Assembly: GCA_024711125.1 (NCBI GenBank)
Contig: JANJTM010000062.1
Location: 1 to 64,000 of the forward strand
DNA length: 64,000 nt
Direction: 5' to 3'
Source: Rhodothermales bacterium
Lineage (GTDB): Bacteria; Bacteroidota; Rhodothermia; Rhodothermales; UBA10348
Position 1 is the stretch's first letter. Each line of letters opens with the position of its first letter. The notes beneath the pieces are model-generated. The model searched no databases. It was given only the letters and a program-made list of their open reading frames with translations, and had not been told where the DNA came from. The translations under genes and the position numbers were made by a program. This document shows positions 1 through 64,000 of the stretch, piece by piece.

Positions 1-348
1 CGCGGCGGCGTTCCAGCGCACGGCAAGCGCCCCGAGAACGTCCTTCACGCTCTCGGTCGACGCCATGGCGAACACCCCTGCCCCCGAAGCCGAGGCAGCC
101 GCGTGAAGGGCCGCCGTAAGCGGCGCATTCAGGTGCTGGCGGAACAGCGGGTGCCGTACCGTGAAGATGCGCGCCGCGCCGAACCGGGCGACCCGGTCCA
201 CGAACGCCGACGGATCGGGATCGACCAGGACGGCGTCGACCGTCCCCCCGGTGGCCGCCGCCTGCACCCGCGCGTGGGAGAGAACCTCGAGCGACGCGCG
301 GCGGATGCGCCCTTCGTGCGTCGCGACGTATACGAGAATGCTGCTCAT
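1..348 (-). CDS. etfA: Electron transfer flavoprotein alpha subunit, N-terminal part (cut by window edge)
   Basis: EtfA pairs with EtfB to form the soluble FAD carrier that takes electrons from acyl-CoA and other dehydrogenases and hands them to ETF:quinone oxidoreductase. Only the first 116 codons are visible; the frame stays open to base 1. It opens with MSSILVYVATHEGRIRR, a strand-helix opening typical of EtfA. The start lies 10 bases beyond the etfB stop on the same strand, so the two genes are almost certainly cotranscribed. The FAD-binding C-terminal half, which would settle the call, is outside the window; the assignment leans on the EtfB neighbour. Confidence 0.8.
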   Translation of the reverse strand, partial: MSSILVYVATHEGRIRRASLEVLSHARVQAAATGGTVDAVLVDPDPSAFVDRVARFGAARIFTVRHPLFRQHLNAPLTAALHAAASASGAGVFAMASTESVKDVLGALAVRWNAAA

Positions 349-358
349 GGTGCCGCGG

Positions 359-1096
359 TCAGAGTACCTTCGCTTCGTTGGCCAGCCGGTCGGTCAGCGT
401 CCGTACCAGCTCCTCCACATCGCCCTGCCAGACCTGGCCCGGCTCCCTCGGCGGCACCGGTTCGTACGCCCGCACCGAGGTGACCGGACGATCCGGGGCC
501 GGCGCCGAGGGCGACGTCTCGGCGATCGACTTCTTCTTCGCGTCCATGATGCCCCGCAGCGAGGGGATGCGGGGATCGTTCATGTCGTTCGAGCACGTCA
601 CGACGCACGGCATGGGCAGCTCCACGATCTCCTGCCCGGAGTCACCCTGTCGGGTCACGACGAGCCGTCCCCCCGCCGGATCGGCTTCGAGCCCCACGGC
701 ATTCGACGAGTACGGCAGTCCGAGCCGCTCGGCCAGCATGGAACCCGCCAGGCCGGCGTCGGTGTCCTGCGATTGCTTTCCCACGGCGATCACGTCGTAG
801 GGGACGGTCGCCAGGTGGTCGGCGAGAATGGCGGCGACGGCGAACGAGTCGAGGGACCCGGCGTCGTCGAGCACGAGGTGGGTCGCCGCGTCGGCGCCCA
901 TGGCCAGCGCCTTTCGGATGGTCTCCTTGGCCGATTCCGGTCCGAGCAGGAGCAGGTCCACCGTGCCCCCGTGTTTTCCCGTCAGGACCAGCGCCTCCTC
1001 GACGGCCGAGGCGTCGTACGCGTTCAGCACCAGGCGCCCCGTCTGCACGGCCGCGGACACGTCGGGGACCTGCTTGATGCACACACAGAATCGCAT
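359..1096 (-). CDS. etfB: Electron transfer flavoprotein beta subunit
   Basis: EtfB (245 aa) is the AMP-binding partner of EtfA in the cytoplasmic electron carrier of fatty-acid and amino-acid oxidation. The N-terminus MRFCVCIKQVPD is the standard EtfB opening. The family signature region around residues 120-145 (DVIAVGKQSQDTDAG and AERLGLPY) and the AKKKSI motif near residue 195 are present. Length matches the family (about 245-260 aa). The ATG at 1096 is the first in the frame after a candidate promoter at 1159-1190, and no Shine-Dalgarno sequence precedes it. etfA follows 10 bases downstream. Nothing is odd about the gene. Confidence 0.95.
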   Translation of the reverse strand: MRFCVCIKQVPDVSAAVQTGRLVLNAYDASAVEEALVLTGKHGGTVDLLLLGPESAKETIRKALAMGADAATHLVLDDAGSLDSFAVAAILADHLATVPYDVIAVGKQSQDTDAGLAGSMLAERLGLPYSSNAVGLEADPAGGRLVVTRQGDSGQEIVELPMPCVVTCSNDMNDPRIPSLRGIMDAKKKSIAETSPSAPAPDRPVTSVRAYEPVPPREPGQVWQGDVEELVRTLTDRLANEAKVL

Positions 1097-1118
1097 GAAT
1101 ACCCTCGACGGCAGGACG

Positions 1119-1126
1119 TATCTTGC
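1119..1126 (+). promoter_or_regulatory. Candidate -7 element (TATCTTGC) for the gene at 1206
   Basis: TATCTTGC lies in the divergent 109-base gap between etfB and the secreted protein gene. The same eight bases recur in front of the acyltransferase (12217) and the ECF sigma gene (minus, 21073). It fits TAnnTT(T)G. No clear -33 element is seen 19-21 bases upstream, so this is only a candidate. Confidence 0.4.
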
Positions 1127-1158
1127 CCCGCCCGATAGCGTTGGAACAGGCTGTCGGG

Positions 1159-1190
1159 CAAACTACGAACGTGCTCCGCGCCTTCAAAAA
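1159..1190 (-). promoter_or_regulatory. Candidate Bacteroidota-type promoter of etfBA
   Basis: Read on the minus strand, TTTTTG (1190-1185) is followed after exactly 19 bases by TAGTTTG (1165-1159). Bacteroidota promoters recognised by the primary sigma factor have a -33 TTTG and a -7 TAnnTTTG separated by about 19-21 bases. The site ends 62 bases before the etfB start. It is the best complete -33/-7 pair in the window. Confidence 0.55.
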
Positions 1191-1205
1191 GGATTTGTGT
1201 CGACG

Positions 1206-1724
1206 ATGAACGCCCGGATCCAGCCCTCCCTCCTCCCGCTCGCCGCGCTTCTCCTGGCCCTTCTCGCCGCTCCGGCGGGTACGGCCTCGGCCCAACGCTC
1301 CGGACCCTCGATCGGCGTCGGATTCAACAGCGTGCTCAGCGCGAAGCAGGGCCTCGGACTCGGCTTCCGGGTTCGGGCGGCACGGGCAGTGAACAGCGAC
1401 CTGTCCATCGCCGTCGGCAGCGGGTTTACCGGTTTCATTCTCGGCGGCCGAGACGACGCCAGCTACCTGCTCGATCCCGAGTTCTCGGCCATCGTCGCCA
1501 TCGGAAGCGACCGACCCGACGAAGCGACCTACCTGATCGGCGGAGTCGGGGCCTACCTCCCCATCAGCCACTCCTACGAGGGGGGTCCCACGATCCACGG
1601 CGGCATGGGGTGGGTGCGCCAGCTCTACGAGACGAGACTGTTCTACGAGGTCGATCCGCAACTCATCATCGGCGAAACGGCCATCTCGATCGCGATTCCG
1701 TTCCGCGTAGGCGTCATTTTCTGA
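1206..1724 (+). CDS. Small secreted protein, probable outer-membrane barrel, function unknown
   Basis: A 172-aa protein with a clear Sec signal peptide: basic MNAR start, hydrophobic stretch of leucines and alanines, and a TASAQ cleavage site near residue 29. The mature part alternates polar and hydrophobic residues in short strands, is rich in Gly and Tyr, and ends in IPFRVGVIF, whose C-terminal Phe is typical of outer-membrane beta barrels. I do not recognise a named family. The start at 1206 is chosen because it places the signal peptide at the N-terminus; the frame is open further upstream but antisense to etfB. It stands alone between divergent etfBA and hemW, 37 bases before hemW. Confidence 0.7.
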   Translation: MNARIQPSLLPLAALLLALLAAPAGTASAQRSGPSIGVGFNSVLSAKQGLGLGFRVRAARAVNSDLSIAVGSGFTGFILGGRDDASYLLDPEFSAIVAIGSDRPDEATYLIGGVGAYLPISHSYEGGPTIHGGMGWVRQLYETRLFYEVDPQLIIGETAISIAIPFRVGVIF

Positions 1725-1761
1725 TCCCGTCGACAGTGGAGGCCGGAACGACCCGTTCCGC

Positions 1762-2919
1762 ATGGCCGGGCTCTACCTGCATATCCCGTTCTGCGCCAGG
1801 CGCTGCGTTTACTGCGACTTCTACTTCGTGACGACGGCGAAGTCGCACACGCCGCTCGTCGAGGCGATGCGGCGCGAGATCGAACACCGCGCCTCGGAAT
1901 ACGGCGGTTTCGAGCCCGTGGAGACCATCTATTTCGGGGGCGGAACCCCTTCGCGGCTTACCCTCGACGAGGTGGACCGGCTGCTGCAGGCTTGCCACGA
2001 GGGTTTCGACACGCGAAACCTCGAGGAGGTTACCCTCGAGCTGAACCCCGACGACGCCGGCGTAACCTATCTGCGGGGCCTGCGGGACCTCGGCATCGAC
2101 AGGCTGTCCATCGGCGTGCAGTCCTTCTATGCCGACGACCTCGCGTTCATGAACCGGAGCCACGGCGAGGTGCAGGCGCGCGGGGTCGTGGACGCGGCCC
2201 GGGAGGCAGGCTTCACGAACCTGTCGGTCGACCTCATATTCGGCATTCCGAACCAACCGGCCGAGTACTGGGCCGCCAACCTCGAGCGTGCGGTCCGCGC
2301 CGGCGTTCCGCACCTGTCCACGTATTCCCTTACGGTCGAGGAGCGCACGGTGCTGCACAACCAGGTCGAGCGTGGGCTGGTCGTGCCCGCCTCGGACGAC
2401 GAACTCGCCGAGCGGTACCGGTTCACGATGGACTACCTGCGGGGTCATGGGTACGAGCACTACGAGATCTCGTCGTTCGCCCTGCCCGGAGCCCGGTCGG
2501 TGCACAACAGCCGGTACTGGAGCCACCGCAACTATCTCGGTTTCGGGCCGTCGGCCCACTCCTTCTGGTGGCGCGGCCTGCCCGCCCGTCGCTGGGCGAA
2601 CGTGCGCAACCTCGCCTCGTACGTCAGCCTGGTCGACCAGCGGCAGGAACCGGTGGACTTTCGCGAGACCCTGTCGCTCGACACCCTTGCCGACGAGTAC
2701 GTGATGCTTGCCCTGCGTACCGACGACGGGGTGGACCTGGACCTTCTCGAGGATCGCTACGGAACCGACCTGCTCGAGGATCGTGTCGACGCCCTCGCCC
2801 GCCTGGAAGGAGCCGGCATGATCCGGCCCGTCCGCAACCGGCGGGTGCGCCTGACCGATCTCGGAAAAACCCTATGCGACGCGGTCACCACCGAACTGCT
2901 GCCGTCCTCGGAGTCCTGA
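1762..2919 (+). CDS. hemW: Radical SAM protein HemW (haem chaperone; coproporphyrinogen III oxidase-like)
   Basis: A 385-aa radical SAM protein of the HemN/HemW family. The cluster motif CxxxCxxC is at Cys11, Cys15 and Cys18 (HIPFCARRCVYC), and the glycine motif YFGGGTPS sits near residue 57. The short N-terminus, with the motif starting at residue 11, is typical of HemW rather than of true coproporphyrinogen dehydrogenase HemN, which has a longer N-terminal region. HemW binds haem and is thought to insert it into respiratory enzymes, which fits the ctaA/ctaB genes further along. The C-terminal HemN_C winged-helix region is present (residues 300-375). The stop overlaps the next gene by 46 bases. 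Confidence 0.9.
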   Translation: MAGLYLHIPFCARRCVYCDFYFVTTAKSHTPLVEAMRREIEHRASEYGGFEPVETIYFGGGTPSRLTLDEVDRLLQACHEGFDTRNLEEVTLELNPDDAGVTYLRGLRDLGIDRLSIGVQSFYADDLAFMNRSHGEVQARGVVDAAREAGFTNLSVDLIFGIPNQPAEYWAANLERAVRAGVPHLSTYSLTVEERTVLHNQVERGLVVPASDDELAERYRFTMDYLRGHGYEHYEISSFALPGARSVHNSRYWSHRNYLGFGPSAHSFWWRGLPARRWANVRNLASYVSLVDQRQEPVDFRETLSLDTLADEYVMLALRTDDGVDLDLLEDRYGTDLLEDRVDALARLEGAGMIRPVRNRRVRLTDLGKTLCDAVTTELLPSSES

Positions 2920-3380
2920 TCCTCGTCGTCGTCGGCGCCGGGTGCCGGGGAGACGATCGCCGCCCCATCGCCATGGACATCCCCTTCCGGGCAGACGGCA
3001 TCCTGGAGTTTCTCGACGAGGGGGGCGCGGTCAAGCGCCGTATCGCCATCGAGATCGCCGAGTCGGACTCTTCGAAGATCCGCGGTCTCATGGACCGAAG
3101 GGCTCTTCCGGAGCTCGGCGGCATGCTGTTCGTCTACGACCGGCTCGAGCCCCGGTCCTTCTGGATGCGCTCGACGCCCCTGCCGCTCGATATCCTGTTC
3201 CTCGACGGGGACGATACCGTGATCAACGTGGTGGAACGTACCACGCCCTTTTCCGACACGCACATCGAATCGGCAGGGCCCGCGGGCCATGTCCTCGAGG
3301 TCCGGGCCGGAGCGACCGCCCGCTGGGGCGTGGGTCCGGGAACCCGCATCCGGTGGCGCCGCGTCGAACCGGAATCCTGA
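2874..3380 (+). CDS. DUF192 family protein, probable lipoprotein (first of a tandem pair)
   Basis: A 168-aa protein with a hydrophobic N-terminal segment ending VVGAGC, a weak lipobox with Cys24. Residues 40-165 form the DUF192 domain; the hallmark region runs RGLMDRRALPELGGMLFVY followed by SFWMRST and PLDILFLD. DUF192 proteins are small extracytoplasmic beta-rich proteins of unknown role. The ATG at 2874 lies inside the end of hemW in another frame, giving a 46-base overlap; this start keeps the export signal, and the next in-frame ATG would remove it. The next gene encodes a paralogue 13 bases downstream. Confidence 0.8.
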   Translation: MRRGHHRTAAVLGVLILVVVGAGCRGDDRRPIAMDIPFRADGILEFLDEGGAVKRRIAIEIAESDSSKIRGLMDRRALPELGGMLFVYDRLEPRSFWMRSTPLPLDILFLDGDDTVINVVERTTPFSDTHIESAGPAGHVLEVRAGATARWGVGPGTRIRWRRVEPES

Positions 3381-3393
3381 CGTGTCCTTCCCC

Positions 3394-3873
3394 ATGCGCT
3401 TCCTTCCCCCCCTCGCGATCGTCCTCCTCGTCACCGGCTGCGGCCCGACGCCCGAACCCGTCTCCGGACCGCCGGCCGCCGTGGAAGTGCCGTTCACCGC
3501 CGAAGGACGGCTCGCCTTCGTGCGGGACGGAAACCCGCTCGTCACGATCACCATCGAGATCGCGGACGACGATTCCACCCGCACACGGGGCCTGATGCAG
3601 CGTTCCGGCCTGCCCGAGAACTCCGGAATGCTCTTCATCTTCCCGCTCGAGGAAGTCCAGAGTTTCTGGATGGCGAATACGCAGATGGCCCTGGACCTCG
3701 TGTTCGTGGACGGGCAGGGACGCATCGACTCGATCGCACGGTACGCCAAACCGTTGTCCACCGAGCCGGTCGTATCGGCCGGACCGGCCCGCTACGTGGT
3801 GGAGGTCGAGGCCGGATTCGCCGACACGTGGGGACTCGTGGAGGGCGATTCCGTCGACTGGGAGCGTTACTGA
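3394..3873 (+). CDS. DUF192 family lipoprotein (second of a tandem pair)
   Basis: A 159-aa lipoprotein precursor: MRFLPPLAIVLLVTGC is a clean signal with lipobox VTGC. The mature protein is a DUF192 domain with the same landmarks as its neighbour: RGLMQRSGLPENSGMLFIF, SFWMANT and ALDLVFVD. The two products align along their whole mature length, so this is a tandem duplication. The start at 3394 gives the lipoprotein signal; an in-frame GTG at 3382 would only add four residues. The gene ends 41 bases before a convergent Fe-S carrier gene. Function unknown. Confidence 0.85.
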   Translation: MRFLPPLAIVLLVTGCGPTPEPVSGPPAAVEVPFTAEGRLAFVRDGNPLVTITIEIADDDSTRTRGLMQRSGLPENSGMLFIFPLEEVQSFWMANTQMALDLVFVDGQGRIDSIARYAKPLSTEPVVSAGPARYVVEVEAGFADTWGLVEGDSVDWERY

Positions 3874-3882
3874 TCCCGCGAG

Positions 3883-3909
3883 GCGCCCCGGCTGACAGGC
3901 TCCGGGCGC
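3883..3909. terminator. Weak bulged hairpin between convergent genes
   Basis: GCGCCCCGG (3883-3891) can pair with CCGGGCGC (3902-3909) with one bulged C and a 10-base loop. It lies in the 41-base gap between the DUF192 gene and the convergent A-type carrier. There is no T-run on either side, so termination is only suggested by position. Confidence 0.25.
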
Positions 3910-3914
3910 GGGGT

Positions 3915-4247
3915 TCAGAGCCCGAACGACTCTCCGCAGGCGCAGGTGCGCGCGGCCTGTGGGTTCGAGAAGTGGAATCCCTTGCCCTCGAGGCCGTCCG
4001 AGAAATCGAGTACGGTGCCTTCGAGGTAGAGTCGGCTTCGCTTGTCCACCACGACCCTCAGCGCCCCCTGAAGACTCACCGCATCGGTGTCCTGTACCGT
4101 CGTGTCCCACCCCAGCTCGTACGCAAGGCCGGAGCATCCGCCCTGCACGACGGCGATACGCAGGGCGGTCGTGGAGAGGTCCACCGCCTCGTCGGCGGCG
4201 GTCGAAGCGAGCTTCGCGAGCGCGCGGTCGGTGATGGTAACGTCCAT
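3915..4247 (-). CDS. A-type iron-sulfur cluster carrier (ErpA/SufA/IscA family)
   Basis: A 110-aa HesB/IscA-type carrier that accepts a nascent Fe-S cluster from the scaffold and delivers it to target proteins. The three invariant cysteines are present: Cys38 in GGCSGLAYELG and the C-terminal pair Cys102 and Cys104 in TCACGESF. The start at 4247 gives the family length; the frame is open upstream but shows no family similarity. A TACGTTCC sequence (4264-4257 on the minus strand) close to the start could be a -7 element. The gene diverges from the suf operon across a 184-base region and surely serves the same pathway. I cannot decide between ErpA and SufA from sequence alone. Confidence 0.9.
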   Translation of the reverse strand: MDVTITDRALAKLASTAADEAVDLSTTALRIAVVQGGCSGLAYELGWDTTVQDTDAVSLQGALRVVVDKRSRLYLEGTVLDFSDGLEGKGFHFSNPQAARTCACGESFGL

Positions 4248-4431
4248 GGAGTCGACGGAACGTAGAAAGAATGGAAACGGCCGCTCCGGCGGCGGGTTTC
4301 CCTGCCTCGGTAAACCCACCGTGAAAGCGCCCCGAGGACCCGGCATTTCGGAACCGGGACACCGCGAAGTCGTGTCACGGTAGACTGAATCTAAATAAGC
4401 CGATCCGGCCTTCCGGATCCCGGCCTCGTCC

Positions 4432-5892
<1,461 letters not shown>

Positions 5893-5929
5893 GCCCGTCC
5901 CTGCATCCCGCCATCACCGTCGTATTTCC

Positions 5930-6691
5930 ATGCTCGAGATAAAGAACCTGCACGCACGCATCGAAGAGTCGGGTACCGAGATCCTGAAGGGCATCGACCT
6001 GGTGATCCGCCCGGGCGAGGTCCACGCCATCATGGGTCCGAACGGCTCCGGCAAATCCACCCTGGCCTCGGTGCTCGCCGGGCGCGAGGGGTACGAGGTA
6101 ACCGACGGGTCGGTCACCTTCGACCGCAAGGACCTGCTCGAACTCGAGCCGGACGAGCGGGCGCGCGAAGGGCTGTTCCTGGCGTTCCAGTATCCCGTGG
6201 AACTGCCCGGCGTGAGCATGTCGAATTTCCTGCGCCAGGCCGTGAACTCGGTCCGTGCCCACCGTGGCGAGGACGAACTGAGTTCGGTCGATTTCCTTCG
6301 CACGATGAAGGAAAAGGCGGCGTACGTGCAGCTCGATCCCAGCCTCAAGCAGCGCTCGGTCAACGAGGGATTCTCGGGCGGAGAAAAGAAGCGCAACGAG
6401 ATCTTCCAGATGGCGATGCTCGAACCGCGCCTCGCGATACTCGACGAGACCGATTCGGGACTCGATATCGACGCGCTTCGCATCGTCGCCGACGGGGTCA
6501 ACCGGCTTCGGTCCCGCGACCGTTCGTTCCTCGTGATCACGCACTACCAGCGCCTGCTGAACTACATCGTGCCCGACTTCGTGCACGTGCTCGTCGGGGG
6601 GCGCATCGTGAAATCGGGCGGACGCGAACTGGCACTCCACCTCGAGGAGCAGGGCTACGACTGGATCCGGGAGGAGGCCGTCGGCGCCTGA
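5930..6691 (+). CDS. sufC: Fe-S cluster assembly ATPase SufC
   Basis: SufC (253 aa) is the ABC-type ATPase of the SufBC2D complex; it drives shape change of the scaffold and is cytoplasmic, not a transporter. The Walker A motif GPNGSGKST is at about residue 36, the family-specific signature SGGEKKRNEI near residue 148, and the Walker B region LAILDETDSGLD just after it. The DETDSGLD form is characteristic of SufC. The gene starts 37 bases after sufB and is followed by sufD after 16 bases. Confidence 0.97.
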   Translation: MLEIKNLHARIEESGTEILKGIDLVIRPGEVHAIMGPNGSGKSTLASVLAGREGYEVTDGSVTFDRKDLLELEPDERAREGLFLAFQYPVELPGVSMSNFLRQAVNSVRAHRGEDELSSVDFLRTMKEKAAYVQLDPSLKQRSVNEGFSGGEKKRNEIFQMAMLEPRLAILDETDSGLDIDALRIVADGVNRLRSRDRSFLVITHYQRLLNYIVPDFVHVLVGGRIVKSGGRELALHLEEQGYDWIREEAVGA

Positions 6692-6707
6692 GCCGCGAGC
6701 GAGCGAC

Positions 6708-8030
6708 ATGACGAATACCGATTCCCTGAAACCCGCCGAGCGCGGTTTCGTCGAGTTCTGGAGGGCCGCCGACGGGCACGTGCTGAACGGCCGTGACCCC
6801 GGATTGGCTGCCGCCCGACGCTCGGCGATCGAACGCTTCGCGGAAGTCGGCCTTCCGCCCGAGAAATCCGAGGCCTGGAAGTACACCAACATCCGTCGTC
6901 TCGTCGAGGCCTGGGCCGGCACCGACCCCGTCGCCGAAGGACCCGACCCCGGCCCGGTCGACGGGCTCTTCCTGGTCCCGGGCGACGCCTGGCGGGTCGT
7001 CATGGTCAACGGCCGGTTCGACGAGGCGCGGTCTGCGCTCGCCGGTCTCCCGTCGGGCGTCACGGTCGCGTCGATCGCCGAGGGTGCGTCCTCGCGTCCC
7101 GAGGTGTTCGCACGCTCGTTCGGAGCCACCCGCCCGGAGGGAGCCGACGGATTCGTGGCCCTGAACACCGCTTTCGCCCAGTCGGGCCTCTTCGTGCACG
7201 TCCCGCGCGGCACGCAGCTCGGCCGGCCCATCGAGATCCTGTTCCTGTCCGGCAGCGAGCGCCGCGGGTTCGTACAGCCGCGGGTGCTCTTCGTCGCGGA
7301 CGAGGGCTCTTCGGCCCGTATCGTCGAGAACTGGCGTTCCTTCGGCGAAGGCGCGGTCTTCACGAACGCCGTGTCGGAGTTCCTCGTCGCGCGCGACGCC
7401 GCCGTGGACCACGTGCGCATCGTCGACGAGCACGCGTCATCGGTGCACGTGCACTATCTCCAGGCCCGCCAACTCGGCTCCAGTACCTTTTCGACCGTTT
7501 CCTTCGTGTTCGGAGGCGGAACGGTGCGCAGCGACGCCTACCTCCTGCCCGACGCCGAACACTGCGAGACGCACCTGAACGGATTTTATTTCGCCCGCGG
7601 GTCGGCACAGGTGGACAACCATACGCTGGTCGACCACGCGCGCCCGAATTGCGAATCGAACGAACTCTACAAGGGAATCCTGGACGGGCAGGCAACCGGC
7701 GTCTTCAACGGCAAGGTCCTCGTGCGCCAGGACGCCCAGAAGACCAACGCGTACCAGTCCAACAAGAGCGTGGTCCTCAGCGAGACGGCGCGGATGTTCT
7801 CGAAGCCCGAGCTCGAGATCTACGCCGACGACGTGAAGTGCTCCCACGGAGCGACGACCGGCCGCCTGGACGACGACGCCTTCTTCTACCTGCGGGCGCG
7901 TGGCATTCCGCCCGCCAAGGCCCGGCTGCTCCTGCTGCAGGCGTTCTCGGGCGACGTGTTCGAGACCGTGCGCGACGAAGCCCTGCGGGAGCGGCTCCTG
8001 GCCCGGTTGGAAGCCCTGCTCTACGCCTGA
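6708..8030 (+). CDS. sufD: Fe-S cluster assembly protein SufD
   Basis: SufD (440 aa) is the SufB paralogue that completes the SufBC2D scaffold and is needed for iron supply. The N-terminal helical part contains PPEKSEAWKYTNIRRL, the usual SufD segment, and the C-terminal beta-helix carries KTNAYQSNKSVVLS, CSHGATTGRLDDDAFFYL and RARGIPPAKARLLLL. Length is in the family range. It lies between sufC and sufS with gaps of 16 and 7 bases. Confidence 0.96.
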   Translation: MTNTDSLKPAERGFVEFWRAADGHVLNGRDPGLAAARRSAIERFAEVGLPPEKSEAWKYTNIRRLVEAWAGTDPVAEGPDPGPVDGLFLVPGDAWRVVMVNGRFDEARSALAGLPSGVTVASIAEGASSRPEVFARSFGATRPEGADGFVALNTAFAQSGLFVHVPRGTQLGRPIEILFLSGSERRGFVQPRVLFVADEGSSARIVENWRSFGEGAVFTNAVSEFLVARDAAVDHVRIVDEHASSVHVHYLQARQLGSSTFSTVSFVFGGGTVRSDAYLLPDAEHCETHLNGFYFARGSAQVDNHTLVDHARPNCESNELYKGILDGQATGVFNGKVLVRQDAQKTNAYQSNKSVVLSETARMFSKPELEIYADDVKCSHGATTGRLDDDAFFYLRARGIPPAKARLLLLQAFSGDVFETVRDEALRERLLARLEALLYA

Positions 8031-8037
8031 GGCCGCG

Positions 8038-9279
8038 ATGAAGGACCGCCCGCACGTCGCTCCCTTCGATCCGGAACGTCTCCGGGCAGAGTTTCCGGCG
8101 CTGGGCATCGAAGTGCACGGCAAGCCGCTCGTGTATCTCGACAACGCGGCGACGACGCAGAAGCCGCGCGCGGTATTGGACCGCATCGTACGCTACTACG
8201 AGCAGGAGAACGCGAACGTGCACCGGGGCGTGCATGCCCTCAGCCAGATCGCGACCGAGGCGTACGAGGGCGCTCGGGCGCGGATCGCGTCGTTCCTGGG
8301 CGCGTCCGGACCCGACGAAATCGTCTTCACGCGCGGAACGACCGAGAGCATCAACCTCGTGGCCCACGGTTTCGCACGCTCGGTGCTCGGACCGGGCGAC
8401 GAAATCGTGATTACCCACCTCGAGCATCACTCGAACATCGTCCCCTGGCAGCTTGCGGCGGAAGCGACCGGAGCCGTAGTGCGGGTTGTTCCGATCGATG
8501 AGGACGGCACGGTCGATTTCGACGCGTACCTCGATCTTCTCGGCAGTCGAACGCGCATCGTTTCCGTCAGCCATGTCTCGAACTCCCTCGGGACGGTCAA
8601 TCCCGTGGAGCGGTTCGTTCGGGCCGCGCACGAACACGGTATTCCCGTGCTCGTGGACGGCGCGCAGGCCGTCGCGCACGCCCCCGTCGACGTGCGCGCG
8701 CTCGACGTCGATTATTACTGCCTGTCCGGCCACAAGATGTTCGGCCCCACCGGGATCGGCGCGCTGTACGGAAAGGCCGAGGCGCTCGACCGGCTTCCGC
8801 CCTGGCAGGGTGGTGGGGACATGATCGCTTCGGTGTCCTTCGCGGGGACGACGTACGCCGCCCCACCCCTGCGCTTCGAGGCCGGCACCCCCCACATCGA
8901 GGGCGCCGTGGGCCTCGCGGCCGCCATCGACTTTCTCGGGGCCGTGGATCGCGATGCCGCCGCCGCCCACGAGGCCGAACTGGTTCGATATGCCCACGAA
9001 CGGCTGGCGTCGATTCCGGGCATCAGGTTCATCGGCACCTCGCCGCACAAGACGGCGGTGGTCTCGTTTCTCGTCGGCTCGCTGCATCCGTACGATGTCG
9101 GCACGCTCGTCGACCGTTTCGGCGTCGCGGTACGTACGGGACACCATTGCACCGAACCGGTCATGGCGCGGTACGGGATCCCGGGCACGGTGCGCGCATC
9201 GTTCGCCCTGTACAATACGAAGGCCGACGTGGACGCGTTGGTCGAGGCCGTCGACCGGGCCCGGCGCCTGCTCTCATGA
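8038..9279 (+). CDS. sufS: Cysteine desulfurase SufS
   Basis: SufS (413 aa) is the PLP enzyme that removes sulfur from L-cysteine as a persulfide for cluster assembly. Landmarks are YLDNAATTQKP near residue 40, the PLP lysine Lys233 in SGHKMFGPTGIG, and the active-site Cys371 in RTGHHCTEPVM, all typical of group II desulfurases. The ATG at 8038 sits 7 bases after the sufD stop; the frame is open further upstream but that part overlaps sufD. The stop overlaps the sufE start (ATGA), implying translational coupling between the desulfurase and its partner. Confidence 0.96.
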   Translation: MKDRPHVAPFDPERLRAEFPALGIEVHGKPLVYLDNAATTQKPRAVLDRIVRYYEQENANVHRGVHALSQIATEAYEGARARIASFLGASGPDEIVFTRGTTESINLVAHGFARSVLGPGDEIVITHLEHHSNIVPWQLAAEATGAVVRVVPIDEDGTVDFDAYLDLLGSRTRIVSVSHVSNSLGTVNPVERFVRAAHEHGIPVLVDGAQAVAHAPVDVRALDVDYYCLSGHKMFGPTGIGALYGKAEALDRLPPWQGGGDMIASVSFAGTTYAAPPLRFEAGTPHIEGAVGLAAAIDFLGAVDRDAAAAHEAELVRYAHERLASIPGIRFIGTSPHKTAVVSFLVGSLHPYDVGTLVDRFGVAVRTGHHCTEPVMARYGIPGTVRASFALYNTKADVDALVEAVDRARRLLS

Positions 9280-9731
9280 GTCTTCGTTCCGACCATCCCG
9301 CCCTTCCCCGCATTCGCGAGGTCGTCGAGGAGTTCTCGCTATTCGACGACTGGACGGGCCGCTACGAGCACCTGATCGAGCAGGCGCGCTCGCTTCGGCC
9401 CCTGGACGAGCGACATCGCGTGGAAGCGAATCGCGTACACGGATGCCAGTCCCAGGTCTGGCTGGTGGCGCGGGTCGAATCGGGCCGCGTCCGCTTCGAG
9501 GCCGACTCGGATGCCCTGATCACCCGCGGGCTCGTCGCGCTCCTGGTCCGCGTTTTCGACGGCCTGGAACCCGCCGACATCGCAGAGGCAGATACCGACT
9601 GGATGGCCGAGATCGGCATGCAGGACCACCTGTCCACCACGCGCAAGAATGGCCTCGATGCCATGGTTCGACGGCTGAGGACGCTGGCCGCTGCTTCGGA
9701 ACGTGGTAACCCCTCGAATCTGCCGACATGA
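9276..9731 (+). CDS. sufE: Sulfur acceptor protein SufE
   Basis: SufE (151 aa) accepts the persulfide from SufS and passes it to SufB, protecting the sulfur from release. The catalytic cysteine is Cys57 in VHGCQSQVW, the family signature. The segment LSTTRKNGLDAMVRR near the C-terminus is also conserved. It overlaps the sufS stop by four bases and its own stop overlaps the start of the next gene in the same ATGA arrangement, so sufS, sufE and the MIP18 protein are translated as a coupled set. Confidence 0.95.
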   Translation: MSLRSDHPALPRIREVVEEFSLFDDWTGRYEHLIEQARSLRPLDERHRVEANRVHGCQSQVWLVARVESGRVRFEADSDALITRGLVALLVRVFDGLEPADIAEADTDWMAEIGMQDHLSTTRKNGLDAMVRRLRTLAAASERGNPSNLPT

Positions 9732-10057
9732 ACGACGCTGCCCCCATCCCGGTGGAAGACCTCGAGGCGAAGATCGTCGAGGCGATCCGGACGGTGTACG
9801 ACCCGGAGATTCCCGTCAACGTCTACGACCTGGGCCTGATCTACGGAATCAGGATCCATCCGGATCGCACGGTCAGCATCCGGATGACGCTCACGGCCCC
9901 GAACTGTCCCGCGGCCGGATTCCTTCCGTCCCAGGTCGAACAGCGTGTACGCGCCGTCGACGGCGTCACGGAGAGCGAGGTCGAACTCACGTTCGATCCG
10001 CCCTACCATCCCGACATGATGTCGGACGAAGCGAAGCTCGACCTCGGGTTCCTCTGA
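9728..10057 (+). CDS. SufT-like MIP18/DUF59 family Fe-S maturation protein
   Basis: A 109-aa protein of the MIP18 (formerly DUF59) family, whose members act late in Fe-S protein maturation. The signature DPEIPVNVYDLGLIY is at residues 25-39 and the conserved TAPNCPAAG, with its single cysteine, near residue 58. The C-terminal half has FDPPYHPDMMS, a usual family ending. It is the last gene of the suf operon and overlaps sufE by four bases, which supports a SufT role. The convergent TPM gene begins its stop codon one base after this stop, leaving no room for a terminator between them. Confidence 0.9.
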   Translation: MNDAAPIPVEDLEAKIVEAIRTVYDPEIPVNVYDLGLIYGIRIHPDRTVSIRMTLTAPNCPAAGFLPSQVEQRVRAVDGVTESEVELTFDPPYHPDMMSDEAKLDLGFL

Positions 10058-10058
10058 G

Positions 10059-10715
10059 TCAGTCGCCCCGATCGATGCGCAGCCGGTCCGGCAGCTCGTT
10101 CGCGTCGTCTGTGCGGATATCGACTCCCTTCGACCGGAGCAGTTCGCCGCATCTTCCGACGGCCGCGACGATGCCTTCGGCCGCCCTGCCCGCGCGGATG
10201 CCATCGCGAGCCAACGCCACGACCTCCACCCACTCGTCGGCCGACACCCGGGCGTTGATGCCCGAGTCCCCGAACACCTCGATCCGGCGCTCCAGGAGCG
10301 AGATGAACAGGAGAATTCCGGTTCGCTCGCGGGTGAGAAAGACTTCCTCCTCCACGAACGCCTGCATCGCCCGGCGGTGTACCGCGAGATCGATGGTGCC
10401 CCGTCCGGCAAACAGCCGGACTACCGGATCGACCCGGCGACCGAGTACGAAGCCGAGCACGGCGGTAGCGGCCGCGACACCGTGGAGAAACGACGGGTGG
10501 TCGGCCCAGGTGGCGTGCCAGTCCCCTTGAAGCAGTCGGAACGCCCACGCCGCGAGGGCGCCCGCGAGGCCGAAGACCGCTCCCGCGCGCCATGCCGCGG
10601 CTGCGTACCGCGACGACCGACGCGTGATGAACGGGACGATCTCGCCCGAAGTCTTGCCCTCGGCACCCTGGACGGCCCGGCGGATCGCTTCGAGATCGGC
10701 GTCGCTGAACGTCAT
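10059..10715 (-). CDS. TPM-domain membrane protein
   Basis: A 218-aa protein. Residues 5-30 (ADLEAIRRAVQGAEGKTSGEI) begin the TPM fold (TLP18.3/Psb32/MOLO-1 family), here interrupted by a hydrophobic region at residues 40-62 and 78-92 that should span the membrane twice. The TPM fold resumes around residue 110 (RTGILLFISLLERRIEVFGD), ending with the helical region GIVAAVGRCGELL. This matches the smaller bacterial class in which the domain follows or encloses two membrane helices. Cellular role unknown. It lies 4 bases downstream of the zinc-ribbon/TPR gene in the same operon. Confidence 0.75.
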   Translation of the reverse strand: MTFSDADLEAIRRAVQGAEGKTSGEIVPFITRRSSRYAAAAWRAGAVFGLAGALAAWAFRLLQGDWHATWADHPSFLHGVAAATAVLGFVLGRRVDPVVRLFAGRGTIDLAVHRRAMQAFVEEEVFLTRERTGILLFISLLERRIEVFGDSGINARVSADEWVEVVALARDGIRAGRAAEGIVAAVGRCGELLRSKGVDIRTDDANELPDRLRIDRGD

Positions 10716-10719
10716 CGCG

Positions 10720-11802
10720 TCAGTTGGCCGGCATGCCCTGCTGCCGTACCTGGAGGAGCGCCTGTTCGGCCAGCACGTACATCGGGTCCTGCGGATCGCC
10801 GACGATGCGCTGGACCTTCTCGAACTGGGCGATCGCCCCGTCGATCCGGTTGATCTGCAGGAGCATGATGCCGCGGTTGAAATTCGCCTGCACGTGCAGC
10901 GAGTCCACGGCCAGCACGGCGGCGTTCTCCTGGATCGCGAGCATCGGATTGTCGGGATCGCTCATGTACGCTACCGCCAGGTCGGTGCGGACATCGAGAT
11001 TGTCGGGCTCGAGTTCGAGCACCTTGCGATAAGCCGCGATCGCGGACTTGGCGAATCGAACGCGTTCCGGACCGTCGTGTACGTCCATCCAGTCGTAATA
11101 CAGGTTCCCGGCACGCTGCCAATCGGACGCCGTTCCGGTGAGCACCGCGATCGCTTCCTGCTCCGGTCCGGCCTTGTCGAAGCGACCCGCGGCGACCAGG
11201 GCGTCCACGATCAGGCGCAGCTTGGCGACCCGCTCCTCGCCCGAGAGACCCTCCGCCTCGGCCCGCAGCGCGTCAACCGTCGCCGCCACGTCGGCCGCGA
11301 GCGGCGTATCGACGGTCGGCATCGCCGTGGTCGGCTGTCCTTCGGCAGCCGGAGTCCCGGGAGCCTCGTCGCCGCTGCGCGCGGCATCGATGAGGAAGAA
11401 CGCGACGATGAGGATGAGCGCCGCCCCGAAGATGAGAGCGAGCCTGCGGCCCACGGACTGGGGACCGGCAGCCTCCGGCGCCCCGATTCCGCCCACGGGC
11501 GGCTGTACCGCGGGGGCCGGCTCGGGCGCGGCGCGGCGTGTCGCGGCTACGACCTGGAGCGAGGCCCCGCACTGTGCGCAGAATCGCGAACCCGTCGGAT
11601 TCTCCCACCCACACTGGTTGCAGAACACCGACGATGCCGCTTCCGGGGTCGGGGTTTCCTCGGGCGGCGCCGACGGAGCCGGCTCCGAAACGACGGTCTC
11701 GACCCGTGCGGGTCCGTCGGTGCCTACCGGCAGACCGCAGAGGTCACACTGCGCCGCCCCGGCGGGCAGGCGCGCACCGCATCCGTAGCAGATGGAATCC
11801 AT
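10720..11802 (-). CDS. Zinc-ribbon and TPR membrane protein
   Basis: A 360-aa protein with two N-terminal zinc ribbons: CYGCG...CDLCG at residues 5-23 and CNQCG...CAQCG at residues 60-80. A Pro/Ala-rich linker leads to one membrane helix (ALIFGAALILIVAFFLI, about residues 125-142). The C-terminal part, which should face the periplasm, has at least three TPR-like repeats (AYRKVLELEPDNLDVRTDL, AVLAVDSLHVQANFNRGI, AIAQFEKVQRIVGDPQDP). The start at 11802 is fixed by the first zinc ribbon; the frame is open for another 1.7 kb upstream, antisense to other genes. The HU-type gene ends 2 bases before it. Role unknown; a scaffold for protein contacts is plausible. Confidence 0.75.
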   Translation of the reverse strand: MDSICYGCGARLPAGAAQCDLCGLPVGTDGPARVETVVSEPAPSAPPEETPTPEAASSVFCNQCGWENPTGSRFCAQCGASLQVVAATRRAAPEPAPAVQPPVGGIGAPEAAGPQSVGRRLALIFGAALILIVAFFLIDAARSGDEAPGTPAAEGQPTTAMPTVDTPLAADVAATVDALRAEAEGLSGEERVAKLRLIVDALVAAGRFDKAGPEQEAIAVLTGTASDWQRAGNLYYDWMDVHDGPERVRFAKSAIAAYRKVLELEPDNLDVRTDLAVAYMSDPDNPMLAIQENAAVLAVDSLHVQANFNRGIMLLQINRIDGAIAQFEKVQRIVGDPQDPMYVLAEQALLQVRQQGMPAN

Positions 11803-11804
11803 GG

Positions 11805-12092
11805 TCAGTCGCTGACGGTCTCGTCCACCATGCGGCGGAACTCCTTGGAGGGCTTGAAATGCGGCACCACCGCAGACGGAACCGCGATGGGTTCGTTGGT
11901 GCGGGGATTCCGCGCCGAACGCGCGGCACGCTCCTGGACCAGGAACGTGCCGAAGCCCCGGAGGTCCACCCGCTCGCCGCGCAGCAGCGCTTCCTTGACC
12001 GAGTGGATGAAGCCGTTCACGACGGCCTCGGTTTCTACTTTCGTGAGGCCGGTTCCGGCCGACACCTGGTCTATGATATCCGCTTTCGTCAA
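11805..12092 (-). CDS. HU/IHF family nucleoid DNA-binding protein
   Basis: A 95-aa histone-like protein. It has the HU/IHF signature: GFGTFLVQERAARSARNPRT followed by NEPI, with the DNA-intercalating arm and its proline. The N-terminal LTKADIIDQVSAGTGL is the usual dimerisation helix. I chose the TTG at 12092 because it gives the standard length and is preceded by GGAGGAGACC, one of very few Shine-Dalgarno-like sequences in the window; extension to the next ATG (12179) would add 29 unrelated residues. It heads a minus-strand operon with the zinc-ribbon/TPR and TPM genes. Confidence 0.9.
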   Translation of the reverse strand: MTKADIIDQVSAGTGLTKVETEAVVNGFIHSVKEALLRGERVDLRGFGTFLVQERAARSARNPRTNEPIAVPSAVVPHFKPSKEFRRMVDETVSD

Positions 12093-12216
12093 GGTCTCCT
12101 CCAGTGGTGATCGCGGGTGCTGAACGCCGGGCCTGCGGGCATGATCCGGCGGAAAACCGTTCCGCAGCGACCTTCGCACCCTCTTGACGCAGGTGGCTTG
12201 CCACGGACCCCGCGGC

Positions 12217-12224
12217 TATCTTGC
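12217..12224 (+). promoter_or_regulatory. Candidate -7 element (TATCTTGC) for the acyltransferase
   Basis: TATCTTGC lies 22 bases before the ATG at 12247, in the divergent region between the HU gene and the acyltransferase. A TTG at 12198-12200 is 16 bases upstream, shorter than the usual spacing. The same octamer is found at 1119 and at 21073 on the minus strand. Confidence 0.4.
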
Positions 12225-12246
12225 GGGCGCACGAAAGACCGCCCGC

Positions 12247-13425
12247 ATGACGCCCGTCCGCACCCCCCGCCACCTGGTCAGCGAGGCGCTGCTGCGCGGT
12301 GCCGTGTCGCCGATCGTCCGTGGCCTCTGGAGGACACGCATCGACGAGGACAGCTTCGGGCGGATCGACGGCCCGTGTTTCCTGTACGGAAACCACTCGA
12401 ACAACCTCGACGCCTTCATTTTCAACGTATTCCGACCCTGGGGCACCGCAACGGCCGGCGTCCTGACGGCCGAGTACATGCGGTCGGGTGCCGTGGCCTG
12501 GGCGCTCGGCGGAATCGGCCTTCTCGGCACGCGCAAGAGGGTTCCCGAGCCCCACCTCGTCCCGCGCATCCTGCGACTCCTGGACGCGGGACGGGCCGTC
12601 TTCATCTATCCCGAGGGCGGAAGACGCTGGGACGGCCGGCCCGCCCCATGGATCGAGGCCACGGCCAAGCTCTTTTCCCGCGTCGGTGTACCCGTCTACC
12701 CGGTGCTCACGCACGGCTCGTACGTCGCCTGGCCCCGCTGGGCCGCGTACCCGCGCCCGGCCCGCGTGCGCGTAGAGGTCGCGCCCGCGGTGCCGGTTTC
12801 CCGCTCCCTGCCGTTGGAGGAGAACCTTCGCCTGCTCCGACAGCCCATCGCTTTCGACGAGAACGTCGCCCCGGACGACGTGCGGCCCCGGTGGGCCTTT
12901 CGACCGGCCGACGGGATCGAACGGCTCCTCTACCGCGATCCCATTTCGGGCGAAAGCGGTGCGCTCTTCACGCCCGACGGCGAGACCATCCGGAACCGGG
13001 ACCGCAGCGTTCGCTGGCGCATGCTGCCCGATTCCCGGATCCTCGACGAGCGGACCGGCGAGGTGCTCCTGACCGGCGACCTCTACGCGCAGATCCGGGC
13101 CATGCCGTTGGAACCCGGACCCGACGGAGCGCTCCTGGAGGCTCTCGTCGACCATTGGGCAGGGGGCCTCGACGGCGCCCGGACCCGGGTCGGCCTGGTC
13201 CGTATCCGCCTTTTCGACGATCGGCTCGAGATCGACGACGCGCACCACGTGCGCACGATTCCGATGTCCTCCATCTTCTATTCGGGTCTCGAGCGGAATC
13301 ACAAGTGGGAGGTCACCCTGTCGGACCGGATCCTGCGATTCGACTTCGTGTTCTCCGGATCGGCGCTGCAGTGGGACGATGCGGTCGCCCCGCGCCTGGC
13401 CCTGCTTCGCCGCGGAGGAGAGTGA
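12247..13425 (+). CDS. PlsC-like acyltransferase with unusual C-terminal extension
   Basis: A 392-aa protein. Its first half carries the glycerol-phosphate acyltransferase motifs: block I NHSNNLD (the HxxxxD pair, His at about residue 51) and block III FIYPEGGRRWDG near residue 120. These enzymes transfer acyl groups to glycerol phosphates or related acceptors at the inner membrane face. The second half, from about residue 195, has no family I recognise: it contains ADGIERLLYRDPISGESGA and a beta-rich stretch to the end, about 200 aa more than PlsC. The ATG at 12247 follows a -7 element; a TTG at 12184 in the same frame would lie upstream of that element. The next gene starts 1 base after the stop. 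Confidence 0.75.
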   Translation: MTPVRTPRHLVSEALLRGAVSPIVRGLWRTRIDEDSFGRIDGPCFLYGNHSNNLDAFIFNVFRPWGTATAGVLTAEYMRSGAVAWALGGIGLLGTRKRVPEPHLVPRILRLLDAGRAVFIYPEGGRRWDGRPAPWIEATAKLFSRVGVPVYPVLTHGSYVAWPRWAAYPRPARVRVEVAPAVPVSRSLPLEENLRLLRQPIAFDENVAPDDVRPRWAFRPADGIERLLYRDPISGESGALFTPDGETIRNRDRSVRWRMLPDSRILDERTGEVLLTGDLYAQIRAMPLEPGPDGALLEALVDHWAGGLDGARTRVGLVRIRLFDDRLEIDDAHHVRTIPMSSIFYSGLERNHKWEVTLSDRILRFDFVFSGSALQWDDAVAPRLALLRRGGE

Positions 13426-13426
13426 C

Positions 13427-14809
13427 GTGGAGTCCTGGACGATCCGCGTGTCGCTCTTCGAGCTGCTCACCGACGTCGCGGCGATCGGTGCCTGCCTGAT
13501 CGTCGCCACCGTCGCCCGCCGCTACTGGCCCCTGCTGCAACGGTACCTCGTTCCGAACGCCCTCGTCGCCGGGTTCCTCGGACTGGCGCTCGGGCCCGAG
13601 GCCGCCGGCCTCCTGAAGTTCCCCATCGACCGCATGGGAGCGTATGTCTACCATCTGCTCGCCCTGACGTTCATCGCGGTCGGGCTGCTGGGCGGAGGGG
13701 GACGGCGATCCTCCGGGGCCGTCCACATGGGGTTCATGCAGGTAATGTCGATGCTGCTCCAGGGGCTCACGGGGCTCGTCGTGATGTTCCTCGTGGTGCG
13801 CCTGGTCGCACCCGACCTGCACATCGCGGCCGGCATGCTGCTTCCGCTCGGTTTCGCGATGGGTCCGGGCATCGCCTATTCCATCGGCCAGTCGTGGTCG
13901 GCCTACGGGTTCGCCGAGGGAGCCTCGGTAGGGCTGACGCTGGCCGCCGTCGGGTACGTCGTGGCCTATTTCCTCGGCGTGGTCATCGTCAACCGGGGCA
14001 TGGCGAGAGGCAGGTTTTCCCGCCCGGCCGAGTCGACGGATCCCGACGTGGAGCGTACCGGGATCGTCCCCCCGGGGGCCGGCGGCACCGCCGGCCGCCT
14101 GACCTTCTTCCCGGGGGCGATCGAGCCCCTCGCGTTCCATGCCGCGCTGATAGGGGTTCTGTATGCCGCGACGTACTGGATCTCGGCCGGCATCGCATCG
14201 GCCCTGCTGGCCGCGGGCCTGGCGGCCGAGGTTCCCATCGTCTGGTCATTCCATTTCATCCTGGGCAACCTCCTCGCGCTGGCCGTTCGCGCACTCATGG
14301 GTCGATTCGGCGTCGCGCACCTGGTCGACGAGGGTCTGACGCACCGCCTTACCGGCCTCGCGGTGGATTTTCTCATCGCGGCCTCCATCATGGCGATCTC
14401 GATCGGAATGGCGTGGCGTTACGCGCTTCCGATCGTGCTCCTTTCGATCGCGGGCACGGCCGTCACGTGGTGGGCGCTCCTGCGCGCGGCGAGGATCGTC
14501 TTCCGCGACCACGGCTTCGAACGGTTCGTCGGCCTGTTCGGCGAGATGACGGGCACGCTGGCATCCGGCCTCGCACTGGTACGCATCACCGATCCGGAGT
14601 ACCGCTCGCCGGTCGCGCAGGACCTCGTCCTGTCGAGCGGAATGGCCCTCGCCCTCGGATTCCCGTTGTTCGTGGTGATCAACCTTCCGTTCACGGCCTA
14701 TGCGGGCTCGCTCGGGGGCTACGCCGTGGTCGCGCTGGTGGAGGCGGGGTACCTGGCGCTGCTCCTTCTCGCCTGGTGGGCCTACACGCGCAGGGACGTC
14801 GCGGGCTGA
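13427..14809 (+). CDS. GltS-type sodium/glutamate symporter family protein
   Basis: A 460-aa integral membrane protein with roughly 10-12 hydrophobic segments, similar in layout to the GltS sodium:glutamate symporters: an N-terminal half with YLVPNALVAGFLGLALGP and GLLGGGG, and a C-terminal half with MTGTLASGLALVRITDP, which resembles the GltS pore loop region. The central loop (residues 190-240) is hydrophilic. The start is the GTG at 13427, 1 base after the acyltransferase stop; GGAGGAG just upstream could act as ribosome binding site but also encodes the acyltransferase C-terminus. Substrate is not certain; glutamate is the family default. Confidence 0.7.
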   Translation: MESWTIRVSLFELLTDVAAIGACLIVATVARRYWPLLQRYLVPNALVAGFLGLALGPEAAGLLKFPIDRMGAYVYHLLALTFIAVGLLGGGGRRSSGAVHMGFMQVMSMLLQGLTGLVVMFLVVRLVAPDLHIAAGMLLPLGFAMGPGIAYSIGQSWSAYGFAEGASVGLTLAAVGYVVAYFLGVVIVNRGMARGRFSRPAESTDPDVERTGIVPPGAGGTAGRLTFFPGAIEPLAFHAALIGVLYAATYWISAGIASALLAAGLAAEVPIVWSFHFILGNLLALAVRALMGRFGVAHLVDEGLTHRLTGLAVDFLIAASIMAISIGMAWRYALPIVLLSIAGTAVTWWALLRAARIVFRDHGFERFVGLFGEMTGTLASGLALVRITDPEYRSPVAQDLVLSSGMALALGFPLFVVINLPFTAYAGSLGGYAVVALVEAGYLALLLLAWWAYTRRDVAG

Positions 14810-14868
14810 ACGGGAACGCGGCGCCCGCCCCCGGGTTTGGTGCTCACCCGAACCCATCTCATTTCCCC

Positions 14869-15420
14869 ATGCGATTCCTTTCCGCGTTCGCCCTGCTCCT
14901 GGCACTCGCCGCCCCGGCATCAGCCCAGGAGAGCGTTCCTGCCCCGAATCCGCGCCCGAGCCCGCTCATGCTGGCCAAGACGCAGCTCGGCGACACGTAC
15001 GTCAAGATCCACTACGGCTCGCCGCAGCGCCGCCATCCGCAGTCCGGCGAAATCCGGACCATCTTCGGCGGCATCGTTCCCTATGGCCAGGTCTGGCGCA
15101 CGGGCGCCAACGAAGCGACCGAGATCACCTTCACCGGAGACCTCATGGTCGGGAACGCGCACCTTCCGGCCGGCACCTACGCGCTGTACACCATCCCCGG
15201 CGAGACCGAGTGGACGGTCATCCTCTCGAAGGCAGTCGGGCAGTGGGGCTCGTTCTCGTACGACCAGGCACAGGACGCGGCCCGCGTCACCGTCCCGGCC
15301 GGGCGATCGGACAAGACCTACGAAGCCTTCACGATCGCATTCGAGGAAGCCCCGGGCGGCGCCCACCTCGTCCTGGCGTGGGAGAATACGCAGGTGCGTG
15401 TGCCGGTCATGGCCCACTGA
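14869..15420 (+). CDS. Secreted DUF2911 family protein
   Basis: A 183-aa protein with a clear signal peptide (MRFLSAFALLLALAAPASAQ, cleavage after ASA). The mature part is DUF2911: the markers are VKIHYGSPQRR near residue 46, WRTGANEATEITFT near residue 79, and LPAGTYALYTIPGE near residue 104. Proteins of this family are widespread in Bacteroidota and relatives, and no activity is known. A 59-base gap separates it from the symporter. A strong hairpin follows the stop. Confidence 0.85.
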   Translation: MRFLSAFALLLALAAPASAQESVPAPNPRPSPLMLAKTQLGDTYVKIHYGSPQRRHPQSGEIRTIFGGIVPYGQVWRTGANEATEITFTGDLMVGNAHLPAGTYALYTIPGETEWTVILSKAVGQWGSFSYDQAQDAARVTVPAGRSDKTYEAFTIAFEEAPGGAHLVLAWENTQVRVPVMAH

Positions 15421-15446
15421 CCTCGGACCGAAGTCCATACGTGGAA

Positions 15447-15475
15447 CGGCCCTCCGCGCTCGGCGCGGGGGGCCG
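15447..15475. terminator. Strong GC hairpin, probable bidirectional terminator
   Basis: CGGCCCTCCGCGC (15447-15459) pairs with GCGCGGGGGGCCG (15463-15475) over 13 bases with one G-U pair and a TCG loop. It lies in the 64-base gap between the DUF2911 gene and the convergent TonB receptor gene. On the plus strand it is followed by TTCGCGTTCC, a poor T-run. Confidence 0.55.
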
Positions 15476-15484
15476 TTCGCGTTC

Positions 15485-18193
15485 CTAGCGGACCCGGTAC
15501 CGCAGTTCGAACGACGGCTGAAGGCCCAGGTCGTAGACGTCCACGGCGACCGTCTGCACCGTCGCGCCGGGCATGCCGGTTTCGGTCACCGTCGGCACGG
15601 CGGCGCGGTACCACGTGTTGTTCCGGTCGTACGCGTTGAACACTCCCAGCCGCAGGGAGAAGGTGCCGGGCCGCGAGCGGAATCCGGCCTGGACGCTGAG
15701 ATCGAGCCGGTGGTACACCGGGAGCCGATCCACCTCGGCGGGATCCACGAAACGAAGGGCGTTCGGAAGCCCCGAAGCCACCATCCACGTAGCCGCCACG
15801 GACCAGGTCTCGCCGCGGCCGGCCTGTACCGTGAACGTGCCCTGGTGCGTGCGGTCCCAGGGCGCCGGAAACCTCCGGCCGGACTGCACCATGGGGTGCT
15901 CCAGTTCGGCACGTGACCAGGCATATCCCTGCGTCAGCAGGACGCCCGGCAGGCTCGCCCGAAGGAGCACCTCGAGCCCCCGGGCCGACCCGCCCGCATC
16001 GTTGAGCCACGGCCGGCCGAGAAGGCCGCCCGTCACCAGGCCGCGGGCTTCGGCCACGGTTTCGTGGAGCCGGACGTTGCGGTAGTCCTTGACGTAGCCC
16101 TCCACGCTCACGGCAAATCCCCTGCCCGGACGGGCTTGCAGCCCCAGCGTCACGTAATCCACGCGGGTCGGGGCTTCGTCCGGGTCGGCGAGGATCCAGA
16201 GGTCGGTATAGCCCTCGTTCTCCACCGAAATCCGGTGCAGGAACTGGTGATTGCGGCTGTACCCCGCCGTCGCGGTGACCCGGCCTCCTTCGAACAGGCG
16301 GACCGTCGCCCGCGGACTCAATACCGCCTGCCGGCCGGACCACGTCTGCACCCGCAGGCCCAGGTCTCCTCCGAGCGTGCTGCCGCGGGGCAGCGAGAAC
16401 GACCCGTACGCGTCCACCTGGACGGCATCGCGTTCGAGGAAGTAATCGGATCGGCCGAGGGAGTTCTCCTCGAGACGCATTCCGTAGGCGTCCGCGGCAA
16501 GGCCCACGGTCCACGCGCCCCCGGCGCGTGAAGCCACGGTCCAGTCTACGCCCATGCGTCCCTGCGCCAACCGGGATTCGTTGGACAGCGGAGCGACGCG
16601 ACGCAGGGGCGCGCCCCCCGCGCCGTTGCCCGGTCCGGGCATGTTTCCGGGCGCCCATTCCCGACCCGCGTACACGAAATCCTCCTTGCGGTACGACGCC
16701 CCGTACCGGGAAAATCCGGCAAGCGCCGAAACCAGGCCGCGCTCCACGGGCACGCGGGCCTGCAGGCTCGTGGTCGCCGATCCCCACCGGCTGCTCGTGC
16801 CGGCGTCCACCCGGTGGATCACGAACGTCCCGTTGGGACGCCGAACGCCCGGAAGCAGGCGCTCGGCCTCATAGGCGGCCTCGTCGCCGCCGGCGTACGC
16901 GCTCCAGGATATCCTCGCGCCGGACGCCGTCTCCCGGTCGTAGCGTGCGTGCGCGTCGTAATACGCGGCGTCCGGATCCGAAAGCAGTCGGAATCCGCCG
17001 GGAAGCGCCGTGCCGGAAGGCAATTCGCCGGTGCGACGCCCGAGGTCCAACCCCATCGCGATGAGGTCCGTCGAGCCCAGCCAATCCACTGCGCCCAGGT
17101 ACGACCGGCGCCCCGAGACCAGCCAGCTTCCGCCAAGGAGCGGTCCCTCCACCGTACCGCGCACGGCGCTGGCCCCGATCCCGGCGTTCCCGGACCATGC
17201 ACGGGCGTTGCCGCTGCGGGTAACCATCGAGACCGTCCCTCCGGGCGGTGCCTGGTATCCCGCGGGCGCCACCCCGTAAAACAGGCCGACGGTCTGCAGC
17301 GCGTCGTCGTTGAACGCGTCGAACAGGCCGAACAGGTGCTCACGGGAGTAGACCGGCATACCGTCGAGAAGGACCTGGAATCCGTCGGCCCGGCTGCCCC
17401 GTACGGTCGGACCGTCGCTCATCGCGGTCGAAATGGAGACGGCGGGCAGCACCTGGAGGGAGCGCATGAGCCCCGATTCCCCGAGCGGCGCCACGACGCC
17501 GGGACGCAGCAGGTGAACCCACGAGGTGTCCAGCTCCGTGACCAGGACCGAAGCGCTCACGAGAACCTCGGACCCGATGATGGGCTGCTCCTCGAGCGGA
17601 AACGTCACCTCGGGGATCGATCCGTCGGTCGGCACGCGAACCGTCAGCGGATGGTACCCGACGAACGAAGCCGTCGCCGACAGCGTGTCGGCAGCCTCCC
17701 GCGTGACGATCTCGAACTGGCCGGCTGCGTCGGAGACGACGCCGCGAAGCTGTCCCTCCGACAGCCAGCTCACGGTCGCGAACGGCAGCGGTGCGCCCGA
17801 AGCCGAGTCGCGGACGCGCCCCCGAAGCCTGCGCGCAGGCGGTCGGTCCGGTTCGTGCGGAATCACGAGGACCTGGTGGCGCCCCGCATCGCTCGCCAGC
17901 GTCAGCCCGACCGTCTCGAGCGCGTCGGCCAGGTCCTCCACGACACGATCGGGCGTCGACTCGAACGTCACCGAGCGGCCCGACACCAACGCGTCCCGGT
18001 ACAGGAATCGCCATGGGGTGGCGAGCTCGATCTCCCGGATGACCTCGGCAACGGGCCGGCGTTCGAACTGGAGGCGGTCCTGGGCTGCGGCAGGCCGTAC
18101 CCCGGCCGCCAGGAGCAGCAGCAGAATGCACGTCGGCGGGCCGGACCACCCGACCCGCCGACGCAATGGCCTCTTTTCGCCCCGCGGGTTCAT
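15485..18193 (-). CDS. TonB-dependent receptor with STN signalling domain
   Basis: A 902-aa outer-membrane receptor. After the signal peptide (ending RPAAAQ) comes an STN domain (residues 38-105, LQFERRPVAEVIREIE and LETVGLTLAS), the module through which FecA-type receptors signal to a FecR anti-sigma factor. A carboxypeptidase-regulatory-like domain follows (about 118-200, GRVRDSASGAPLPFATV), then a plug (about 215-330, with VRGSRADGFQVLLDGMPVY) and a barrel to the end, closing with ELRYRVR. The ATG at 18193 gives a compact signal peptide; an ATG at 18217 is possible. It is the last gene of the sigma/lipoprotein/FecR operon, 43 bases after fecR. Ligand unknown. Confidence 0.88.
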   Translation of the reverse strand: MNPRGEKRPLRRRVGWSGPPTCILLLLLAAGVRPAAAQDRLQFERRPVAEVIREIELATPWRFLYRDALVSGRSVTFESTPDRVVEDLADALETVGLTLASDAGRHQVLVIPHEPDRPPARRLRGRVRDSASGAPLPFATVSWLSEGQLRGVVSDAAGQFEIVTREAADTLSATASFVGYHPLTVRVPTDGSIPEVTFPLEEQPIIGSEVLVSASVLVTELDTSWVHLLRPGVVAPLGESGLMRSLQVLPAVSISTAMSDGPTVRGSRADGFQVLLDGMPVYSREHLFGLFDAFNDDALQTVGLFYGVAPAGYQAPPGGTVSMVTRSGNARAWSGNAGIGASAVRGTVEGPLLGGSWLVSGRRSYLGAVDWLGSTDLIAMGLDLGRRTGELPSGTALPGGFRLLSDPDAAYYDAHARYDRETASGARISWSAYAGGDEAAYEAERLLPGVRRPNGTFVIHRVDAGTSSRWGSATTSLQARVPVERGLVSALAGFSRYGASYRKEDFVYAGREWAPGNMPGPGNGAGGAPLRRVAPLSNESRLAQGRMGVDWTVASRAGGAWTVGLAADAYGMRLEENSLGRSDYFLERDAVQVDAYGSFSLPRGSTLGGDLGLRVQTWSGRQAVLSPRATVRLFEGGRVTATAGYSRNHQFLHRISVENEGYTDLWILADPDEAPTRVDYVTLGLQARPGRGFAVSVEGYVKDYRNVRLHETVAEARGLVTGGLLGRPWLNDAGGSARGLEVLLRASLPGVLLTQGYAWSRAELEHPMVQSGRRFPAPWDRTHQGTFTVQAGRGETWSVAATWMVASGLPNALRFVDPAEVDRLPVYHRLDLSVQAGFRSRPGTFSLRLGVFNAYDRNNTWYRAAVPTVTETGMPGATVQTVAVDVYDLGLQPSFELRYRVR

Positions 18194-18236
18194 GGCGAGG
18201 GGTACCGTTCCGACCATCGCCGGTTTCGTTCACCTG

Positions 18237-19202
18237 TCATCGTTCGAAGCGGAATCTCCCGTCGGCCGACGCGACGAAACGCCCGCCGAGCACGACGGCC
18301 AGGTCGGCGAGGGCCGCGTCCCGCGTTCCGAGCATCACGCGGCCGGTCAGCAGGTCGCCGGATAGTTCGGCCGGAAGGACCACCTCGATGCCGAAGTGGT
18401 GCTCGATCTCGTCGATCACGGCCGAAAGCGGCCTCGACGTGAATACCAGCGCCCCCTGCATCCAATCGATGGCCTCGTCCCTGGAGCCGTCCTCCACGGC
18501 GAAACCACCCGCATCGGAGCGCACTGCCCGTTGACCCGGCAGAAGATCCGTCGATCTGCCGGACGCACGGTCCTCGAGCCGAACCCGCCCTTCCTCGAGA
18601 AACACCTCGGCAACGCCCGTCCACGTGCCGACGACGAACCGGGTGCCCAGGACGGTCACCGTGGCTCCTCCTCCTTCCACGGTGAACGCGTGGACCCCGT
18701 CGCCCACCACGTCGAAGAACGCTTCACCCGAAATGCGGTACGTCCGCCCATTCGATCCGAAGGCCTCCAGTCGGCTGCGAGGACGCACCGTGATGACGCT
18801 GCCGTCGGGAGAACGGTACTCGACGGCCGTATCCGCGGCCTCGACCACGGTGGACCAATCCGGCGCCGAGGGGCGGCTCATCCAGACGGCCAGGATCACC
18901 ATTGCTGCCGCAAGGCCCCATCGCAGGACGGGCAACCGCCACCACGGGTACCGCGGAGCACGTCGCGCGCCGACCGCCTTCACGGCCGGAACCTCCAGGG
19001 TCGCCTGCTGGATGGCAACCCACATGCGTTCGGAACGCGCCCGGTCGGTCGCGTGTGACGCATACGAACCCCGCAGCGACGCGACCGCGTCCAGCAGCTC
19101 TCGGTCACCCGCCGGAGCCACGACGGACGAAACCCCATCCGCCAGCAGGGCGGCCAGGGCCAGGTCGTTCGCGTCGGGCTCGGGTTCGTAGCCAGGGTTC
19201 AT
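18237..19202 (-). CDS. FecR-family anti-sigma factor
   Basis: A 321-aa single-pass inner-membrane protein. Residues 1-85 are cytoplasmic and should hold the ECF sigma factor; the membrane helix is at about 91-108 (RWGLAAAMVILAVWMS). The periplasmic FecR domain follows (VEYRSPDGSVITVRPRSRL, ISGEAFFDV, VTVLGTRFVV, FLEEGRVRLED). The last 65 residues (PLSAVIDEIEHHFGIEVVL onward) form an STN-like/DUF4974 domain common in Bacteroidota FecR proteins. It lies between the LTxxQ lipoprotein and the STN-TonB receptor, as expected for a surface-signalling relay. Confidence 0.9.
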   Translation of the reverse strand: MNPGYEPEPDANDLALAALLADGVSSVVAPAGDRELLDAVASLRGSYASHATDRARSERMWVAIQQATLEVPAVKAVGARRAPRYPWWRLPVLRWGLAAAMVILAVWMSRPSAPDWSTVVEAADTAVEYRSPDGSVITVRPRSRLEAFGSNGRTYRISGEAFFDVVGDGVHAFTVEGGGATVTVLGTRFVVGTWTGVAEVFLEEGRVRLEDRASGRSTDLLPGQRAVRSDAGGFAVEDGSRDEAIDWMQGALVFTSRPLSAVIDEIEHHFGIEVVLPAELSGDLLTGRVMLGTRDAALADLAVVLGGRFVASADGRFRFER

Positions 19203-19238
19203 CGTAGCGGGATCTGAGCGATGGTGGAGGGACCGTAG

Positions 19239-19268
19239 CGGGGCCCCGGCCGGGCGGCCGGGGCCCCG
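19239..19268. other. Perfect 13-bp GC stem-loop inside the signalling operon
   Basis: CGGGGCCCCGGCC (19239-19251) pairs perfectly with GGCCGGGGCCCCG (19256-19268) around a GGGC loop. It occupies the 72-base gap between the lipoprotein stop and the fecR start. On the minus strand it is followed by CTACGGTCCC, with no T-run, so it may be an RNA-stability or attenuation hairpin rather than a full terminator. Confidence 0.6.
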
Positions 19269-19274
19269 GGTCGG

Positions 19275-20387
19275 TCAGCCCTGCGATCCGTTTCCGTGCG
19301 GTCCACCCACCGGGCCCCCGGCCCCATGGCTGCCCTGTCCGCCGGACGAGCCCTGGCCGCCCGGACCCCCCGGACCCCTGCGGCCCCCCTGTGCGCCCGG
19401 GCCCTGCGGAAGGTGCTGGGCACGCACCGCGAGCGCGCGGTGGATCCGGTAGATCTCCCAACTGGTCACGGAGAGCGCGCCCTCGATGGCCGCGTCGCGC
19501 TCCGCCGCCGCGGCGTCCACGGCGTCACGGAACGCTTCTACCGTGATCCCGCCGTTCTGCAGTTGCAGGCGCAGCCCCTCGACCGCGTCCACGAACGCGT
19601 CGTGTATGGCCTCCAGCTCGGCGGCATCCTCGGCCCCCAACACCGCGACGATCGCTTCGCGCACAGCCTGGCGGGCCGCCTCGCGTGCCGCTTCCCGCTC
19701 GGCTCGCAGGGCCTCAAGCTGCGCCTTCTGTTCGTCCGAGAGGTTGGCCTCGAGCCATACGTCCACGGCCGCGCGCACCTCCTCGTTGAGGGCGCGAACC
19801 TGGTCGGCCAGCTCGGCGCGCGCAGCATCGTCGGTGGCGGCGCGGAACGCGTCGGCCAGTTCGCGGCGGCGGTCGGCAAACTCCTGCATCAGCTCGTGCA
19901 GCGCCTCGCGCTGCTCCTCCGTCAGGATCGTGCCGATTCCGTCGTGCGGACCGGCTCCGGCCTGTTCCAGACCGTTGGGCCCGCCGGGGCCTCGCTGTCC
20001 GACCATCGGGCCGTTCCCGATTCCCTGCCCGGGCCTGCCGAACGGACCGTCGAGGCCTCGCTCGCCCAACCGTTGCGCCAAGGCTTCGGCGCGGGCGAAG
20101 AGGGCCTCCTTCTGTTCGGTCGTGAGGGTCTGCTGCAATTCCTGGGCGAGATACCACAACAGCGCCGGATCCCGTGGATCGCCGTTTCCGTGGCGTTCGC
20201 CGGTCGCTTCGAGGAGATCGTACTGGTCGGCGCTGAGCGACAGCTCCGACGCCATGAGCATGTTGAGCTGCGCCACGCCGTCCGTGGGCGTTTCGTCGAC
20301 GGACGACGTGGAGGAGTCGCAGGCCGAGAGGCCGATCGTTACGACGAGGGCCAACGCGGTCTGCCGGAGGAGGAGATGGAGTTTCAT
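19275..20387 (-). CDS. Lipoprotein with LTxxQ-type repeats and Gly-rich tail
   Basis: A 370-aa lipoprotein precursor (signal ending IGLSAC, lipobox LSAC). The mature protein is largely alpha-helical and contains four spaced copies of an LTxxQ-like motif: LSADQYDLL, LTTEQKEAL, LTEEQREAL and LSDEQKAQL, the hallmark of the CpxP/Spy/zinc-resistance group of periplasmic chaperones and sensors. Between repeats two and three, and over the last 45 residues, there are Gly/Pro/Gln-rich disordered stretches (QGSSGGQGSHGAGG). It lies between the ECF sigma gene (74 bases upstream) and fecR in the same operon, an unusual place for such a protein, suggesting a part in sensing or damping the signal. Function is inference. 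Confidence 0.75.
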   Translation of the reverse strand: MKLHLLLRQTALALVVTIGLSACDSSTSSVDETPTDGVAQLNMLMASELSLSADQYDLLEATGERHGNGDPRDPALLWYLAQELQQTLTTEQKEALFARAEALAQRLGERGLDGPFGRPGQGIGNGPMVGQRGPGGPNGLEQAGAGPHDGIGTILTEEQREALHELMQEFADRRRELADAFRAATDDAARAELADQVRALNEEVRAAVDVWLEANLSDEQKAQLEALRAEREAAREAARQAVREAIVAVLGAEDAAELEAIHDAFVDAVEGLRLQLQNGGITVEAFRDAVDAAAAERDAAIEGALSVTSWEIYRIHRALAVRAQHLPQGPGAQGGRRGPGGPGGQGSSGGQGSHGAGGPVGGPHGNGSQG

Positions 20388-20461
20388 GTCGTGAACCGAT
20401 GGAATTGGTGGATCGGGTGATGCCCTTTCGAAGCGTCTACACGCCGGGCGGCACCTCCCCC

Positions 20462-21013
20462 CTATCCTCCGGCCGAAGATTCCTCGCGGTGGATCGAAAG
20501 AGCCGCACGCACGGCCCGAAGTGCATGGGCCATCTGGTTCTCCACGGTCTTGGCGCTGATGTCCAGCGCCTCCGAGGCCTCGCGGTACGACAGGCCTTCG
20601 AGCATGCAGAGTTCGAAAACGGCCCTCCGCCGTTCCGGAAGCGCGGCCACGGCGGCCTCGAGCCGCTCCCTGATGAGACGGCTCTCCGCGTACATATCCG
20701 GTCCCGGCTCCGCTCCCGGAAGCTCGTCGCCCTGGGCTCGATCCAACCGCGACGTGTCGCGAAAATGGTTCAGCGCGCGGGAATACGCGATCCGAAACAG
20801 CAACCCGCGAACCGAGCCGTCATCGCGAAGGGACTCCCGGCGCTCCCACACCGTGACGAACGCCTGCTGGACCAGATCCTCGGCCTGTTCGTCCGGTACG
20901 TTCCGGTAGCGCAGGTAGCGCAGCAACTCACCGTGGTGCCGTTCGAAAAACGCGCGGAAGGCTGTGCGATCACCCGCCCGCAGCGCCGCCGCGAGACCGG
21001 GAGCCTCGGACAT
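20462..21013 (-). CDS. ECF-type RNA polymerase sigma factor
   Basis: A 183-aa sigma-70 family protein. Region 2 lies at residues 8-80 (FERHHGELLRYLRYRN, DEQAEDLVQQAFVTVWERR), region 4 at residues 125-175 (LPERRRAVFELCMLEGLSY followed by REASEALDISAKTVENQM). It heads an operon with a lipoprotein, a FecR anti-sigma factor and an STN-TonB receptor, so it should be the cytoplasmic end of a surface-signalling relay. I chose the ATG at 21013; a GTG at 21046 would add a hydrophobic stretch not typical of the family. A -7 element TATCTTGC lies at 21073-21066. Confidence 0.92.
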   Translation of the reverse strand: MSEAPGLAAALRAGDRTAFRAFFERHHGELLRYLRYRNVPDEQAEDLVQQAFVTVWERRESLRDDGSVRGLLFRIAYSRALNHFRDTSRLDRAQGDELPGAEPGPDMYAESRLIRERLEAAVAALPERRRAVFELCMLEGLSYREASEALDISAKTVENQMAHALRAVRAALSIHREESSAGG

Positions 21014-21065
21014 CGATGCGGCGACGAGGAGCAGGAGTTCGACCACGGGCCCGGACGCTTTCGCG

Positions 21066-21073
21066 GCAAGATA
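21066..21073 (-). promoter_or_regulatory. Candidate -7 element (TATCTTGC) of the sigma/FecR/TonB operon
   Basis: TATCTTGC on the minus strand sits in the short gap after the PilB/GspE stop (21083) and 53 bases before the sigma-factor ATG. It is identical to the elements at 1119 and 12217, so the operon can be transcribed by the primary sigma factor independently of the upstream gene. Confidence 0.4.
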
Positions 21074-21082
21074 CGTCGCCCG

Positions 21083-22981
21083 TCAGCCCGCCCCGGTAAC
21101 CCGCATCAGTTCGTCCAGGGTCGTCTCGCCCATCCGGACGAGTTCCCGGGCCGAGTCCCGCAGCGTCAACATGCCTTCCTCCACCGCTTTCGCCCGGAGG
21201 CGGTCCTCGTCGATCATGTCTTCGGCCGTCACGATCAGGCGGCGGATGGCCGGGGTGAACAGCATGGTTTCTGCGATGGCCCGACGCCCCTTGTACCCGA
21301 TGCCCCGGCATGTCGGACACTCCATGTTCCGACCCGCCCGGTAGACCGGTTGCGACCGACCGCTCTCGGCGGGAAACCCCAGGATCTCCATCAGATCGAA
21401 GTCCGGCGTCTCGTCGACTTCGCGACAGGTGGAACACACCTTGCGGATCAGGCGCTGGGCCACGACGATGTTGATCGCGTAGGCGATCAGGAACGGCTCC
21501 ACGCCCATCTTGTACAGACGGGTGACGGCGCTGGGAGCGTCGTTGGTGTGGAGGCTCGAGAACGTGAGGTGACCGGTGTTGGCCAGCTTGATGGCCATTT
21601 CGGCCGTCTGCCGGTCACGCATCTCGCCGACCATGACGATGTCGGGGTCGTGGCGCAGGATCGCGCGGAGGGCGCCGTCCAGGTCGAGCCGGTTCGACAG
21701 CTTGATCTGCCGGACCCCGCGGATGATGTACTCGACCGGATCCTCGACCGTCAGCACGTTGACCTTGGGCGTGATGACCTGGTGGAGCGCCGCAACCAGC
21801 GTGGTGCTCTTCCCCGACCCGGTCGGACCCGTGAGAATCACCATTCCGTGGGGCTCGCGGATCGCCTGCTGGAAACGGCGGAACGCCACGTCCAGCAGTC
21901 CCACCTTGCGCAGGTCGGTCAGCACCTTGCGGTCGTCGAGCACCCGGATGACGATGCTCTCGGCACGGACGTCCTGCCGTGCGCTCGCGATCGGCAGCAC
22001 CGACACGCGGAATCGGATGAGGACGTCGTCGATCGAACGCTGGATGAAGCCGTCCTGCGCGATGTCCCGCTCGAAGCGGTCGACCCCCATCGAGTGGTCC
22101 TTGACGACGGCGAGGAACGCTTCGGGGCGTACCCGGTCCTCGCGGTGCCACCGGACCAGTTCGCCGTCGATCCGGAAGTGGATTTCGACGTGCCCGTCCC
22201 CGTTGGGAAAGATGTGGATGTCCGAGGCGCCCCGCTTCACCGACTCGACCAGGGCTCCCTCGAAGAGGTTGATGAGCGAGGACCGCTTGATCTCGGCCTC
22301 GAGCTGTTCCTCGTCGACCAACCCGCCGTCCCGTTCGAACGTGGTGCCGAAATCGAAGACGGGCGGCGCGTCCTGCAGCCGGTCGAGGTACTCGTTCCGC
22401 GTGAGGAAGGCCGTCGCGATGATCGACGCCACCGTCGCCTGGGGAGCGAAGCGGATCTCGAAGGCCGGTACGAGGGAAGCCAGCGCCTGGTGCAGTTCGG
22501 CACGCGCGGGATCGTGAGAGGCGAAGACCCACCGCACCGAGCGCTTCTCCCGCTCGCGCGCGATGGGAACGGCGAACAGTTCGATCAGCCGATCCCAGTC
22601 CTCCTCCGAGAACGCGTCCCGGTTCCGCTCGATGAAGGACGTTACGTCGGCTTCGTCGGCGATCGCGGCCTCGGCGAACGCGTAGATGCGGGCCGCCTCG
22701 GCGTACACGGGCTCGGGATCGACTTCGGGCGTGACCGTGAGGAGCCGCCAGAAGGGAAGGCGCAGCCCGGCCTCGGACGCCTCGATCCAGGCCGTCCACG
22801 CGGCGCGTGCATCGTGTTCCGCGAGGACCCCCCGTTTCATGAGGCGCCCTACCACACGGTCTGCACGTACGGCGGCCTCGAAGGACTCCTCGGGCGCGTC
22901 GCGCTGTTCACGCTCCCGTCCGCGATGCACGACCGTGGATTTCTGGCGATGCGAGGGTGACGTCGGTTCCTTGGACTGCAT
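21083..22981 (-). CDS. PilB/GspE-type secretion or pilus ATPase
   Basis: A 632-aa ATPase that would drive type IV pilus extension or type II secretion at the inner membrane. The N-terminal region (residues 35-110) is a GspE/MshE N-terminal domain. The C-terminal motor has Walker A GPTGSGKST (about residue 384), Asp box, Walker B region DIVMVGEMRD, His box HTNDAPSAVTRL, and the tetracysteine zinc site formed by CSTC and CPTC. The start at 22981 is the first ATG of the frame. A gene encoding a lone copy of the N-terminal domain lies 30 bases upstream in the same direction. No other pilus or secretion gene is in the window, so pilus versus secretion cannot be settled. Confidence 0.92.
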   Translation of the reverse strand: MQSKEPTSPSHRQKSTVVHRGREREQRDAPEESFEAAVRADRVVGRLMKRGVLAEHDARAAWTAWIEASEAGLRLPFWRLLTVTPEVDPEPVYAEAARIYAFAEAAIADEADVTSFIERNRDAFSEEDWDRLIELFAVPIAREREKRSVRWVFASHDPARAELHQALASLVPAFEIRFAPQATVASIIATAFLTRNEYLDRLQDAPPVFDFGTTFERDGGLVDEEQLEAEIKRSSLINLFEGALVESVKRGASDIHIFPNGDGHVEIHFRIDGELVRWHREDRVRPEAFLAVVKDHSMGVDRFERDIAQDGFIQRSIDDVLIRFRVSVLPIASARQDVRAESIVIRVLDDRKVLTDLRKVGLLDVAFRRFQQAIREPHGMVILTGPTGSGKSTTLVAALHQVITPKVNVLTVEDPVEYIIRGVRQIKLSNRLDLDGALRAILRHDPDIVMVGEMRDRQTAEMAIKLANTGHLTFSSLHTNDAPSAVTRLYKMGVEPFLIAYAINIVVAQRLIRKVCSTCREVDETPDFDLMEILGFPAESGRSQPVYRAGRNMECPTCRGIGYKGRRAIAETMLFTPAIRRLIVTAEDMIDEDRLRAKAVEEGMLTLRDSARELVRMGETTLDELMRVTGAG

Positions 22982-23011
22982 TCGAGGGGTTCGCGAAACG
23001 TGGGCAGGGCC

Positions 23012-23659
23012 TCAGGCGGCCCTGCGCACGGCGGATTCGGCAGGTTGGGCGGCGGATCCGAGGCGCACGAGTACCTCCGGAAGCAGTCCGGGCAGGTGGC
23101 GCCGGATCTCCGCGGTGCATTCGGCGAGATCGGCGTCTTCGGCAAAAGCGAGCGCGTACGGACCCGACACGAGTTCGTCCACGACGTGGGGAAGCGCGGG
23201 ATCGGCAACCTCGCTCGACGCGATGACAAGGCGTCCGTCCCCCGTCGCGCCGGCCACCGAAACCGGAAGCGCCGAGAGCGCAACGAGGCGGGACCAGGCG
23301 CCGTCCGGCCAGCGGGTGCGCAACAGGTCGGCCAGGGCCAGCGTTCCGACCAGGGAGATCCGTACGGTGGGAAATCCGTACGCGTCGGCGGCTGTCCGTT
23401 GGACCGACCGGACGTCGACGCCGTCCTGCCGGGCCACGAAACGCCAGAACGGCTCCCGGGCCCCGGAGGCGCGGGCCTGGTCCCACGAGGTCTTCCAGGC
23501 GTCCACGCGGTCCGGTTCGAGGATCCGGTGCCGCAGCAGTCGGTCGACGACCCGGTCGCCTGTCGTGGGATGGATACGGACGAGGGCCGGGTGCCTTGCG
23601 GCATCCCGGCCGTCGGGTGCGGTAGTGTCGCGCTGCGACCGAGGGGCGGTGCTCGTCAT
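23012..23659 (-). CDS. Stand-alone homologue of the PilB/GspE N-terminal domain
   Basis: A 215-aa soluble protein that lacks the ATPase domain but aligns with the N-terminal part of the neighbouring PilB/GspE. Shared landmarks are DRVVDRLL against DRVVGRLM, REPFWRF against RLPFWRL, and the following VD...V...AADAYGF against VDPEPVYAEAARIYAF. A second similar region follows (LVIASSEVADPALPHVVDEL). There is no signal peptide and no membrane helix. It is 30 bases upstream of the ATPase in the same operon. In pilus and secretion ATPases this domain binds platform partners or cyclic di-GMP; a regulatory or adaptor role here is inference. The C-terminal 60 residues are Ala/Leu-rich and helical. Confidence 0.75.
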   Translation of the reverse strand: MTSTAPRSQRDTTAPDGRDAARHPALVRIHPTTGDRVVDRLLRHRILEPDRVDAWKTSWDQARASGAREPFWRFVARQDGVDVRSVQRTAADAYGFPTVRISLVGTLALADLLRTRWPDGAWSRLVALSALPVSVAGATGDGRLVIASSEVADPALPHVVDELVSGPYALAFAEDADLAECTAEIRRHLPGLLPEVLVRLGSAAQPAESAVRRAA

Positions 23660-23754
23660 GGCGCTCGAGGGGTTGGTTCCGGCCCTTCGGATATCGGTCC
23701 GTCGGGCGATTCGTTAAGCCCGAACCGCAGACAGCCCGCCGCCCGTGGGTGACG

Positions 23755-24522
23755 TCAGAAGCGCACCACCACCCCGAACTCGTTGATCAGAAGGTCCGTT
23801 TCGGAACGGGCGACGTCGTACCGGACCCAACCGCCCTCTCGCCGGATGCTGCCCTCGCGCAGGTACTCGGCAGGACCTCCGAAGAGGTAGCGCACGCCCG
23901 CGTGCAGCATCACGCCCGGACGACCGCGACCCCGGCCTCCCGCGAGGTTGATGTCGATTCCTCCCCCGAGACCGTAGCTGACCGCAGCGTCGTCGAAGTT
24001 CGTCGAGGTGGCGATAGGCTCGTCGTAGTACCATTCGTTCTCGATCTGCGTCGTCGTGAACAGGTACTTGAAGCCCATGAGCGCGTCGAAATACGGTCGT
24101 ATCGGGCCGGCCGGCGGCCGGACCCGCACCAGGAAGTGCGCCAGGGCGATGTTGTTGCTCGTCACGACGTCGACCCAGACGTCGGGAATCGTGTAGCTGA
24201 AAGGCTCGGAGCGTCGCTCGTATCCGTAGATCAGGAAGCCCAGGTCGGCGCCCACGAGTACCGGCGACCGCCGATCGGCGACACCTGCGAAGAAGCCCAT
24301 GCCGATTCCCGCGCCGTTGATCTGCGTGTGGAACCCGTTCTGCGGAAGACCGACGAGAACCGAAGCGCCCGCTTCACCCCGGAGCTGACCCCATGCGGGC
24401 GCAGCGACCATCGCCAGGCCGACCCACACGGCGAGCCATCCGGTATGCGCGACCCTCGATACGGGGACGGGAACCGGGACCGGCCCACGAAGGCCCCGGA
24501 GCAGATCGAGGAGAGATTTCAT
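23755..24522 (-). CDS. Probable outer-membrane beta-barrel protein
   Basis: A 255-aa protein with an N-terminal export signal that is longer than usual: MKSLLDLLRG, a VPVPVPV stretch, then a hydrophobic segment ending PAWGQ near residue 46. The mature protein has alternating strands with frequent Gly, Tyr and Phe and ends EFGVVVRF, a C-terminal Phe as in outer-membrane barrels. I do not recognise the family. The ATG at 24522 was chosen over upstream in-frame starts because it begins the export signal. It follows the lipoprotein gene by 135 bases, a gap where I see only a 6-bp hairpin. Confidence 0.65.
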   Translation of the reverse strand: MKSLLDLLRGLRGPVPVPVPVSRVAHTGWLAVWVGLAMVAAPAWGQLRGEAGASVLVGLPQNGFHTQINGAGIGMGFFAGVADRRSPVLVGADLGFLIYGYERRSEPFSYTIPDVWVDVVTSNNIALAHFLVRVRPPAGPIRPYFDALMGFKYLFTTTQIENEWYYDEPIATSTNFDDAAVSYGLGGGIDINLAGGRGRGRPGVMLHAGVRYLFGGPAEYLREGSIRREGGWVRYDVARSETDLLINEFGVVVRF

Positions 24523-24657
24523 GACGGTGTCCAATCGGGTGGACGGTCTGGTGTACGCTGTGCGATGGATCCGCCCCGGATTTCGGGGCCCGGACGCGTT
24601 CGACGTCCTGTCGGGATGCAGTGCAATCGGCATACCGACCCTCGGGACCGCTCCCGC

Positions 24658-25803
24658 TCAACGGCGGACGGTCGGTCGCGGAGGTCGTCGCGGGTCGGGC
24701 AGATCCTGGAGCACGAGCGAATCGGAGGGCGCGGCTTCCCGCCAGCGGTCGACGATGTCGTCGCCCGCCCATGCCAGCGTGAACACCGGGCGTGTACCGT
24801 CCACGCCCACCGCAAGCCGTCCCTCCGCCGCCTGCCACCGTCCGAAGACACCCTCCCGACGATGGATCTCCACCTCGGCGAGGTACCGACCGCTGGACGG
24901 TTCGTAGGACCAGTCGTTCACGAAGACGAGGAGGCGTCCCGGGCCCCGTTCGTCAAAGAGCCGTGCACCCACGGTACGCGAGGCTTCTTCCACGAGCGAG
25001 GACAGTTCGCGGAGTTCCTGTTCCTCGGGAAGCGCACGCACCCGCAGGGTACGCCCACCGGCGGCGCTGCGCCCGGTAGCGTAGTGCGCGGTCACGTCGA
25101 ACCGGACATACGCTTCGGCCGAATCTCGGAATGCCGAACGCAGGTCATACCGGAAGGCGGCCCACTCGGGATTCGAAGACAGGTCGAAACGGCCCTCGGT
25201 GCCTGGCAACGGCAGGTCCATGCCGTCCGACTCGCCACCGATGACGTGTACCCGCAGGTGGAGCGGGGGCAGGATCGCCGAGCCGATCTCCTCCCACTCC
25301 ACCGTTCCGAACCGCTGTCGCTCGACGCGGGGATCGATGCTCCATCGTCCCCGGGCCCACGCCGGATCGACGGCCCCCCCGGCGACCGCTTCGGCCAGCG
25401 AGTCCGGCCAGGTCACGACAGGTCGGGCCACGACCCTCTTCGGTGAGGCCAGGATGCTGCGCTGGTCGCAGACCACGGACCCTCCGAAGCGACCGCAGGC
25501 CTCGAGCAGCAGCGGCTCCTCGTCACCCAGGAGACGGTCGACCACCGGCAGGCGGATCGCGCCGCCCGCGTACAGGGTATCGTAGTCCGCCGAAAACAGC
25601 ACCAGGACGAGGCTGTCCGGGCGCAGCTCCCGGTCCGCCGCGAGAAAGCGCGGCTCGACGAACCGGATCGCCACCTCGAGCGTGTCCCAACCGTTCCGGT
25701 AAATCTCCATCCTGTCGACCCGCGCCTCCGTACGCGAGCAACCGGAGACGGTGGCCATTCCCGTCACGAGCGCGACGATTCCGATCCAGGGCAGGTGGCG
25801 CAC
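24658..25803 (-). CDS. Lipoprotein of unknown function
   Basis: A 381-aa lipoprotein precursor starting at a GTG (25803): VRHLPWIGIVALVTGMATVSGC carries the lipobox VSGC, and no other start keeps it. The mature protein is beta-rich, with two domains: residues 25-200 (MEIYRNGWDTLEVAIRF and later DQRSILASPKRVVARPV) and residues 200-381, which contain a helical insert EEQELRELSSLVEEASRTVG. The layout recalls the large secreted proteins with a GWxTD domain but the motif itself is absent, so I leave the family open. The start lies 4 bases after the Nudix stop, so the two are one operon. Confidence 0.65.
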   Translation of the reverse strand: MRHLPWIGIVALVTGMATVSGCSRTEARVDRMEIYRNGWDTLEVAIRFVEPRFLAADRELRPDSLVLVLFSADYDTLYAGGAIRLPVVDRLLGDEEPLLLEACGRFGGSVVCDQRSILASPKRVVARPVVTWPDSLAEAVAGGAVDPAWARGRWSIDPRVERQRFGTVEWEEIGSAILPPLHLRVHVIGGESDGMDLPLPGTEGRFDLSSNPEWAAFRYDLRSAFRDSAEAYVRFDVTAHYATGRSAAGGRTLRVRALPEEQELRELSSLVEEASRTVGARLFDERGPGRLLVFVNDWSYEPSSGRYLAEVEIHRREGVFGRWQAAEGRLAVGVDGTRPVFTLAWAGDDIVDRWREAAPSDSLVLQDLPDPRRPPRPTVRR

Positions 25804-25807
25804 GGAT

Positions 25808-26359
25808 TCAGATCCCCGGGACCAGTCCCGATTCGCGGGCGCGCGCGAGCGCCGCCCAGTGGATGCCATGGACGAAACGGCCCTCCTCCAGGGCGGCCCG
25901 GAGCCCGGCTCCGTCGAGCAGTACGACGCGCAGGTCCTCCGATGCGTCCGGCGCGGGTTCTCCCACCCGACGCGCATCCAGCGCCACGAAGAGGTGGGCC
26001 CAGTTCGTGTGCTTGGATGGCTCGGGCGCACATCGCCCGAGCGCGATCCAGCGATCGGACGCGTACCCGGTCTCCTCCTGCAATTCCCGCCGAGCGCCTT
26101 CTTCGGGCGTCTCCCCGCCGTCCACGGCGCCGGAAGCGAACTCGAGGCCCGTCGCCCCGATCCCGTGCCGGTACTGCTCGACCAGCACGAAGCGCCCCTC
26201 CGTGTCGAGGCAGACCACGCAAGCCCAGTCCGGGTACTCCACCACGTGGAACTCCGGAAGCTCCCGGCCGTCGGGCAGGACCACGTGGTCCTCCCTCAGC
26301 GCCATCCACCATCGTCGCAGGAGGTAGCGGGATCGTATCGTGGTCCAGGGGGTCGGCAT
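25808..26359 (-). CDS. Nudix hydrolase, ADP-ribose pyrophosphatase-like
   Basis: A 183-aa Nudix protein. The catalytic box spans residues 77-99 and fits Gx5Ex7REUxEExGU: it starts GAVDGGETPEE and continues with ARRELQEETGY. The preceding VLVEQYRHG and LEFASG are typical of the ADP-ribose/NDP-sugar pyrophosphatase branch, as in NudF. The ATG at 26359 gives the family length; earlier starts would add unrelated sequence. It heads a two-gene operon with the lipoprotein. It diverges from hpd across 112 bases, in which I see no convincing promoter. Confidence 0.88.
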   Translation of the reverse strand: MPTPWTTIRSRYLLRRWWMALREDHVVLPDGRELPEFHVVEYPDWACVVCLDTEGRFVLVEQYRHGIGATGLEFASGAVDGGETPEEGARRELQEETGYASDRWIALGRCAPEPSKHTNWAHLFVALDARRVGEPAPDASEDLRVVLLDGAGLRAALEEGRFVHGIHWAALARARESGLVPGI

Positions 26360-26471
26360 GGCATCGGACGGAAGCGCGTGTACCCGCGAATCGTGAAGAT
26401 GATCATCCGGAGGAACCCCGGGGGGCTCGTCGGGATTCCGAAAGCGCTTCCGACCCCTGAACCGGACTTCC

Positions 26472-27596
26472 ATGGAATCTCCCGCCGCCGTAGCAAGGAC
26501 CGATACCGACTTCCTCCCGATCCTGGGCACGGACTACGTAGAGTTCTACGTGGGCAACGCGCGCCAGGCTGCGCATTATTACCGGAATGCGTTCGGTTTC
26601 CGCATCGCGGGATACCGCGGAATGGAGACGGGATGGCGCGGCGGGGCGAGCTACCTGCTCGTCCAGGGCAAGATCCGGTTCGTGCTGACCGGGGCCCTCG
26701 CCCCCGATTCCCCCATCGCCGAGCACGTGAAACTCCACGGAGACGGGGTGCGGGACATCGCGCTCTGGGTCGAGGACGCGCGGGCCGCGTTCGCCGAGAC
26801 CGTCGGCCGAGGGGCCAGGCCGGTACAGGAACCCACGGTAAGCGAGGACGAGGACGGCAGGGTGGTCACTGCGGCCATCGCCACGTACGGCGATACCGTG
26901 CACACGTTCGTCGAGCGCCGGGACTACCGGGGTCTGTTCCTTCCCGGATTCCGCCCGTGGTCGAACCCGTGGTGGAACCCGGAGCCGGTCGGCCTGAAGT
27001 ACGTCGATCACTGCGTGGGCAACGTGTTCCTCGGCGAAATGAATACGTTCGTGGACTTCTATGCCGACGTCATGGGATTCCGCAACCTGCTCTCGTTCGA
27101 CGACAAGGATATCTCGACCGAATACTCGGCGCTGATGTCCAAGGTGATGGCCAATGGGAACGACCGCATCAAATTTCCGATCAACGAGCCGGCCCACGGG
27201 CTGAAGAAGAGCCAGATCGAGGAGTACCTCGAGTTCTACCGCGGGCAGGGTGTCCAGCACGTGGCCATGGCGACCGACGATATCCTCTCGACGGTCACGG
27301 CCCTTCGCGACCGCGGCGTGGAGTTCCTTCGCGTTCCGACGACGTACTACGACGAGTTGCAGGCCCGCGTGGGTCGTATCGACGAGCCCCTTGACCGGCT
27401 GGCCGATCTGGGCATCCTCGTCGACCGCGATGACGAGGGCTATCTCCTGCAGATCTTCACCCGACCCGTACAGGACCGGCCGACCGTCTTCTACGAGATC
27501 ATCCAGCGGAAAGGCGCCCGGTCGTTCGGCAAGGGCAATTTCAAGGCGTTGTTCGAATCGATCGAACGCGAACAGGCGCTCCGCGGAAACCTCTGA
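26472..27596 (+). CDS. hpd: 4-Hydroxyphenylpyruvate dioxygenase
   Basis: HPD (374 aa) converts 4-hydroxyphenylpyruvate and O2 to homogentisate, the second step of tyrosine breakdown. The iron ligands of the C-terminal vicinal-oxygen-chelate domain are His180 (VDHCVGNV), His263 (GVQHVAMAT) and Glu342 (VFYEIIQRKG). The N-terminal domain carries YVEFYVGNARQAA. Length is standard. The homogentisate dioxygenase gene starts 19 bases downstream. No Shine-Dalgarno sequence precedes the ATG. Confidence 0.96.
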   Translation: MESPAAVARTDTDFLPILGTDYVEFYVGNARQAAHYYRNAFGFRIAGYRGMETGWRGGASYLLVQGKIRFVLTGALAPDSPIAEHVKLHGDGVRDIALWVEDARAAFAETVGRGARPVQEPTVSEDEDGRVVTAAIATYGDTVHTFVERRDYRGLFLPGFRPWSNPWWNPEPVGLKYVDHCVGNVFLGEMNTFVDFYADVMGFRNLLSFDDKDISTEYSALMSKVMANGNDRIKFPINEPAHGLKKSQIEEYLEFYRGQGVQHVAMATDDILSTVTALRDRGVEFLRVPTTYYDELQARVGRIDEPLDRLADLGILVDRDDEGYLLQIFTRPVQDRPTVFYEIIQRKGARSFGKGNFKALFESIEREQALRGNL

Positions 27597-27615
27597 CCCC
27601 AGCCATCGAACCGCC

Positions 27616-28785
27616 ATGCCCCACTACGTGCGAATGGGCCAGGTGCCGCACAAGCGGCACACGCAGTTCCGCAAGCCGGACGGAAGCCTCTACAGCGAGG
27701 AAGTGATCGGGGCCGAGGGATTCTCCGGTATCCAGTCGCTCGCGTATCACCTGCATCCCCCGACACTCGTCGAGCGCGTGGGACCGTCGGTACCGTGGCA
27801 GGTCGAGACCACGCCGCTGGACTTCCTGCGCCACCGCCACGTGCGCGGATTCGACATCCCCAGCGACGGGGCCTGGCTCGAGTCCCGGCGGTACGTCATG
27901 GGCAACGACGACGTGCGCCTGGCGGTGGCCTCCCCGACCCGCGAGATGGGATATTTCTACCGGAACGCGGTTGCCGATGAAGTGGTGTTCGTCCACGAGG
28001 GCTTCGGGGTCCTGGAATCGCCGTTCGGGCGTCTTCCGTTCTCCGTGGGCGACTACGTCCACGTGCCGCGCACGGTGACGCACCGGTGGCGGTTCGATGA
28101 GCGCTCGCCCGTACGCGTCCTGGTGATCGAGAGCTTCTCGGAAGTCGAGTTTCCCAAGCGATACCGCAACGACGCGGGTCAACTCCTCGAACACAGCCCG
28201 TTCTGCGAGCGCGACGTGCGACCGCCTTCGGACCTGGTCACCTTCGACGAGAGGGGCGAATTCGAGGTGCGTATCCACAAGAACGGGTACCTGCATACGC
28301 TCTGGTACCGGTACCACCCGTTCGACGTCGTCGGATGGGACGGATGCATGTACCCCTATGCGCTCTCCATCCACGATTTCGAACCGATCACGGGCCGGGT
28401 GCACCAACCGCCGCCCGTCCACCAGACGTTCGCCGCGCGCAACTTCGTCGTCTGTTCGTTCGTGCCCCGGCTCTACGATTACCACCCCGAGGCCATACCC
28501 GCGCCCTACAACCACTCGAACATCGATTCGGACGAGGTCCTGTACTACGTCGACGGCGATTTCATGAGCCGGCGCGGCATCCACCGCGGCTCGTTCACGC
28601 TGCACCCCGGGGGAATCGCCCACGGACCGCACCCCGGTACCGTGGAGGCCTCGATCGGAAAGAAGGAGACGCTCGAACTCGCCGTGATGGTTGACACCTT
28701 CCGCCCGCTTCGGCTGACGCCCCTCGCGACCGCCAACGAGGACACCGACTACATGCTGTCGTGGCAGCCCGAACGCCACGCCTGA
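27616..28785 (+). CDS. hmgA: Homogentisate 1,2-dioxygenase
   Basis: HmgA (389 aa) cleaves the ring of homogentisate to maleylacetoacetate using a mononuclear iron. Landmarks are the cupin region NHSNIDSDEVLYYVDG, whose His and Glu are iron ligands in the family, and GGIAHGPHPG, which holds the third. The N-terminus HYVRMGQVPHKRHTQFR is a standard opening. It is slightly shorter than the eukaryotic enzyme, as usual for this bacterial branch. It follows hpd by 19 bases, and ends 13 bases before a convergent gene. The isomerase and fumarylacetoacetase needed to finish the pathway are not in the window. Confidence 0.95.
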   Translation: MPHYVRMGQVPHKRHTQFRKPDGSLYSEEVIGAEGFSGIQSLAYHLHPPTLVERVGPSVPWQVETTPLDFLRHRHVRGFDIPSDGAWLESRRYVMGNDDVRLAVASPTREMGYFYRNAVADEVVFVHEGFGVLESPFGRLPFSVGDYVHVPRTVTHRWRFDERSPVRVLVIESFSEVEFPKRYRNDAGQLLEHSPFCERDVRPPSDLVTFDERGEFEVRIHKNGYLHTLWYRYHPFDVVGWDGCMYPYALSIHDFEPITGRVHQPPPVHQTFAARNFVVCSFVPRLYDYHPEAIPAPYNHSNIDSDEVLYYVDGDFMSRRGIHRGSFTLHPGGIAHGPHPGTVEASIGKKETLELAVMVDTFRPLRLTPLATANEDTDYMLSWQPERHA

Positions 28786-28798
28786 TCCCGCGCAGGTC

Positions 28799-30241
28799 TC
28801 ACGACCCGGGTACGCGGTAACACACGAGTTCGCGGCCGAGATCGGCCAGGGTCGCGGGAAAACACCAGCGGTCGCCGATCCGGATGAAATCCTGCGGATT
28901 GGAGCCGGCTTCGCCGGGGTTCAGGTCGTCCACGACAGAAAGCACCCCGTTCCTGAGCATGTGCGGCTCGCGTCCCAGACCGTCGGCGCGCGCCGAGAAG
29001 ACGACCGCATCGCCGACGTGCGCGAAGTGCCGAGGGTCTGAATTTCCGATCCCGTCGAGCAGGTCGCCCAACCGGCGTACCGACCCGTCGGGCTCGATCG
29101 ACCACGGTTCGATGCCCGTCGTGCCGTCGTTCGCCCCGAAAACGAGCCTGTCCCCGATCGCAACGAATCCGTACGGCAGCGACGGCTCCGGTCCGGGGTG
29201 GATGTCGGCGACCAGGGATGCGCCGGACGCGTCGAGCCGCCACAATTCGGCTCCCCGCACGCCGTCGTCGGCCGAGAAGTACAGCGCACCGTTCCACTCG
29301 CCGAAGCCCTGGGGGACCGACCCCTCCGGCCCGCGGCGGATGTCGGCGACGAGGCGGGCCTGGCGACCGTCCCACGCATACAGTTCGACACCGGTGGCGG
29401 GGGTGAATGCGCTGAAATAGAGTCGGTCCCCGAAGACGAACAGGTGCGACGGGCTCGATCCGGCCGTACCCGGATTGATGTCGGCGGCCAGCGTAACGGT
29501 GCGACCGTCGTAGCAGTAGAGTTCGGCACCGGTCGTCGATCGGATGGCCGAAAAACAGAGGCCGTTGCCGAAGGCCGTGACCTCCGAGGGATCGCTGCTT
29601 CCCGTGCCCGGTTCGATGTCGGCCACCAGGGTGACCGTGCGCCCGTCGTAGCGGAACAGCTCGTACCCGGTCTCGGGCGTGGTCGCACGGAAGAGGAACT
29701 GGTCCCCCAGGACCGCAAATTCGTCCGGACGACTGCTCGTCGGCCCGGGGTACAGGTCGGTGACGAGGCGATAATCCGTACCGTCACTCTCCCAGAGTTC
29801 GCGGCCCAGGGAATCCCGGATGGCCGTGAACAGCACCTTCCCCCGGAATCCCGTGTAGCGCGCGGGAAGCGTCTCCGGCTCGCCGGGAAGCACGTCGTGC
29901 AGCAGCCGAACGCGACCGTCAGACATCGCGAACACCTCCAGCCCGGAGTCGGCGGTGCGCGCCGTCAGGTACAGCACTCCGTCGATGACGCTCATTTCGC
30001 CGGGTGTACTCGGTTCCGCTCCCCGGTTGATGTCGAGAACCTGGCGCCCGCGGCCGGTATACCCGACGGCGATGGGCATTGCGCCGGGTTCGGGCACCAC
30101 CACGTCCAGCGACTCCGGTGCGACGAGCGTGTCCGGAAACTCGATCGCGTCCGTGCCCTCGGGTGCCGGGGACGGCTGTCGCGATCCGCAGGCAGACGAC
30201 AGGAGGGTCAGGAAGAGGACGGTTGCGATTCTTGAGGCCAT
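28799..30241 (-). CDS. Lipoprotein with about nine ELWxxDGT-like repeats
   Basis: A 480-aa lipoprotein precursor (signal ending LLSSAC, lipobox SSAC). The mature part consists of about nine repeats of 44-48 aa, each with a core of the form ADIxPGxxxSxPxxF, a GDxLxFxA strand and a GxELYxxDGR turn; examples are GRELWESDGT, GYELFRYDGR, GAELYCYDGR and GVELYAWDGR. This is the ELWxxDGT repeat pattern seen in secreted proteins of Bacteroidota and Myxococcota, likely folding as a beta propeller. The start at 30241 gives the lipoprotein signal. No enzymatic residue can be named. It stands alone downstream of the inositol genes, after an 81-base gap. Confidence 0.8.
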   Translation of the reverse strand: MASRIATVLFLTLLSSACGSRQPSPAPEGTDAIEFPDTLVAPESLDVVVPEPGAMPIAVGYTGRGRQVLDINRGAEPSTPGEMSVIDGVLYLTARTADSGLEVFAMSDGRVRLLHDVLPGEPETLPARYTGFRGKVLFTAIRDSLGRELWESDGTDYRLVTDLYPGPTSSRPDEFAVLGDQFLFRATTPETGYELFRYDGRTVTLVADIEPGTGSSDPSEVTAFGNGLCFSAIRSTTGAELYCYDGRTVTLAADINPGTAGSSPSHLFVFGDRLYFSAFTPATGVELYAWDGRQARLVADIRRGPEGSVPQGFGEWNGALYFSADDGVRGAELWRLDASGASLVADIHPGPEPSLPYGFVAIGDRLVFGANDGTTGIEPWSIEPDGSVRRLGDLLDGIGNSDPRHFAHVGDAVVFSARADGLGREPHMLRNGVLSVVDDLNPGEAGSNPQDFIRIGDRWCFPATLADLGRELVCYRVPGS

Positions 30242-30300
30242 GACGCGCGGCAGGATCCGTGGAAACTCCGGCGCACCCGGCGCCGAAGAGGCCCGTGAAC

Positions 30301-30314
30301 GCCGCACCTGCGGC
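30301..30314. other. Short perfect hairpin after the nucleotidyltransferase gene
   Basis: GCCGCACCTGCGGC is a perfect inverted repeat (6-bp arms, 2-base centre) 8 bases past the stop of the nucleotidyltransferase gene on the minus strand. There is no T-run beside it, so a terminator role is weakly supported. Confidence 0.25.
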
Positions 30315-30322
30315 TCCGGTTC

Positions 30323-31076
30323 TTACCGTCCGGCGTCGGAACGCGCGGCGAGCACGTGTCCCGCGTGCGCCAGCATGTCCGGCGTGTCGACGTCCTGCCA
30401 GAAGCCCGCGCCGATATCCAGCGCACCCATGAGACCCTGCGCCGCAAGCCGGCTGACGCCGTCGGAGAGCGAAGCGTCCCCCTTTCCCTCGAATACCGCA
30501 CCGATCGCATCGAGCAACCCCTCCGTGCACACGAAGAGCCCCGTGTCGACGGCATTGAAGTCGGCCAGGTGCTTGGATATGGCGACGACCCGGTCTCCGT
30601 CGACCCGGACCTTCATGGCGTCATCCATATCGAAGATCGAGTCCAGCTTGCGATCCACGAGCAACGTGGCCCCGCCCGGCATCGGCGTGTGGGCCCCGGC
30701 CAGGCGCATCACTTCGTCCCCGAACACGTGGTCGGCCATCGTCAGGACGAACGACTCGGGCAGCAGCGGGCGCGCCGCCAGCACCGAGACCCCGTTGGAC
30801 AGGTCGAACCTGGGGTTTCGGACGAACTCGAGGGCCAGCGGTCCGACGTAGGCTTCGGATACGGCGTGCTCGACGGCCTCGGCCTCGAACCCGGTAACGA
30901 TCACGACCCGGCCGCACCCCGCAAGCGCCAGGCTGTCCAGCGTACGCTGCACCAACGGGATTCCCCCTACCGGGGTGAGCGGTTTGAGCCGCGTCCGGTC
31001 GGAGACACCGGCCAGCCTCGATCCGAAGCCCGCCGCCAGGACCAGGCCCGTCCGACCCGTCGCACCGCCCGTCCGG

Positions 31077-31096
<20 letters not shown>
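30323..31096 (-). CDS. Sugar- or inositol-phosphate nucleotidyltransferase
   Basis: A 257-aa GT-A type nucleotidyltransferase. The nucleotide-binding signature LVLAAGFGSRL is at residues 18-28 and the sugar-phosphate loop LKPLTPVGGIPLVQRTLD follows. LTMADHVFGDEV, with the metal-binding Asp, is near residue 119. The sequence style matches the CTP:inositol-1-phosphate cytidylyltransferase group. The first 20 bases overlap the end of the inositol-1-phosphate synthase gene, so the product of that enzyme is the likely substrate. No CDP-alcohol phosphatidyltransferase is adjacent. The exact nucleotide and product are inference. Confidence 0.75.
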
Positions 31097-32399
<1,303 letters not shown>

Positions 32400-32454
32400 G
32401 GAGATGACGAGCTGCGGTGCCGGAACGGAGTCCCGGAGTTGGGAAACGGTGCCG

Positions 32455-32462
32455 TGAAAATA
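32455..32462 (-). promoter_or_regulatory. Candidate -7 element (TATTTTCA) of the inositol genes
   Basis: TATTTTCA, read on the minus strand, lies 56 bases before the synthase ATG. It resembles TAnnTTTG with its last two bases changed, and matches the element TATTTTCG in front of the sugar transferase gene (59573-59566, minus). Confidence 0.35.
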
Positions 32463-32478
32463 CGCCGAGGAGCAGGGT

Positions 32479-32486
32479 TATCTTAC
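32479..32486 (+). promoter_or_regulatory. Candidate -7 element (TATCTTAC) of the acyl-CoA synthetase
   Basis: TATCTTAC lies 47 bases before the ATG at 32533, in the same divergent region as the inositol promoter. It differs from the recurring TATCTTGC at one base. No -33 element is evident. Confidence 0.35.
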
Positions 32487-32532
32487 GGTAACGCACGGCC
32501 CGGTCTAACGAATACCCCGTGCGGGAGCCGTG

Positions 32533-34509
32533 ATGCCCGATTCGCCGAACCGTCTTCCCGCGAATTTCCCGTTCGGGCAGTCGGCGTGCTGGTGGCCGGA
32601 TCCCGGGGCGACGGCGACGAGCCGGCTCGGTCGCTTCATGGGCCGGAACGGGATCCCCGATCTCGCCACCCTGCACCGCCGTTCCGTGGACGAGCCCGAG
32701 TGGTTCTGGAGCGCGGTGCTCGACGACCTCGGCGTCCGTTTCCGGGAGCCGTACCGCCAGGTCATGGACACGTCGGCCGGGTTGCCGTTCACCCGCTGGT
32801 GCGTCGGCGGACGCATGAACGTCGTCGACAGCCTGCTCGACCGCTGGGTGGAGGCGGGCTCCGGCGACCGTACGGCGTTCCGATTCGAGAACGAGGCCGG
32901 CGAAACCGCCCGGATGTCCTATGCGGAACTCCTCGAGGCGGTCTCCCGCTGTTCGGGCGCCCTGCGCGATCTCGGCGTCGGAAGGGGCGACGTCGTCGGC
33001 TTGTTCCTGCCGATGGTCCCCGAACTGGCCGTCGTCTTCCTGGCCACCGTGCGCATCGGGGCCATCGTGCTCCCGCTCTTTTCCGGTTACGGACCCGACG
33101 CGGTCGCCGCCCGCCTGCGGGACTCGGGAGCGCGCCTGCTCGTCACGTGTGACGGGGCCCGAAGGCGCGGGCGTTCAGCGCCCATGAAACCGGTGGCCGA
33201 CGAAGCCCTCGCATCCTGCCCCGACGTCGGCCGTGTTCTCGTGGTGCGCGTGACCGGCGAACCCGTCGCCATGCGACCCGACCGCGACACCTGGTGGCAT
33301 GAGCTCGTGTACGGCCATCCCCCCGACGGCCCCTCGGCCGACACGGCCGCCGAGGACCCGCTCATGATCATCTACACCAGCGGCACGACGGGGCGACCCA
33401 AGGGCGCCGTGCACACCCACTGCGGGTTTCCCGTGAAGGCCGCCCAGGACATGATGCACGCCATGGACCTGCGGCAGGACGAGGTCATGTGGTGGATGAC
33501 CGACATGGGCTGGATGATGGGCCCGTGGCTCGTGTTCGGAACGCTCATGGCCGGGGCTTCGATGCTGTTCTACGACGGCTCCCCCGACTGGCCTGACCCC
33601 GGGCGGCCGTGGGCCGTCGTCGAGCGCCACGGGGTGACCCATCTCGGCCTCTCCCCCGTCCTCGTCCGCTCGCTGCAGACCCACGGGACGGATCCCGTGC
33701 GGCGCCATGACCTCTCGAGCCTGCGCGCCGCCGCGTCCACCGGCAGCCCTTGGGACCCCGACGCCTGGACCTGGCTGTTCCGCGACGTGCTCGGCGGCAC
33801 GCGGCCGATCCTCAACTACTCGGGCGGTACCGAGATCTCGGGCGGTATCGTCTGCGGGAATTTCCTGACTCCGCTCAAGCCCTGTTCGTTCTCCGGCCCG
33901 GTACCGGGCATGCACGCCGACGTCGTGGACGACCAGGGTCGCTCCGTCCGGGGCACCGTCGGAGAGCTCGTGCTGCGCGGTCCGTGGATCGGAATGACCC
34001 GCGGCTTCTGGCGGGATCCGGAACGTTACCTGGAGACCTACTGGAGCCGTTTCGACGACGTGTGGCTGCACGGGGACTTCGCGGCCGTGGACGACGACGG
34101 GCTCTGGTATATTCTCGGGCGCTCCGACGATACCCTCAAGATCGCCGGGAAACGGGTAGGCCCCTCGGAGGTGGAGTCGGTGCTGAATGCCGACCCCGCG
34201 GTACTCGATTCCGTTGCCATAGGCGTCCCCGACGACGTCAAGGGCGAAGCGCTGGTCGTCGTCTGCGTACTGCGACCGGGCCGCGCGCCCGACGAGAACC
34301 TGCGCACGCGCCTCGTGTCCCTGCTGACCGACCGGCTCGGAAAGCCGCTCGCCCCTCGTGCGCTGCGCTTCGCGGATACCCTTCCGAAGACCCGGAACGG
34401 CAAGGTCATGCGACGGCTCGTCCGCTCGGCGTGGCTGGGCCTGGACCCGGGCGACGTTTCCAGCCTCGAGGATCCCGACGCGCTCGACGCGATCCGCCGG
34501 GCCGTCTGA
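32533..34509 (+). CDS. AMP-forming acyl-CoA synthetase (acetyl/propionyl-CoA synthetase family)
   Basis: A 658-aa ANL-superfamily enzyme that activates a carboxylic acid as acyl-AMP and then acyl-CoA. Motifs in order: ACAS-like N-terminal segment (WFWSAVLDDLGVRF, residues 58-71), A3 YTSGTTGRPKG (about residue 281), A5 NYSGGTEISGG, the hinge region GRSDDTLKIAGKRVGPSEVE, and the A10 lysine in PKTRNGKVMRR. The long N-terminus and the WMTDMGWMMGPW segment place it near acetyl-, propionyl- and acetoacetyl-CoA synthetases; the acid cannot be read from sequence. ATG at 32533 was preferred to the GTG three bases before it. It ends 10 bases before a convergent gene. Confidence 0.88.
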   Translation: MPDSPNRLPANFPFGQSACWWPDPGATATSRLGRFMGRNGIPDLATLHRRSVDEPEWFWSAVLDDLGVRFREPYRQVMDTSAGLPFTRWCVGGRMNVVDSLLDRWVEAGSGDRTAFRFENEAGETARMSYAELLEAVSRCSGALRDLGVGRGDVVGLFLPMVPELAVVFLATVRIGAIVLPLFSGYGPDAVAARLRDSGARLLVTCDGARRRGRSAPMKPVADEALASCPDVGRVLVVRVTGEPVAMRPDRDTWWHELVYGHPPDGPSADTAAEDPLMIIYTSGTTGRPKGAVHTHCGFPVKAAQDMMHAMDLRQDEVMWWMTDMGWMMGPWLVFGTLMAGASMLFYDGSPDWPDPGRPWAVVERHGVTHLGLSPVLVRSLQTHGTDPVRRHDLSSLRAAASTGSPWDPDAWTWLFRDVLGGTRPILNYSGGTEISGGIVCGNFLTPLKPCSFSGPVPGMHADVVDDQGRSVRGTVGELVLRGPWIGMTRGFWRDPERYLETYWSRFDDVWLHGDFAAVDDDGLWYILGRSDDTLKIAGKRVGPSEVESVLNADPAVLDSVAIGVPDDVKGEALVVVCVLRPGRAPDENLRTRLVSLLTDRLGKPLAPRALRFADTLPKTRNGKVMRRLVRSAWLGLDPGDVSSLEDPDALDAIRRAV

Positions 34510-34519
34510 ACCCAGGGGC

Positions 34520-34906
34520 TCAGAAGATCCAGAACGCGCTCTCGGTGTGCCGGATTTCGGGTCGCGGCCCGGTCCCGACGGCAACGACGTCAAAACGGGC
34601 CGGAGTACCCTCCATCTTCCGCTCGTGCAGCCAGGCCCGCGCCGCCCTGACGAGGTGGCGCTGCTTCTCCGGCGTCACGGCCTCTTCCCCGTGCCCGAAA
34701 TCGGCCCCGGATCGTGCCTTGACCTCGACGAAAACCATTTCGCCTCCATCCTCCCAGCGGGGGGCCGGCAGGAAACACACCAGGTCCACCTCGCTCCGCT
34801 CGAACCGGTAATTGCGTTCCAGGACCCGGAAACCCTTCGCCTCGAGAAACGCCGCCGCCGCGTCCTCGCCCCGGCGGCCGATGGCCGAATGCGTGTGCGA
34901 AGTCAT
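34520..34906 (-). CDS. UPF0102 (YraN) family protein
   Basis: A 128-aa protein of the YraN family, which has an endonuclease-like (Holliday-junction resolvase) fold. The opening IGRRGEDAAAAFLEAKGF, the motif SEVDLVCFLP with its acidic residues, and MVFVEVKARSGADFGHGEEA are the family signature. Length is standard (about 120 aa). Its start overlaps the stop of the upstream regulator gene in an ATGA arrangement, so the two are translationally coupled. Cellular role is not established. Confidence 0.92.
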   Translation of the reverse strand: MTSHTHSAIGRRGEDAAAAFLEAKGFRVLERNYRFERSEVDLVCFLPAPRWEDGGEMVFVEVKARSGADFGHGEEAVTPEKQRHLVRAARAWLHERKMEGTPARFDVVAVGTGPRPEIRHTESAFWIF

Positions 34907-35532
34907 GAGGAAGGCCCCCGGTCGTCCGGCGCCGACGCATCGTCCGCTTCGCCCCAGCGCGCCAGTTGGTGAATCAGATCGGCGTTGCCCGCCTGGATGA
35001 ACGGAAGCAGGGTCCGGGACAACCCCTCGAAAACCCCCAGGAGACGCATGAGGTTCTCGATGCGCTCCGAGAAGCGCACCTCGGCGGCGGCGAGCTCCGC
35101 CGAGGCCCCGCCGCCGACGAGGACCTCCCGACACTCCTGCAACTGCTGCAGCACGGGCCGAAGCTCCCTGCGCTCCCGCTCCCGGATGATCTGAAGCGTG
35201 ATCTCCCACACATCCTTCTCCGCCGTGTAGAAGTCCTTGCGGGACCCGGGCCGGTGCACCTTGCGAACCAGGTTCCAGTTCACGAGCGAACGCAGGTTCA
35301 TGTTCGCGTTGCCACGGCTGACCTGCAGCCGCGCCATGATGGTGTCCGTGTCGAGCGGCTCGTCGACGGCGTAGAGCAGGGCATGTATCTGTGCCATCGT
35401 CCGGTTGATGCCCCACGACGACGCCATTTCCCCCCAGAACGCCACGAAACGCTCGAGCGCCCTGCGGTGCCGATCCGAGAGTCCGTCGGGCTCCTGCGCC
35501 CCGACGTTGGAGGGTGTGGATGGAGAGGTCAT
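34903..35532 (-). CDS. GbsR/MarR-family transcriptional regulator
   Basis: A 209-aa winged-helix regulator. Residues 35-105 form the DNA-binding domain: WGINRTMAQIHALLYAVDEP, then LDTDTIMARLQVSRGNANMN, the recognition helix, followed by LRSLVNWNLVRKVHRPG in the wing. This arrangement is typical of GbsR-type proteins, which often control osmoprotectant genes. The C-terminal helical part (residues 110-209) should dimerise. The ATG at 35532 lies 22 bases from the plus-strand -7 element TAGATTTG, so binding here could affect the divergent gene. It is coupled to yraN. Confidence 0.85.
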   Translation of the reverse strand: MTSPSTPSNVGAQEPDGLSDRHRRALERFVAFWGEMASSWGINRTMAQIHALLYAVDEPLDTDTIMARLQVSRGNANMNLRSLVNWNLVRKVHRPGSRKDFYTAEKDVWEITLQIIRERERRELRPVLQQLQECREVLVGGGASAELAAAEVRFSERIENLMRLLGVFEGLSRTLLPFIQAGNADLIHQLARWGEADDASAPDDRGPSS

Positions 35533-35553
35533 TCGGTGCTGCGTTCCTGTGCG

Positions 35554-35561
35554 TAGATTTG
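35554..35561 (+). promoter_or_regulatory. Candidate -7 element (TAGATTTG) of the SAM hydrolase operon
   Basis: TAGATTTG matches the Bacteroidota -7 consensus TAnnTTTG exactly. It lies 61 bases before the GTG at 35615 and 22 bases upstream of the divergent regulator start. A TTCGG at 35532 could be a poor -33 element. Confidence 0.5.
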
Positions 35562-35614
35562 CGGCCCCGGCCGGAAGACGCGCCGATGGAAATTCAACCC
35601 CTTCCCAGCTCCCC

Positions 35615-36427
35615 GTGGTTCCTGCCTGTCCGGGCATCGTGACCTGCACGACCGATTTCGGCCTGCGCGACGCGTACGTGGCCGCCATGAAGGGCGTGAT
35701 GCTCACCCTGGCCCCGGGCCTGCGGCTCGTCGACGTCAGCCACGAGATCGCGGCACAGGACATCATGCAGGCCGCTTTCGTCCTGCGCGCGGCCATCCCG
35801 TGGTTTCCCGAGGGAACGGTCCACCTCGCCGTCGTCGATCCGGGGGTCGGCACGGACCGCCGCGGGGTCATCGTCGTCAAGGACGGCCGCTACTTCGTCG
35901 GCCCCGACAACGGGCTCTTCTCGCTCGTGCTCGATTCCCCACCCGACGCGCTGTTTGCACTCGACCGTCCGGAGGCCTGGCGCACGAGGAGCCCGTCCAA
36001 CACCTTCCACGGCCGCGACGTATTCGCACCCGTCGCCGCGCGACTGGCGACCGGCGTCGAGCCGTCGGAACTCGGCACGCCGGCCGACGGGCTTCAGCGA
36101 TTTCACTGGGCACTCCCGATCGTCGACGAGCAGGGCGTGCGCGGTTGGGTCGTCCACGTGGACGGATACGGAAACTGCGTCACCAACATCCCGAGACCCG
36201 TATTCGAGCAGGCGATCCGTGGACGGCGGTTCAAATGCTACGTGGGCTCGACGATCCTCTCGTCGCTGAGTACGGCGTACGCCCAGGTTCCGCCGGGCGA
36301 ACCCCTCCTGCTGTTCAACTCCGTCGACCTCGCCGAGGTGGCGGTCTTTCGCGGCAGCGCCTCGGACCAGCTCGACATCCGCACGGGTACCGCCGTGAAC
36401 GTCGTCTTCCAGGACGACCGACCCTGA
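35615..36427 (+). CDS. SAM hydroxide adenosyltransferase (DUF62 family)
   Basis: About 270 aa. Members of this family split S-adenosylmethionine with water to adenosine and methionine and are related to fluorinase and chlorinase. The opening TCTTDFGLRDAYVAAMKGVM holds the conserved Asp of the active site, followed by VVDPGVGTDRR near residue 80, YFVGPDNGLFSLV, the Asn/His region NTFHGRDVFAPVAARL, and WVVHVDGYGNCVTNI. The start is uncertain. No ATG lies in frame before residue 25; I used GTG 35615, while GTG 35639 is also possible and overlaps the stop of an 18-codon frame at 35586-35642. It is followed after 2 bases by the sigma-like membrane protein gene. Confidence 0.88.
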   Translation: MVPACPGIVTCTTDFGLRDAYVAAMKGVMLTLAPGLRLVDVSHEIAAQDIMQAAFVLRAAIPWFPEGTVHLAVVDPGVGTDRRGVIVVKDGRYFVGPDNGLFSLVLDSPPDALFALDRPEAWRTRSPSNTFHGRDVFAPVAARLATGVEPSELGTPADGLQRFHWALPIVDEQGVRGWVVHVDGYGNCVTNIPRPVFEQAIRGRRFKCYVGSTILSSLSTAYAQVPPGEPLLLFNSVDLAEVAVFRGSASDQLDIRTGTAVNVVFQDDRP

Positions 36428-36429
36428 TC

Positions 36430-37665
36430 ATGCCGAATCCCTCCCCTGCTTCCTCCCACGTCGACGAGGCGTTCGCCCTCGCCCAACTCCTGTCGGCCGA
36501 TCGCCGCGATGCCCTCCGGCTTCTCGAACGTGCCATCGACGAGGCGGGGCCCGGACGCGGAGCCCGTTTTCCGCTGCTGCGGGCCGTGATCCAGGGTGCC
36601 GGCCTGTTTCCGACCGGAACGGAAGAGCCGGCCCCCCCGGACCTGCCGGGCGAGCCTCCGGCGCAGGAGGATCCGGCGGATCGCGGCCCGACGGCCGAAC
36701 CGGCCCTTCCGACCGGAAACACGCCCGCGTCGCTGGCCGAGGTCCTCGCCGGTCGCGACGTGCTGCGCCGCCTCGTTCCGCCCGCCGTCGCCCGGCTCGG
36801 ACCCACCGACCGTGCGCTGGCCTGGCTCGACGCCTCGGGACTCTCCAACGCCGCCGACCTCGGCGCCGTCCTCGGACTTTCGGCACCCGAGTCGCTCGCC
36901 TGGCTGGTCGGCTCGAGAACCCGCCTGGCGGCCGCGCTCTTCGACGGGGCAACCGCATCCGAACGACCGCTCGTTCGCGCCGCGCTGCGCGTGTCCGAAC
37001 CGGGAGACCTCGTGCGGCAGGCGCTCGGACCCCTGCTCGAGCCCGCCCCGGCCTCGCTCCGTGACCGGGCAACCCCGCCTCCCGCGCCCGCAGGCGATCG
37101 CCCACGGCCCCGGCGACGACTGGCGGGGCTCGTCCGGGTAGCCGCCTTCGTGGTCGTCGCCGCCGCCGTGGGGCTGTCCATCCGCTCGTTCCGACCGGAC
37201 CCGGCCGCGCATCCTGACGTCGTGACCTCGGACCTCGTCGAACTCGCCGTGGACGCGGCCGAGGATCTCCGCCCCGCGTTCCGGTCCGCGGGCGCGGAAC
37301 AGGCCGAGGTCTTCATTCTCGATCGCATCGGCTGGCGCCTGGTCGTGCCGTCCATCCGGGGCGGCCGGCTCGAAGGCGTCGGCGTGCATCTTTTCGACTC
37401 CGCGACCGAAACCCCGGCCCTGGTGTATGACGGCTCGGAGCGGGTCGTGGTGTTCGTCTTCACGTACGCGTTCCTGGACCGGGTGTCGCCGACCCTCGCC
37501 ATCGACCGGGCCATCCTGGACCAGGTGGCCGAAGAAGGGCGGTTTGCGGTAGTGGACGCCGGAAGGAGGCGTGCCCTCGTATTCCGCAACCGGGATGACG
37601 TGTACGTCGCCGTGACGAAGGGGGACCCGGTAGCGCTGCGCGACGCGGTTTCGTTCCCGGACTGA
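36430..37665 (+). CDS. Membrane protein: ECF-sigma-like N-terminus joined to an anti-sigma-like periplasmic domain
   Basis: A 411-aa protein with one membrane helix at about residues 231-250 (VRVAAFVVVAAAVGLSI). Residues 11-58 (DEAFALAQLLSADRRDALRL) resemble sigma region 2. After a Pro/Glu-rich linker (61-98), residues 108-172 resemble sigma region 4: PPAVARLGPTDRALAWLDAS, then LSNAADLGAVLGLSAPES, the place of the helix-turn-helix, then RTRLAAALF. The part outside the membrane (260-411) is alpha/beta, with RIGWRLVVPSIRG, VVVFVFTYAFL, RRALVFRNRDDVYVAVTKG, similar in style to the C-terminal domain of zinc-finger-type anti-sigma factors. I do not know a named family with this order. It is 2 bases after the SAM hydrolase gene. 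Function not assigned. Confidence 0.6.
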   Translation: MPNPSPASSHVDEAFALAQLLSADRRDALRLLERAIDEAGPGRGARFPLLRAVIQGAGLFPTGTEEPAPPDLPGEPPAQEDPADRGPTAEPALPTGNTPASLAEVLAGRDVLRRLVPPAVARLGPTDRALAWLDASGLSNAADLGAVLGLSAPESLAWLVGSRTRLAAALFDGATASERPLVRAALRVSEPGDLVRQALGPLLEPAPASLRDRATPPPAPAGDRPRPRRRLAGLVRVAAFVVVAAAVGLSIRSFRPDPAAHPDVVTSDLVELAVDAAEDLRPAFRSAGAEQAEVFILDRIGWRLVVPSIRGGRLEGVGVHLFDSATETPALVYDGSERVVVFVFTYAFLDRVSPTLAIDRAILDQVAEEGRFAVVDAGRRRALVFRNRDDVYVAVTKGDPVALRDAVSFPD

Positions 37666-37676
37666 TTCGTCGCCGC

Positions 37677-39071
37677 TCAGGCCTTGAGCGGCAGCTCGAT
37701 CCGGAACGTCGAACCCGACCCCGGTCGTGACTGCGCGAGCACGAGCGATCCGCCGTGGTAGTCCTCGACGATGCGCTTGGCCAGCGAGAGACCGAGACCC
37801 CAGCCGCGCTTCTTGGTCGAATACCCCGGTCGGAACACCAGTTTCGCCGAGCGCCGGTCGATCCCGCGCCCGGTGTCCGACACGTCGATACGGATTCGGC
37901 CGTCGGTTCTCGATGCCACCAGGCGGATCGTGCCCTCGGGGCCTTCGATCGCGTCCAGCGCGTTCTTGACCAGGTTCTCGATCACCCACTCGAACAACTC
38001 GGGATTGAGGTCGGCGCGCAGATCGGGCTGCACCTCCGTCTCGAGCCGCACACGGCGCCCCTGGTTGGGCAGGCGCGCGGCCATGTAGTCGACCGTACCC
38101 GCGATCACGGGCGCCAGCGCCTGCCGATCGAGCCGCGGCATCGACCCGATGTCGGAGAACCGGCTCGTGACCCGGCGCAGACGGTCGATGTCGTGGCCGA
38201 TCTCCACCAGCGCCGCCTGTTCCTGGTCGGGCGTCCGGTCGGGCAGGCGTAGCAGCTCCAGCCACCCCATCAGGCTCGAGATCGGCGTCCCCAGCTGGTG
38301 TGCGGCCTCCTTCGCCATGCCCACCCACAGGCTCGACTGCTCCGAGCGTCTCACGTAGGAGAATCCCACGTACCCGATCGCCACGAAAAGTGCCACGAAC
38401 AGCAGCTGGACCAGCGGAAACCTGCGCAGATCCGACACCAGGTCCGATTCCCCGTACAGCATGTACTGCACGAACCGGAACGACGGGGATCCGTCGACCG
38501 ACGGGAACGTCACGTCGATGGGGATGGGCTCGTGCTCGGCCAGGAGCCGGCGGCGGATCTCGTCGAGGCGTCGCGCCACGTCGGCGGCCCGCGCGCTGTC
38601 AAGCCCGGCCAGGGACTCCTCGGCCACCGGCACGTTGCGCCAGATGAGCGGGTTCTCCAGCGTGGAATCGACCAGCATCGCGGGAATTCCGAACGCGTTC
38701 GGCTCCAGGAACGCGTCGAGGATGAAGGAGAGATCCGACGACTGGGGCATGCCCTGCGCCCAGGCAACCGCGCGGCGGTAGTCGTCGAGCTGCGCCTGCC
38801 CCAGTCCCCGTCCCTCGTCGTCCGTCAGCCCACCGCGCGACAGCAGGCGATCCATTGCGCGCCATTCGGCCGCGTACGGGTTGGCCGCACCCATCTGTGC
38901 CGCTTTCGGAACCTGCGCCAGCGCCAGGGCCCACAGCTGGACGATGGAGGCCTCGCGTGCCCTGAGCTGCTGCACGAGTGCCCGCGTATACCACAGCGAG
39001 GATACCGCGATCGCGACGGCGAGCACGATGAGCCCCAGCTTGAGATTCACCGACAGCCTGTGCGCTTTCAT
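37677..39071 (-). CDS. Sensor histidine kinase
   Basis: A 464-aa two-pass inner-membrane kinase. Membrane helices are at about residues 10-27 and 219-238, with a 190-residue periplasmic sensor domain between. The phospho-acceptor is His258 in KEAAHQLGTPISSLMGW; N box ENLVKNALDAIEG, G1 DTGRGIDRRSAKLVF, and G2 GWGLGLSLAKRI follow. The H box resembles the NtrB/HAMP-less group. No response regulator is adjacent, so the kinase is an orphan in this window. It follows purA by 76 bases in the same direction, and ends 11 bases from a convergent gene. Signal unknown. Confidence 0.92.
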   Translation of the reverse strand: MKAHRLSVNLKLGLIVLAVAIAVSSLWYTRALVQQLRAREASIVQLWALALAQVPKAAQMGAANPYAAEWRAMDRLLSRGGLTDDEGRGLGQAQLDDYRRAVAWAQGMPQSSDLSFILDAFLEPNAFGIPAMLVDSTLENPLIWRNVPVAEESLAGLDSARAADVARRLDEIRRRLLAEHEPIPIDVTFPSVDGSPSFRFVQYMLYGESDLVSDLRRFPLVQLLFVALFVAIGYVGFSYVRRSEQSSLWVGMAKEAAHQLGTPISSLMGWLELLRLPDRTPDQEQAALVEIGHDIDRLRRVTSRFSDIGSMPRLDRQALAPVIAGTVDYMAARLPNQGRRVRLETEVQPDLRADLNPELFEWVIENLVKNALDAIEGPEGTIRLVASRTDGRIRIDVSDTGRGIDRRSAKLVFRPGYSTKKRGWGLGLSLAKRIVEDYHGGSLVLAQSRPGSGSTFRIELPLKA

Positions 39072-39147
39072 CGCCGAAACGGGTCTGTGACGGGGATGGG
39101 CCGCCAACCCCGGTCGCGTGGGAGGCGGACGTCCGCCCCGCTGTCCT

Positions 39148-40434
39148 TCACGATGCCGCCGAGCCGATCGTCGAGTGCACCGTCTGATCGCGGTGCGGGC
39201 CGGTCGAAACCAGGCGGATCGGCACCTCCAGGCGCCGCGAAACGAAATCGAGGTAGACCCGCGCGGCCTTCGGGAGGTCGTCCTCGCGCTCGATGCCGTC
39301 GAGGTTCTCGGACCACCCCTCGAACCGTTCGTACACCGGCTCGACCCGTTCGAGGGTCGCCACGTCGCTGGAGAATCGCTGCGACAGGCGGCCGTCCGGG
39401 AGCCGGTAGTGCGTGCAGACCTCGACGGTATCCAGCCCCGACAGCACGTCGAGCTTCGTGATCGCGAGTTCGGTAAACCCGTTGATCGCCGTCGAATACC
39501 GCAGCGCGACGAGATCCAGCCAGCCGCAGCGCCGCGGACGGCCCGTGGTGGCTCCGAACTCGTGCCCCACCGCGCGCAGCCTCTCGCCCGTCGCGTCCGA
39601 CAGCTCCGTCGGGAAAGGCCCGTGCCCCACGCGCGTGGAGTAGGCCTTCACGATGCCGATGACCCGCCGGATCTCGGTCGGAGGAATGCCGAGCCCGGTG
39701 CAGGCCCCCCCCACGGTCGGGTGGCTCGAGGTCACGAACGGGTAGGTTCCGAAATCCACGTCGAGCAGGGAACCCTGCGCGCCCTCGGCCAGGACCTGTT
39801 TGCCCTGCTTGAGGGCGTCGGCCAGGTACTCGGTGGTGTCCTTGATGTACGGGTCGATGAGCTTGTCGAATTCGACGTACTCCTCGATGATCTGCTCGAC
39901 GTCGAGTTCCTGCGCCCCGTACACCGACTTCAGGATCGCGTTCTTCTCCTCGATCGAAGCCTTGAGCTTGCGCCGCAGCACGTCGCGATCGAGCAGGTCC
40001 ACGACACGGATGCCCGACCGGGCGAACTTGTCCACGTACGCGGGACCGATGCCGCGACCCGTCGTGCCGATGGCAGAACGGTCGCGCGCCTCCTCGATCA
40101 TCTTGTGGTACGGCATGATCAGGTGGGCGTTGTGCGAAATCAGCAGGCGCCCCTCGACCTCGTAGCCGAGTTCCTTGATCATCCGGATCTCGTCCATCAC
40201 GGCCACCGGATCGATCACGACCCCGTTGCCGATCACGCACGTGACCCCCTCGTTGAAGATGCCGCTCGGAACGAGGTGGAGCACGAACTTGCGATCACCC
40301 CAGACGATGGTGTGACCGGCGTTGGCGCCCCCCTGGTAGCGGGCGACGATATCCATCCGCTCGCTGAGCAGGTCGACGATCTTGCCTTTTCCCTCGTCTC
40401 CCCACTGGCTGCCGATGACGACGGTTACGGGCAT
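39148..40434 (-). CDS. purA: Adenylosuccinate synthetase
   Basis: PurA (428 aa) makes adenylosuccinate from IMP, aspartate and GTP in AMP synthesis. Landmarks are the P-loop-like VVIGSQWGDEGKGKIVDLL at the N-terminus, the catalytic Asp and His within GGANAGHT, GIGPAYVDK, EGAQGSLLDVDFGTYPFVT near residue 220, and TGRPRRCGWLDLVALRY. The ATG at 40434 gives the standard N-terminus. A terminator hairpin for the upstream STAS gene lies at 40501-40536, so purA needs its own promoter, which I cannot point to with confidence. Confidence 0.97.
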   Translation of the reverse strand: MPVTVVIGSQWGDEGKGKIVDLLSERMDIVARYQGGANAGHTIVWGDRKFVLHLVPSGIFNEGVTCVIGNGVVIDPVAVMDEIRMIKELGYEVEGRLLISHNAHLIMPYHKMIEEARDRSAIGTTGRGIGPAYVDKFARSGIRVVDLLDRDVLRRKLKASIEEKNAILKSVYGAQELDVEQIIEEYVEFDKLIDPYIKDTTEYLADALKQGKQVLAEGAQGSLLDVDFGTYPFVTSSHPTVGGACTGLGIPPTEIRRVIGIVKAYSTRVGHGPFPTELSDATGERLRAVGHEFGATTGRPRRCGWLDLVALRYSTAINGFTELAITKLDVLSGLDTVEVCTHYRLPDGRLSQRFSSDVATLERVEPVYERFEGWSENLDGIEREDDLPKAARVYLDFVSRRLEVPIRLVSTGPHRDQTVHSTIGSAAS

Positions 40435-40500
40435 GGCTTCCTGGACGTTTTGGGCACCCGGTGCGACGCGCCTGGGGGCCCGGAGTTCTGCGGGTTCCGC

Positions 40501-40536
40501 GCAAAACAAAGGCGACGGGCGTCGGCCCGTCGCCTT
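40501..40536 (-). terminator. Rho-independent terminator after the STAS gene
   Basis: On the minus strand AAGGCGACGGGC and GCCCGTCGCCTT form a perfect 12-bp stem (40536-40525 with 40520-40509) around a CGAC loop, followed by TGTTTTGC. This is the clearest intrinsic terminator in the window. It lies 43 bases past the STAS stop and 67 bases before the purA start. Confidence 0.8.
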
Positions 40537-40578
40537 CGTCTGCACGCTGGGTGCCGGATCGGAATCGAACGGGCCGGC

Positions 40579-40917
40579 TTACTCGAAGCTGGCGGCCGCG
40601 GCGTCCACCGAATCGTAGTGCTTGAACACGGTGATCAGCTTCGTGATCACGAGCAGGGACTGGATCCGGTCGGCCACGTTGGCAAGGCGGAGGTCACCCC
40701 CGGCATTGCGCATCGTGGTCATCGCGCTGATGAGCATGCCGAGGCCGCTCGAGTTCATGAACTTGACCTTGGAGAGATCGACCACGACGTTGGTCTTTCC
40801 CTGCTCCTTCAGGCCCTGGAGCGACTCGAGCAGCTCGGCGCCGTCGGGACCGCCCATGACGTTGCCCTTCAGGGTGATCACGACGCAGTTATAGCGTTCT
40901 TCCACGGTGTAGTTCAT
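40579..40917 (-). CDS. STAS-domain protein, anti-sigma factor antagonist type
   Basis: A 112-aa single STAS domain similar to SpoIIAA/RsbV. The phosphorylatable serine is Ser56 or Ser57 in VKFMNSSGLGMLISAM, after NVVVDLSKV. Such proteins bind an anti-sigma kinase when unphosphorylated and so release a sigma factor or other partner. No RsbW-like kinase or partner sigma factor is in the window; some relatives act in polarity or exopolysaccharide control instead. It is 41 bases downstream of secF in the same direction, and a strong terminator follows, so it may be the last gene of the secDF operon. Confidence 0.9.
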   Translation of the reverse strand: MNYTVEERYNCVVITLKGNVMGGPDGAELLESLQGLKEQGKTNVVVDLSKVKFMNSSGLGMLISAMTTMRNAGGDLRLANVADRIQSLLVITKLITVFKHYDSVDAAAASFE

Positions 40918-40958
40918 TGCGCCTGGCGGCTATCGGGAGGGTTGGAGGGTCAGGGATC

Positions 40959-41864
40959 TCAGCGACGGCCGAAGCGATCGTGGAGTTCGAGAACCACGGG
41001 GGATGCGACGAAAACCGAGGAGTACGTCCCGATTCCGATACCCACGAGCAGCGCGAACGCAAACCCCCGGAGGACCTCGCCGCCCAATATAAACAGCACC
41101 AAAACCACGAGCAATGTCGTGCCCGAGGTGATGAGCGTGCGGCTCAGCGTGTTGTTGATCGAGCGGTCCATGACCTTCGCGAAGTTGTCGGTCTTGAACA
41201 GCGCATTGTATTCGCGGATGCGGTCGAATACGATCACGGTGTCGTTGATCGAGTAGCCCACGATGGTCAGGAAGGCCGCGATCAGGGTCTGGTCGAACTG
41301 GAGGGAGAACGGAACGAGCCCGTGCAGCGCCGAGAACACGCCCAGCGTGATGATGACGTCGTGCACGAGCGCGGCGATGGCTCCGACCGAGTACTTCCAC
41401 TCGAAACGAAGCAGGATATAGAGGAAGATCACGAGCAGCGCGCCGATGACCGAATAGACCGCGCCGGCCTTGAGGTCCTGGGCGAACCGCGGACCCACGA
41501 CGTTGCGGCCCTGGATCGTCGGGTTGACCGACGCGAAGTCGGCCTGCAGGCCCGCCACGACGCGCGCCTGCACCTCGTCGATCGTACCCTGCGCCAGCGT
41601 ACGCACGAGCAGGGCGTTTTCGCCGTAGGTCTTGACCTCGGGCTCGGCCCCGAGGTCGTCGGTCAGGGCCGAGCGCACGCGCGTCGCCTCGAGCGGGGAG
41701 TCGCTCACGACCACGAACTCCATGCCGCCCTGGAAGTCGATTCCGTATTCGAGCCCGTTGACGGCGAGGCTCACGAGACTGAGCACGACGAGCGTGCCCG
41801 AGAAGATGTAGGCCTTGGTACGGGCCTTTACGAACCCGAAGTTCGTGTTTTCGAGAATACGCAT
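40959..41864 (-). CDS. secF: Protein translocase subunit SecF
   Basis: SecF (301 aa) works with SecD to use the proton gradient to pull proteins across the inner membrane. It has six membrane helices: one near the N-terminus (YIFSGTLVVLSLVSLAVNG) and five in the second half. Landmarks are GIDFQGGMEFVV, YSINDTVIVFDRIRE and the following SRTLITSGTTLLVVLVLF. It follows secD by 51 bases. The two subunits are separate proteins here, unlike the fused SecDF of many Bacteroidetes. Confidence 0.96.
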   Translation of the reverse strand: MRILENTNFGFVKARTKAYIFSGTLVVLSLVSLAVNGLEYGIDFQGGMEFVVVSDSPLEATRVRSALTDDLGAEPEVKTYGENALLVRTLAQGTIDEVQARVVAGLQADFASVNPTIQGRNVVGPRFAQDLKAGAVYSVIGALLVIFLYILLRFEWKYSVGAIAALVHDVIITLGVFSALHGLVPFSLQFDQTLIAAFLTIVGYSINDTVIVFDRIREYNALFKTDNFAKVMDRSINNTLSRTLITSGTTLLVVLVLFILGGEVLRGFAFALLVGIGIGTYSSVFVASPVVLELHDRFGRR

Positions 41865-41915
41865 GGTTCTGCGGAAGTTGGTGCGGCGCAGGCGCCGCCG
41901 GGTTCGGAGGGGCCG

Positions 41916-43820
41916 TCAGCCGACGGAGACGAGCGCGCGACGGTCGACGACCAGCCAGTCGAAGATGATGCGCGTTCCTACGATGGCCGTGAACATGGAC
42001 GACAGGATGCCGGCCATGAGCGTGACCGCGAAGCCCTGTACCGGGCCCACGCCGAACGAGTAGAGGATGACGCCGACGAAGAACGTCGTGATGTTGCCGT
42101 CGAAGATGGCGCTGAGGGCACGCGAATAGCCGCCCTCCATGGCCGCCTTGAGGGTCTTGCCCGACTTCTGCTCCTCCCGGATGCGTTCGAAGATCAGCAC
42201 GTTGGCGTCGACCGCCATGCCGATCGTGAGCACGAGACCCGCCATGCCCGGAAGCGTCAGGGTCGCCCCGAACGCGCTCAGGATGCCGAGGATGAAGAGC
42301 AGGTTCACGATCAGCGCCAGGTCGGCGAGAATGCCCGCCGTCCGGTACCAGAAGATCATGAAGATGGCCACGGCCAACAGGCCGAGGATGATCGAGTTCA
42401 GGCCGGCGCGGATCGACGCGGCGCCGAGGCTCGGTCCGACGGTGCGCTCCTCGGCGATCTCGACCGGGGCCGGCAGGGCGCCGGACTTGAGTACCGTGAC
42501 GATGTCGGTGGCCTCCTCCCGGTTCGCCAGCCCGGTGATCGACGAGCGCCCGCCCGTGATCCGGTTGATCACGGTCGGATACGAGTAGACGACGTTGTCG
42601 AGCACGATGGCCACGTTCCGCCCCACGTTCGCCCCCGTCAGGCGGGCCCAGGTGCGGGCGCCTTCCGAATCCATGGTCATCGAGACCTCGGGGACGTTGG
42701 TCTGCGGATTGAATTCGACGCGGGCGTCGGTGATGGTCTCGCCGGTCAGTTCCACCTCGGTGCGCACACCCAGCACGTCGTACACTTCGTACCCGTCCTC
42801 GCCCGTGCCCGCGGCCGACGAGCTGTACATGAGCGTCACGTTCGCCGGCAGCATCGCCGCCACGCGCGGGTCATCGAAGAGCGCGTTGACCTTCGACGTG
42901 TCCCGCTCGCTGACGCGCCCGAAGAGCACGCCCTGCCCGACCGGCTGGAAGATCTCGAGCAGCCGGTTGCCCGACGACGCCGAATCGGCCTGCGCGAGCA
43001 GAGACTGCACGTCGGCCACCGAATCGGCGGCCGCCGCCGCCGTCGAGTCCGGGCCCGCGCCGGTGGTGTCGGCCGACGCGAGCGCCGCGCCGGTCGAATC
43101 GACGCCGGTCTCGAAGTACTCTATGACGCGCTGCAGGGAGCGGGTCAATTCGGCAGGATCGGCCATCAGGCGGAACTCGAGCCGTGCCGTGCCGCGGAGC
43201 AGGCCGCGCATGCGGTCGCTGTCGGTGATGCCCGGCAGTTCGACAACGACGCGGCGGGTGCCCTGACGCTGGATCGACGGCTCGGCGACGCCGAATCGGT
43301 CGACGCGGTCGCGGATGATGTCGATGGCGCGCGCGACCGCCTCGTCGGCTTCGGTGCGCAGCCAGGCCGCGACATCCTCGTTCGACGAGCGACGGCTGAT
43401 GCCCGCCGCCTCGTTGCGGAAATAGCGCGAAAGACGCGCCTCGGGGTCCCGCGCCTCGAACGCCTGGACGAAGGCGTCGATGACCGAAACGTCGCCCGAG
43501 ACGGCATTGTCCCTCGCCTCGGCGAGCACGGCGTCGAACGTCTCGTCGGTGTCCGTGGCCAGCGCGCGGATGAGGGCGTCGACGCGGACCTCGAGGGTCA
43601 CGTGCATGCCACCCTGGAGGTCGAGGCCGAGCTTGAGCGCCCGCTCGCGCACGCCGACGATATCCGAATGGTTGTCCCGCTCGTACGCGAGACGGTCTTC
43701 GGCCGACATCGCGGCCAGCTTGTTGTTGGTCATCGCGTTCTGGACCGTCGGGAACAGGTACCAACCCGAGACGGCCAGGAAGAAGATCACCAACGCGATC
43801 TTGAGTCCGTTGCCTTGCAT
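41916..43820 (-). CDS. secD: Protein translocase subunit SecD
   Basis: SecD (634 aa) is the larger subunit of the SecDF proton-driven export motor. The N-terminal helix (LKIALVIFFLAVSGWYLFP) is followed by the large periplasmic domain, with LKLGLDLQGGMHVTLEV and ELPGITDSDRMRGLL, and five C-terminal helices with GMAVDANVLIFERIREE. Residues 238-285 are an unusual low-complexity insert rich in Ala, Ser, Thr and Asp. The gene is followed by secF. A GC hairpin (43892-43909) lies in the 106-base gap before it. Confidence 0.96.
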   Translation of the reverse strand: MQGNGLKIALVIFFLAVSGWYLFPTVQNAMTNNKLAAMSAEDRLAYERDNHSDIVGVRERALKLGLDLQGGMHVTLEVRVDALIRALATDTDETFDAVLAEARDNAVSGDVSVIDAFVQAFEARDPEARLSRYFRNEAAGISRRSSNEDVAAWLRTEADEAVARAIDIIRDRVDRFGVAEPSIQRQGTRRVVVELPGITDSDRMRGLLRGTARLEFRLMADPAELTRSLQRVIEYFETGVDSTGAALASADTTGAGPDSTAAAAADSVADVQSLLAQADSASSGNRLLEIFQPVGQGVLFGRVSERDTSKVNALFDDPRVAAMLPANVTLMYSSSAAGTGEDGYEVYDVLGVRTEVELTGETITDARVEFNPQTNVPEVSMTMDSEGARTWARLTGANVGRNVAIVLDNVVYSYPTVINRITGGRSSITGLANREEATDIVTVLKSGALPAPVEIAEERTVGPSLGAASIRAGLNSIILGLLAVAIFMIFWYRTAGILADLALIVNLLFILGILSAFGATLTLPGMAGLVLTIGMAVDANVLIFERIREEQKSGKTLKAAMEGGYSRALSAIFDGNITTFFVGVILYSFGVGPVQGFAVTLMAGILSSMFTAIVGTRIIFDWLVVDRRALVSVG

Positions 43821-43891
43821 GGCTTTCCTGGAAATGGATGCGACAGGGAGATCGGACGCGCACCGGAGGGCGGCCGAAATGGCTGTGGGGT

Positions 43892-43909
43892 GCCGGCCGT
43901 GCGGCCGGC
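43892..43909. other. GC stem-loop upstream of secD
   Basis: GCCGGCCG and CGGCCGGC form an 8-bp inverted repeat around TG, 18 bases beyond the stop of the small secreted protein gene and 72 bases before secD. With no T-run it may be a weak terminator or a leader structure of the secD message. Confidence 0.35.
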
Positions 43910-43926
43910 GATCGGTGCGTCGCGCG

Positions 43927-44487
43927 CTACGGGCCCAGCGTCTGCTGGCATCCGCGCGAAGGGTCCGCGGGGCGCACCGGTTCGGGGCGGCACGGATTCG
44001 CCGTCCCGCCGCTTGCGGGCGCGCCCGGCGCCCTCAGGTCGGCGGCCGGGAGTCCCCGGTCGATGCGCGGAACGGGCGCCGACGGGGCCTCGACCGTGCC
44101 CGTCAGCGTTCCGGGCGGAATGGCCGACGCACCCAACGAGCGGGTGCCCGAGAGAAGGAATGCCGCCAGTTCGGCTTCGGAACCGAAAACGCGGCCCGCC
44201 AGGGCCATCGACGTGAACGCGAGGCCCTCCTCGCGGGCGGCCGTTCGCACCACGCGCCGAACGAAATCCTCGAGCCCGGCAGACGGTTCGCGGGCGGCGT
44301 CCTCCAGGAGCGCCCGCACGGCGGAAGGAAGGTCGCGGTCGACCCGGCGCTCGAGCCACTCGGCGTACCACGGCGAGGCCGCGGACGGATCCGCCGCGAG
44401 CACCGGCGAAACGACGGCCGGCACGAGGCTCGCCAGGAGCGTCGCGCCGATCACCCTCATCGGTACACGGTGCCGGAAGAACTGCAT
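43927..44487 (-). CDS. Small secreted protein of unknown function
   Basis: A 186-aa protein with an N-terminal signal (MRVIGATLLASLVPAVVSPVLA at residues 10-31, cleavage near LAA). The ATG at 44487 or the one at 44460 both keep the signal. The mature protein has a helical part (residues 35-115: LERRVDRDLPSAVRALLEDA and LEDFVRRVVRTAAREEGLAF) and a Pro/Ala-rich tail with two cysteines in PCRPEPVRPADPSRGC. I do not recognise a family. It precedes secD by 106 bases on the same strand. A perfect -7 element TATATTTG lies at 44530-44523. Confidence 0.6.
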   Translation of the reverse strand: MQFFRHRVPMRVIGATLLASLVPAVVSPVLAADPSAASPWYAEWLERRVDRDLPSAVRALLEDAAREPSAGLEDFVRRVVRTAAREEGLAFTSMALAGRVFGSEAELAAFLLSGTRSLGASAIPPGTLTGTVEAPSAPVPRIDRGLPAADLRAPGAPASGGTANPCRPEPVRPADPSRGCQQTLGP

Positions 44488-44522
44488 GGACGGGGATTGG
44501 GCCGCGTTCGCGGTACAGCCTT

Positions 44523-44530
44523 CAAATATA
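44523..44530 (-). promoter_or_regulatory. Candidate -7 element (TATATTTG) before the small secreted protein
   Basis: TATATTTG on the minus strand matches TAnnTTTG exactly and lies 35 bases before the ATG at 44487. It is in the AT-richest patch of the divergent region with ctaA. No -33 match is seen at the expected distance. Confidence 0.5.
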
Positions 44531-44638
44531 CGTCCTGCGCAGCGCTCGCGCACGGATTCACGGGACGCCGCATGTCGGAACTGCCCGGCACCCGCACGGG
44601 TTCGATCGCGTTCACGGCCTCCCTCCGCGCGCCTCCCG

Positions 44639-45553
44639 ATGATCGCCCGCTTCCGTTTCACCCTCGTCGCGCTCGCCGCCGCCGTCGGCCTGCTGTCGTG
44701 GGGCGCGTTCGTCACCAGTATCGACGCCGGACTGGCCGTTCCCGATTGGCCCACGTCGTTCTCGTCCTACGATCCGTTCAATCCCTGGCCGGACTGGTGG
44801 ACCGTGACGCCGGTGCTGGCCGAACACGGACATCGGCTGGCCGGAGCCCTCGTCGGCCTGCTCACCCTGGTTCTCGCGGTGTGGACGGCCGTCTCCGACC
44901 CGCGGGGATGGATGAAACGGGTCGGATGGGCGGCCCTCGTCCTGGTCGTCGTCCAGGGAGTGCTCGGCGGGCTGCGCGTCGTCTGGGTTTCGCTGGATCT
45001 GGCCGTGGTGCACGCGTGTACCGCCCAGCTGTTCTTCGCGCTCCTGGCGTCCATGGCCCTGTTCGTGTCGAACTCGTGGCAGACGCTGCCCGGGACACGG
45101 ACCCGGCTGGAGCGCGCAGCGGTCGCACTTCCCGGAACCCACGCCTCGGCGGCGATCTTCGTGCAGATTGCCCTCGGCGCCCTGCTCAGGCATCCGGGCA
45201 CGGGTATCGATCCGATCCTTGCCGGGCTTCACCTCTTCTGGGCCGGCGTGACGCTCGTCCTCACGCTGCGCCACGCTGCCTGGCTGCGGACCGCCTGGGC
45301 GACGCACCCGCTGGCCGGTCGTTTTTGCCGCGCGCTCGGCCTCGTCGTGCTGCTCCAGATCGCGCTCGGCTTCGTCGCCTATTTCGTTCTCCTCGACGAG
45401 CAGGGGGTACTCAGGCCCAGCAACCTGCAGGTCGTCGTGAACTCGCTGCACCTCGTCGTGGGTGCCGCGCTGTTCAGCCTGAACGTGGTGGCCACCGTCG
45501 CCGCCTCGCGCGCCGCGAACCCGGCGCCCGGTCCGGTCCCTGTTTCCGCCTGA
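44639..45553 (+). CDS. ctaA: Haem A synthase (CtaA/COX15)
   Basis: CtaA (304 aa) oxidises the C8 methyl group of haem O to make haem A for cytochrome oxidase. It has eight predicted membrane helices in two related halves. Landmarks are the opening SWGAFVTSIDAGLAVPDWP, the conserved TPVLAEHGHRLAG with catalytic Glu and His haem ligands, and HLFWAGVTLVLTLRHAAW in the second half. The ATG at 44639 places the first helix at the N-terminus. The haem O synthase gene follows after 10 bases. Confidence 0.93.
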   Translation: MIARFRFTLVALAAAVGLLSWGAFVTSIDAGLAVPDWPTSFSSYDPFNPWPDWWTVTPVLAEHGHRLAGALVGLLTLVLAVWTAVSDPRGWMKRVGWAALVLVVVQGVLGGLRVVWVSLDLAVVHACTAQLFFALLASMALFVSNSWQTLPGTRTRLERAAVALPGTHASAAIFVQIALGALLRHPGTGIDPILAGLHLFWAGVTLVLTLRHAAWLRTAWATHPLAGRFCRALGLVVLLQIALGFVAYFVLLDEQGVLRPSNLQVVVNSLHLVVGAALFSLNVVATVAASRAANPAPGPVPVSA

Positions 45554-45563
45554 ATTCCGCACC

Positions 45564-46499
45564 GTGACCCAACGACCCGCGCTTCCTTCGCCCGAGGGTC
45601 CCGTCGTCCGCACGGCGACGGCCGCCGCCGCGACGTCGTCGCCGTCGACCGTGCGGGACTGGGTCGAACTGACCAAGCCCGAAATCACGTTCCTCGTCGC
45701 GATTTCTTCGCTGGCCGGTTTCGTGCTCGGATCGCCGGGACCCGTCGACTGGCTTCGCCTCGCCGCCCTGGTGGCGGGCGTCGTGCTCTCGTCGGCCGGG
45801 GGCTCGACGCTCAACCACGTGTTCGAACGATCGCTCGACGGCGAGATGCGACGTACCGCATCGCGTCCCCTGCCCTCCGGGCGCATCGCCCCGGCCGTGG
45901 CACTCCGCTTCGGCGTCGTCCTCGTCGCGGCGGGACTCGCGGTCCTCTGCCCGCTCGTCAACCCCCTCACCGGCGTGCTCGCGGCGCTCACGGTGCTCGT
46001 CTACGTTTTCGTGTACACGCCGCTCAAGCGCGTCACCGCCTGGAACACGCTGGTCGGAACCATTCCGGGCGCGCTGCCGGCCCTGGGCGGGTGGACCGCG
46101 GCGACCGGCGGATTCGGACCGACCGGGTGGGCCGTATTCGCGGTCCTCGTCTGCTGGCAGGTACCCCATTTCTTCTCGCTGGCGTGGATGTACCGGCAGG
46201 ACTACGCCCGGGCCCGCTACGCCATGCTCCCGGTCATCGCTCCGGGCGGCACCTCGACCGTGGTCCACGTGCTCGTCTTCTCGGTTCTGACGGCCGTGGC
46301 CTCCCTCCTGCCGTGGCGGTTCGGGGATGCGGGACCGGTGTACGCGGCCGGCATCGTTCCGCTCGCCCTCACCTGGGTACCGTCGCTGACCGCGTTCGCG
46401 CGAACGCGCTCGAACACCGACGCGCGGCGGGTCCTGATGGCCACGATATGGTACATCCCCGCCTGGGTGGTACTCATCGTGCTCGATCGGCTCGTCTGA
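45564..46499 (+). CDS. ctaB: Haem O synthase (protohaem IX farnesyltransferase, CtaB/CyoE)
   Basis: CtaB (311 aa) adds a farnesyl group to haem B, giving haem O. It is a UbiA-type prenyltransferase with about nine helices. The first substrate motif is NHVFERSLDGEMRRT, with Glu in place of the first Asp, a variant seen in the family; the second is YTPLKRVTAWNTLVGTIPGALP. The segment WQVPHFFSLAWMYRQDYARA is also conserved. The start is a GTG at 45564, giving a Pro/Thr-rich 30-residue leader before the first helix. It lies between ctaA and rlmN, 6 bases before the latter. Confidence 0.93.
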   Translation: MTQRPALPSPEGPVVRTATAAAATSSPSTVRDWVELTKPEITFLVAISSLAGFVLGSPGPVDWLRLAALVAGVVLSSAGGSTLNHVFERSLDGEMRRTASRPLPSGRIAPAVALRFGVVLVAAGLAVLCPLVNPLTGVLAALTVLVYVFVYTPLKRVTAWNTLVGTIPGALPALGGWTAATGGFGPTGWAVFAVLVCWQVPHFFSLAWMYRQDYARARYAMLPVIAPGGTSTVVHVLVFSVLTAVASLLPWRFGDAGPVYAAGIVPLALTWVPSLTAFARTRSNTDARRVLMATIWYIPAWVVLIVLDRLV

Positions 46500-46505
46500 C
46501 GCGCC

Positions 46506-47573
46506 ATGGACGGAAAGTCGGACCTCACCGCGCTCACGCGGGATGAACTCTCGGCCCTCACGGCGGGGCTGGGCCAGGCAAAATACCGGGCCGGCCAACT
46601 CTATCGCTGGCTCTTCGCACGGCGCGTGCAGTCCATCGCCGAGATGTCGGACCTCCCGGCCGCGTTCCGCGCCCAGCTCGAATCGGCGTACTTCGTCGGC
46701 TGGCCCGTGGAGGTGCGGCGCGACGTTTCGACCGACGGCACGATCAAGCTCCTCCTGGAGCTCTCGAGCGGACGGAGGATCGAAACGGTGCTGATTCCCG
46801 ACTTCGACGAAGACGGAACCGCCGAGCGCCTTACGGTCTGCGTCTCGACCCAGGTCGGGTGCGCGATGGGGTGTTCCTTCTGCGCCACGGGTCGCATGGG
46901 CTTCTCGCAGAACCTGCACGCGGGCGAGATCTTCGGGCAGGCCGGACTCGCCGACCGCATCGCGAGGGAACGCTTCGGACGCGGCATCTCGAACGTGGTC
47001 TACATGGGCATGGGCGAACCGTTGCAGAACTACGAGCAGGTCGTGCGCAGCGTGGCCCTGCTGCAGGATCCAGAGACGCTCGGCCTCGGCATCCGCCGAG
47101 TCACGATTTCGACCGTGGGGCTCGCGTCGCGCATACGCCGGTTGGCCGACGACGGCGTACGCTCCTCGCTGGCGATCTCGCTGCATGCCCCGGACGACGC
47201 CAAGCGCTCCTCCATCATGCCCGTGAACCGGAGCGCTCGAACCGACCTTGACGCGCTGCGCGAAGCCGTGGTCCACTACACGAAGACCACCGGCCGCCGC
47301 GTCACGTACGAGTACTGCATGTTCCGCGGCTTCAACGACTCGACGTCCGATGCCGCGAACCTCGTCAAGGTGGCCCGTTGGGCGCCGAGCAAGGTGAACC
47401 TGATCCTCTACAACCCGGTGCCGGGTCTCGGATTCGAACGCACGGGAGAGGCCGACCTGGAGCGGTTCATCCGTGTCCTCGTGGCCGGCGGCGTGACCGT
47501 TACGGTGCGCCGGAGCCGCGGACAGGACATCGCCGCCGCCTGCGGTCAGCTCGCTCTCGAAGACGCGGGATGA
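46506..47573 (+). CDS. rlmN: Dual-specificity 23S rRNA/tRNA methyltransferase RlmN
   Basis: RlmN (355 aa) methylates C2 of A2503 in 23S rRNA and A37 in some tRNAs by radical SAM chemistry. The cluster motif CxxxCxxC is in VGCAMGCSFCATGRMGF, the two extra cysteines of the methyl transfer mechanism are expected in YEYCMFRG and AACGQL near the C-terminus, both present. MGMGEPLQNYEQV and ISLHAPDD are typical. The gene starts 6 bases after ctaB and ends 6 bases before a convergent MFS gene. Confidence 0.96.
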   Translation: MDGKSDLTALTRDELSALTAGLGQAKYRAGQLYRWLFARRVQSIAEMSDLPAAFRAQLESAYFVGWPVEVRRDVSTDGTIKLLLELSSGRRIETVLIPDFDEDGTAERLTVCVSTQVGCAMGCSFCATGRMGFSQNLHAGEIFGQAGLADRIARERFGRGISNVVYMGMGEPLQNYEQVVRSVALLQDPETLGLGIRRVTISTVGLASRIRRLADDGVRSSLAISLHAPDDAKRSSIMPVNRSARTDLDALREAVVHYTKTTGRRVTYEYCMFRGFNDSTSDAANLVKVARWAPSKVNLILYNPVPGLGFERTGEADLERFIRVLVAGGVTVTVRRSRGQDIAAACGQLALEDAG

Positions 47574-47579
47574 CCTCGC

Positions 47580-48953
47580 TCAGGCCCCGGACGGAGCCGA
47601 CCGTTCCGCCTGTCGGCCCTTGAGCGACAGCGCCGCCACGAAGACGAGCGCCGCCGCGAACGCGATTGCGGCAAATCCGGCCGCGTACCCATCGACCTCG
47701 ACGGCCGCCGAGGCCGCCACCGCGCCGATGGCCGCGCCCCCGACGAGTTGGCCGATGCTGATGAACAGGGTGATCAGGCCCTGGGACACCGTGCGCTCGC
47801 TCACGCGGGCCTCGTGGAGCAGGATGTAGGACAACGACGGCCCCAGGATACCGGCCAGACCGGCGCCGATTCCGACCGAACCCACGTAGTACCAGGACGT
47901 CGCCGATCCGAGGGTCGCGACGAGGACGAAGCCGGCCGTGAGCAGTCCCTGGCTGGCGAGGATGACGGCCTTCGAGCCCGTCCGGTCGAGGATGCGTCCG
48001 GCGATCGGCGACGTGACGGCAACCGCGACCACGAGCGGAAGCAGCATGAAGGACGCCTCGGAAGAGGACACGCCGAAGACCGCCACCGAGAATGCCGGGA
48101 GAAAGATGAACGCCGACTCGGCGAGGCCGGCGCACCCCGCAAGCAGGGCCGCGAGCAGGACCTGCCGGTTGCGGAACAGGCCGGGACGGATGATGGGGTC
48201 GGTCGAACGCGACTGCCTGCGAACGAATACCGGAAGGGTGGCGGCGGCGAGCAGCAGGGGCGACCAGACGCGGGGGTCTCGAAGCGAGCCGATCACGTCA
48301 CCGGTGTCGACCTGGTTTATGCCGTACGCGAGGGGTACCAGGACGAGCCCGAGCAGTACGAGCCCGGGCTTGTCGAGCGAAACGTCTGCACGCTTTTCTC
48401 CGGGTTCGACAAACCTGCGGGCGAGAACCAGAACGACCGCCGCCAGCGGAAGGAACGCCGCGTAGATGAGTCTCCAGTCCACGGCCAGGAGAATGCCCGC
48501 CAGGATCGGTCCCACGATGAACGCCAGGCCGAACACGGCTCCCAGCACTCCCAGGGCCCTTCCCCGCTTCTCCGGTGCGAACCGGTCTCCCACGACGGCG
48601 GCGGCGACGGGAAAGATGCCCGAAGCCGCCAGGCCCTGGAGCGCCCGGCCTACGAGCAGTACCGCGAAGGAAGGGGCGAGCATGACGATGGCGGCCCCGA
48701 CGGCGAACAGGCTCACGTCCACGAGGTAGACCGTGCGACGCCCGAACACGTCGGCGGCCTTCGACATGATCGGCACGCCGAGCAGGTTGAAGAACACGAA
48801 CGTGTTGAACGCCCAGGCGACCGTGCGGTCGTCCACGCCGAAGTGGTCCCGGAGCGCGGGAATCGCCGGCCCGAGCACCGCGATATCGAGGGCCGCCATC
48901 AGCACACCGAAGAACAGCGTGACGAGCAGCGGTCGGTTGGTCTCGTGACCCAT
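47580..48953 (-). CDS. Major facilitator superfamily exporter (DHA2/EmrB-like)
   Basis: A 457-aa transporter with about 14 hydrophobic segments. The N-terminal FFGVLMAALDIAVLGPAIPAL matches motif D1 of drug:proton antiporters with 14 helices, and SKAADVFGRRTVYLVD is the loop 2-3 motif A. GLAFIVGPILAGILL is motif C, found in exporters. It stands alone; there is no adjacent regulator or membrane-fusion protein, so substrate is unknown. It diverges from the GH3-hydrolase gene across 161 bases. Confidence 0.88.
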   Translation of the reverse strand: MGHETNRPLLVTLFFGVLMAALDIAVLGPAIPALRDHFGVDDRTVAWAFNTFVFFNLLGVPIMSKAADVFGRRTVYLVDVSLFAVGAAIVMLAPSFAVLLVGRALQGLAASGIFPVAAAVVGDRFAPEKRGRALGVLGAVFGLAFIVGPILAGILLAVDWRLIYAAFLPLAAVVLVLARRFVEPGEKRADVSLDKPGLVLLGLVLVPLAYGINQVDTGDVIGSLRDPRVWSPLLLAAATLPVFVRRQSRSTDPIIRPGLFRNRQVLLAALLAGCAGLAESAFIFLPAFSVAVFGVSSSEASFMLLPLVVAVAVTSPIAGRILDRTGSKAVILASQGLLTAGFVLVATLGSATSWYYVGSVGIGAGLAGILGPSLSYILLHEARVSERTVSQGLITLFISIGQLVGGAAIGAVAASAAVEVDGYAAGFAAIAFAAALVFVAALSLKGRQAERSAPSGA

Positions 48954-49063
48954 GGGTTCGCTGGCGGGGGTCCGGGGGAATCGGTCAGGTATCCGCGCCG
49001 GGCCGCGCGCAGCCGGGCGCCGGTTCTACCCGCCGCCCGGCAGCGGGTTGCCCTTCACGCGGC

Positions 49064-49093
49064 TTTCGCCGTCCGGGCGGCGCGCGTAGTTTC
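49064..49093 (+). promoter_or_regulatory. Candidate promoter of the GH3-hydrolase gene
   Basis: TTTC (49064-49067), 19 bases, then TAGTTTC (49087-49093) resemble the Bacteroidota -33/-7 pair TTTG and TAnnTTTG with one mismatch in each. The -7 ends 21 bases before the ATG at 49115. Confidence 0.4.
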
Positions 49094-49114
49094 CGCGCTC
49101 CATCCCGCACCCCG

Positions 49115-52045
49115 ATGACGCTGCCCGGCCGTTCGATCGCCCCCGTACTCCCGTGGATGCTCCTGGTCGTCTCCTGCGGCCTGGGCGCCGGGCGTCCGGT
49201 CGGCCCGGTGGCCGACGACGCCGCCGCATGGGTCGATTCGACCCTCTCTTCGCTGGACCTCGAGGCGCGCGTCGGGCAGCTCTTCGTGGCCTCCACCCCT
49301 GGCCGGCTGCTGCCCGAGGATGCCGCGACGACCGCCCGGCTCTTCGGCCACGTACGAAGCCCCGGCATCGGCGGCGTGGTCGTTTTCCAGGGAACGGCCC
49401 TCGAGCAGGCGGCCCTGGTCGCCGAACTGCAGCGCGAAGCCCGGGTGCCGCTGCTCGTCTCGCAGGACGTGGAGTGGGGCGTCGGCATGCGGGTCGAGGA
49501 TGCCTCACGCTATCCCGTCGCGATGGCGATCGCGGCCACGGGGGACGATTCCCTCGCCTGGCGTGCCGGGTTCGCCACGGGAATGGAGGCGCGTGCCCTC
49601 GGCGTGACGCAGCTGCTGGCCCCGGTGGGAGACCTGAACGGCAATCCGCGCAACCCCGTGATCTCTACACGGGCGTTCTCTGACCGCCCCGACCTGGCGT
49701 CGCGTTTCGTCTCGGCCTTCGTGCGCGGCGCGCGCGAGGCCGGGACCCTCCCGACGGTCAAGCACTTCCCCGGGCACGGCCCCACCTCGGCCGATTCCCA
49801 CGAGACGCTCCCCGTGGTCTGGGACGCCCCGTCCCGCATCGATTCGGTCGACCTGGCGCCGTTCCGGGCGGCGCGCGACGCAGGCGTCGGAGCGATCATG
49901 ACGGCGCACGTGGCCTACCCGGGGCTGGGGGATCCGATCGATCGCCCCGCCTCCCTCTCGCGCCGCATCTCGACCGATCTCCTTCGGGGCGCCCTGGGAT
50001 TCGAGGGCCTCGTCGTGACCGATGCCCTCAACATGGACGGCGTGCGCGGATTCGGAACCCCGGCCGAAATCGCCGTCGCCGCCGTGGAGGCAGGCGCCGA
50101 CCTGCTGGTCATGTCCACCGACCTCGATTCCGCCCACGCGGCCGTCGTGGCCGCGGTCCGCTCCGGACGCATCCCCGAGCGCCGCATCGAGGACAGCGTG
50201 CGTCGCATCCTCACGGCCAAGGCCTCGCTGGGGCTGCATTCCGGCACGAGTTTCCCGGTTTCGGACGTGCCGGGATCGATACGGACCGGGCCGCAGCGTG
50301 CGCTCGAACAGGTTATCGCCCGGCGCGCGTTGACACTGCTGCGCGGCGACCTGCCCTTCGTGTCGGACCGGCCGGGCGAACGCGTACTGGTCGTCGCCCT
50401 GCAGGACCGCCGGGAGGATGCCGAGTCGATGGGGTTCGTGCAGACGCTTCGAACCTTCCTCCCCGACGCATCCGTGGACGTCGCCGCGCTGCACGCACGC
50501 AGCTCGGCCTCGGAGCGGGCAGCGGTTGTCCGATCGAGCCGTACCTATTCGGCGGTCGTCGTGGCGGCGCTGCACTCGGCCTCGTCGTGGTTCGGACGCC
50601 CCGGAACGGCAGCTGCGGCGGAGGACCTGGTCGCCCGGCTCGCCGAGGCGTCGCCGAGGGCCTCCGTGGTCGTGTTCGGCACGCCCTATCTGGCGGCTTC
50701 GCTGCCCGCCGGGGTGCCCGTACTGCTCGCCTGGGATCGAAGCCCGGCGATGCAGGACGCGGCCGCCCAGGCCATGGTCGGCCGCTTGCGTGTGGGCGGC
50801 AGGCTGCCGATCTCGATTTCCGCCGAATTCCCCGCGGGTGCCGGGCGCACCGCCGAGGCCATGGCGCCCTCGTCGGCCGTTCCGGAGACCGTCGGCCTCG
50901 ACGGACCGACGCTCGAACTGGTCGAGCCGCTCATCCGGGAAGCGATCGGCCGCAGGGCATTCCCGGGCGCCGCGGTCGCTGTCGGTCGTGGCGACGCGGT
51001 CGTAACCCTGCGGGGCTTCGGCCGCTACACCTACGACGCCACATCGCGACCGGTAACGACGGCGTCACCGTTCGACCTGGCGTCCGTGACCAAGGTCGTC
51101 GCGACCACGACCGCGCTGATGCTCCTGGTCGACCGCGGGCAGATCGACCTCGACGCCCCGGTGGCGCGCTACGTACCCGAATTCGGGCGCAAGGGCAAGG
51201 ACCGGGTGACCGTACGCCACCTGCTCACCCACACCGGCGGACTGATCCCGTTCCGCCCGTTCCACCGCATGGGCATCACCGATCGGCGCAGGCTGCTCGA
51301 GGCCATCTTCGACGAGGAACTGCAGTACGAGCCGGGTTCCGATTCGCGGTATTCCGATTTCGGCCCGATCGTACTCGCCGTCGCGGTCGAACGCATCACG
51401 GGCGTTCCTTTCGACCATTTCGTCCGCGAATCCGTCTTCGAGCCGCTCGGCATGTGGCACACCGGGTTCCGTCGTGCGGGGCGGCCGGATCCCGCGGCCG
51501 TGCCGACCGAACTGGACCGGGATTTCCGGAAACGGCTCGTGCAGGGCGAGGTCCATGACGAGACCGCGTGGATCCTGGGGGGCACGGCCGGACACGCCGG
51601 CCTCTTCTCGACGGCCGAGGATCTCTCGCGTTTTGCCGCGATGCTGGCCTCGGACGGAATCGTGGGCGGCAGGCCGTTCGTGCGATCCGAAACGATTCGC
51701 CTGTTCACCACGCGCGTCGATACCACCGGCCGCCATACGCGCGCCCTGGGCTGGGACACCCGCGCCCGGGAAGGACCCTCGTCGGCGGGCTCCCTGTTCG
51801 GACCCCGCTCGTTCGGCCATACCGGCTTCACCGGAACATCGATCTGGGTAGACCCGGACCGGGGGCTCTGGGTCATCCTGTTGGCCAACCGCGTCTATCC
51901 GACGCGTGACAACCAGCGGCACGCGCCCGTGCGATCGGCACTGGCCGACCTGGTTCACGGCGCCCTGCGCACGCCCGACGCGGGTCCCGTGCTCCCCGGC
52001 CCCCGGCGCGGCACGGCGGCAGGAGTTGGAACGGTTTTGGAATGA
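49115..52045 (+). CDS. Lipoprotein with GH3 (NagZ-like) domain fused to a serine hydrolase/beta-lactamase-fold domain
   Basis: A 976-aa protein anchored by a lipobox (VVSC near residue 21). Residues 40-380 are a glycoside hydrolase family 3 domain of the NagZ type: KHFPGHGPTSADSHETLPVV starts at residue 216, and VVTDALNMDGV holds the Asp nucleophile. Residues 385-590 are GH3-like C-terminal. Residues 600-960 are a class C beta-lactamase-fold hydrolase: nucleophile Ser657 in ASVTKVVATTTAL, YSD in place of YxN, HTGG, and GHTGFTGTS. NagZ enzymes remove N-acetylglucosamine from peptidoglycan fragments; the fused hydrolase probably cuts an ester or peptide in the same material. Fusions of this type are known in Bacteroidota. 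The stop overlaps an ATG in the next gene's frame. Confidence 0.9.
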   Translation: MTLPGRSIAPVLPWMLLVVSCGLGAGRPVGPVADDAAAWVDSTLSSLDLEARVGQLFVASTPGRLLPEDAATTARLFGHVRSPGIGGVVVFQGTALEQAALVAELQREARVPLLVSQDVEWGVGMRVEDASRYPVAMAIAATGDDSLAWRAGFATGMEARALGVTQLLAPVGDLNGNPRNPVISTRAFSDRPDLASRFVSAFVRGAREAGTLPTVKHFPGHGPTSADSHETLPVVWDAPSRIDSVDLAPFRAARDAGVGAIMTAHVAYPGLGDPIDRPASLSRRISTDLLRGALGFEGLVVTDALNMDGVRGFGTPAEIAVAAVEAGADLLVMSTDLDSAHAAVVAAVRSGRIPERRIEDSVRRILTAKASLGLHSGTSFPVSDVPGSIRTGPQRALEQVIARRALTLLRGDLPFVSDRPGERVLVVALQDRREDAESMGFVQTLRTFLPDASVDVAALHARSSASERAAVVRSSRTYSAVVVAALHSASSWFGRPGTAAAAEDLVARLAEASPRASVVVFGTPYLAASLPAGVPVLLAWDRSPAMQDAAAQAMVGRLRVGGRLPISISAEFPAGAGRTAEAMAPSSAVPETVGLDGPTLELVEPLIREAIGRRAFPGAAVAVGRGDAVVTLRGFGRYTYDATSRPVTTASPFDLASVTKVVATTTALMLLVDRGQIDLDAPVARYVPEFGRKGKDRVTVRHLLTHTGGLIPFRPFHRMGITDRRRLLEAIFDEELQYEPGSDSRYSDFGPIVLAVAVERITGVPFDHFVRESVFEPLGMWHTGFRRAGRPDPAAVPTELDRDFRKRLVQGEVHDETAWILGGTAGHAGLFSTAEDLSRFAAMLASDGIVGGRPFVRSETIRLFTTRVDTTGRHTRALGWDTRAREGPSSAGSLFGPRSFGHTGFTGTSIWVDPDRGLWVILLANRVYPTRDNQRHAPVRSALADLVHGALRTPDAGPVLPGPRRGTAAGVGTVLE

Positions 52046-52098
52046 CGGGCGCTGCAGATCCCGCCGAGGGACCGCCTGACAGGATGACACGTACCCAC

Positions 52099-52389
52099 AT
52101 GCCGACCTACTCCTACCGACGCGCCGACGGCTCCACCTTCGACATCGAACAGCGCATCACCGAACCCGCCCTCTCGGTCTGCCCCACGACCGGACAGCCG
52201 GTGGTTCGCGTGATCACGGGCGGAGCCGGCCTCGTTTTCAAGGGAAGCGGCTTCTATCTCACCGACTACGCCCGCAGGAAAGACGGCGGGAACGCCGGCG
52301 CGGCGACGAAGAAGCCCGCCGATGCGGCGCCGTCCGACTCCCCCGCCCCGGCGGCCAAGTCCGCCGCCGACGCGGCCTCCGGAAGCTGA
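52099..52389 (+). CDS. FmdB-like protein with degenerate zinc ribbon
   Basis: A 96-aa protein with the full shape of the FmdB family: MPTYSYRRADGSTFDIEQ, then CPTTGQPVVRVITGG and GLVFKGSGFYLTDY, then an Ala/Lys-rich tail. FmdB proteins normally carry two CxxC knuckles; here the first is missing (YRRADG in its place) and the second has only its first cysteine (CPTT), so zinc binding by this site is unlikely. The start at 52099 gives the usual MPTY opening; an ATG at 52042 overlapping the preceding stop would add 19 residues. Function of the family is unsettled. Confidence 0.75.
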   Translation: MPTYSYRRADGSTFDIEQRITEPALSVCPTTGQPVVRVITGGAGLVFKGSGFYLTDYARRKDGGNAGAATKKPADAAPSDSPAPAAKSAADAASGS

Positions 52390-52395
52390 TTCCGG

Positions 52396-53157
52396 CTACC
52401 TGTTCGCCGCTTCGGCCGCGCGCACGATCGCCGCGAAGGAATCGGCCTTGAGTGCGGCGCCGCCGATGAGGCCCCCGTCCACGTCGGGTTGAGCGAGCAG
52501 TTCGGCCGCGTTCTCGGCCTTCATCGATCCTCCGTACAGGATCCGGATGCCCGGGGCCGATTCCGGGCCGAACCGGTCCCTCAGCAGGGTGCGAACGAAC
52601 GCGTGCATGGCGCCCGCCTGTTCCGGCGTTGCCGTTCGACCGGTCCCGATGGCCCAGACCGGCTCATACGCGATGACGAGATCGGCCGCCGATTCGAGGC
52701 GTACGTCCCGGAGCGCGGCGACCGTCTGCCGCTCGACGACTTCCCGCTCCCGGCCGGCATCCCGCTCCTCCAGGGTCTCTCCCACGCATACGATGGGAAC
52801 GAGCCGGTTGCGGCGGGCCTGCAGCACCTTGGCTCCCACCGACGCATCCGTCTCTCCGAAATACTGGCGCCGCTCGGAGTGTCCCACGATGACGTAATGG
52901 CAGCCCACCGAGCGCAGCATCGCCGCCGATACCGCCCCGGTGAAGGCTCCCGAATCGGCTTCGTGCAGGTCCTGCGCGCCGAGGCGCACCGCACTGCCGT
53001 GGAGCACGGTGAATACGGCGTCCAACGACACGTACGGCGGACATACCGCCACGTCCACGCCCGCGCCGGGCGTCCCGACCGCCGACACCACCGACGCGGC
53101 CAATTGGCGCGCCCCGGTGAGGTCGGTATTCATCTTCCAGTTACCGGCAATCAGCAT
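52396..53157 (-). CDS. tpiA: Triosephosphate isomerase
   Basis: TpiA (253 aa) interconverts dihydroxyacetone phosphate and glyceraldehyde-3-phosphate. Catalytic residues sit in their usual motifs: Asn and Lys in GNWKMN at the N-terminus, His in IVGHSERRQYF, and Glu in AYEPVWAIGTGRTA; the phosphate loop GGLIGGAALK is near the C-terminus. Length is standard. It follows the TlpA-like gene by 21 bases and ends 6 bases before a convergent gene. Confidence 0.97.
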   Translation of the reverse strand: MLIAGNWKMNTDLTGARQLAASVVSAVGTPGAGVDVAVCPPYVSLDAVFTVLHGSAVRLGAQDLHEADSGAFTGAVSAAMLRSVGCHYVIVGHSERRQYFGETDASVGAKVLQARRNRLVPIVCVGETLEERDAGREREVVERQTVAALRDVRLESAADLVIAYEPVWAIGTGRTATPEQAGAMHAFVRTLLRDRFGPESAPGIRILYGGSMKAENAAELLAQPDVDGGLIGGAALKADSFAAIVRAAEAANR

Positions 53158-53178
53158 GACATTCGATGCGGTTGATCC

Positions 53179-54582
53179 TCATTGCCGGGCGGCGTAAGCC
53201 TCGACCAGGCCCGCAAGGTCCCGACGGACCCCGTCCAGGCCGCTTCCGGCATACTTGCCCACGATACGACCGTCCGGATCGATGAGGACGCGCGTCGGCA
53301 GAACATTCACATTGTAGGCTTTCGCGGCCGCGCTCTCGCTTCCGGCCGGATCGATCGCCAGGGTACCGCTCATCGGGTAGACTTCCAGCAGGGCCTGCGT
53401 ATACGCGGTGTCCGGCTCGAGCGAGATCGAAAGCGCCACGAGCGGGAAACGATCCCCGAGGCCCACGATGGCCTCCCGTTCCTGGGCCTCGTCGAGGAAC
53501 TCCTGCGACGGGGCGAAGAACTCGAGCAGCAGGACGTTGCCCCGGAACCGGTCGAGGTTCACCGCGCGCCCCTCGACGTCCACGAGTCCGATCGCGGGGG
53601 CCGCCATGCCGGGCTGCAGGTTCTCGAGTTCGTAGAGCGCCTTGCCGGCCCATTCCGCCCACTGGCCTTCTTCCTTCGACAGTTCGCGGGCCACGGCCAT
53701 CGCCTGGTCCCGCGCCGAGCTGTCCATGTGCGCGATGACCAGTTCGCTGCGAACGCCGGCGCGGTCTTCCTCGTCCACCAGGCCGGCGTACCGCTCGACG
53801 AGCGCGAGCGCGGCCTCCTGACCCGAAATCCGGGCCGTCGAGCGCCGTGCCGCGCGCACCAGGTCCACGATCGCCGGGTGGTCGGGCTGGAGCTCGCCGA
53901 ACCGCGCAAGCGCGAGCGAATCGTTCCAGCTCTCGAGAAGTCCGATCGATTCGGCTTCGCCCATGATCGCGCCCATGGTGTTCGGATAGGTATCGCGCAG
54001 CGTCCAGAGCAGGTTCGCCGTCTGCGCCACCGATTGCGCCATGGTCTCGGGCGAGTAGGTCCCGTTGCCCATCAACTCCATTACCGATCGCTGGAACGAC
54101 GCCTTGGCATTCCGCAGGGCCGCCCAGGCGCCGTTCTCGTAGGAGACGATGCGCAGCGCGCGACCCTCCAGCGGAAACGTTCCGCGAACGGTCACCGAGT
54201 CGCCGTCGGCAACGACCAGTTCCTCGATCGCCAGGGGCTCTGCGCCGCGATGCACGACGAGGGGGTAGATGCCGCGCTCGGGAGCCGTCAGCGCGAAAGC
54301 GAAGGTCCCTCCGGCCACGGTGACGCCCTGTCCGAGCGTATCGATTCCGGTTTCGGTCTGGTGGAGCACGAGGACCTCGAAGCCCGACCCGTCATCCTCC
54401 GGATCGATGTCGGGGCTCAGCGCGAGGGTGCCGGACACGTGCGCGGTGACGGCCTTGTCCTCGTCCGAACGGCCGCACCCGGCCTGCAGGACGACGGCGA
54501 CGGCGAACAGCGCCGCGATCGCGATGCCGGGGCGAAGGGTTCTGGGAGCGTGGGCCATGGAAATCGGTCGTATGGTGTTCAT
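53179..54582 (-). CDS. Lipoprotein with TlpA/AhpC-type thioredoxin fold but no catalytic cysteines
   Basis: A 467-aa lipoprotein precursor (Cys36 in VLQAGC is the only cysteine in the protein). Residues 45-140 resemble the DUF4369-type beta domain found in Bacteroidota TlpA proteins. The C-terminal thioredoxin fold (about 325-467) keeps GNVLLLEFFAP, the cis-proline region YNVNVLPTRVLIDPDGRIV, and overall length, but where a WCxxC active site would be it reads FFAPSQEFLDEAQ. Redox activity is therefore excluded. The start overlaps the gatB stop by four bases (ATGA). It may be a binding or structural protein of the periplasm. Confidence 0.8.
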   Translation of the reverse strand: MNTIRPISMAHAPRTLRPGIAIAALFAVAVVLQAGCGRSDEDKAVTAHVSGTLALSPDIDPEDDGSGFEVLVLHQTETGIDTLGQGVTVAGGTFAFALTAPERGIYPLVVHRGAEPLAIEELVVADGDSVTVRGTFPLEGRALRIVSYENGAWAALRNAKASFQRSVMELMGNGTYSPETMAQSVAQTANLLWTLRDTYPNTMGAIMGEAESIGLLESWNDSLALARFGELQPDHPAIVDLVRAARRSTARISGQEAALALVERYAGLVDEEDRAGVRSELVIAHMDSSARDQAMAVARELSKEEGQWAEWAGKALYELENLQPGMAAPAIGLVDVEGRAVNLDRFRGNVLLLEFFAPSQEFLDEAQEREAIVGLGDRFPLVALSISLEPDTAYTQALLEVYPMSGTLAIDPAGSESAAAKAYNVNVLPTRVLIDPDGRIVGKYAGSGLDGVRRDLAGLVEAYAARQ

Positions 54583-56033
54583 TCGGAATGGAGTCGGTCC
54601 TCGACGAGTCGCCGCACGAGCCTGGGGTCGGCGCTTCCCGGGAAGGCTTTCATGACCTGGCCGACCAGGAAGCCGGCAACGCCGGTCTTTCCGGAGCGGT
54701 ACTGGGAAACCTGGGCCGGATGGGCCTCCAGGACGGCATCGACGACGGGCACGAGTGCCGAGGCGTCCGAGACCTGCAGAAGTCCCAGGCGCGCCGCGAT
54801 GTCGGCGGGAGCGTCGCCGACGTCGAGCATCGCATCGAAGAGCGCGACGGCGGCCGTCGACGACACGGCGTCGTCCAGCCGAAGGCGCACGAGGCCCGCG
54901 AGGCGCTCGGGGTCGACGGGGAACGCCGCGAAGGAGCCCCCGAACTCGCCGACCCGGCGCAATCCCTGCGTCATGACCACGTTCGAAAGGGCCTTGGCCG
55001 GTGCCGCGAGCGGCGGCTCGAAAAAGGACAACGCCCTTTCGAAATACTCCGCGGTCTCCCTCTCTTCGGTAAGCAGGTCGGCGTCGTACGGGGGAAGACC
55101 CAGGTCCGACACGTAGCGTTCCCTTCGCGAGGCCGCCGATTCGGGCATCGAAGCCCGGATCGCTTCGAGCCGGTCCGGGCGGATGCGCACGGGCGGCAGG
55201 TCGGGGTCCGGGAAATAGCGGTAGTCGTGCGCTTCCTCCTTCGAGCGCATGGGGCGGGTCACACCCGCGGCATCATCCCACAGTCGGGTCTCCTGCACGA
55301 CGCGTTCCCCGCGATCGAGCAGGTCGCGCTGCCTGGCGACCTCGTACTCGACGGCGCGCTCGACGTGGCGGAACGAATTCAGGTTCTTGATCTCGGTCTT
55401 CGTGCCCAGCCGTCCGCTGCCCGCGGGCCGTATCGAGACGTTGGCGTCGCAGCGCAGCGAGCCCTCCTCCATGTTTCCGTCCGAGATCCCGAGATACCGC
55501 ACGATCTGCCGGATCGTCCGGAGGAACGCCGCGGCCTCGGCCGGTGACGCCAGGTCGGGCTCGGTAACGATCTCGACCAACGGAACCCCGCACCGGTTGT
55601 AGTCGAGCAGCGTCGCCGAAGGGTCCGCGTCGTGGATCGACCGCCCCGCGTCCTCCTCGAGGTGGATGCGGGTTAGACGGATCCTCCGAACGGCGTCCCC
55701 CAACCGCACGTCCACCCACCCGCCCTCGCAGATCGGGCGGTCGTACTGGGAAATCTGGTACCCCTTCGGAAGATCCGGGTAGAAATAGTGCTTCCGCGCC
55801 ATCACGGATTCGGGCGCGACCCGGCAGTGGGTGGCAAGACCGATGGCCGCGGCGAATTCGACCGCCCTGCCGTTGAGCACGGGCAACGTGCCGGGATGGC
55901 CCAGGCTCACGGGGTCCACGTGTTCGTTCGGCTCGGCCGTGAACGCGGCCGAGTCCGGACTGAACGCCTTCGACGCCGTCGCGAGCTGGCAATGGACTTC
56001 GAGTCCGATGACGGTCTCGTACCGTTCGGGCAT
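54579..56033 (-). CDS. gatB: Aspartyl/glutamyl-tRNA amidotransferase subunit B
   Basis: GatB (484 aa) is the kinase-like subunit of GatCAB that converts misacylated Glu-tRNA(Gln) or Asp-tRNA(Asn) to the amide form. Landmarks are YETVIGLEVHCQLATASKAF at the N-terminus, GHPGTLPVLN, RKHYFYPDLPKGYQISQYD, LLDYNRCGVPLVEIVTEPD and the C-terminal YqeY-like tail SGKTGVAGFLVGQVMKAFPG. Length is standard. gatA and gatC are not adjacent. It lies 7 bases after the E1 fusion gene. Confidence 0.97.
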   Translation of the reverse strand: MPERYETVIGLEVHCQLATASKAFSPDSAAFTAEPNEHVDPVSLGHPGTLPVLNGRAVEFAAAIGLATHCRVAPESVMARKHYFYPDLPKGYQISQYDRPICEGGWVDVRLGDAVRRIRLTRIHLEEDAGRSIHDADPSATLLDYNRCGVPLVEIVTEPDLASPAEAAAFLRTIRQIVRYLGISDGNMEEGSLRCDANVSIRPAGSGRLGTKTEIKNLNSFRHVERAVEYEVARQRDLLDRGERVVQETRLWDDAAGVTRPMRSKEEAHDYRYFPDPDLPPVRIRPDRLEAIRASMPESAASRRERYVSDLGLPPYDADLLTEERETAEYFERALSFFEPPLAAPAKALSNVVMTQGLRRVGEFGGSFAAFPVDPERLAGLVRLRLDDAVSSTAAVALFDAMLDVGDAPADIAARLGLLQVSDASALVPVVDAVLEAHPAQVSQYRSGKTGVAGFLVGQVMKAFPGSADPRLVRRLVEDRLHSE

Positions 56034-56040
56034 GACCGTC

Positions 56041-58122
56041 TCAGTAGGAGAGCAGGCGGTCGAGCGCCCGGGTGAGGCGGGTCCGGGCCGAGTGCACGGT
56101 TTCCTCGAGGTGACGGGCGAACGGAATGGGCAGATCCAGCCCGCCCACCCGCACCGGGGGCGCGTCGAGGAATTCGAACGCCTCCTCGGCCACCTGGGAC
56201 GCGATCTCTCCGCCGAAACCGCCGGTTCGCGCCGCCTCGTGCACGACCAGCAGGCGGCCGGTCTTCCGCACCGAGGCGAGGACCGTCTCGCGGTCCCACG
56301 GCACGAGCGTGCGCAGGTCGACCACCTCGATCGAGACGCCGCGCGCGGCGTGGGACTCGGCCTCTTCCAGCGCCCAGTGCACGCCCAGGCCCCAGCTGAC
56401 GATCGTGCAGTCCTCCCCGCTCCGGGCCACGCGCGCGACCGAGAGCGGAATGCGAACCGGGGCATCCGGTACCTCCCCCTTCACCCGGCGGTACAGTGCC
56501 TTGTGCTCGAAGAACAGGACCGGATTCGGATCGTCGATCGACGAGAGCAGCAGGCCCTTCGCGTCCTCGGGGGTCGAGGGAACGACCACCTTGAGTCCCG
56601 CCACGTGGCAGAACCATCCCTCCATCGACTGCGAGTGGAACGGCCCGGCCCCGATGTGTCCCCCGAACGGAGCCCGGATCACGATCGGAAGCGCCGCGCC
56701 CCAGCGGTAATGCGTGGTGGCGAGGTTGTTGACGATCTGGTTGAAGCCGCACGAGATGAAATCGGCATACTGCATCTCGACGATCGGCCGCCGCCCGGCG
56801 AGAGCCAGCCCCATCGCCGCGCCGACGATGCCGCTCTCCATGATCGGCGTATTGCGCACGCGGTCACTGCCGAACCGGTCGACGAAACCGGCCGTCACCT
56901 TGAAGACGCCCCCGTAGCCGGCGATGTCCTGGCCCATGATCAGCGTTCGGTCGTCCGAGTCGAGGGCATGCTCGAGCGCGTCGGTGACGGCGTCGATGAA
57001 GCGCTTCTCGCTGCGGCGTCCGTCGTCGGGCACCACCACCGGCTTTGCCTCGCGAAAGAGGTCGCCCAGCTCGACGTCAACGTCCCCTTCCACCTCCGGC
57101 TGGCCGATCGCCCATTCGGCGACCTCCTCGACGCGCACCTTGATCTCCCGCCGGATGATGTCCCGTACGGCAGGGTCGAGGCGCCCTTCCATCGCTTCCT
57201 CGAACCGGAGCACGGGATCCCTGCGCGCCCAGGCCTCGAGTTGCTCCTTCGGGACGTACTTCGTCCCGGAAGCCTCCTCGTGGCCCCGCATGCGGAAGGT
57301 TTTCATCTCCAGCAGCACCGGTCCGTTGCCGTCGCGGGCGAAATCGGCGGCCTTGCGCACCTGGTCGATGACTTCCTCGAGATCGTTGCCGTCCACGATG
57401 CGCGACGCCATGCCGTACCCGGCCGCCGCGTCGGCGATGTGCTCGACCGGAATGGCCTCGTGCGTGGGAGTGGAAAGGCCCCACCCGTTGTTCTCGACGA
57501 CGAACAGGACCGGCAGCTTCCAGATCGCCGCCAGGCTCAGGGCCTCGTGAAAGTCCCCTTCCCGTGTCGCGCCTTCGCCGCAGAAAGCCAACGCCACGCG
57601 GCGGGAGCCGTCGAGCCGGTACGACAGGCCGAAACCGCAGGCGACCGGGAGCATGGCCGCGAGCTGCGAAATCATGCCGATGATGCCGTGTTCAGGCAGC
57701 CCGAAGTGGAACGTGCGGTCGCGGCCGCGCGTGAAGCCGCCCTGTCGGCCCATCAACTGGCAGAACAGGGGCTCCAGCGGAACACCGCGCTCGGTCCAGA
57801 CCCCGAGGTTGCGGTGCATCGGCAGGATGACGTCATCCGGCTCGAGCGCTCGGGCGCACCCCACTGCGATCGCCTCCTGCCCATACCCGCTGAACCACTT
57901 GGAGAGGCGGCCCTGCCGGATCAGCCGAAGCATCTTCTCCTCGATGAGCCTCGGAAGGAGCAGCGCGTGGTAGAGCGAAGCCGGATCGTCGGTGGTCAGG
58001 CGGCCGGTCATGGCGGGTGCCGCGGGCTTCGCGGCCGACGCCCGCTTTCCGTTCGTGCCCTTTCGGCGCTCGGGAGCGGTCTGCGCCGCGCCGGAGGGCG
58101 CGACCTGGGTCTTCTTCGGCAT
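56041..58122 (-). CDS. 2-Oxoacid dehydrogenase E1 component, alpha and beta subunits fused
   Basis: A 693-aa fusion. Residues 45-345 are the E1 alpha subunit with the thiamine diphosphate motif GEGATREGDFHEALS ending in VVENNGWGLSTP; residues 365-693 are the E1 beta subunit with LIMGQDIAGYGGVFKVT, YADFISCGFNQIVNN, and VVHEAARTGGFGGEIASQV. The enzyme decarboxylates a branched-chain or related 2-oxoacid and passes the acyl group to a lipoyl E2. Alpha/beta fusions of this type are common in Bacteroidota. A Lys/Ala-rich leader of 40 residues precedes the fold. E2 and E3 are not adjacent. Pyruvate versus branched-chain substrates cannot be told apart. It is the second gene of the sugar-transferase operon, 17 bases after the first. 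Confidence 0.9.
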   Translation of the reverse strand: MPKKTQVAPSGAAQTAPERRKGTNGKRASAAKPAAPAMTGRLTTDDPASLYHALLLPRLIEEKMLRLIRQGRLSKWFSGYGQEAIAVGCARALEPDDVILPMHRNLGVWTERGVPLEPLFCQLMGRQGGFTRGRDRTFHFGLPEHGIIGMISQLAAMLPVACGFGLSYRLDGSRRVALAFCGEGATREGDFHEALSLAAIWKLPVLFVVENNGWGLSTPTHEAIPVEHIADAAAGYGMASRIVDGNDLEEVIDQVRKAADFARDGNGPVLLEMKTFRMRGHEEASGTKYVPKEQLEAWARRDPVLRFEEAMEGRLDPAVRDIIRREIKVRVEEVAEWAIGQPEVEGDVDVELGDLFREAKPVVVPDDGRRSEKRFIDAVTDALEHALDSDDRTLIMGQDIAGYGGVFKVTAGFVDRFGSDRVRNTPIMESGIVGAAMGLALAGRRPIVEMQYADFISCGFNQIVNNLATTHYRWGAALPIVIRAPFGGHIGAGPFHSQSMEGWFCHVAGLKVVVPSTPEDAKGLLLSSIDDPNPVLFFEHKALYRRVKGEVPDAPVRIPLSVARVARSGEDCTIVSWGLGVHWALEEAESHAARGVSIEVVDLRTLVPWDRETVLASVRKTGRLLVVHEAARTGGFGGEIASQVAEEAFEFLDAPPVRVGGLDLPIPFARHLEETVHSARTRLTRALDRLLSY

Positions 58123-58139
58123 GGATGGGTCCGGGCGGA

Positions 58140-59531
58140 TCAGTGTCCCTTCGCCCGCAAGGCGGTCGTGAGCGTGCGCAGGAGGATCTGGAAATCGCGA
58201 CGCAGGCTCATGTTCTCGATATAGAAGAGGTCGTACTTCACTTTCTGCCGGACATCCTCGAGGCTCTGGTCGTATTTCCACTTCACCTGCGCCCAGCCGG
58301 TAATGCCCGGTTTGACGCGGTGCCTGCGGCCGTAGAGAGGGATCTCGCGCGAGAGCCGCTCCACGAAGAAGGGGCGCTCGGGCCGCGGTCCGACGAGACT
58401 CATGTCGCCCTTGAACACGTTCCAGAACTGCGGGATCTCGTCCAGGCGAGTTTTTCTCAACCACCGGCCGATCGGCGTGTACCGTGGATCGTCCGGTTCT
58501 GCCCAGACCGGACCGGTGTGCGCCTCCGCGTCGTCCCGCATGGTGCGGAATTTCAACATCATGAAGGGCTTGCCGTGTCTTCCGACCCGCTGCTGCCGGT
58601 AGATGGCCGGGCCCGGCGACGTGGCGCGCACGAGCAGTCCGACCACGATCCACAACGGAAGTCCGACGACGAGCACGGCGCTCGAGACGAGGAGATCGAC
58701 GAGGCGCTTCGTCGTCTGCTCCCACGCCGGCATGGGCTCGGGCATGACCTCGATGAGCGGAAGGCCGTACAGGTGCTCGGTACGGGCCATTCCGCCCACG
58801 ATCGAGTAGAAATCGGGCACGAGCTTGAGGGACACCGCCTTGCCGTCGCACTGCCGGAGCACGTCCACGAGCGCCTCGCGGTCGTCCGGTCCGAGGGCGA
58901 TCAGCACGTCCTGTACGCGCAGTTCGTCGATCAGGCGGGGCAGGTCTCCGATGGCGGCGGTCTGCCGAGGGTCGGCACCCGGCTCCTCTCGCCCCAACCG
59001 CACCGCACCGACGATCTGGAGACCGGCCTCCGGGTACCGCGCCACGTCTTCGTACAGCGAGTCGAGCCGGGTATCCCAGCCTACGACCAGGGCCCGGTGC
59101 AGCCCCTTTCCGCGCAGGATCAGGGCCTTCTGCACGGATCGCACCGCCACCCGGCCCGTTGCCAGCAGCGAAAGGACCGCCACCCAGTAGAAGAGCAGGT
59201 TCCGCCGCGCCGAGTAGGCGTCGAGGTTGTCGATGAACAGGAGGAAGAACAGGACCAGGATGCCGATCGTCACGACCTTGGCCAGCGATACCATCTCGTC
59301 GAATCGGCTGGCGGCGTACCGCTCGCGGTACATGCCGAAGAAGAGCAGCGCCAACAGCCAGAAAAACGTCAACGAGAACACGACGGCGCCCAACGCGACC
59401 GGCGACGGGGAAAACAGCGGGTCCGCCAGCCATCCCCACCGGAAACGCGCCTCGTGCCACAGCACGTTCGCCCCCGCAAGGGCGAGCGCGTCCACGAGCA
59501 GGAGGACGAGGAGTTCGGTTCGGCGCGACAC
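58140..59531 (-). CDS. Polyprenyl-phosphate sugar-1-phosphate transferase (exopolysaccharide initiation)
   Basis: A 463-aa enzyme of the WbaP/WcaJ type that moves a sugar phosphate from UDP-sugar to undecaprenyl phosphate, the first step of capsule or exopolysaccharide building. Four N-terminal helices (within residues 8-131) and a Rossmann-like middle part (145-250, ALVVGWDTRLDSLYEDV) precede a membrane-dipping helix at 280-306 and the catalytic domain: MMLKFRTMRDDAEAHTG, LRKTRLDEIPQFWNVFKGDM, SLVGPRPERPFFV and KPGITGWAQV. It heads a five-gene minus-strand operon. A -7 candidate TATTTTCG is at 59573-59566. Confidence 0.95.
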   Translation of the reverse strand: MSRRTELLVLLLVDALALAGANVLWHEARFRWGWLADPLFSPSPVALGAVVFSLTFFWLLALLFFGMYRERYAASRFDEMVSLAKVVTIGILVLFFLLFIDNLDAYSARRNLLFYWVAVLSLLATGRVAVRSVQKALILRGKGLHRALVVGWDTRLDSLYEDVARYPEAGLQIVGAVRLGREEPGADPRQTAAIGDLPRLIDELRVQDVLIALGPDDREALVDVLRQCDGKAVSLKLVPDFYSIVGGMARTEHLYGLPLIEVMPEPMPAWEQTTKRLVDLLVSSAVLVVGLPLWIVVGLLVRATSPGPAIYRQQRVGRHGKPFMMLKFRTMRDDAEAHTGPVWAEPDDPRYTPIGRWLRKTRLDEIPQFWNVFKGDMSLVGPRPERPFFVERLSREIPLYGRRHRVKPGITGWAQVKWKYDQSLEDVRQKVKYDLFYIENMSLRRDFQILLRTLTTALRAKGH

Positions 59532-59565
59532 GGATCGGCCCGCGAGGGCCCGGATGCTGGCGCGC

Positions 59566-59573
59566 CGAAAATA
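59566..59573 (-). promoter_or_regulatory. Candidate -7 element (TATTTTCG) of the sugar-transferase operon
   Basis: TATTTTCG on the minus strand lies 34 bases before the ATG at 59531. It matches TAnnTTnG and resembles TATTTTCA in front of the inositol genes. Confidence 0.4.
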
Positions 59574-59646
59574 CGGTCGGAGCGGCCAGAACCCGTGCGG
59601 CCGGGCCCGGTTACCTCCCGACGTCGATTCCTGCTTCCCGCCTGCC

Positions 59647-59654
59647 TACCTTTG
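59647..59654 (+). promoter_or_regulatory. Candidate -7 element (TACCTTTG) of the Wzi-like operon
   Basis: TACCTTTG matches TAnnTTTG exactly and lies 27 bases before the ATG at 59682, in the divergent region with the sugar transferase. No -33 match is seen at 19-21 bases upstream. Confidence 0.5.
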
Positions 59655-59681
59655 CGATCGTCGACGCTCCTCCGACCGAGC

Positions 59682-61250
59682 ATGCCCCCAAGACCGCCGA
59701 CACGCCGTTACCTTCACCTCGTCCTGCTCACGCTCGCGGCCCTCGCGCCGGCCGCGCGCGGCCAGGCGCCGGCCGATGCCCGCCTGCTCGCCACGGACGA
59801 CCCCGCGTACGTATGGATCGCGCGCCTGCAGGACCGCGGCCTGCTGCCGGGCCTGACGCCGGGCGCGCTGCCCTACACCGTGGGCGAGATCCGGACGGCG
59901 CTCGCGGCTGCCCCTGCCCGCGACCCCGTGGAGGCCCGATGGATGCGCCTCGTCTCCGGGAGACTCGGGCCGCCGGTGGAAGGGTACGCGGTCCACGGCG
60001 CGATCGAACCGGGCCTGAGGGCGACCACCCACCGCCGGCTCGACCCCGTGCGCGAACTCGGAGACCGGGGCCGCGCCTACCCCCGGGTCACGTTGCGCAC
60101 CTCGGCGACGGCCGGACCGTGGGCGCTCGAGGTCGCGGCGCGCGTCGACGCGTGGTACGACCTCGATCCGGACGGAATGGACACGGCGCTCAGGGCGTTC
60201 GCAAGGTCCGAGCAAGCCGCCGTCAGCCGTTCCGGCACCCTGACCGCGTGGGCGTTCGGACGGTATTCCGACCACTGGGGTCTCCCCGGAGAACCCGGAC
60301 TGGTCCTCTCCGACAATGCCCGGTCTCTGGACGGGCTTCGTTTCCGCTTCGGGGGTCGCCGGTTGGCGCTCCGATCCGTCGTGGCCGAACTCGACGCCGT
60401 CACGGGCGACGGGCGGTTCACGGGCACGGCCGGCGACGACTCCGTCGCTTCCGGCCAGGAGCGCCGCTGGCTGGCCGCCCACCGCCTCGACTGGAGTCCC
60501 ACGCCGCGCGTCACGCTCACGCTGTTCGAGTCGGTGCTGTTCTCGGACGTCTCGGCCGGATGGTCGGCGAAGTGGCTCAATCCCCTCCAGCCGGTGCTCC
60601 TCGAACTCGACAACCGGCCGAAGAACGACGAGAACAACGGCATGATCGGCCTGGGAGTCCACGCGCGATCGGCGTCGCTTCGGGTATACGGGCAGGTCCT
60701 GGTAGACGATTTCGACATCATGAACCATGACGAGCGCGCCTCGGTCGCGGCCCATCTCTCGATGGTCCGGGCACGCCTCGGCTCGTCCGTCGACGCGGGC
60801 CTTTCCGCGACCGCCGTGGCTTCCCGCACGTACAACACGTTCCAGCCCGAAGGCCGCTACCTGCACCTCGGACGCGGCCTGGCAACCCAGTTTTCCGACT
60901 ACGTCGAAAGCACGGGCTTCCTCCGCTGGTATGCCGACACCGTGACCGACGGCCTGGTGGTGGAGCCGTACGCGACGCTTCTCTGGCAGGGTGAGCGCGA
61001 CCTGCGTCAGCCGTATCTCGCGGCCGACAACGACTTCGCGACCGTGCTCTCGGGCACGGTGGAGCGCACGGCGCGAATCGCCGTGCGAACCGCCTGGGAG
61101 CCATCGGAACGGTTCCGCCTCGTAATCGACGCGGGCGTCAACCACGTGCGGAACCTCGCCCACGTCCCGTCGGCAACCCGGACGCGGGCTTCGGCGACCG
61201 CGGCGATCCATTTTCGGATCGCGGGCAGCCGTCCGCTCCGGCTCGACTGA
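59682..61250 (+). CDS. Wzi-like capsule-assembly outer-membrane protein
   Basis: A 522-aa protein with a signal peptide (MPPRPPTRRY, then a hydrophobic stretch ending AARGQ). The early part DPAYVWIARLQDRGLLPGLTP is the N-terminal helical element typical of Wzi-family proteins in Bacteroidota; the rest alternates strands (FGRYSDHWGLPGEPGLVLSD, LFESVLFSD, VLVDDFDIMN) and fits an 18-stranded barrel. Wzi proteins help attach or release capsule polysaccharide at the outer membrane, which suits the divergent sugar transferase. The ATG at 59682 follows a -7 element; frames open upstream are antisense to the transferase. The next gene starts 3 bases later. Confidence 0.75.
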   Translation: MPPRPPTRRYLHLVLLTLAALAPAARGQAPADARLLATDDPAYVWIARLQDRGLLPGLTPGALPYTVGEIRTALAAAPARDPVEARWMRLVSGRLGPPVEGYAVHGAIEPGLRATTHRRLDPVRELGDRGRAYPRVTLRTSATAGPWALEVAARVDAWYDLDPDGMDTALRAFARSEQAAVSRSGTLTAWAFGRYSDHWGLPGEPGLVLSDNARSLDGLRFRFGGRRLALRSVVAELDAVTGDGRFTGTAGDDSVASGQERRWLAAHRLDWSPTPRVTLTLFESVLFSDVSAGWSAKWLNPLQPVLLELDNRPKNDENNGMIGLGVHARSASLRVYGQVLVDDFDIMNHDERASVAAHLSMVRARLGSSVDAGLSATAVASRTYNTFQPEGRYLHLGRGLATQFSDYVESTGFLRWYADTVTDGLVVEPYATLLWQGERDLRQPYLAADNDFATVLSGTVERTARIAVRTAWEPSERFRLVIDAGVNHVRNLAHVPSATRTRASATAAIHFRIAGSRPLRLD

Positions 61251-61253
61251 ACG

Positions 61254-61841
61254 ATGCGTTTCGGAACCGCGCGGTTCGCGTTGCTCGCCCTCGTGGCGTC
61301 GATGGCCGTTCCCGGCGTGGCCGCCCAGGATGCGGCGTGGTCGACGCTGCGGATTTCCGTCGCGGGCGCCGAAAGCGTCACGCGCGTCGGCATGCACACG
61401 TGGTGGCGGCCGACGACGGGCGCCGCCCTTCGGGTCGAGGCGCCCTTCGAGGGCGGTTTCCTCGAGGCCGGAGCCCGTTTCATGCCGCTCGGGGCGCGCA
61501 CCGACGCGGTGCCTTCGTACACCGCCCTGCTGGCGTGGGCGGGATGGGGTGGCGCCTGGCGCCCCGTGCGCCCGGTTCGCCTTTCGGCCGCCCTGCGCGC
61601 CGGCATGCTGCGCATGGATTTCGCGGAAGACATCGCCTTCGCCGGCGTGCGCAGCGAAAGCGAACTCACGCTCGGCGGCGCCGCCCGACTCGAGATCGTG
61701 CTGTCGGGCCGTCTCGGCGTATTCGCCGAAGCGGCCGCGGAACGGACCCTGACGGCCATCGAGATCGACCAGGTGCACGCCTCGGCCGGCCTCCTCCTGC
61801 GCGTCGGTGCGCCGCGATGGGTGCGGGAGGTCCTGCGATGA
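61254..61841 (+). CDS. Small outer-membrane barrel protein, unknown
   Basis: A 195-aa protein with a signal peptide (cleavage after GVAAQ, about residue 25). The mature part has short alternating strands (VGMHTWWRP, AALRVEAPF, LEAGARFMPLG, VRLSAALRAGMLRMDF) as in an eight-stranded barrel. I do not recognise a family. It begins 3 bases after the Wzi-like gene and overlaps the start of the next gene by four bases (ATGA), so all three are one operon. A role in the same outer-membrane process is inferred from position only. Confidence 0.65.
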   Translation: MRFGTARFALLALVASMAVPGVAAQDAAWSTLRISVAGAESVTRVGMHTWWRPTTGAALRVEAPFEGGFLEAGARFMPLGARTDAVPSYTALLAWAGWGGAWRPVRPVRLSAALRAGMLRMDFAEDIAFAGVRSESELTLGGAARLEIVLSGRLGVFAEAAAERTLTAIEIDQVHASAGLLLRVGAPRWVREVLR

Positions 61842-63829
61842 CCCTGCGATCGGCGCTCCTGGCCGCCCTCTCGGCATCGGCGTTCGTTCCCGCGGCGGCC
61901 CAACCCCTGGCGGCCGCGGACGCGTTCGTCGTCCGGGTGGATTCGGCGACCATCGCCCGGAGCGGCGCATCCCGCGTGGCCGACCTGCTTCGTCTCGCCG
62001 GGGCCCACGCGGGCCATTCGCTCGACGGATTCCGCCTGTCCTTCGATCCGGCGGGCTCGTCCTCCCCGCTCTTCCCGACGTGGCAACTGGTCGTGGACGG
62101 GGTGCCGATGCCGGTCGGCGGCCCGTTCGACCGGCACCCGGAGTTGATTCCGACGGTCCCCGGCCTCGTGCGCGAGGTCCGCGTCATCACGGCCCCGTCG
62201 ACGCGGTCCGCGGGCGGGCGCATCGAGATCGACACGGCCCGACCGCCCGAGGGCCTCTCGATCGCCGGGCACGTCTCGGCGGGAAACGAGGTCGGAGATC
62301 CCGGGCCGTACCGGTACACCCCGCTCGCGACGCCGAATGCCGACCGCATCGGACCGGTCTTCGGGTTCCGCGGTGCGGTGCGCGCCGACGCATGGCGGGT
62401 GGAGGGCACGTATCGGGGGGACGAGATCCACATGACCGACCCGGCCCTCGAGCCCCGCGTCCGCCTGCTGTACCGCGGAACCTACCGGCCGCGACTGCTC
62501 CTGGCGGCGCCCTCGCTTGCCGTGCACCGCGAATCGGCCCGGTCCAGGCACCGGTTCCAGTTCCACTTCGGTGCGCTTCGCGACCTTCGACTGGTGGCGG
62601 AAACCGGATCCGAGGTGCCCAGCCTCTCCCGGCATTGGGCCGCCTCGGCGGCAGGCCGCCAGGCGATAGGGCGCCGCTGGGGTGTGGAATACGCGCTGGA
62701 CGCCAGGCAACAGGACATCCTGCCCCGCACCGCCGACCAGTCCGTGGCGTTCGACCAGGTTTTCGCGCGTCTCGACGCCGAGTTCGCGCTCCGTCGCGAG
62801 AGTCGCCGTTTCGCGATCGGCCTTTCCCTGGGAGGGAGGCTGCGCCGATTGGACCCCATGCCGGGCGTCCTGGACCGAACCGTGGCCGTTCCGTCGGCCC
62901 GGCTCGACGTCGCGTGGCAGCCCACCCCCGGCTGGCGTCACGCGGTCGCCGTCGAAACCGCCCTCTCCAACGAGGATCCGCTCCGCCGGAACCGGCTTCG
63001 GCACAGCGCCACATGGCTGCAGCGGATCGCGTCGCCCGGAGGCTCGACCTTCGACCTCGCCGCGGGCTGGATCGTGGAGATGCCCGAGGTGGCGGAACAG
63101 CCCGCGTGGTGGATCCTCCAGGGGTGGCGACCGCCGTCGATCGGCGCGGATGATGAATCGCCCCGCCTGACGGGCGCGCCGTACCTGCTCGACGCGCGAA
63201 CCGGTTCCGGGCAGGCCGAGTGGACGCTCCGGTTTCGCGGCGGCACAACGCTGGCCCTCCTTGGGTTCGGTCGTGTCTACCGCGGCCACACGCTCCCGCA
63301 GATCGACCTCGTTGCCGGGCCGTCGCTCGCGCCCCGGCTCGACGGCCGCGAGCGTTTCGCGATCGGCGTCGGCGGAGCGCTGTACGGGGCGCGAATCCGG
63401 GTGGCAGGACCTGCTTCCGCGGTGGCGTGGCACCGTCTCGACCTCACCTGGACGCGGCCCGTCGCGGAAGGCGACGAAGTCTACTGGCGGCACGCCGTGA
63501 CCAGGCCCGCCGTGGAAGCCTCGTGGCTGGCTTCGACCCAGCCGGTCCCGCGGACCTCGATCCTCGTCGAAGCGAGCGCGCGGTCGAGCGCGTCGTGGCC
63601 CGGTTTCGTCCCGGATCCGACGACCGGGGGCTACGCGGTGCTTCCGTCGCGGGTCGACGTCTCGATCGCCGTGTCGAAGAACCTCTGGGGCGACCGGCTG
63701 CTCGTCCAGGCCGCCTTCCGCCACGCCCTGGACCGTCCGTTCCGTACGCATCCCTTCGGACAGTCGGACCGGCTGGCGCTCCACCTGGGAATCAGGGCGC
63801 AGTTGGGCTACGTGCCCGGGGAATCCTGA
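61838..63829 (+). CDS. Outer-membrane protein with TonB-receptor-like plug and barrel
   Basis: A 663-aa protein with a signal peptide (ending PAAAQ). Residues 27-135 look like a plug domain: FVVRVDSATIARSGASRVAD, then LVVDGVPMPVGGPFDRHPEL and VREVRVITAPSTRSAGG. The rest is strand-rich with frequent Arg/Trp/Tyr, consistent with a barrel. It is shorter than most TonB-dependent receptors, and no TonB box or carboxypeptidase-like domain is seen in front of the plug. It is coupled to the previous gene by ATGA overlap. Substrate and energy coupling are unknown. Confidence 0.7.
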   Translation: MTLRSALLAALSASAFVPAAAQPLAAADAFVVRVDSATIARSGASRVADLLRLAGAHAGHSLDGFRLSFDPAGSSSPLFPTWQLVVDGVPMPVGGPFDRHPELIPTVPGLVREVRVITAPSTRSAGGRIEIDTARPPEGLSIAGHVSAGNEVGDPGPYRYTPLATPNADRIGPVFGFRGAVRADAWRVEGTYRGDEIHMTDPALEPRVRLLYRGTYRPRLLLAAPSLAVHRESARSRHRFQFHFGALRDLRLVAETGSEVPSLSRHWAASAAGRQAIGRRWGVEYALDARQQDILPRTADQSVAFDQVFARLDAEFALRRESRRFAIGLSLGGRLRRLDPMPGVLDRTVAVPSARLDVAWQPTPGWRHAVAVETALSNEDPLRRNRLRHSATWLQRIASPGGSTFDLAAGWIVEMPEVAEQPAWWILQGWRPPSIGADDESPRLTGAPYLLDARTGSGQAEWTLRFRGGTTLALLGFGRVYRGHTLPQIDLVAGPSLAPRLDGRERFAIGVGGALYGARIRVAGPASAVAWHRLDLTWTRPVAEGDEVYWRHAVTRPAVEASWLASTQPVPRTSILVEASARSSASWPGFVPDPTTGGYAVLPSRVDVSIAVSKNLWGDRLLVQAAFRHALDRPFRTHPFGQSDRLALHLGIRAQLGYVPGES

Positions 63830-63911
63830 CGCACGAGCGTACGGAATTCCCCGGTGTCCGGATGGGGCGGGCCCGGTCGAGGGACGGGCTCCGAATTGCT
63901 ATCGTAGAACC

Positions 63912-64000
63912 GTGGACCCGATTCTCGAGCGATACCGACCGTTGGTGAATGACTTCGCCGCGTTCGCCGATGCGTGCGCACGGCCGCTGCCGACGTGCAT
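63912..64000 (+). CDS. Probable RsmB/NOL1-type RNA cytosine methyltransferase, N-terminal fragment (cut by window edge)
   Basis: Only 29 codons are visible, from a GTG at 63912: the frame reads DPILERYRPLVNDFAAF and then RPLPTC. The pattern is the usual opening of NOL1/NOP2/Sun RNA m5C methyltransferases (short helix, then a Pro-Leu-Pro-Thr turn before the RNA-binding part). No catalytic motif is visible, so the call is tentative. It starts 82 bases after the outer-membrane operon. Confidence 0.4.
   Translation, partial: MDPILERYRPLVNDFAAFADACARPLPTC

Follow-up and report, generated by a model that had tools for sequence, protein, structure and literature searches.

The fusion gene and its neighbours

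The window, by which we mean the whole stretch of 64,000 nucleotides of Rhodothermales DNA that was analysed, carries a pseudo-sigma/anti-sigma fusion gene (36430..37665, forward strand) that runs in a single frame from an ATG at 36430 to a stop codon at 37663-37665 and encodes a protein of 411 amino acids. Its start lies 2 bases past the stop codon of a DUF62 / SAM hydroxide adenosyltransferase gene directly upstream (35606..36427, forward strand, start codon unsettled; PF01887 at 1.2e-57 and PF20257 at 3.3e-21), and it is followed by a convergent histidine kinase gene (37677..39107, reverse strand) with HisKA and HATPase_c domains. The fusion gene is present in one copy in the window genome, a plasmid tblastn search with the window protein gave 0 matches, and orthologues occupy this locus throughout the order. 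The joining of sigma-like and membrane/periplasmic parts in one frame, as read from the letters in an earlier note on this DNA, is thus confirmed by a 411-codon reading frame that occurs order-wide 3' of DUF62.

Wherever the contig reaches far enough, the fetched loci show a constant gene order of YraN and MarR-like genes, DUF62, the fusion gene and a convergent kinase-PurA-STAS-SecF-SecD block, with the DUF62 gene upstream of the family gene at every locus where this flank is present. The arrangement beside DUF62 that the earlier note had proposed to look for in related genomes is therefore syntenic across nearly the whole order. Coupling to the SAM hydrolase gene, which had also been proposed, holds as adjacency, but the link between the two genes looks positional, since the ancestral ECF gene of sister lineages (see below) adjoins the same kinase and no DUF62 gene was detected near it within the regions fetched. 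The histidine kinase (window 37677-39107, reverse strand, AHQLGTPISSLMGW...; L198-L215) stays beside the ECF gene or its fused descendant class-wide and is possibly a functional partner.

An AlphaFold2 model of the window protein, built with 14 relatives (pLDDT 84), shows an N-terminal half that is all-helical. Helices at residues 6-21, 25-39 and 46-56 make up a shortened sigma2-like domain (residues 6-58, 36445..36603; all features of the protein lie on the forward strand) in which the helix of regions 2.3-2.4 is reduced compared to relatives such as L071, whose modelled sigma2 is complete. A Pro-rich disordered linker (residues 59-98, 36604..36723), with pLDDT of 46-64 over most of its length and below 50 at residues 79-96, leads to a sigma4-like helix-turn-helix domain (residues 99-173, 36724..36948; helices 99-122, 125-135, 141-148 and 152-173) that is assigned from the model, from fold matches and from relatives whose sigma4 exceeds the Pfam cut-off. 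The post-sigma4 helices (residues 179-215, 36964..37074; helices 179-188, 191-202 and 208-214) include a stretch at residues ~190-215 that can be aligned to the final helices (3-4) in the anti-sigma domain of anti-sigma factors from sister lineage f16 and ends in P-x-P-x-x-L-R. A single transmembrane helix follows (residues 231-254, 37120..37191), the N-side of which we place in the cytoplasm because it is flanked there by RPRPRRR, and the chain ends with a periplasmic sensor-type alpha/beta domain (residues 255-411, 37192..37662; modelled over about 269-406) recognised by its conservation, its homology to the f16 anti-sigma factor and an RseB/MucB-like fold. The zinc motif H-x3-C-x2-C is absent from all family members, the window protein is free of any cysteine, and neither Pfam nor the model shows a receiver domain in it, its C-terminal part consisting of the membrane helix and periplasmic domain.

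A degenerate ECF sigma factor in the N-terminal half

The window protein is among the most diverged members of its family. Alone it has no significant match in Pfam or NCBIfam. When scored with an ECF profile made from 50 stand-alone sigma factors of this order, it reaches 6.1 bits and does no better than shuffled sequences, of which the best in 900 has 7.9 bits. Its sigma likeness is therefore not demonstrable from the window sequence by itself but is demonstrated by its orthologues. The same ECF profile matches orthologue L031 at 2.9e-17 and 49.3 bits, far above the best of the 900 shuffles, and a profile of 12 family members matches Mycobacterium tuberculosis SigE across sigma2-sigma4 at E=3.4e-14 as well as the sigma2 domain of SigR. 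Two relatives exceed the Sigma70_r4_2 Pfam cut-off of 25.7 bits with 31.1 and 37.5 bits, and orthologues match NCBIfam models of ECF sigma factors and of PhyR with E-values as low as 2.4e-13, a value reached by L031 with PhyR as its top match.

Structural comparisons point in the same direction. In Foldseek, the AlphaFold2 model of relative L071 finds ECF structures at E 2.6e-5, and its sigma2 and sigma4 domains superpose singly on solved ones at 1.2-3.9 Å rmsd. The window model aligns with SigW of the SigW/RsiW complex over 119 residues spanning about 1-173 (Z 9.4, 3.8 Å), through residues 1-173 with anti-sigma-bound RpoE (Z 9.1), with the sigma4 domain of SigL (3hug; Z 7.2) and through residues 3-195 with PhyR (Z 7.3). 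Its sigma2 and sigma4 domains are packed compactly as in anti-sigma-bound SigW, but we do not take this packing as proof of a lock in cis because the L071 model does not reproduce it.

Chance similarity of a generic helical helix-turn-helix region would explain why the window protein scores at shuffle level and lacks a Pfam match. Nevertheless, the scores of same-locus orthologues exceed those of shuffles by far and cover both domains in the right order, and fold, phylogeny and gene order are concordant. At the level of the family we therefore reject this explanation on the grounds of the shuffle-controlled ECF profile and give it next to no weight. The N-terminal half of the family is a degenerate ECF sigma factor by descent, which bears out the cytoplasmic half proposed in the earlier note. 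Missing profile matches together with an unrelated fold had been named there as the outcome that would refute the idea; the former is what the window protein alone gives, while family profile and fold both match sigma factors.

The extent of this degeneration is apparent from a comparison of 12 family members with 44 ECF sigma factors, mostly of the same order. The Gln of region 2.2 is found in 42/44 ECFs but in 1/12 family members (and in 2 of the 35 filled rows at this position of a 44-row family alignment), the region 2 Asn in 39/44 compared to 0/12 and the region 2 Arg in 42/44 compared to 1/12. Net charge differs likewise, with +4.3 for ECFs and -0.3 for the family in regions 2.3-2.4 (p 9e-8) and +3.6 and +0.1, respectively, in region 4.2 (p 5e-7), though these p-values overstate independence because the sequences are related. 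Core positions are retained, with Leu33, Leu118, Leu128 and Ala/Gly/Ser140 in 12/12 members and Arg123 in 11/12. Compared to a functional ECF sigma factor, the family thus has the sigma2-sigma4 fold in order (as seen via orthologues) without the polymerase- and promoter-contact residues and the basic charge. Judged from these alignments, the residues contacting the RNA polymerase core, the -10 DNA and the -35 DNA are lost in essentially all members while the fold is kept. Such losses are no proof that activity is gone, but they make a normal active sigma factor unlikely.

For close pairs with computable dS, the sigma half shows dN/dS values of 0.12-0.34 (most pairs are saturated), and within genus g12 the periplasmic domain reaches 0.05 compared to 0.12 for the sigma half. 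The sigma half is therefore under purifying selection that is less strict than that on the periplasmic domain, and plain pseudogene decay is ruled out where dS is computable, most pairs being saturated.

Ancestry of the two halves and distribution of the fusion

In a tree of 69 ECF sigma factors and nine family members, the family forms one clade (support 100/100) with a single ECF orthologue group of the sister lineages as its neighbours (L177 of f16, L173 of f17 and L167 of f18), and both together split from the 66 other ECFs, which include further ECFs of the same sister genomes, with support of 98/95. An earlier, smaller tree gives the same placement. Taken alone, the tree is weak for fine placement due to the long family branch and skewed composition, but gene order provides evidence that is independent of it because the ancestral ECF gene and the fusion gene are both convergent with an orthologous histidine kinase; for the canonical ECF this holds in 17 of the 18 sister-lineage regions that were fetched. 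The sole fetched sister-lineage locus with a canonical ECF that is not beside the kinase, L207 (G316:C8), has a YraN homologue in its region. Both sister genomes tested encode a close canonical orthologue (60-62% identity, 244 bits), compared to 0/12 Rhodothermales, where the top matches are ordinary paralogues of 28-39% identity. Based on tree, gene order and the absence of a canonical orthologue, the fusion gene descends, by position as well as by phylogeny, from that ECF gene, and the sigma half of the family descends from one ECF that is still canonical in the sister lineages.

The other half of the protein can be traced to the same neighbourhood. In f16, the canonical ECF gene (Sigma70_r2 at 2.1e-19, r4_2 at 1.7e-16) is overlapped by the gene of a zf-HC2 anti-sigma factor (1.8e-12 and 5.9e-9 in two genomes), and the family profile matches these anti-sigma factors over transmembrane helix and periplasmic domain at 2.5e-37 and 1.1e-34. 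Its alignment with the f16 anti-sigma factor L149 runs from profile position 143 and residue 98 onward and begins in the last helices of the anti-sigma domain, where ELERAQKQYLAQRRAPVPVPEELEARI is set against the post-sigma4 segment that ends in P-x-P-x-x-L-R, which places the fusion junction inside the anti-sigma domain. The family thus aligns with the last helices of a class I anti-sigma domain but does not have all four. By sequence comparison, the C-terminal half is homologous to the anti-sigma factor encoded beside the ancestral ECF in f16, with the zinc-finger part gone, which upholds the single membrane helix and anti-sigma-like periplasmic half described in the earlier note. We set aside the NCBIfam model NF052375 "antisigma" (five members, best match 2.8e-6) as evidence because its best-scoring member was not among the members rescanned; the match that we inspected covers residues 154-272 of L035 (E 0.0077), which extend from the last part of sigma4 across the transmembrane helix.

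No part of the family is more conserved than the periplasmic domain, which matched none of the library families tested. Its nearest solved fold is the C-domain of RseB/MucB (Z 7.2, rmsd 3.3 Å over 91 residues; Foldseek E 0.015), and no match to RseB was obtained by hhalign with only four RseB sequences. Kinship with RseB is unsupported by this profile-profile comparison, and we retain fold similarity alone. While RseB is a soluble periplasmic protein that is not fused to a transmembrane helix, the domain of the family is linked to one. Lineages f17 and f18 encode membrane proteins of about 300 amino acids (L154-L162) that have the same periplasmic domain, lack the zinc motif and are not adjacent to the ECF gene; they are likely the unlinked anti-sigma factor of the f17/f18 ECF.

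A single-sequence search detected homologues of similar length and domain order at the same locus in 47/60 relatives, and a class-wide profile search found at least 63 Rhodothermales genomes with a full-length copy in a single frame. The relatives are Rhodothermales and include Rhodothermus and Roseithermus. In lineages f9, f12 and f14 only the membrane/periplasmic part is present; the gene there directly follows DUF62, which indicates that the sigma half is truly missing. Since these lineages keep only membrane helix and periplasmic domain, the sigma half is dispensable in them and may be a shrinking remnant. Lineage f4 has a far more degenerate gene of 321-322 codons at the same DUF62/kinase position (L151, L152 and L153) with a barely recognisable sigma part. 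Neither a copy of the gene nor a close canonical orthologue of the ancestral ECF was found in family f15 (G040, G050, G059, G350, G353 and others), where the system seems to have been lost.

Sigma and periplasmic halves lie in different frames in Roseithermus sacchariphilus (L075; CP030158.1, about 2829-4205), with the shift just before the membrane helix, and in G048 (L163; 4621-5933), with the shift just after it. Both genomes are complete or near-complete, and mutation, sequencing error and frameshifting are alternatives for the split. Genome G051 has two matches on different contigs, one with the sigma half and one without (C352 and C354), possibly reflecting a duplication or a strain mixture.

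Possible function and relation to known systems

Pairs of ECF sigma factors and anti-sigma factors are a main route of envelope signalling. We assign a probability of about 70% to the explanation as a whole, in which, at the locus studied here, an ECF sigma factor became joined to the membrane-periplasmic half of its cognate anti-sigma factor, the sigma part was disarmed and the product signals in the way proposed next; an origin as ECF/anti-sigma fusion followed by loss of sigma function is, on its own, very probable. For the way in which such a protein might work, we propose that the periplasmic domain, derived from an anti-sigma sensor, would read a signal from the envelope. This signal would pass via the one membrane helix to the pseudo-sigma on the cytoplasmic side, whose output would be contact with a protein partner instead of guidance of RNA polymerase. 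Candidate partners are another anti-sigma factor, some regulator or the anti-sigma helix that the protein itself has retained, bound in cis. Helix 4 of class I anti-sigma factors binds sigma2 regions 2.1/2.2 (PMC7406223), which makes the contact in cis conceivable. We see the chances that the family protein is a signal transducer of this protein-contact type as evenly balanced. The broader proposal that the whole order has turned a two-gene ECF switch into one transmembrane receptor with a silent sigma-fold output, signalling by protein contact, is somewhat more tentative.

The earlier note had considered a decoy sigma, a membrane-tethered regulator or a new sensor, and the residue losses leave these options standing while disfavouring an ordinary active sigma. 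An active ECF sigma factor held at the membrane and freed by regulated proteolysis would have precedents in IutY and the ECF52 group, which share the domain order of sigma, transmembrane helix and periplasmic regulator (PMC8999054, PMC5411451), and it could account for the purifying selection on the sigma half. It is improbable nevertheless, given that polymerase- and DNA-contact residues and basic charge are gone in essentially all members, that f9, f12 and f14 have dropped the sigma half while keeping the rest and that sigma2 is shortened in the window protein itself.

Two further explanations differ in what they make of the sigma half, and we consider both unlikely but more plausible than an active sigma factor. 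The pseudo-sigma might be a decoy that titrates the anti-sigma domain of another system and frees that system's sigma factor upon a periplasmic trigger. PhyR is an ECF-like sigma2-sigma4 protein that works as a mimic (PMC4598750), and the idea would fit with PhyR as top NCBIfam match of L031, with the alignment of the window model to PhyR and to anti-sigma-bound SigW and RpoE, and with two zf-HC2 proteins in the window genome, one of them soluble and encoded beside an ECF; it is at odds with the lack of a receiver domain, with the L071 model that shows no compact form and with a cognate anti-sigma domain that has ceased to exist as a protein of its own in Rhodothermales. Alternatively, membrane and periplasmic part may be the working unit and the sigma half a structural remnant on its way out that serves as cap or in dimerisation or stability. 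The higher conservation of the C-terminal domain and its lower dN/dS in g12 would agree with such a remnant, as would the loss of the sigma half in f9, f12 and f14 and its further decay in f4, but the sigma fold is under purifying selection and has been retained in at least 63 genomes.

Sigma and anti-sigma functions had been described in the earlier note as normally residing on two proteins, but this is not where the novelty lies, as fusions are already known with IutY of Pseudomonas putida (ECF243), ECF48/52/53 and some ECF36 proteins (PMC8999054). IutY and its likes are single polypeptides with one or few transmembrane helices (PMC8999054, PMC5411451) and, like the window family, join an N-terminal ECF sigma, membrane passage and a periplasmic regulatory part in one chain. 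Their sigma is functional and that of IutY is released by proteolysis, whereas the polymerase and promoter contacts of the window family are lost and some of its lineages lack the sigma half altogether. The family thus conforms to the fused type in having an ECF module, transmembrane helix and anti-sigma-derived C-terminal part in one chain but, as far as its residues tell, probably not a transcription-competent sigma. PhyR of the Alphaproteobacteria is an anti-anti-sigma factor whose ECF-like module mimics a sigma factor and binds the anti-sigma factor NepR (PMC4598750). It shares the ECF-derived sigma2-sigma4 module with the window family at the level of detectable profile similarity, with use in protein contacts being a prediction for the latter, but is a soluble response regulator with a receiver domain, while the window family sits in the membrane, has a periplasmic domain and lacks a receiver. 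With the zf-HC2 class I anti-sigma factor of f16 (E 2.5e-37), the family has the homologous last anti-sigma helices, transmembrane helix and periplasmic domain in common, but in place of the zinc-binding three-helix bundle there is a fused sigma factor.

In the open-access literature searched, we found no membrane-bound fusion that combines a disarmed sigma with a two-gene precursor in sister lineages. What is new here is therefore the disarmed sigma within a membrane fusion whose precursor is preserved, fusions and sigma mimics each being known already. The states before and after the fusion are visible in living relatives, from a separate pair in sister lineages over a fused and disarmed form in Rhodothermales to the membrane half alone in several families, and the conversion of a transcription factor into a part of membrane signalling becomes testable. 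It is possibly a second case of sigma mimicry beside PhyR, and the tentatively proposed receptor would, if real, be a membrane-bound sigma mimic and a receptor type undescribed so far. For genome annotation, the family also carries a warning, as profile matches label some of its members as sigma factors though they very probably are not.
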